Source of the DNA: Nocardia sp.
Lineage (GTDB): Bacteria; Actinomycetota; Actinomycetes; Mycobacteriales; Mycobacteriaceae
Direction of reading: 5' to 3'
DNA length: 12,132 bases
NCBI GenBank assembly: GCA_013361595.1
Contig: JABFXT010000103.1
Span: forward strand, 1-12,132
The position numbers and the translations under genes are program-made. Below are positions 1 through 12,132 of the stretch, in pieces (position 1 is the stretch's first letter; every line of letters starts with the position of its first letter). The notes under the pieces were generated by a model. That model saw only the letters and a list, made by a program, of their open reading frames with translations, had not been told where the DNA came from and did not search any database.

Positions 1-108
1 CTCGAGACTCGCGCTTCGCGCATGCGCTTCGAGGCCTGAACGGCGAGACGGGCCTCAACCCTTTGAGGTGTCTCGTAGAACTCGACGCATGCGGGTTGCG
101 GTGGCATT

Positions 109-124
109 CGATGCGATCGCATCG
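109..124. repeat. 16-bp perfect palindrome in the left-edge non-coding stretch
   Basis: CGATGCGATCGCATCG reads the same on both strands. It lies in the 212 bases beyond the 3' end of the reductase gene, where I see no supportable gene. The first 39 bases could be the tail of a reading frame ending in TGA at 37-39, but 12 codons are not enough to call. A second, 10-bp palindrome (GCGCATGCGC, 18-27) is nearby. Seen directly; an operator role is only a possibility because the gene to the left is outside the window. Confidence 0.4.
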
Positions 125-212
125 CTCACGGTGCGGGTGACCGGCCGTGATCCACCGGCGTCTTCGAGGTCCGAGCACGGAAAACCCGGTTTGCGCTGGA
201 ACTCGAAGGTGG

Positions 213-1238
213 CTACCGCGCTCCGTGGCCGGCCGGAACGACCTCTGCCGGGAGCGGTGGGGGCGGGGGTGTGCCGTCGCCGAAGGGGCGTCCGCCGAGG
301 GTTTCGCGGCCGTGGGGGGTGAGCCAGTTGGCGAGGTCGGGGCCCTTGGGTACCACCTGGGTCGGGTTGATGTCGGTGTGGACCTTGTAGTAGTGGTCCT
401 TGATCTGCGTGAAGTCGATCGTGTCGCCGAATCCGGGGGTTGCGAAGAGGTCCCGGGCGTAGGCCCACAGGACGGGCATTTCGCTGAGTTTGCTGCGATT
501 GCATTTGAAGTGGCCGTGGTAGACCGGGTCGAACCTGGCCAGGGTGGTGAACAGCCGGATATCGGCTTCGGTGATGGTGTCGCCGACGAGGTACCGCTGT
601 CCGGTCAGGCGGTCCGACAACCAGTCCAGGGCGGTGAAGAGCCGATCGTAGGCGGCGTCGTAGGCGTCCTGGGCCCCGGCGAAACCGCAGCGGTAGACGC
701 CGTTGTTCACCTCGCGGAAGACGCGGGCGTTCACCTCGTCGATCTCGGCGCGCAGGGCCTCGGGGTACAGGTCCGGTGCGCCTTCGCGGTGGTACTCGGT
801 CCATTCGAGCGAGAAGTCGAGGGTGATCTGCGGGTAGTCGTTGGTGACGACCTGTCCGGTCGGTACGTCCACGACGGCCGGGACGGTGATACCGCGCGGG
901 TAGTCGGGGAAGCGGGCGAGGTAGGCGTCGCGCAGGCGGGGGATCTTCAGCACCGGATCGATCCCGCCCGGGTCCAGGTCGAAGGTCCAGCTGAGTTTGT
1001 CGTGGGTCGGCCCGCACAGACCCAGCGAGATCACGGATTCCAGGCCCAGCAGGCGGCGCGCGATCAGGGTGCGATTGGCCCACGGGCAGGCGCGGGCGGC
1101 GACCAGCCGGTATCGGCCCGGTTCGACCGGGTAGCCGTCGCGGCCGTCGGCGGTGATCCGGGTGGTGATGTAGTTGGTGTCGCGTTTGAATTCGCCCGGT
1201 TCGACGTAGGTGCCCTGTGCGGTTTCCGAATCGGTCAT
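213..1238 (-). CDS. Glutathionyl-hydroquinone reductase-like protein (Xi-class GST, YqjG/ECM4 family)
   Basis: The 341-residue cytosolic protein has an N-terminal thioredoxin-like GST domain with the Xi-class CPWA motif at residues 51-54 (Cys51 is the expected nucleophile). The all-helical C-terminal GST domain contains VGDTITEADIRLF. The tail carries HYYKVHTDINPTQVVPKGP, very like E. coli YqjG. Family members reduce S-thiolated hydroquinones through a mixed disulfide at the Cys. Mycolate actinobacteria generally use mycothiol instead of glutathione, so the natural thiol here is uncertain (inference). I chose ATG at 1238 over the in-frame GTG at 1265 because the family-like sequence begins after it and the longer form would crowd the divergent promoter; neither start has a clear Shine-Dalgarno. 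The stop is TAG at 213-215. The gene is divergent from the enoyl-CoA hydratase, with 47 bases between the two start codons. Confidence 0.93.
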   Translation of the reverse strand: MTDSETAQGTYVEPGEFKRDTNYITTRITADGRDGYPVEPGRYRLVAARACPWANRTLIARRLLGLESVISLGLCGPTHDKLSWTFDLDPGGIDPVLKIPRLRDAYLARFPDYPRGITVPAVVDVPTGQVVTNDYPQITLDFSLEWTEYHREGAPDLYPEALRAEIDEVNARVFREVNNGVYRCGFAGAQDAYDAAYDRLFTALDWLSDRLTGQRYLVGDTITEADIRLFTTLARFDPVYHGHFKCNRSKLSEMPVLWAYARDLFATPGFGDTIDFTQIKDHYYKVHTDINPTQVVPKGPDLANWLTPHGRETLGGRPFGDGTPPPPPLPAEVVPAGHGAR

Positions 1239-1271
1239 GACACCAGTCTCGCAGGGCCGGTCCACTGGCCG

Positions 1272-1277
1272 TAGGGT
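1272..1277 (+). promoter_or_regulatory. Candidate -10 (TAGGGT) for a near-leaderless enoyl-CoA hydratase transcript
   Basis: TAGGGT fits the actinobacterial -10 pattern TANNNT and lies 8 bases before the ATG at 1286. No Shine-Dalgarno sequence precedes that ATG. Transcription would then start within a base or two of the start codon. No convincing -35 is seen. This is inference from spacing. Confidence 0.4.
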
Positions 1278-1285
1278 CCTCGTAC

Positions 1286-2098
1286 ATGGCCAGTGGACAC
1301 AATACGAGCGATACCGGACCCACCCGGCTGGAGCGGGCGGTCACCGAACGTGGTGCCGAAGTCGCCACTCTCACGCTGGCGAGCCCGCCCCTGAACCTGT
1401 TCGATCAGGCCATGTTCGACGCGCTGGTCGCCGATATCGCCGAGTTGTCGGCACGGCCGCCGCGGGCCTTGCTGATCAGGGCCGAGGGCAAGGTGGTCTC
1501 GGGCGGGGTCGATGTACACACCTTCGACGGGCTCACCGCCGCCCAGGGCGCGCAGTTGTGGCAGGACCTGTTCGCCCGGATCGGTCACCCGATCGAGGCG
1601 CTGCCCTGCCCGGTGCTGTTCGCGGCGCACGGCCTCACCCTCACCGCCGCGTTCGAGATCGCGCTGGCGTGTGATCTGATCCTGGCCGCGCCGAAGGCGA
1701 AGTTCGGGCTGGTGGAGATCGTGGTGGGGTTGACCCCGTCGATGGGCGGGCCGCAGCGGCTGGCCGAGCGGGCCGGATCCGGCCGGGCCCGCGAACTGGT
1801 GATGACCGGCGATCTGTACGACGCGCAGACTCTGCGCGAATGGGGTGTGGTGAATCAGATCCACGAGGATCTGGACAGTGCGGCCGTCGCGCTGGCCCAC
1901 CGGCTGGCCGACGGGCCCACGCGCGCGCACGCCGCGACCAAACGCATTGTGGAGGCGTGGCGGTCGGGCGGGGTGGCGCACGCGGACGCGGTGACGCCGC
2001 AGGTGTCCGGTGCGTTGTTCGAGACCGAGGATCTGCCGCAGGCGGTGCGTAGTTTCCTGGAGCTGGGTCCGGGCAAGGCGACCTTCCGCGGGCGCTGA
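1286..2098 (+). CDS. Enoyl-CoA hydratase/isomerase (crotonase) family protein
   Basis: The 270-residue protein has full crotonase length. The first oxyanion-hole segment is SGGVDVHTF (72-80). The second is HGLTLTAAFEIALACD (115-130), where most hydratases have a glycine triplet before the glutamate. Both catalytic acids are present: Glu124 (FEIALACD) and Glu144 (FGLVEIVVG), equivalent to rat mitochondrial Glu144 and Glu164. MGGPQRLAERAG (153-164) follows as usual. Hydration of 2-enoyl-CoA or double-bond isomerisation are both possible; substrate cannot be read from sequence. The gene is followed by a GC-rich hairpin and then, after about 150 bases, by the truncated acyl-CoA synthetase-like gene on the same strand, so a shared role in acyl-CoA metabolism is plausible but unproven. 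The ATG at 1286 is the first start and fits the -10 just upstream. Confidence 0.92.
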   Translation: MASGHNTSDTGPTRLERAVTERGAEVATLTLASPPLNLFDQAMFDALVADIAELSARPPRALLIRAEGKVVSGGVDVHTFDGLTAAQGAQLWQDLFARIGHPIEALPCPVLFAAHGLTLTAAFEIALACDLILAAPKAKFGLVEIVVGLTPSMGGPQRLAERAGSGRARELVMTGDLYDAQTLREWGVVNQIHEDLDSAAVALAHRLADGPTRAHAATKRIVEAWRSGGVAHADAVTPQVSGALFETEDLPQAVRSFLELGPGKATFRGR

Positions 2099-2109
2099 TA
2101 CGAGGTGGG

Positions 2110-2126
2110 CGCCGCCCGGTGCGGCG
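2110..2126 (+). terminator. GC-rich hairpin after the enoyl-CoA hydratase gene
   Basis: CGCCGC / GCGGCG can pair with a 5-base loop, 11 bases past the stop codon. A competing pairing with the GGCCGGGCGC that follows would enlarge the structure. There is no U-run, as is common for actinobacterial terminators. Its position between two same-strand genes that appear to have separate promoters supports termination. Confidence 0.45.
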
Positions 2127-2193
2127 GCCGGGCGCGATACGGATGACGATTCGATAATCGATTCCGGCGATTCGCCGACTCCGCATCCGGATC

Positions 2194-2213
2194 TGTGATC
2201 TGGGTCATATAGT
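2194..2213 (+). promoter_or_regulatory. CRP/GlxR-like operator overlapping a TATAGT -10 upstream of the ligase-like gene
   Basis: TGTGATCTGGGTCATA (2194-2209) matches the CRP/GlxR consensus TGTGA-N6-TCACA with one mismatch in the right arm. A further TCACA at 2213-2217 also mirrors the left arm with 14 bases between. TATAGT at 2208-2213 is the best sigma-70-like -10 in this gap and overlaps the right arm; no good -35 is visible. Transcription would start near 2220, placing the site centre around -18, a position usually associated with repression. Consensus is established knowledge; binding here is inference. Confidence 0.5.
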
Positions 2214-2249
2214 CACAGGTGCCTGACTGTTCGACTGTGCGGAGGTCCG

Positions 2250-3611
2250 ATGCAAGCCGGTACGACCACGATCATCGGGCCCGCGGCCGGGCCGTCCGCG
2301 CCCGGGGAACGCACCTGCGGTCCCCCCGCCGGCCGGCCGGACCTGGTGGAATTCCATATCGTCGACGCCGGCACCACAGCGCCGTTGTCCCGGGGCGCGG
2401 ACGGCATTCTGCGCTACGGAAATCTCAGTCCCGCCCTCACCGAACTGCTCGATCTGCAGGTCCACGCGTTCTCCAACCGGGAAGCGGTGGTCGAGGTCGG
2501 CGGTGGCCGGCTCACCTATCGGGAACTGTGGCATTCGGCGTCGCGGGTGGCCGGCGGATTGCAGGAACACGGGATCGGCTACGGCGACCGGGTCGCCGTG
2601 CACATGCCGCCCGGGGTGCGCTGGGTTCAGGCGTTCCTCGGGGCGCTGCTCAGCGGTGCGGTGCCGGTACTGGTCCATCACGGGCTCTCCGGCGAACTGG
2701 CCGATCGGGTCATCGCCGACAGCGATGCCGATTTCGTACTGGGCGCGCCCGACCGTGGCTGCGGTGCCACCCGTAGCGATTCGCGCTGGGTCACCGATCT
2801 GCCCGATGCCGCCGCCTTCATCGACGACGGCGCCGCGCTCAACGATCTGGCGCTGCTCTGCTACACCAGCGGCGCCGGGGCGGGCCGGGTTCCCACCGGG
2901 GTCGAGCTCACCAACGAGAATCTGCTCTCGGCCATCCGGTCCATGGTCGCCGCCCTGGATCTGCCGACCGACGGTATGCGGAACCTGGTGTTGCAGCCGC
3001 TCGCCTACGCCAGCGGCTGTGTCGACCAGCTGCTGCCGACGTTCGCCGTGGGCGGGACCGTCGTGCTGGCCCAGGACCAGGCCGGGGTCGCGGCGGCCGT
3101 CGCCACCGAAGGCGTGGACACGGTCGCGGCCAATACCCGCATTCTCGGTGGGTTGCTGCCGGAACTGGCCGCGGACCGGAGCAATGGGTTGTGTACGGAT
3201 CGGGTGATCCGGGTCAGCATCGCCGGCCATCGCGCCGAAACGGCGGACGCCGGTGATCCGGGCCCGGCCCTCGCCCGCGATCTCGGCGAAGTCTTCCCGT
3301 CCGCCCGGCAGTGGTCGGTGTGGGGTGCCACCGAGACCAGCGGTATCGGGCTCGCGTTGGGGCCGACGGCCGGTCCGGGCGCGGACGGTGACGGTACTGT
3401 GCTGGGTTTTCCGTTCGGCGGTACCGAACTCGCGCTGTGCGGGCCGCGGGCCGCGGCGGGGCACGGCGAACTACTGTGCCGCGGCCCGAACGTGACCAGG
3501 CGATACTGGAACGATCCGCAGCGCACCGCCGACCGTTTCACCGGTAGCTGGTTCCATACCGGCGACCATGTGAGCATCGGCGCCGACGGTCTGGTCCGGC
3601 GCAGCGCCTGA
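2250..3611 (+). CDS. C-terminally truncated adenylate-forming enzyme (acyl-CoA synthetase-like)
   Basis: The 453-residue protein is an ANL-superfamily N-terminal domain. Residues 65-165 resemble the usual start (LTYRELWHSASRVAGGLQ, GDRVAVHMPPG). The A3 P-loop at 205-218 reads YTSGAGAGRVPTGV, two residues longer than the canonical YTSGTTGxPKGV and lacking the lysine. A5 is WGATETSG (358-365). A6 covers GELLCRGPNVTRRYW (406-420). A7 is WFHTGD with Asp439. The protein then ends at VRRSA, exactly where the hinge (A8) should begin, so the ~100-residue C-terminal domain with the A10 lysine is absent. The reading frame is intact to that point and the next bases belong to the convergent phosphatase gene. 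ATG at 2250 follows GGAGG (2241-2245) by four bases. Residues 1-50 are a Gly/Pro-rich lead of unknown role. Whether it still adenylates anything is doubtful. Confidence 0.88.
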   Translation: MQAGTTTIIGPAAGPSAPGERTCGPPAGRPDLVEFHIVDAGTTAPLSRGADGILRYGNLSPALTELLDLQVHAFSNREAVVEVGGGRLTYRELWHSASRVAGGLQEHGIGYGDRVAVHMPPGVRWVQAFLGALLSGAVPVLVHHGLSGELADRVIADSDADFVLGAPDRGCGATRSDSRWVTDLPDAAAFIDDGAALNDLALLCYTSGAGAGRVPTGVELTNENLLSAIRSMVAALDLPTDGMRNLVLQPLAYASGCVDQLLPTFAVGGTVVLAQDQAGVAAAVATEGVDTVAANTRILGGLLPELAADRSNGLCTDRVIRVSIAGHRAETADAGDPGPALARDLGEVFPSARQWSVWGATETSGIGLALGPTAGPGADGDGTVLGFPFGGTELALCGPRAAAGHGELLCRGPNVTRRYWNDPQRTADRFTGSWFHTGDHVSIGADGLVRRSA

Positions 3612-3619
3612 GTCAGGCG
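3605..3619. terminator. 15-base palindrome holding both stop codons of the convergent pair
   Basis: CGCCTGA-G-TCAGGCG is a perfect inverted repeat around base 3612. The ligase-like gene's TGA and the phosphatase gene's TGA (TCA on this strand) are its mirror-image inner parts. Flanking CTGGTC (3591-3596) and GACCAG (3619-3624) could extend the stem with a bulge. A shared bidirectional terminator is the natural reading, though there is no U-run and the innermost bases cannot all pair in RNA. Confidence 0.45.
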
Positions 3620-4371
3620 ACCAGGCGGTCCCGCAGGCGGTCGCGCAGATCGGGAGTGAGCCCCACCGCGGTCAGGTACGCGTCGAAGTCGCCGTGCAGT
3701 TCGATACCGGACTCCAGCCCGGCCCGCAGGTACTCCTCACGTACCTCGAGGACGGCTTGGGGCAGGTCGGCGCCCAGTTCGTCTTTCAGCGAGGTGCGCA
3801 GTTCGGCGACGGCCTCGTTGCTCAGCAGGTAATCGCCGAGGATCTCCGGCTCGATGACGCCGACCGCCCGCAGCAGGGTGGCGATGGTCCAGCCGGTGCG
3901 GTCTTTACCGGCCGCGCAGTGCACGAGGACCGCGCCCCGGTCGGCGACGATCGCCTCGGCGAGCGCAGTGATGGCGGCGTGCGCCTCGGGCCGCGCCGGG
4001 AAGTTGCGGTACACGTCCATCATGTAGGCCAGCGCGGCACCCGGGGCGTCCTGGCGGCCGGCGCCCGCCTCGTGCGGCGGCGCGGTGACCGTACCGTCGT
4101 CGAAGGGGGTGATGCTGAGGCGGACCCCGGGAGGCAGCCGATCGGCACCGGCGCGTTCGATCTCCCGGTGCCCGCGCAGATCGTGGACCGCGCCCACACC
4201 GAGTTCCCGGAGGGTGGCGTGCCCGGCGTCGTCGAGCCGGCTGAGCTGGGCCGAGCGGAGCAGGACTCCGTGCCGTGTCGTCCCGCCACCGCTGATGCGC
4301 AATCCGCCGAGATCTCGAAAGTTGAAGGTGCCGCTGATCCGGAGATGCCCGGCGAGGGGAGAGCTTGTCAC
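3613..4371 (-). CDS. Tyrosine/phosphoinositide phosphatase, PtpB-like (Y_phosphatase3 family)
   Basis: The 252-residue protein has the signature P-loop HCAAGKDRTG at 151-160. Cys152 is the nucleophile and Arg158 the phosphate-binding residue of CX5R; the lysine and aspartate inside the loop are typical of the Mycobacterium tuberculosis PtpB group, which hydrolyses phosphotyrosine, phosphoserine and phosphoinositides. The N-terminal block GTFNFRDLGGL (14-24) followed by LLRSAQLSRL is the other family hallmark. No signal peptide or membrane segment is visible; M. tuberculosis PtpB is exported without a classical signal, so location is open. The start is GTG at 4371 with no Shine-Dalgarno but with TAGCCT six bases upstream, suggesting a leaderless transcript. 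The gene converges on the ligase-like gene with a single base between stops and is divergent from the TetR-like gene. Its physiological substrate cannot be told from context. Confidence 0.93.
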   Translation of the reverse strand: MTSSPLAGHLRISGTFNFRDLGGLRISGGGTTRHGVLLRSAQLSRLDDAGHATLRELGVGAVHDLRGHREIERAGADRLPPGVRLSITPFDDGTVTAPPHEAGAGRQDAPGAALAYMMDVYRNFPARPEAHAAITALAEAIVADRGAVLVHCAAGKDRTGWTIATLLRAVGVIEPEILGDYLLSNEAVAELRTSLKDELGADLPQAVLEVREEYLRAGLESGIELHGDFDAYLTAVGLTPDLRDRLRDRLVA

Positions 4372-4377
4372 CGCATC

Positions 4378-4383
4378 AGGCTA
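4378..4383 (-). promoter_or_regulatory. Candidate -10 (TAGCCT) of a leaderless phosphatase transcript
   Basis: On the minus strand TAGCCT is followed by exactly six bases and then the GTG start codon at 4371. TANNNT-N6-RTG is the characteristic layout of leaderless promoters in mycobacteria and relatives. An out-of-frame ATG lies within the spacer. No clear -35 is seen. Confidence 0.5.
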
Positions 4384-4525
4384 ACCGGCGTCCCACGGTG
4401 CGGGTTGTGTGATCCCGCACAGCCGTCGAAGATCGGCCCGATGTGGTCGTAGACTTGCCGTCGGTCTCTGCCATGAGGCGCCAGGGCGGTGTGATCAGGT
4501 TTCGCGGTGCCGGTCCGGGAGCGCG

Positions 4526-4541
4526 CGCAACCGAGGTTGCG
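4526..4541. promoter_or_regulatory. 16-base inverted repeat, operator candidate
   Basis: CGCAACC-GA-GGTTGCG has perfect 7-base arms around a two-base centre. The size and symmetry are typical for a dimeric regulator such as a TetR or MarR protein. It lies between two divergent genes, about 155 bases from the phosphatase start. Seen directly; the binding protein is unknown. Confidence 0.4.
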
Positions 4542-4602
4542 GGGTATGTGAATCGGTCCCGAAGGGGCCGTCAAAACAGTCTTCGGGTATGAGTTTCCCG
4601 TT

Positions 4603-4637
4603 AGAACTGTTCTCAAACCCCGAAAACCTTCTAATAT
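4603..4637 (+). promoter_or_regulatory. Candidate promoter with TAATAT -10 and a palindrome over the -35 position
   Basis: TAATAT (4632-4637) resembles a sigma-70 -10. At the expected -35 distance the sequence is a poor match (GTTCTC), and that position is covered by the palindrome AGAAC-T-GTTCT (4603-4613). An additional AACAGT at 4575-4580 mirrors ACTGTT at 4606-4611. A weak -35 covered by an operator is consistent with a regulated promoter for the TetR-like gene, but this is inference. Confidence 0.35.
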
Positions 4638-4756
4638 TGAGAAGACGGATCGTTTAGGCTGTTACTTCCCGACCAATGCCTTCTCGATCCGGCCGGCCAC
4701 TTCGGTGCCGAGTATTCGGCCCGGTGTGTGCGAGTTGTTTGCCGAGGGAGCTTGCG

Positions 4757-5236
4757 TTGGGCGTACGTGGAGAAATAGCGGAGGTCCGGATCCGGTCGGC
4801 CGTGCGTGAAGCGGTCGATCATGCAGACGCGGTACTGGATATCGCCGGATTACGGGCGTTGCGAGTGTTGCTGCACGCTGGAGTGAGTGCCTATTGGCCG
4901 CTGGTCAAGTCGACGCCGGAGCAGCAGATCCACGCATATTCGAAGACCGTGCAGTCTCTGTGCCGGCACTGGGATTCCGGTCCGGACTACGTGCCCGACC
5001 CGGTGATCTCCGAACGGCAGCGTGCCCAGCAGCGCGATGTGATCGAGTGGCTCGAACTGTGCGCCGCTCGGTCCGGTACCCGCTGGATCGAGCCGGTCGA
5101 ATCGGTGGCGTCCTACGTGATCATGGTGGTGCAGGGTTCGGTGCTGCGCTGGCTGGCCGATTGCGACGACGAGGTGGTCCTGGTGGCCTTCGACGATCTG
5201 GTGTCCAATCTGGTCACCCGGGCGATCGACGCCTGA
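4757..5236 (+). CDS. TetR-like ligand-binding domain protein lacking a helix-turn-helix
   Basis: From the TTG at 4757 the product is 159 residues, all predicted helical in character. VREAVDHADAVLDIAGLRAL, the aromatic-rich middle (AYWPLV, IHAYSKTVQSLCRHW) and the end, VVQGSVLRWLADCDDEVVL then FDDLVSNLVTRAID, resemble the C-terminal ligand and dimer domain of TetR regulators. The ~50-residue N-terminal DNA-binding domain is missing and is not encoded upstream in any frame. I chose TTG 4757 because GAGGGAG (4744-4750) sits six bases before it; an ATG at 4676 would add 27 Cys/Arg/Pro-rich residues without a Shine-Dalgarno. The family call rests on pattern recognition and is moderate. It is followed after 43 bases by the PLP enzyme gene, so the two are probably cotranscribed. 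It could act as a ligand-sensing partner of another regulator or be a decayed regulator. Confidence 0.65.
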   Translation: MGVRGEIAEVRIRSAVREAVDHADAVLDIAGLRALRVLLHAGVSAYWPLVKSTPEQQIHAYSKTVQSLCRHWDSGPDYVPDPVISERQRAQQRDVIEWLELCAARSGTRWIEPVESVASYVIMVVQGSVLRWLADCDDEVVLVAFDDLVSNLVTRAIDA

Positions 5237-5251
5237 CACCCGCCCGTAGAG

Positions 5252-5267
5252 CTGGACGTTCGACCAG
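5252..5267. repeat. 16-base near-palindrome between the TetR-like and PLP-enzyme genes
   Basis: CTGGACGTTCGACCAG pairs with itself except for one A-A mismatch. GTTCGA also occurs twice in tandem here (5258-5263 and 5267-5272). It sits in the 43-base gap before the PLP-enzyme start and could be an operator or an RNA hairpin hindering access to the start codon. Function is not known. Confidence 0.3.
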
Positions 5268-5279
5268 TTCGATGGTTGA

Positions 5280-6467
5280 GTGGTCGGGGTGAGCGCGACC
5301 TCGCCGATTGCCCCCCTGCACGCGGCCACCGCCGATCTCGACCCGCCGCTGGCCGCCGTCGACCTCTCGGTCCTGCGTGCCAATGCCGCGGACCTGGTCC
5401 GCCGGGCCGCCGGGCGGCCCATCCGGGTGGCCAGCAAATCGGTGCGCTGCCGCGCCGTACTCGAGGAAGTACTCGGCACCGGACTGACCGCCGCCGGCGG
5501 TTTCGCCGGTCTCATGTCGTATTCGCTCGCCGAGGCGATCTGGCTGGTCCGCCGGGGTGCCCGGGATGTGCTGCTCGGCTATCCCAGCGCCGATCGCGCG
5601 GCGTTGGCCGAGCTGGGCGCCGATCCCGTACTGGCCGAGTCGATCACGTTGATGGTCGACGATATCGCGCAGTTGGCGCTGATCCGGACCGCGGTCGGCA
5701 CGGCCACCGTGCGGCCCCGCATCTGCCTGGACGTGGACGCGTCGCTGCGGATCGGGCCCGTGCATCTGGGCGTGCGCCGGTCACCGATCCGGACTCCGGA
5801 GCAGGCCGCCGAACTGGCCCGGACGGCCGCCTCCCGTGGCTTCCGGGTGGTCGGCCTGATGACCTACGAGGCGCAGATAGCCGGGCTCCCGGATACCTCG
5901 TTGCCGGTGCGGTTGGTGAAGAAGGCATCCGCCCGGGAGATCGAGCGGCGCCGGGCGGCAGTGCTGGACGCGGTGCGATCGGTGGCCGGGCCGCTCGAGA
6001 TCGTCAACAGCGGTGGCACCGGTTCCGTCGAATTGTCCGCCGCGGCAGCCGGAGTCACCGAGATCACCGCGGGATCGGGCCTGTACGTGCCGACGCTGTT
6101 CGACGACTATCGCTCCTTTCGGCCAAGGCCCGCACTATATTTCGCGCTTCCGGTACTGCGCCGGCCCGCGGCGGGAATTGCCACGGTGTTCGCCGGTGGA
6201 TATATCGCGTCCGGGCCCACCGGTGCCTCCCGTGTTCCGAAACCTGTGTGGCCGAAGGGATTGCGGCTGCTGGGTACCGAAGGGGCGGGGGAGGTGCAGA
6301 CCCCGCTGTCCGGGGCCGCGGGACTCACGATCGGCGATCGGGTGTGGTTCCGGCACGCCAAGGCCGGTGAGCTGTGCGAACGGTTCGACCGGCTGTATCT
6401 GGTGGACGCCGACGGATCGCGTATCGAGGTGCCGACATATCGCGGTGAAGGGAAATGTTTCGGGTGA
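5280..6467 (+). CDS. Amino acid deaminase/aldolase-like PLP enzyme (alanine racemase fold, D-threonine aldolase/D-serine dehydratase-like)
   Basis: The 395-residue fold-type III PLP enzyme has its Schiff-base lysine in RVASKSVR (Lys53). An alanine-racemase-like barrel follows: YSLAEAIWLVRRGARDVLLGYP, LMVDDIAQL, RICLDVDASLRIG, and the phosphate-binding NSGGTGS near residue 245. The C-terminal beta domain has GDRVWFRHAKAGEL and ends with VPTYRGEGKCFG. In D-threonine aldolases and D-serine dehydratases the corresponding segment carries a His-x-Asp or His-x-Cys metal pair; here it is His359-Ala-Lys361, so the metal site appears absent. Cleavage or deamination of a D-hydroxy amino acid is the family expectation; the real substrate is unknown. 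Start codons GTG 5280 and GTG 5289 are both possible and neither has a Shine-Dalgarno. It follows the TetR-like gene closely and ends before a hairpin facing the large convergent gene. Confidence 0.88.
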   Translation: MVGVSATSPIAPLHAATADLDPPLAAVDLSVLRANAADLVRRAAGRPIRVASKSVRCRAVLEEVLGTGLTAAGGFAGLMSYSLAEAIWLVRRGARDVLLGYPSADRAALAELGADPVLAESITLMVDDIAQLALIRTAVGTATVRPRICLDVDASLRIGPVHLGVRRSPIRTPEQAAELARTAASRGFRVVGLMTYEAQIAGLPDTSLPVRLVKKASAREIERRRAAVLDAVRSVAGPLEIVNSGGTGSVELSAAAAGVTEITAGSGLYVPTLFDDYRSFRPRPALYFALPVLRRPAAGIATVFAGGYIASGPTGASRVPKPVWPKGLRLLGTEGAGEVQTPLSGAAGLTIGDRVWFRHAKAGELCERFDRLYLVDADGSRIEVPTYRGEGKCFG

Positions 6468-6479
6468 GGCCGGTCCGAT

Positions 6480-6497
6480 CCGGTACGGCAGTGCCGG
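6480..6497 (+). terminator. Terminator-like hairpin after the PLP-enzyme gene
   Basis: CCGGTAC-GGCA-GTGCCGG forms a 7-bp stem (one G-U) with a tetraloop, starting 13 bases past the stop codon. It is followed by a mixed A/T-rich stretch rather than a pure U-run. The 117-base gap separates two convergent genes, so termination is expected here. Confidence 0.55.
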
Positions 6498-6584
6498 GTA
6501 ATTCGATTCGATAATCGGCACCCCGGGTTATTTCATCGGACAGGCGCGAACTGTCTCGGCCGGTCCGGAAAAATCTTGATTACT

Positions 6585-9500
6585 TCAGTTATTTCCCAAC
6601 CGGATGAAGCGGGAGATATTCGACATTTCTTCCAATGATTCCGGAAGGAATTCGGTCAGCAGTGTCGAGCGCACGAACACCGCTCGGCGGCGGGCCCGGC
6701 CCACCGAATCGTGTACGAGGGCGGGAGACAGCAATGTCCCGACAGGTACGGGGGAGTCCTCGGGACTCGATGCCGCAAGCGAGACCAGCACCACCGCGGC
6801 CTCCCGTCCGCGCAGCAATTCCGGTGTGCCGACCAGCACCTCCTCGAACCGGGCCCGCGCCAGCAGCGTCCGGATCCGGCCGACCTGGGCGCGGTGCGGC
6901 GAGACCACGACGATATCGTGCGGCTGCAGCGGCCGGGGCCCGCCGCCGCCGTCCCAGCGCTGTCCCAGCAGGTTCCTGATCTGCTGCAGCACCTCGCGGG
7001 CCTCGGCGTCGGCGGCGGTGCTGTTGCCGTCGTGATCCACCAGCACCGTGGCGATCCCGGGTTCGACGGCGTCGCCGGGCCGGCCCGGTTCGGGTGCCGC
7101 TCGCAACCGGTCGTCGAAATAGAGGTGTGAGAGCGCGTCGCTCAGCACCGGATGCAGACGCCGGGTGAGGCCCAGGAAGTAGCCGTGCGCGGCGGGGAGC
7201 GTGCGGTGACCGCCCGCCGACCAGGTGAGCGCCGGGGTGTGTACCGGCTCCGGGTGCGGTCCCGGGTCGGGGTCGTACCGGGCGGCCGGATCGCCGGTGA
7301 GCAGCAGATTGCGGGCGCTCACCGAAACGGCGGCCGTGGTCGCCAGCGGGAAGGCGTTCGCATCCGCGATCACGAGCAGGTCCAGCGAATCGCGCGGAAT
7401 ACGTGCCGGATCGATGAAATCGGCGGGGTTACCACCCACCACACAGCCGCGGATCGCGTTCGCCAGGAACCGGGGACAGCGTTCGGGTTCGAGCACCAGC
7501 CATTCGGGTGCCACGGCCACCGCATCGCTCTTGGCGACCAGTTCGGGCAGCACGCCCGCCCGCACCACCGCGTCCAGCAGGTTCTCCACCGGCGCGGCCG
7601 TGGGCGCGACGACTCCGATACGCCAGCCGTTCTCGGCGACCAGCGCACCGAGCACATCGGCGAGGATGGCGGTGCGACCGGTCCCGGTCGGCGCCTCCAC
7701 GGCGAGACAGGAGTTGTCCAGATCGCGCAGCGCCGCGGTGATCGCGGCCCGCGGATCGTCCGCGGCCGGTGGCAGACCCGCGGCGGTGCGGAACCGGGGT
7801 GGACGGCGGGCGAGCAGGTCGAACAGCGCGGTGCCGGGGATCGCGGGCAATGTCACCAATAGTTGCCTGCCGATATCCTCGATGGCGTCCGCCGCGGCGA
7901 CCGGTGGGTCCGGCGGCGCGGGCACCAGCGCGACCGGCAGTTCACTGTGTGGTTCGGCTCCGGCGGCCAGAGTTTCCTCCAACCGCACGGTATCGGCGAG
8001 ATCCGCCTCCACCGAACAGCCGAGAACGGTAGCGGTTCCGCAGGTCCGAATGGCGCGGGGAGCGCGGGCCGCGGGTTCGTACACGACACGGACCGCGGTC
8101 CCCGGTGCCGGACTCGGCCCGGCGAGACGGCCGGTGAGCCGGAGGAAGCGGCGCACGGTATCGCCGGGGCCGATATGCCATTTCGTATCCACCGCCGCCG
8201 AATCGGCGACCATCACCCCCGGGTCGGCGGTCCATTCGCCGAGTGGATGGGTCAGCCGGTCGATATGTGCCCACCAGGCCAGCTGGTGTTCCCGGCGGTG
8301 ATAGCCGAGCAGCGCGGCAGTCGACTCCGCGACCCGGTACGGCTCCCCCGGGGCCGTGGGATCCGTGGTCGCCCGGCGGGCCGCGAACTCGGCCAGTGCG
8401 GCTTCGGTGGACGAGGGCTGGGCCGGCGGTGTCTCACGCAGCAGCCGGTCGAGCGTCTCGATCTGTCCGATGGGCGCCACGGCCTGCGGTGGGTTCGTAT
8501 GATCGCGCAGCCGGTCCGCGAGGCGCAGCACGGTAGCGGCGTCGGATCCGCCCGGCGGAGTATCGATCACGGCGGCGACCGCGGGCAATGCGTAGGTCTG
8601 GGTACCGGCGACGAAGGCACCCCGGAAGATCGGATGCAGGTCCACCGGCGTCCCGGTGCGCAGGAGTAGGTCCACGGTCTCCTCACCGCAGCCCAGGCGG
8701 GCGGCGGTGTGCAGCAGGAAAGTACGGGCCGCGCCGGTGTAGTGGTAGATGTGCAGATCGGGGTCGGCCAGCAGCGGTTCGGTGAGTGCGGCGAGGATAT
8801 CGGTGAAAGCGCGCCGCCCGGTGGCACGCAGCTCACGTCGCCGCTCCGGAGTGATCCGTGGGGGTTCGAGCGGGATCTCGCGGGTCAGGCGGACCGTATC
8901 GCGGGCCGCGATCTCGACCCGCAGCAGGCCCGGCCGGATTTCCGCCACCTGCAGGGCGAGATCGCCCGCAGTGGCGGGCGGCAGCATATCCAGCGCCGCC
9001 GCGTCGGCGGTGACGTACTCGCCACGGCCGGAATGCTCCTGCCGCAGCTGCACGACGGCCTGGGCGCGCAGGCGGGCCAGGATTCGCGGGGGTATCCCCG
9101 GCGGGGCCACCGTGCGGGTGGTGAGGCTGTCGATGGTGGCGACGCCCGCGGCGCGCAGCGCGGCCCGCGTGGGCAGGTCCATTCCCGCGACCAGCAGCAG
9201 ATCCCGCGCCTCGGCCCGGGCGGCCAGACAGGTGGGACAGCGCCGGCAGGCCCGGAAACGCGGGTCGCCCCACTGCACCGGCAGCAGTTCGCTGGAATGT
9301 TCGTCCAGGATCGCTGTCGTCCGGCGCCGCCGGGCCCGGTACACGGGCCGGGTGTCGGCGAGAGCGACCGTGTGGGTTCCGGTATCCGAATAGACAGACA
9401 GCCACGGGTCGACGCGGATCGACCGCTCCTCGAGCAGTGCCGCGGCGACGGTCATCCGCAGTACTGTCGCGACCGGTCCGGCTCCGCCCACACCGTGCAG

Positions 9501-9917
9501 GCGGATCCCGTCGCCGGTCCGGGTCATCAATTCGGTGTGCGCGAAGACTTCTCCGTCGAACACCACGGCATCGACCACGGCCGGGGCCCCGGCGGCGAGG
9601 GCGGCGAGGGTATCGGTGTGCGCGCCGGCGAGGGCGGGGAGCGGGACGGGCCGGGGGATCTCGATCAGCGAGCTCGCGTACCGCTGCCGGACGGCGCCGC
9701 GTACCCGGTCGAATTCCGCGGCGCCGGGCCCGTCGTGACCGGCTCCGGCCGGCTCGTATCCGGCGCCGCCGGGCCCGGCGGCAACCGTCCCCAGTTCGGC
9801 GTCGAGGGCACGGAGCAGCGCGAATTCGCAGTGCGCGGCGCGCACCAGATCCGCGGCGTCGTACACCACCCGATCACCGACAACGAACACCCACGGCCCT
9901 CCTGCGCCCAGTGACAT
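6585..9917 (-). CDS. TM0106-type RecB-like nuclease / RNase H-like / SF1 helicase fusion with degenerate catalytic motifs
   Basis: The 1,110-residue protein (numbered from ATG 9917) aligns throughout with TM0106-family nuclease-helicases. VVYDAADLVRAAHCEFALLR (18-37) opens the nuclease part; where active members have an Asp and a DTKLAR-like ExK region, this one reads AHTELMTR (126-133) and HGVGGAGPV. CRRCPTC (224-230) and LLVAGM precede a helix-hairpin-helix-like piece. The RNase H-like block contains IYHYTGAART (390-399). The helicase part has Walker A APTGTGRT (742-749, Arg for Lys), Walker B-equivalent LLVIADANAF (847-856, AD for DE), GDPAAR for GDPQQL (875-880), TRRLHP, LLRGRE for FQGQE and DSVGRAR for NVAVSRAQ. 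The frame is open with normal codon use, so the protein is maintained. From memory, its length and DeaD neighbour recall M. tuberculosis Rv1251c. GTG 9950 is an alternative start. A non-enzymatic nucleic-acid-binding role is my inference. Confidence 0.85.
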   Translation of the reverse strand: MSLGAGGPWVFVVGDRVVYDAADLVRAAHCEFALLRALDAELGTVAAGPGGAGYEPAGAGHDGPGAAEFDRVRGAVRQRYASSLIEIPRPVPLPALAGAHTDTLAALAAGAPAVVDAVVFDGEVFAHTELMTRTGDGIRLHGVGGAGPVATVLRMTVAAALLEERSIRVDPWLSVYSDTGTHTVALADTRPVYRARRRRTTAILDEHSSELLPVQWGDPRFRACRRCPTCLAARAEARDLLLVAGMDLPTRAALRAAGVATIDSLTTRTVAPPGIPPRILARLRAQAVVQLRQEHSGRGEYVTADAAALDMLPPATAGDLALQVAEIRPGLLRVEIAARDTVRLTREIPLEPPRITPERRRELRATGRRAFTDILAALTEPLLADPDLHIYHYTGAARTFLLHTAARLGCGEETVDLLLRTGTPVDLHPIFRGAFVAGTQTYALPAVAAVIDTPPGGSDAATVLRLADRLRDHTNPPQAVAPIGQIETLDRLLRETPPAQPSSTEAALAEFAARRATTDPTAPGEPYRVAESTAALLGYHRREHQLAWWAHIDRLTHPLGEWTADPGVMVADSAAVDTKWHIGPGDTVRRFLRLTGRLAGPSPAPGTAVRVVYEPAARAPRAIRTCGTATVLGCSVEADLADTVRLEETLAAGAEPHSELPVALVPAPPDPPVAAADAIEDIGRQLLVTLPAIPGTALFDLLARRPPRFRTAAGLPPAADDPRAAITAALRDLDNSCLAVEAPTGTGRTAILADVLGALVAENGWRIGVVAPTAAPVENLLDAVVRAGVLPELVAKSDAVAVAPEWLVLEPERCPRFLANAIRGCVVGGNPADFIDPARIPRDSLDLLVIADANAFPLATTAAVSVSARNLLLTGDPAARYDPDPGPHPEPVHTPALTWSAGGHRTLPAAHGYFLGLTRRLHPVLSDALSHLYFDDRLRAAPEPGRPGDAVEPGIATVLVDHDGNSTAADAEAREVLQQIRNLLGQRWDGGGGPRPLQPHDIVVVSPHRAQVGRIRTLLARARFEEVLVGTPELLRGREAAVVLVSLAASSPEDSPVPVGTLLSPALVHDSVGRARRRAVFVRSTLLTEFLPESLEEMSNISRFIRLGNN

Positions 9918-9931
9918 ACCGGCCGCCGCTG

Positions 9932-9977
9932 CGCGCGGACCGGACGACACACCGGCCGGCTTCTACGCGCGGACCGG
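9932..9977. repeat. Two 12-base direct repeats upstream of the helicase-fusion gene
   Basis: CGCGCGGACCGG occurs at 9932-9943 and again at 9966-9977, 34 bases apart start to start. The first copy is inside the upstream GTG-start alternative of the fusion gene and the second touches the deaD terminator stem. It may be a duplicated regulatory half-site or chance in GC-rich DNA. Confidence 0.3.
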
Positions 9978-10007
9978 TCGGGCCCACTGTAACCACCGGG
10001 CCCGACC
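9976..10007 (-). terminator. Strong hairpin between deaD and the helicase-fusion gene
   Basis: GGTCGGGCCC and GGGCCCGACC form a perfect 10-bp stem with a 12-base loop, beginning 20 bases past the deaD stop codon. This is the most stable simple hairpin seen in the window. No U-run follows on the minus strand. It would end or attenuate deaD transcription before the downstream gene. Confidence 0.65.
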
Positions 10008-10027
10008 TGGTGGAACGGGCCGTGGAT

Positions 10028-11830
10028 TCAGGAGCGCGGTTTCCGGCGATCCTGACGTTTCGGGCCCTCACGGCGGGGGCCGCGGCCGATCGCGCGATGT
10101 CCGGGCGGACCGGAATCGAGTTGCAGCTGGATGAGGACACCGCTGATCCTGGTGCGCCGCAACGCTTCCAGCGTTTCCGCCGGCAGATGCGCGGGCAATT
10201 CCACCAGGCTGTGGTCGGGCCGGATACTGATATGCCCGAAATCGCTACGGCGCAGACCGCCTTCGTTGGCAATGGCGCCGACGATCGCACCGGGTACCAC
10301 CCGATGCCGTTTACCCACGCTGATGCGGTAGGTGGCCAGTTCGGCATCGGTGGTGCGGTGCCGGGACGGGCCGCGGTTCGCGTCGAACCCGCCCTCCTCG
10401 AAACGACGTGGCGCGCGCTCCCGGCGCGGTCGCTCCACCGGCTCCGGCTCTGGTTCGAGGAAGAAGCTCTCGCCGTCCTGGGCGGCCACCGCCAGGGCGG
10501 CGGCGATATCGGCCAGCGGGGTGTTGTGCTCCTGCTCGTAGTCCTCGATCAACTTGCGGAACAGCGCGAGATTGTCGGAGCTGAGGTTCTCGGTGATGGC
10601 GTCGCCGAACTTCGCGACCCGCTGGGCGTTCACATCGTCGACGCTGGGCAACTGCATCTCGGTCAGCGGATGCCGGGTCGCGCGTTCGATGGATTTCAGC
10701 AGATGCCGTTCCCGGGGGGCGACGAACAGCAGGGCCTCACCGCTGCGGCCCGCGCGGCCGGTACGGCCGATCCGGTGCACGTAGGACTCGGTGTCGTGCG
10801 GGATGTCGTAGTTCACCACATGCGAGATCCGGTCCACGTCCAGGCCGCGGGCCGCGACATCGGTGGCGACCAGGATGTCGAGGGTGCCTGCTTTGAGCTG
10901 GCCGATGGTGCGCTCGCGCTGGGCCTGGGCGATATCGCCGTTGATGGCCGCGGCGGAGAAGCCGCGGGCGCGCAGTTTCTCGGCCAGCTCTTCGGTGGCC
11001 TGTTTGGTGCGCACGAAGATGATCATCGCCTCGAAGGACTCCACCTCGAGGATCCGGGTGAGCGCGTCGAGTTTGCGCTGATGCGAGACGAGCACCCAGC
11101 GCTGGGCGATATTGGTAGCGGTGCTGGTCTTGGCCTTGACCGTGATCTCGACCGGCTCGCGCAGATACTGCTTGGAGATCTTGCGGATCGCCGCGGGCAT
11201 GGTCGCCGAGAAGAGGGCCACCTGTTTATCGGCCGGGGTATCGGCGAGGATGCGCTCGACATCCTCCTGGAACCCCATCTTCAGCATCTCGTCGGCCTCG
11301 TCGAGTACCAGATAGCGCAGCTGCGACAGGTCCAGCGTGCCCTTCTCCAGGTGATCGATGACGCGACCGGGCGTCCCCACCACGACCTGCGCGCCACGCC
11401 GGAGACCGGACAGCTGCACACCGTAGCTCTGGCCGCCGTAGATCGGCAGCACATGAGTGCCCGGCATATGCGTCGCGTAGCGGCCGAACGCCTCGGCGAC
11501 CTGGATCGCCAGTTCCCGGGTAGGCGCGAGTACCAGCGCGGCGGGCGGTTTACCGGCGGGACGTTCCTGCAGCAGTCCCATCAGGATCGGGATGGCGAAG
11601 GCCGCGGTCTTACCGGTACCGGTCTGCGCCAAGCCCACCACATCCGCGCCTTCCAGCAGCGGAGGGATGGTCGCGGCCTGGATGGGAGAGGGCGATTCGT
11701 AGCCGACATCGGCGATGGCCGAAAGGATGCGGTCATCGATTCCGAGATCTGCGAAGGACGGTCCGGCGGTTTCGGGTTCGGTCTCGCCCGGGTTCTCGCC
11801 GAGGCTGTCGTCGCCCTCATTGGTGCTCAT
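10028..11830 (-). CDS. deaD: DEAD-box ATP-dependent RNA helicase, DeaD/CsdA type
   Basis: The 600-residue protein carries all DEAD-box motifs intact. The Q motif includes GYESPSPIQ. Motif I is AQTGTGKT (68-75), Ia PTRELAIQV, Ib TPGRV, II DEAD (177-180), III SAT (208-210), V ATDVAARGLDVDR and VI HRIGRTGR (352-359). After a linker with an acidic, Pro-rich part (EPEPEPVERP) comes a DbpA-type RNA-binding domain (about 499-574: YRISVGKRHRVVPGAIVGAI to SGVLIQL) and a Lys/Arg-rich tail. This layout is that of DeaD/CsdA, which unwinds structured RNA in ribosome assembly and RNA turnover, often in the cold. I chose ATG 11830 because the 46 extra residues of the open frame run across the divergent gene's start and do not look like the family. 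No Shine-Dalgarno is seen; TAAACT lies 8 bases upstream. A strong hairpin follows. Confidence 0.96.
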   Translation of the reverse strand: MSTNEGDDSLGENPGETEPETAGPSFADLGIDDRILSAIADVGYESPSPIQAATIPPLLEGADVVGLAQTGTGKTAAFAIPILMGLLQERPAGKPPAALVLAPTRELAIQVAEAFGRYATHMPGTHVLPIYGGQSYGVQLSGLRRGAQVVVGTPGRVIDHLEKGTLDLSQLRYLVLDEADEMLKMGFQEDVERILADTPADKQVALFSATMPAAIRKISKQYLREPVEITVKAKTSTATNIAQRWVLVSHQRKLDALTRILEVESFEAMIIFVRTKQATEELAEKLRARGFSAAAINGDIAQAQRERTIGQLKAGTLDILVATDVAARGLDVDRISHVVNYDIPHDTESYVHRIGRTGRAGRSGEALLFVAPRERHLLKSIERATRHPLTEMQLPSVDDVNAQRVAKFGDAITENLSSDNLALFRKLIEDYEQEHNTPLADIAAALAVAAQDGESFFLEPEPEPVERPRRERAPRRFEEGGFDANRGPSRHRTTDAELATYRISVGKRHRVVPGAIVGAIANEGGLRRSDFGHISIRPDHSLVELPAHLPAETLEALRRTRISGVLIQLQLDSGPPGHRAIGRGPRREGPKRQDRRKPRS

Positions 11831-11838
11831 TGACCAGG

Positions 11839-11844
11839 AGTTTA
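11839..11844 (-). promoter_or_regulatory. Candidate -10 (TAAACT) of a leaderless or near-leaderless deaD transcript
   Basis: On the minus strand TAAACT is followed by 8 bases and the ATG of deaD. It lies inside an inverted repeat, ACCAG-N7-CTGGT (11833-11849 on the plus strand), which could be an operator. No good -35 and no Shine-Dalgarno are visible. Confidence 0.45.
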
Positions 11845-11878
11845 CTGGTACGGCCTGGTTGTCCGGCCCACCGGGCCA

Positions 11879-11884
11879 TACGGT
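11879..11884 (+). promoter_or_regulatory. Candidate -10 (TACGGT) of a leaderless nitrilase-family transcript
   Basis: TACGGT is followed by exactly six bases and ATG 11891. Immediately upstream is a GGCCC-ACC-GGGCC inverted repeat (11865-11877). The whole divergent gap is only 60 bases, so this promoter and that of deaD are back to back. Confidence 0.45.
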
Positions 11885-11890
11885 GTCAGC

Positions 11891-12132
11891 ATGAACGCCG
11901 ACCCCGCCGACTTCCCGGACCCGCACCAGGGCGCGACGGTTCTCGCGGCCGTGCAGTTCGCACCGCATACCGATATCGACGCCAATCTCGCCGCGCTCAC
12001 CGCCGCGGTGCGGGCGGCGGCGGAACAGGGCGCGCGGATCGTGGTCGCTCCCGAGTACTCGATGTTCGCGCTCGGCCGGCTCGACGAGCGGGCGCTCGCG
12101 GCCGCGCAGCCGCTCGACGGTCCGTTCGTCTC
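11891..12132 (+). CDS. Carbon-nitrogen hydrolase (nitrilase superfamily), 5' part only
   Basis: Eighty codons are present before the window ends. VLAAVQFAPHTDIDANLAAL and the following helix are the standard first strand and helix of the CN-hydrolase fold. RIVVAPEYSMFALG contains Glu55, the first member of the Glu-Lys-Cys catalytic triad; the lysine and cysteine lie beyond the window. The phrase PLDGPFV matches the region preceding the next helix in this family. Members hydrolyse amides or nitriles, for example omega-amidases and N-carbamoyl hydrolases; the branch cannot be told from this fragment. The ATG at 11891 has no Shine-Dalgarno but has TACGGT six bases upstream. It is divergent from deaD, with no functional link evident. 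Confidence 0.85.
   Translation, partial: MNADPADFPDPHQGATVLAAVQFAPHTDIDANLAALTAAVRAAAEQGARIVVAPEYSMFALGRLDERALAAAQPLDGPFV

Follow-up and report, generated by a model that had tools for sequence, protein, structure and literature searches.

The locus described here raises the question of whether a large gene can lose the signature residues of every catalytic part of its product and still be kept by selection, and, if so, what the altered protein does. It lies in a 12,132-nucleotide stretch of Nocardia DNA (contig JABFXT010000103.1; hereafter the window), in which an open frame of 1,110 residues runs on the minus strand from 9917 to 6585. A preliminary description, made from the letters of the sequence alone, had read this frame as a preserved one encoding a nuclease-helicase fusion with replaced motifs. 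Preservation of the frame was borne out, although translation of this apparently inactivated TM0106-type nuclease/RNase H-like/UPF1-like helicase fusion gene (6585..9917, minus strand, as are all parts and motifs below) probably starts at the GTG at 9890-9888, giving 1,101 amino acids as in protein P0002. This start is favored because it matches the MFVFGDR start of the orthologues and because AGGAGG, a probable ribosome-binding site (9898..9903, minus strand), is located 7 nt upstream of it. The GC contents at the three codon positions of the gene (0.777/0.554/0.829) and of the neighboring deaD gene (0.714/0.473/0.830) are alike at the third position. A prediction scan of positions 6300-10300 returned neither promoters nor terminators and was uninformative. 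Several of these Nocardia proteins carry the automatic name "bifunctional RecB family nuclease/DEAD/DEAH box helicase".

Judged by its sequence and by a common neighbor, the gene is an orthologue of the TM0106-type fusion of a RecB nuclease, an RNase H-like part and a UPF1-like helicase, and has the same architecture as the fusions of Rhodococcus, Aldersonia, Antrihabitans, Mycobacterium and other genera (TIGR03491 + PF13482, PF13086/PF13087). The neighbor is a convergent PLP alanine-racemase-like gene (5280..6467, plus strand; PF01168), present in 32 of 33 Nocardia and 8 of 14 sister stretches, and its presence argues for orthology to the intact genes of the sisters. In a 60-row tree the Nocardia proteins form a single clade (SH-aLRT 100, stem 0.66). 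This clade and the common neighbor make it unlikely that the gene is a paralogue, instead of an orthologue, of the intact enzyme.

All 150 Nocardia genomes possess the gene, and 159 of 349 genomes of the family outside the genus have any match. Compared with the fusions of other genera, the Nocardia proteins lack seven catalytic patterns (0/150 for each) as well as a large segment of the RNase H-like part. Each of these patterns is retained by 77 to 80 of the 80 named loci outside Nocardia, most of which are from Rhodococcus and mycobacteria; as these loci are the best 80 of 485, ranked by likeness to the intact protein, a degenerate orthologue outside Nocardia may have been missed. One locus per genome was counted, and same-genome repeats were dropped (L134, L138 and L139 in the synteny count, with L136 standing for G060; L090, L120, L121 and L133 in the alignment-based motif count). 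Because five partial Nocardia frames are without the N-terminal positions, at most 145 are informative for nuclease-type motifs. Motif states outside Nocardia come from 67 genomes in the alignment and from the 80 named loci, which overlap in part (L283 is the L126 protein). Thinning at 85% identity reduced 141 Nocardia sequences to 69 and 146 sister sequences to 75.

All strings quoted in the preliminary description were found in the translated frame, at the motif columns of the orthologue alignment: AHTELMTR at residue 126, IYHYTGAART at 390, GTGRT at 745, VIADAN at 849, GDPAAR at 875, RGRE at 1036 and GRAR at 1073. Their orthologue counterparts are FxDFL/DTKLxR, HYAAYE, GPPGTGKT, VIDEAGQ, GDPQQLPQVSQ, FQGR(Q/E) and NVAxSR, respectively. 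Mapping of the motif columns against TM0106-family proteins, as had been proposed there, gave canonical columns in the non-Nocardia orthologues and changed ones in Nocardia, and for the motifs tested none of the 150 Nocardia genomes has the canonical residues that would have made the window copy an exception. The listed motif losses are all real; the list was incomplete, since DxEGD, YNxxDC and QLPQVSQ are gone as well.

The RecB-like part (PD-(D/E)XK, Cas4/Dna2 type) comprises residues 1-300 (9018..9917) and was recognized by alignment and by a partial TIGR03491 match over residues 156-293. The window protein scores 44.3 bits with this model, under the curated cut-off of 97.45 that is passed by the orthologues of Aldersonia (178.3 bits) and M. 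leprae (174.6 bits). At the former nuclease site (residues 126-145, AHTELMTR...; 9483..9542), where orthologues have DFL...DTKLxR, the D...DxK site with its QxxxY is lost, and HTELM and LHG are present instead. The RecB pattern matches 1/150 Nocardia versus 72/80 non-Nocardia loci; on inspection the sole Nocardia match has no DxK, and the eight sister misses carry DSK or DTK. Likewise, QLxAYA was found in 0/150 Nocardia versus 77/80 non-Nocardia loci. The four Fe-S-type cysteines of the Cas4/Dna2 type are kept: Cys30 (9828..9830) and Cys224, Cys227 and Cys230 of CRRCPTC (9228..9248) are invariant across the 66 Nocardia proteins of alignment A1. As in Cas4, AddB and Dna2, they are presumably Fe-S ligands. 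The state of Cys30 was taken from A1 because the large motif-state alignment is poor at the N-terminus, where 47-55 of 145 Nocardia rows are gapped. Of 150 Nocardia genomes, 144 have CxxCxxC; in five of the six without it the frame is partial.

The RNase H-like part spans residues 301-480 (8478..9017), and its conserved columns fall from 64 in the sisters to 19 in Nocardia. RNase_H_2 (PF13482) gave no match to the window protein at E 0.1, against 65.9 bits for an orthologue, and of the acids DxE...E...D...YNxxD of this family one is kept, D426. Alignment and motif counts place the lost DxEGD motif at residues 320-328 (8934..8960; 0/150 Nocardia versus 80/80 non-Nocardia loci) and the lost Glu of HYAxYE in IYHYTGAART (390-399; 8721..8750; 0/150 versus 79/80). 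About 40 residues are missing around the YNxxDC segment in the Nocardia rows displayed, in the neighborhood of residues 455-463 of the window protein (8529..8555; YNxxDC 0/150 versus 80/80). The RNase H-like part may now serve as hardly anything but a spacer. Over the linker that precedes the motor (residues 481-700; 7818..8477), conserved columns rise from 28 in the sisters to 65 in Nocardia. Constraint has been relocated from the RNase H-like part to the linker, and that on the motor has been held.

The motor aligns over both RecA-like lobes with the IGHMBP2/UPF1-family SF1B helicases (TIGR00376, PF13087), with changed catalytic motifs. An AAA_12 match covers lobe 2A (32.5 bits; cut-off 27), lobe 1A is seen by alignment only, and the TIGR00376 score of the window protein, 34.9 bits, is far below the cut-off of 348.9. 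The Walker A region aligns as APTGTGRT (742-749; 7671..7694), with Lys replaced by Arg. The GTGRT reported previously is therefore present in the window protein, but it is not typical of the genus: of 145 Nocardia genomes, 127 have K and 18 have R at this residue, and the P-loop glycines remain. In the Walker B region VIADAN (849-854; 7356..7373) DE has become AD; the Glu position is Asp, and the first acid is replaced by A, V or P, in 145/145 Nocardia genomes. [DE]EAGQ was found in 0/150 Nocardia versus 80/80 non-Nocardia loci; a loose Nocardia-type Walker B pattern is not specific, as it also matches 18/80 sisters. GDPAAR (875-880; 7278..7295) keeps GD and has lost QQLPQVSQ (GDPxQLPQ: 0/150 versus 79/80); the GD of motif III and the Gln of motif IV are kept in 145/145 genomes. 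According to alignment and motif counts, motif V has changed from QG to RG (RGRE, 1036-1039; 6801..6812). Motif VI, GRAR (1073-1076; 6690..6701), has lost NVAxSR (0/150 versus 80/80) and retains Arg1074, an Arg in 145/145 genomes; the Nocardia-type form of this motif also matches 4/80 sisters and so is not specific either. The motif set of SF1B UPF1/IGHMBP2-type helicases is incomplete, with Arg in Walker A of the window protein, DE in 0/150 and QLPQ in 0/150. As judged from these residues, the motor pocket appears altered yet constrained, with which residual ATPase activity would also be compatible.

Purifying selection persists on the gene. YN00 estimates of dN/dS were 0.031-0.135 in 25 of 27 Nocardia pairs (two without value) and 0.026-0.107 in 21 of 24 sister pairs (three without value); the pairs share genomes and are not independent. 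All are far below 1, in agreement with the earlier proposal of a selected protein. Values in the clade of the window itself (0.108-0.135) are one to two times those of the racemase-like neighbor and several times those of deaD, and NG86 values by protein part reach 0.50 in one comparison, indicating that constraint is partly relaxed. The excess over the racemase-like gene and the loss of most conserved columns of the RNase H-like part would speak for a functionless gene that is decaying, or for an artefact of sequencing or assembly. We nevertheless regard such an explanation as very improbable, since the gene is present throughout the genus with the same motif losses and the motor and linker are conserved at least as well as in the sisters. 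The same pattern in 150 genomes refutes an artefact and, with the low dN/dS, rules out recent decay; the single clade on its long stem makes the loss look ancestral.

Selection on the altered protein makes a new, non-cutting job probable. A selected pseudoenzyme, as put forward in the preliminary description, is supported by the genus-wide absence of the canonical motifs (0/150) from a homologue of enzymes whose gene is kept by selection (150/150; dN/dS as above). The intact orthologues are themselves taken to be enzymes from their family membership. We consider it rather probable, from the sequences compared, that the Nocardia protein is a genus-wide pseudoenzyme that has kept its fold and serves as a nucleic-acid clamp, scaffold or sensor without cutting or translocating. 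A different outcome would be a remodelled active motor, in which both nuclease-type sites are dead and ATP is still hydrolysed by the helicase part, at a slow rate or with an altered geometry (Asp in place of the Walker B Glu), so that the protein is a translocase or remodeller. The invariant Asp at this position, the P-loop Lys of 127/145 genomes, the motif III GD, the motif IV Gln and the motif VI Arg all fit this possibility, and the motor columns are conserved as in the sisters. It is made unlikely by the replacement of the first Walker B acid in 145/145 genomes, by the complete absence of QLPQ and NVAxSR and by the loss of the P-loop Lys as well in the clade of the window.

The deaD RNA helicase gene (10028..11968, minus strand; Pfam DEAD, Helicase_C, DeaD_dimer, DbpA) is located directly upstream on the same strand, an arrangement shared, with a gap of about 80-300 bp, by 31 of the 33 Nocardia stretches whose flanks are long enough; these 33 are skewed towards close relatives of the window. 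In sister stretches deaD was found in 3 of 14, each time at a distance of 1.1-3.0 kb on the opposite strand. This contrast would agree with a protein that partners DeaD in a regulatory or structural role on RNA, both being products of a single operon. However, adjacency alone is no proof of interaction, and G263 and G291, the deepest branches among 31 Nocardia tree rows, have lost the motifs and lack an adjacent deaD. The loss of motifs therefore probably came first, and partnership with DeaD is unlikely as the original reason for it unless adjacency was lost later; we consider this explanation improbable, somewhat more so than a remodelled motor.

An active paralogue had also been suggested as a partner. 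A protein search of the genome of the window (78% complete) found no full-length active paralogue, but a search with family models, unlike the protein search, detected L062, a TM0106-family nuclease-type paralogue whose RNase H-like site is intact, in the same genome. Paralogues of this type are present in 112 of 121 family genomes and are therefore not confined to Nocardia. Some Nocardia genomes encode further AAA_12 proteins at other places, varying between genomes, and one is present in that of the window (G000:C895).

To return to the pseudoenzyme, the comparison indicates that in the Nocardia ancestor the chromosomal fusion lost the RecB-like and RNase H-like sites as well as key motor residues, namely the Walker B Asp and Glu, QLPQ of motif III and NVAxS of motif VI, and that the gene remained at its locus under purifying selection. 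The protein probably binds nucleic acid via the cysteine-stabilized nuclease-like part, the linker and the RecA-like lobes. With their P-loop lysine and motif VI arginine, most Nocardia copies could still bind nucleotide, hydrolysing little or none of it, and the clade of the window, in which this lysine is arginine, may be further along. Strand and spacing would allow co-transcription with deaD in the 31 of 33 loci mentioned above. Tentatively, and with more doubt than for the pseudoenzyme itself, we suggest that the Nocardia ancestor turned a three-center DNA-processing enzyme into a non-catalytic, possibly nucleotide-gated clamp in a single evolutionary stretch, a result now universal in the genus, while outside Nocardia the family keeps the gene patchily.

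Earlier work describes precedents for such a change. RecC of RecBCD has a nuclease-like domain without catalytic features that is kept for DNA handling (PMC1185551). RecC is a homologue of RecB that acts within a known complex, whereas the Nocardia protein is TM0106/UPF1-like. AddB of AddAB keeps an inactivated SF1 helicase fold for DNA (Chi) binding, and the helicase-like domains of AddB and RecC are precedents for inactivated motors (PMC4824097). AddB is UvrD-like (PMC4824097), and the nearest solved relatives of the intact orthologues, by sequence profile, are SMUBP-2, DNA2 and UPF1. TP1 of TTV1 is an inactivated Cas4 nuclease reused as a nucleic-acid-binding nucleocapsid protein; it is a viral fragment without Fe-S cluster, in contrast to the full-length chromosomal fusion of Nocardia with its four cysteines (PMC4625639). 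In the literature searched, no mention was found of TM0106 nuclease, TIGR03491 or "bifunctional RecB family nuclease". Rv1251c is presumably the equivalent of the intact mycobacterial genes; two papers name it in gene lists, in one case a STRING list built around recombination genes. A role of the intact enzyme in defence is possible from its matches to MkoA (134.3 bits over the helicase part) and PLuB_AAA (58.9 bits, below the cut-off of that model). The window protein itself has weak, helicase-only matches in PADLOC (27.9 and 24.1 bits), and a Pfam scan of the six neighboring frames showed no defence-system genes.

For automatic annotation, the naming of several of the Nocardia proteins as bifunctional nuclease/helicase is a warning case. 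Among the genera examined the motif loss is confined to one, and its 150 species reveal which features are retained. Together with the intact orthologues that sister genera carry at this locus, the gene represents a natural experiment in which a nuclease-helicase probably became a non-enzymatic protein; if this is true, it would parallel, in a single bacterial chain, the way in which RecC arose, with the intact forms at hand for comparison. The contrast between Nocardia and its sisters also offers a direct route to the function of the little-studied intact enzyme, that of mycobacteria included.

The gene for the TM0106-type fusion protein (a RecB-like nuclease, an RNase H-like part, a linker and a UPF1-like motor with lobes 1A and 2A) lies on the minus strand, and its 1,110-residue frame is open, as the preliminary description had claimed, running from ATG 9917 to a stop codon, TGA, whose last base is 6585. 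The start itself, however, is more likely GTG 9890 than ATG 9917, since on that strand an AGGAGG sequence is located 7 nt before the GTG, orthologues start with MFVFGDR and the database copy has 1,101 residues. All the altered motif strings quoted in that description were found in the window protein, which scores 44.3 bits against TIGR03491 (below the cut-off of 97.45) and gave no match to RNase_H_2 in a Pfam scan. The window is from a Nocardia genome: in a protein search the nearest named proteins, at 85% identity, are those of Nocardia sp. NBC_01329 and N. jinanensis. Several Nocardia orthologues bear the public name bifunctional RecB family nuclease/DEAD/DEAH box helicase, despite the lost motifs.

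Comparison with orthologues demonstrated that the loss of catalytic motifs is genus-wide in Nocardia and not peculiar to the window copy. The gene is present in 150/150 Nocardia genomes, and loci were fetched from all of them; five frames, of 511-824 residues, are incomplete: they reach or adjoin contig ends and lack N-terminal motif positions. In alignment-free pattern counts (150 Nocardia loci versus 80 named loci from outside the genus, the best of 485), Walker B [DE]EAGQ, DxEGD, YNxxDC and NVAxSR were each found in 0/150 versus 80/80 loci, GDPxQLPQ and HYAxYE each in 0/150 versus 79/80, and QLxAYA in 0/150 versus 77/80. The RecB pattern matched 1/150 versus 72/80 of these loci; on inspection the lone Nocardia match, L214, has no DxK site, and the eight named loci missed have DSK or DTK. 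The ∼40-residue segment bearing YNxxDC in sister proteins (non-Nocardia orthologues) is absent from the Nocardia alignment rows inspected. CxxCxxC is present in 144/150 Nocardia versus 80/80 of the best 80 loci, five of the six frames without it being partial, and C30, C224, C227 and C230 are invariant in the 66 proteins of protein alignment A1. Walker A reads G-K-T in 112/150 versus 80/80 and G-R-T in 18/150 versus 0/80 of the same loci by pattern count. By alignment column, 145 Nocardia genomes have Lys (127) or Arg (18) at this position and Ala (134), Val (8) or Pro (3) for the first Walker B acid; the second is Asp in 145/145, and motif III GD, motif IV Gln and motif VI Arg are likewise present in all 145.

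TM0106-type matches were obtained in 62/150 genomes of the order and, weak and partial matches included, in 211/401 genomes of the family (Nocardia 52/52, other genera 159/349). The named relatives are the top 80 of 485 when ranked by similarity to the intact Aldersonia protein L126, the first query row, and belong to Aldersonia, Antrihabitans, Rhodococcus, Prescottella, Rhodococcoides, Mycobacterium, Mycobacteroides, Mycolicibacterium and one Nanopelagicales MAG. L126 scores 178.3 bits against TIGR03491, above the cut-off, and 65.9 bits against RNase_H_2, and also matched AAA_11, AAA_12 and PD-(D/E)XK; SMUBP-2, DNA2 and UPF1 are the solved structures that come closest to a profile built from eight intact orthologues. 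The PADLOC model MkoA matched the helicase part of L126 with a score of 134.3 bits, which may hint that the intact enzyme is linked to defence. In the reduced genome of Mycobacterium leprae the intact orthologue (L326) is retained, its frame open over the full length and its motifs canonical. Another genome of the family, G034, has two full-length fusions, L015 and L066, the latter, a distant second copy, having canonical motifs wherever they fall within its piece. In a further one, G052, the orthologue is apparently in pieces with an internal stop, indicating that this family can dispense with the intact enzyme.

We considered whether the Nocardia gene could be a paralogue of the intact enzyme. 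A convergent alanine-racemase-like gene (5280-6467, plus strand) follows the fusion gene in 32/33 Nocardia and 8/14 sister stretches (window included; L134, L138 and L139, repeats of genomes already counted, omitted). In a 60-protein tree (midpoint root, quick method) the 31 Nocardia rows fall on one side of a branch with SH-aLRT 100 and a length of 0.66 changes per column. The common neighbour and single Nocardia group make paralogy unlikely, and point to the Nocardia gene, as judged from locus and tree, being the same gene as the intact sister gene. Elsewhere in the window, a 439-aa open frame (55-1374, minus strand; codon-position GC 0.83/0.66/0.52; no Pfam match) is probably no gene but a shadow frame. 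A 252-aa frame (3694-4452, plus strand), also without Pfam match, is represented by a relative next to the locus in 6/6 Nocardia stretches compared and in one sister stretch, that of L126.

Across orthologues dN/dS was far below 1: YN00 gave 0.031-0.135 in 25 of 27 close Nocardia pairs and 0.026-0.107 in 21 of 24 close sister pairs (two and three pairs, respectively, gave no value), and NG86 gave 0.04-0.50 by protein part in eight pairs, the pairs having genomes in common. As all values are below 1, constraint on the fusion gene is strong, yet in the window's clade it is weaker than on the neighbouring genes: pairing the window with L031 and L032 gave the fusion gene YN00 values of 0.108 and 0.131, the racemase-like gene 0.068 and 0.058, and deaD 0.022 and 0.017. 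Of the 999 columns filled in both sets (69 Nocardia and 75 sister sequences after thinning at 85% identity), those with a modal residue at 90% or more were counted as conserved. They numbered 42 in Nocardia and 50 in sisters for the RecB-like part, 19 and 64 for the RNase H-like part, 65 and 28 for the linker, 91 and 82 for lobe 1A, and 65 and 56 for lobe 2A; overall mean modal frequency was 0.66 and 0.65, the sister set covering more taxa. The sole clean switch between residues at 90% or more in each set falls at 852, where Asp replaces the Walker B Glu. Constraint has shifted in the Nocardia protein: its former nuclease pockets are drifting, its altered motor pocket being held.

Two candidate partners had been proposed, the adjacent DeaD and an active paralogue. 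In 31 of 33 Nocardia stretches, a set biased toward relatives of the window, deaD (10028-11968, minus strand, in the window) sits immediately upstream of the fusion gene and on its strand, some 80-300 bp away. It does not adjoin the gene in L135 and L137, the deepest branches among the 31 Nocardia tree rows, where the motifs are already gone; the linkage therefore probably arose after motif loss, unless both lost the adjacency again. A paralogue does exist in the same genome: L062 (G000:C729:16521-18455), a TM0106-type protein beside a frame resembling htpG by eye, passed TIGR03491 at 287 bits and retains RNase H-like acids (DLE, YNEDD). It has no helicase, however, and carries NHK where the RecB site would read D[TA]K, traits (acids kept, NHK) common to the 12 rows listed; since its type occurs in 112/121 family genomes, it is not a Nocardia-specific partner.

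Together, the comparisons show that the catalytic residues were lost while the gene and the four cysteines were kept, and that the gene is under purifying selection. A literature search, largely without subscription papers, found no study of the TM0106-type fusion family. Of the nearest precedents, all by analogy, one is the nuclease-like domain of RecC, which is devoid of the catalytic features and makes a hoop for single-stranded DNA (PMC1185551); in a second, helicase domains of AddB and RecC, themselves inactivated, recognise Chi (PMC4824097). A third, also by analogy, is a Cas4 nuclease turned viral nucleocapsid protein (PMC4625639). We propose that the Nocardia protein would neither cut nor translocate, although it may have weak ATPase activity; it would bind nucleic acid through its kept folds and, in species having the P-loop lysine, nucleotide, and would act as a scaffold or clamp, a pseudoenzyme kept by selection.
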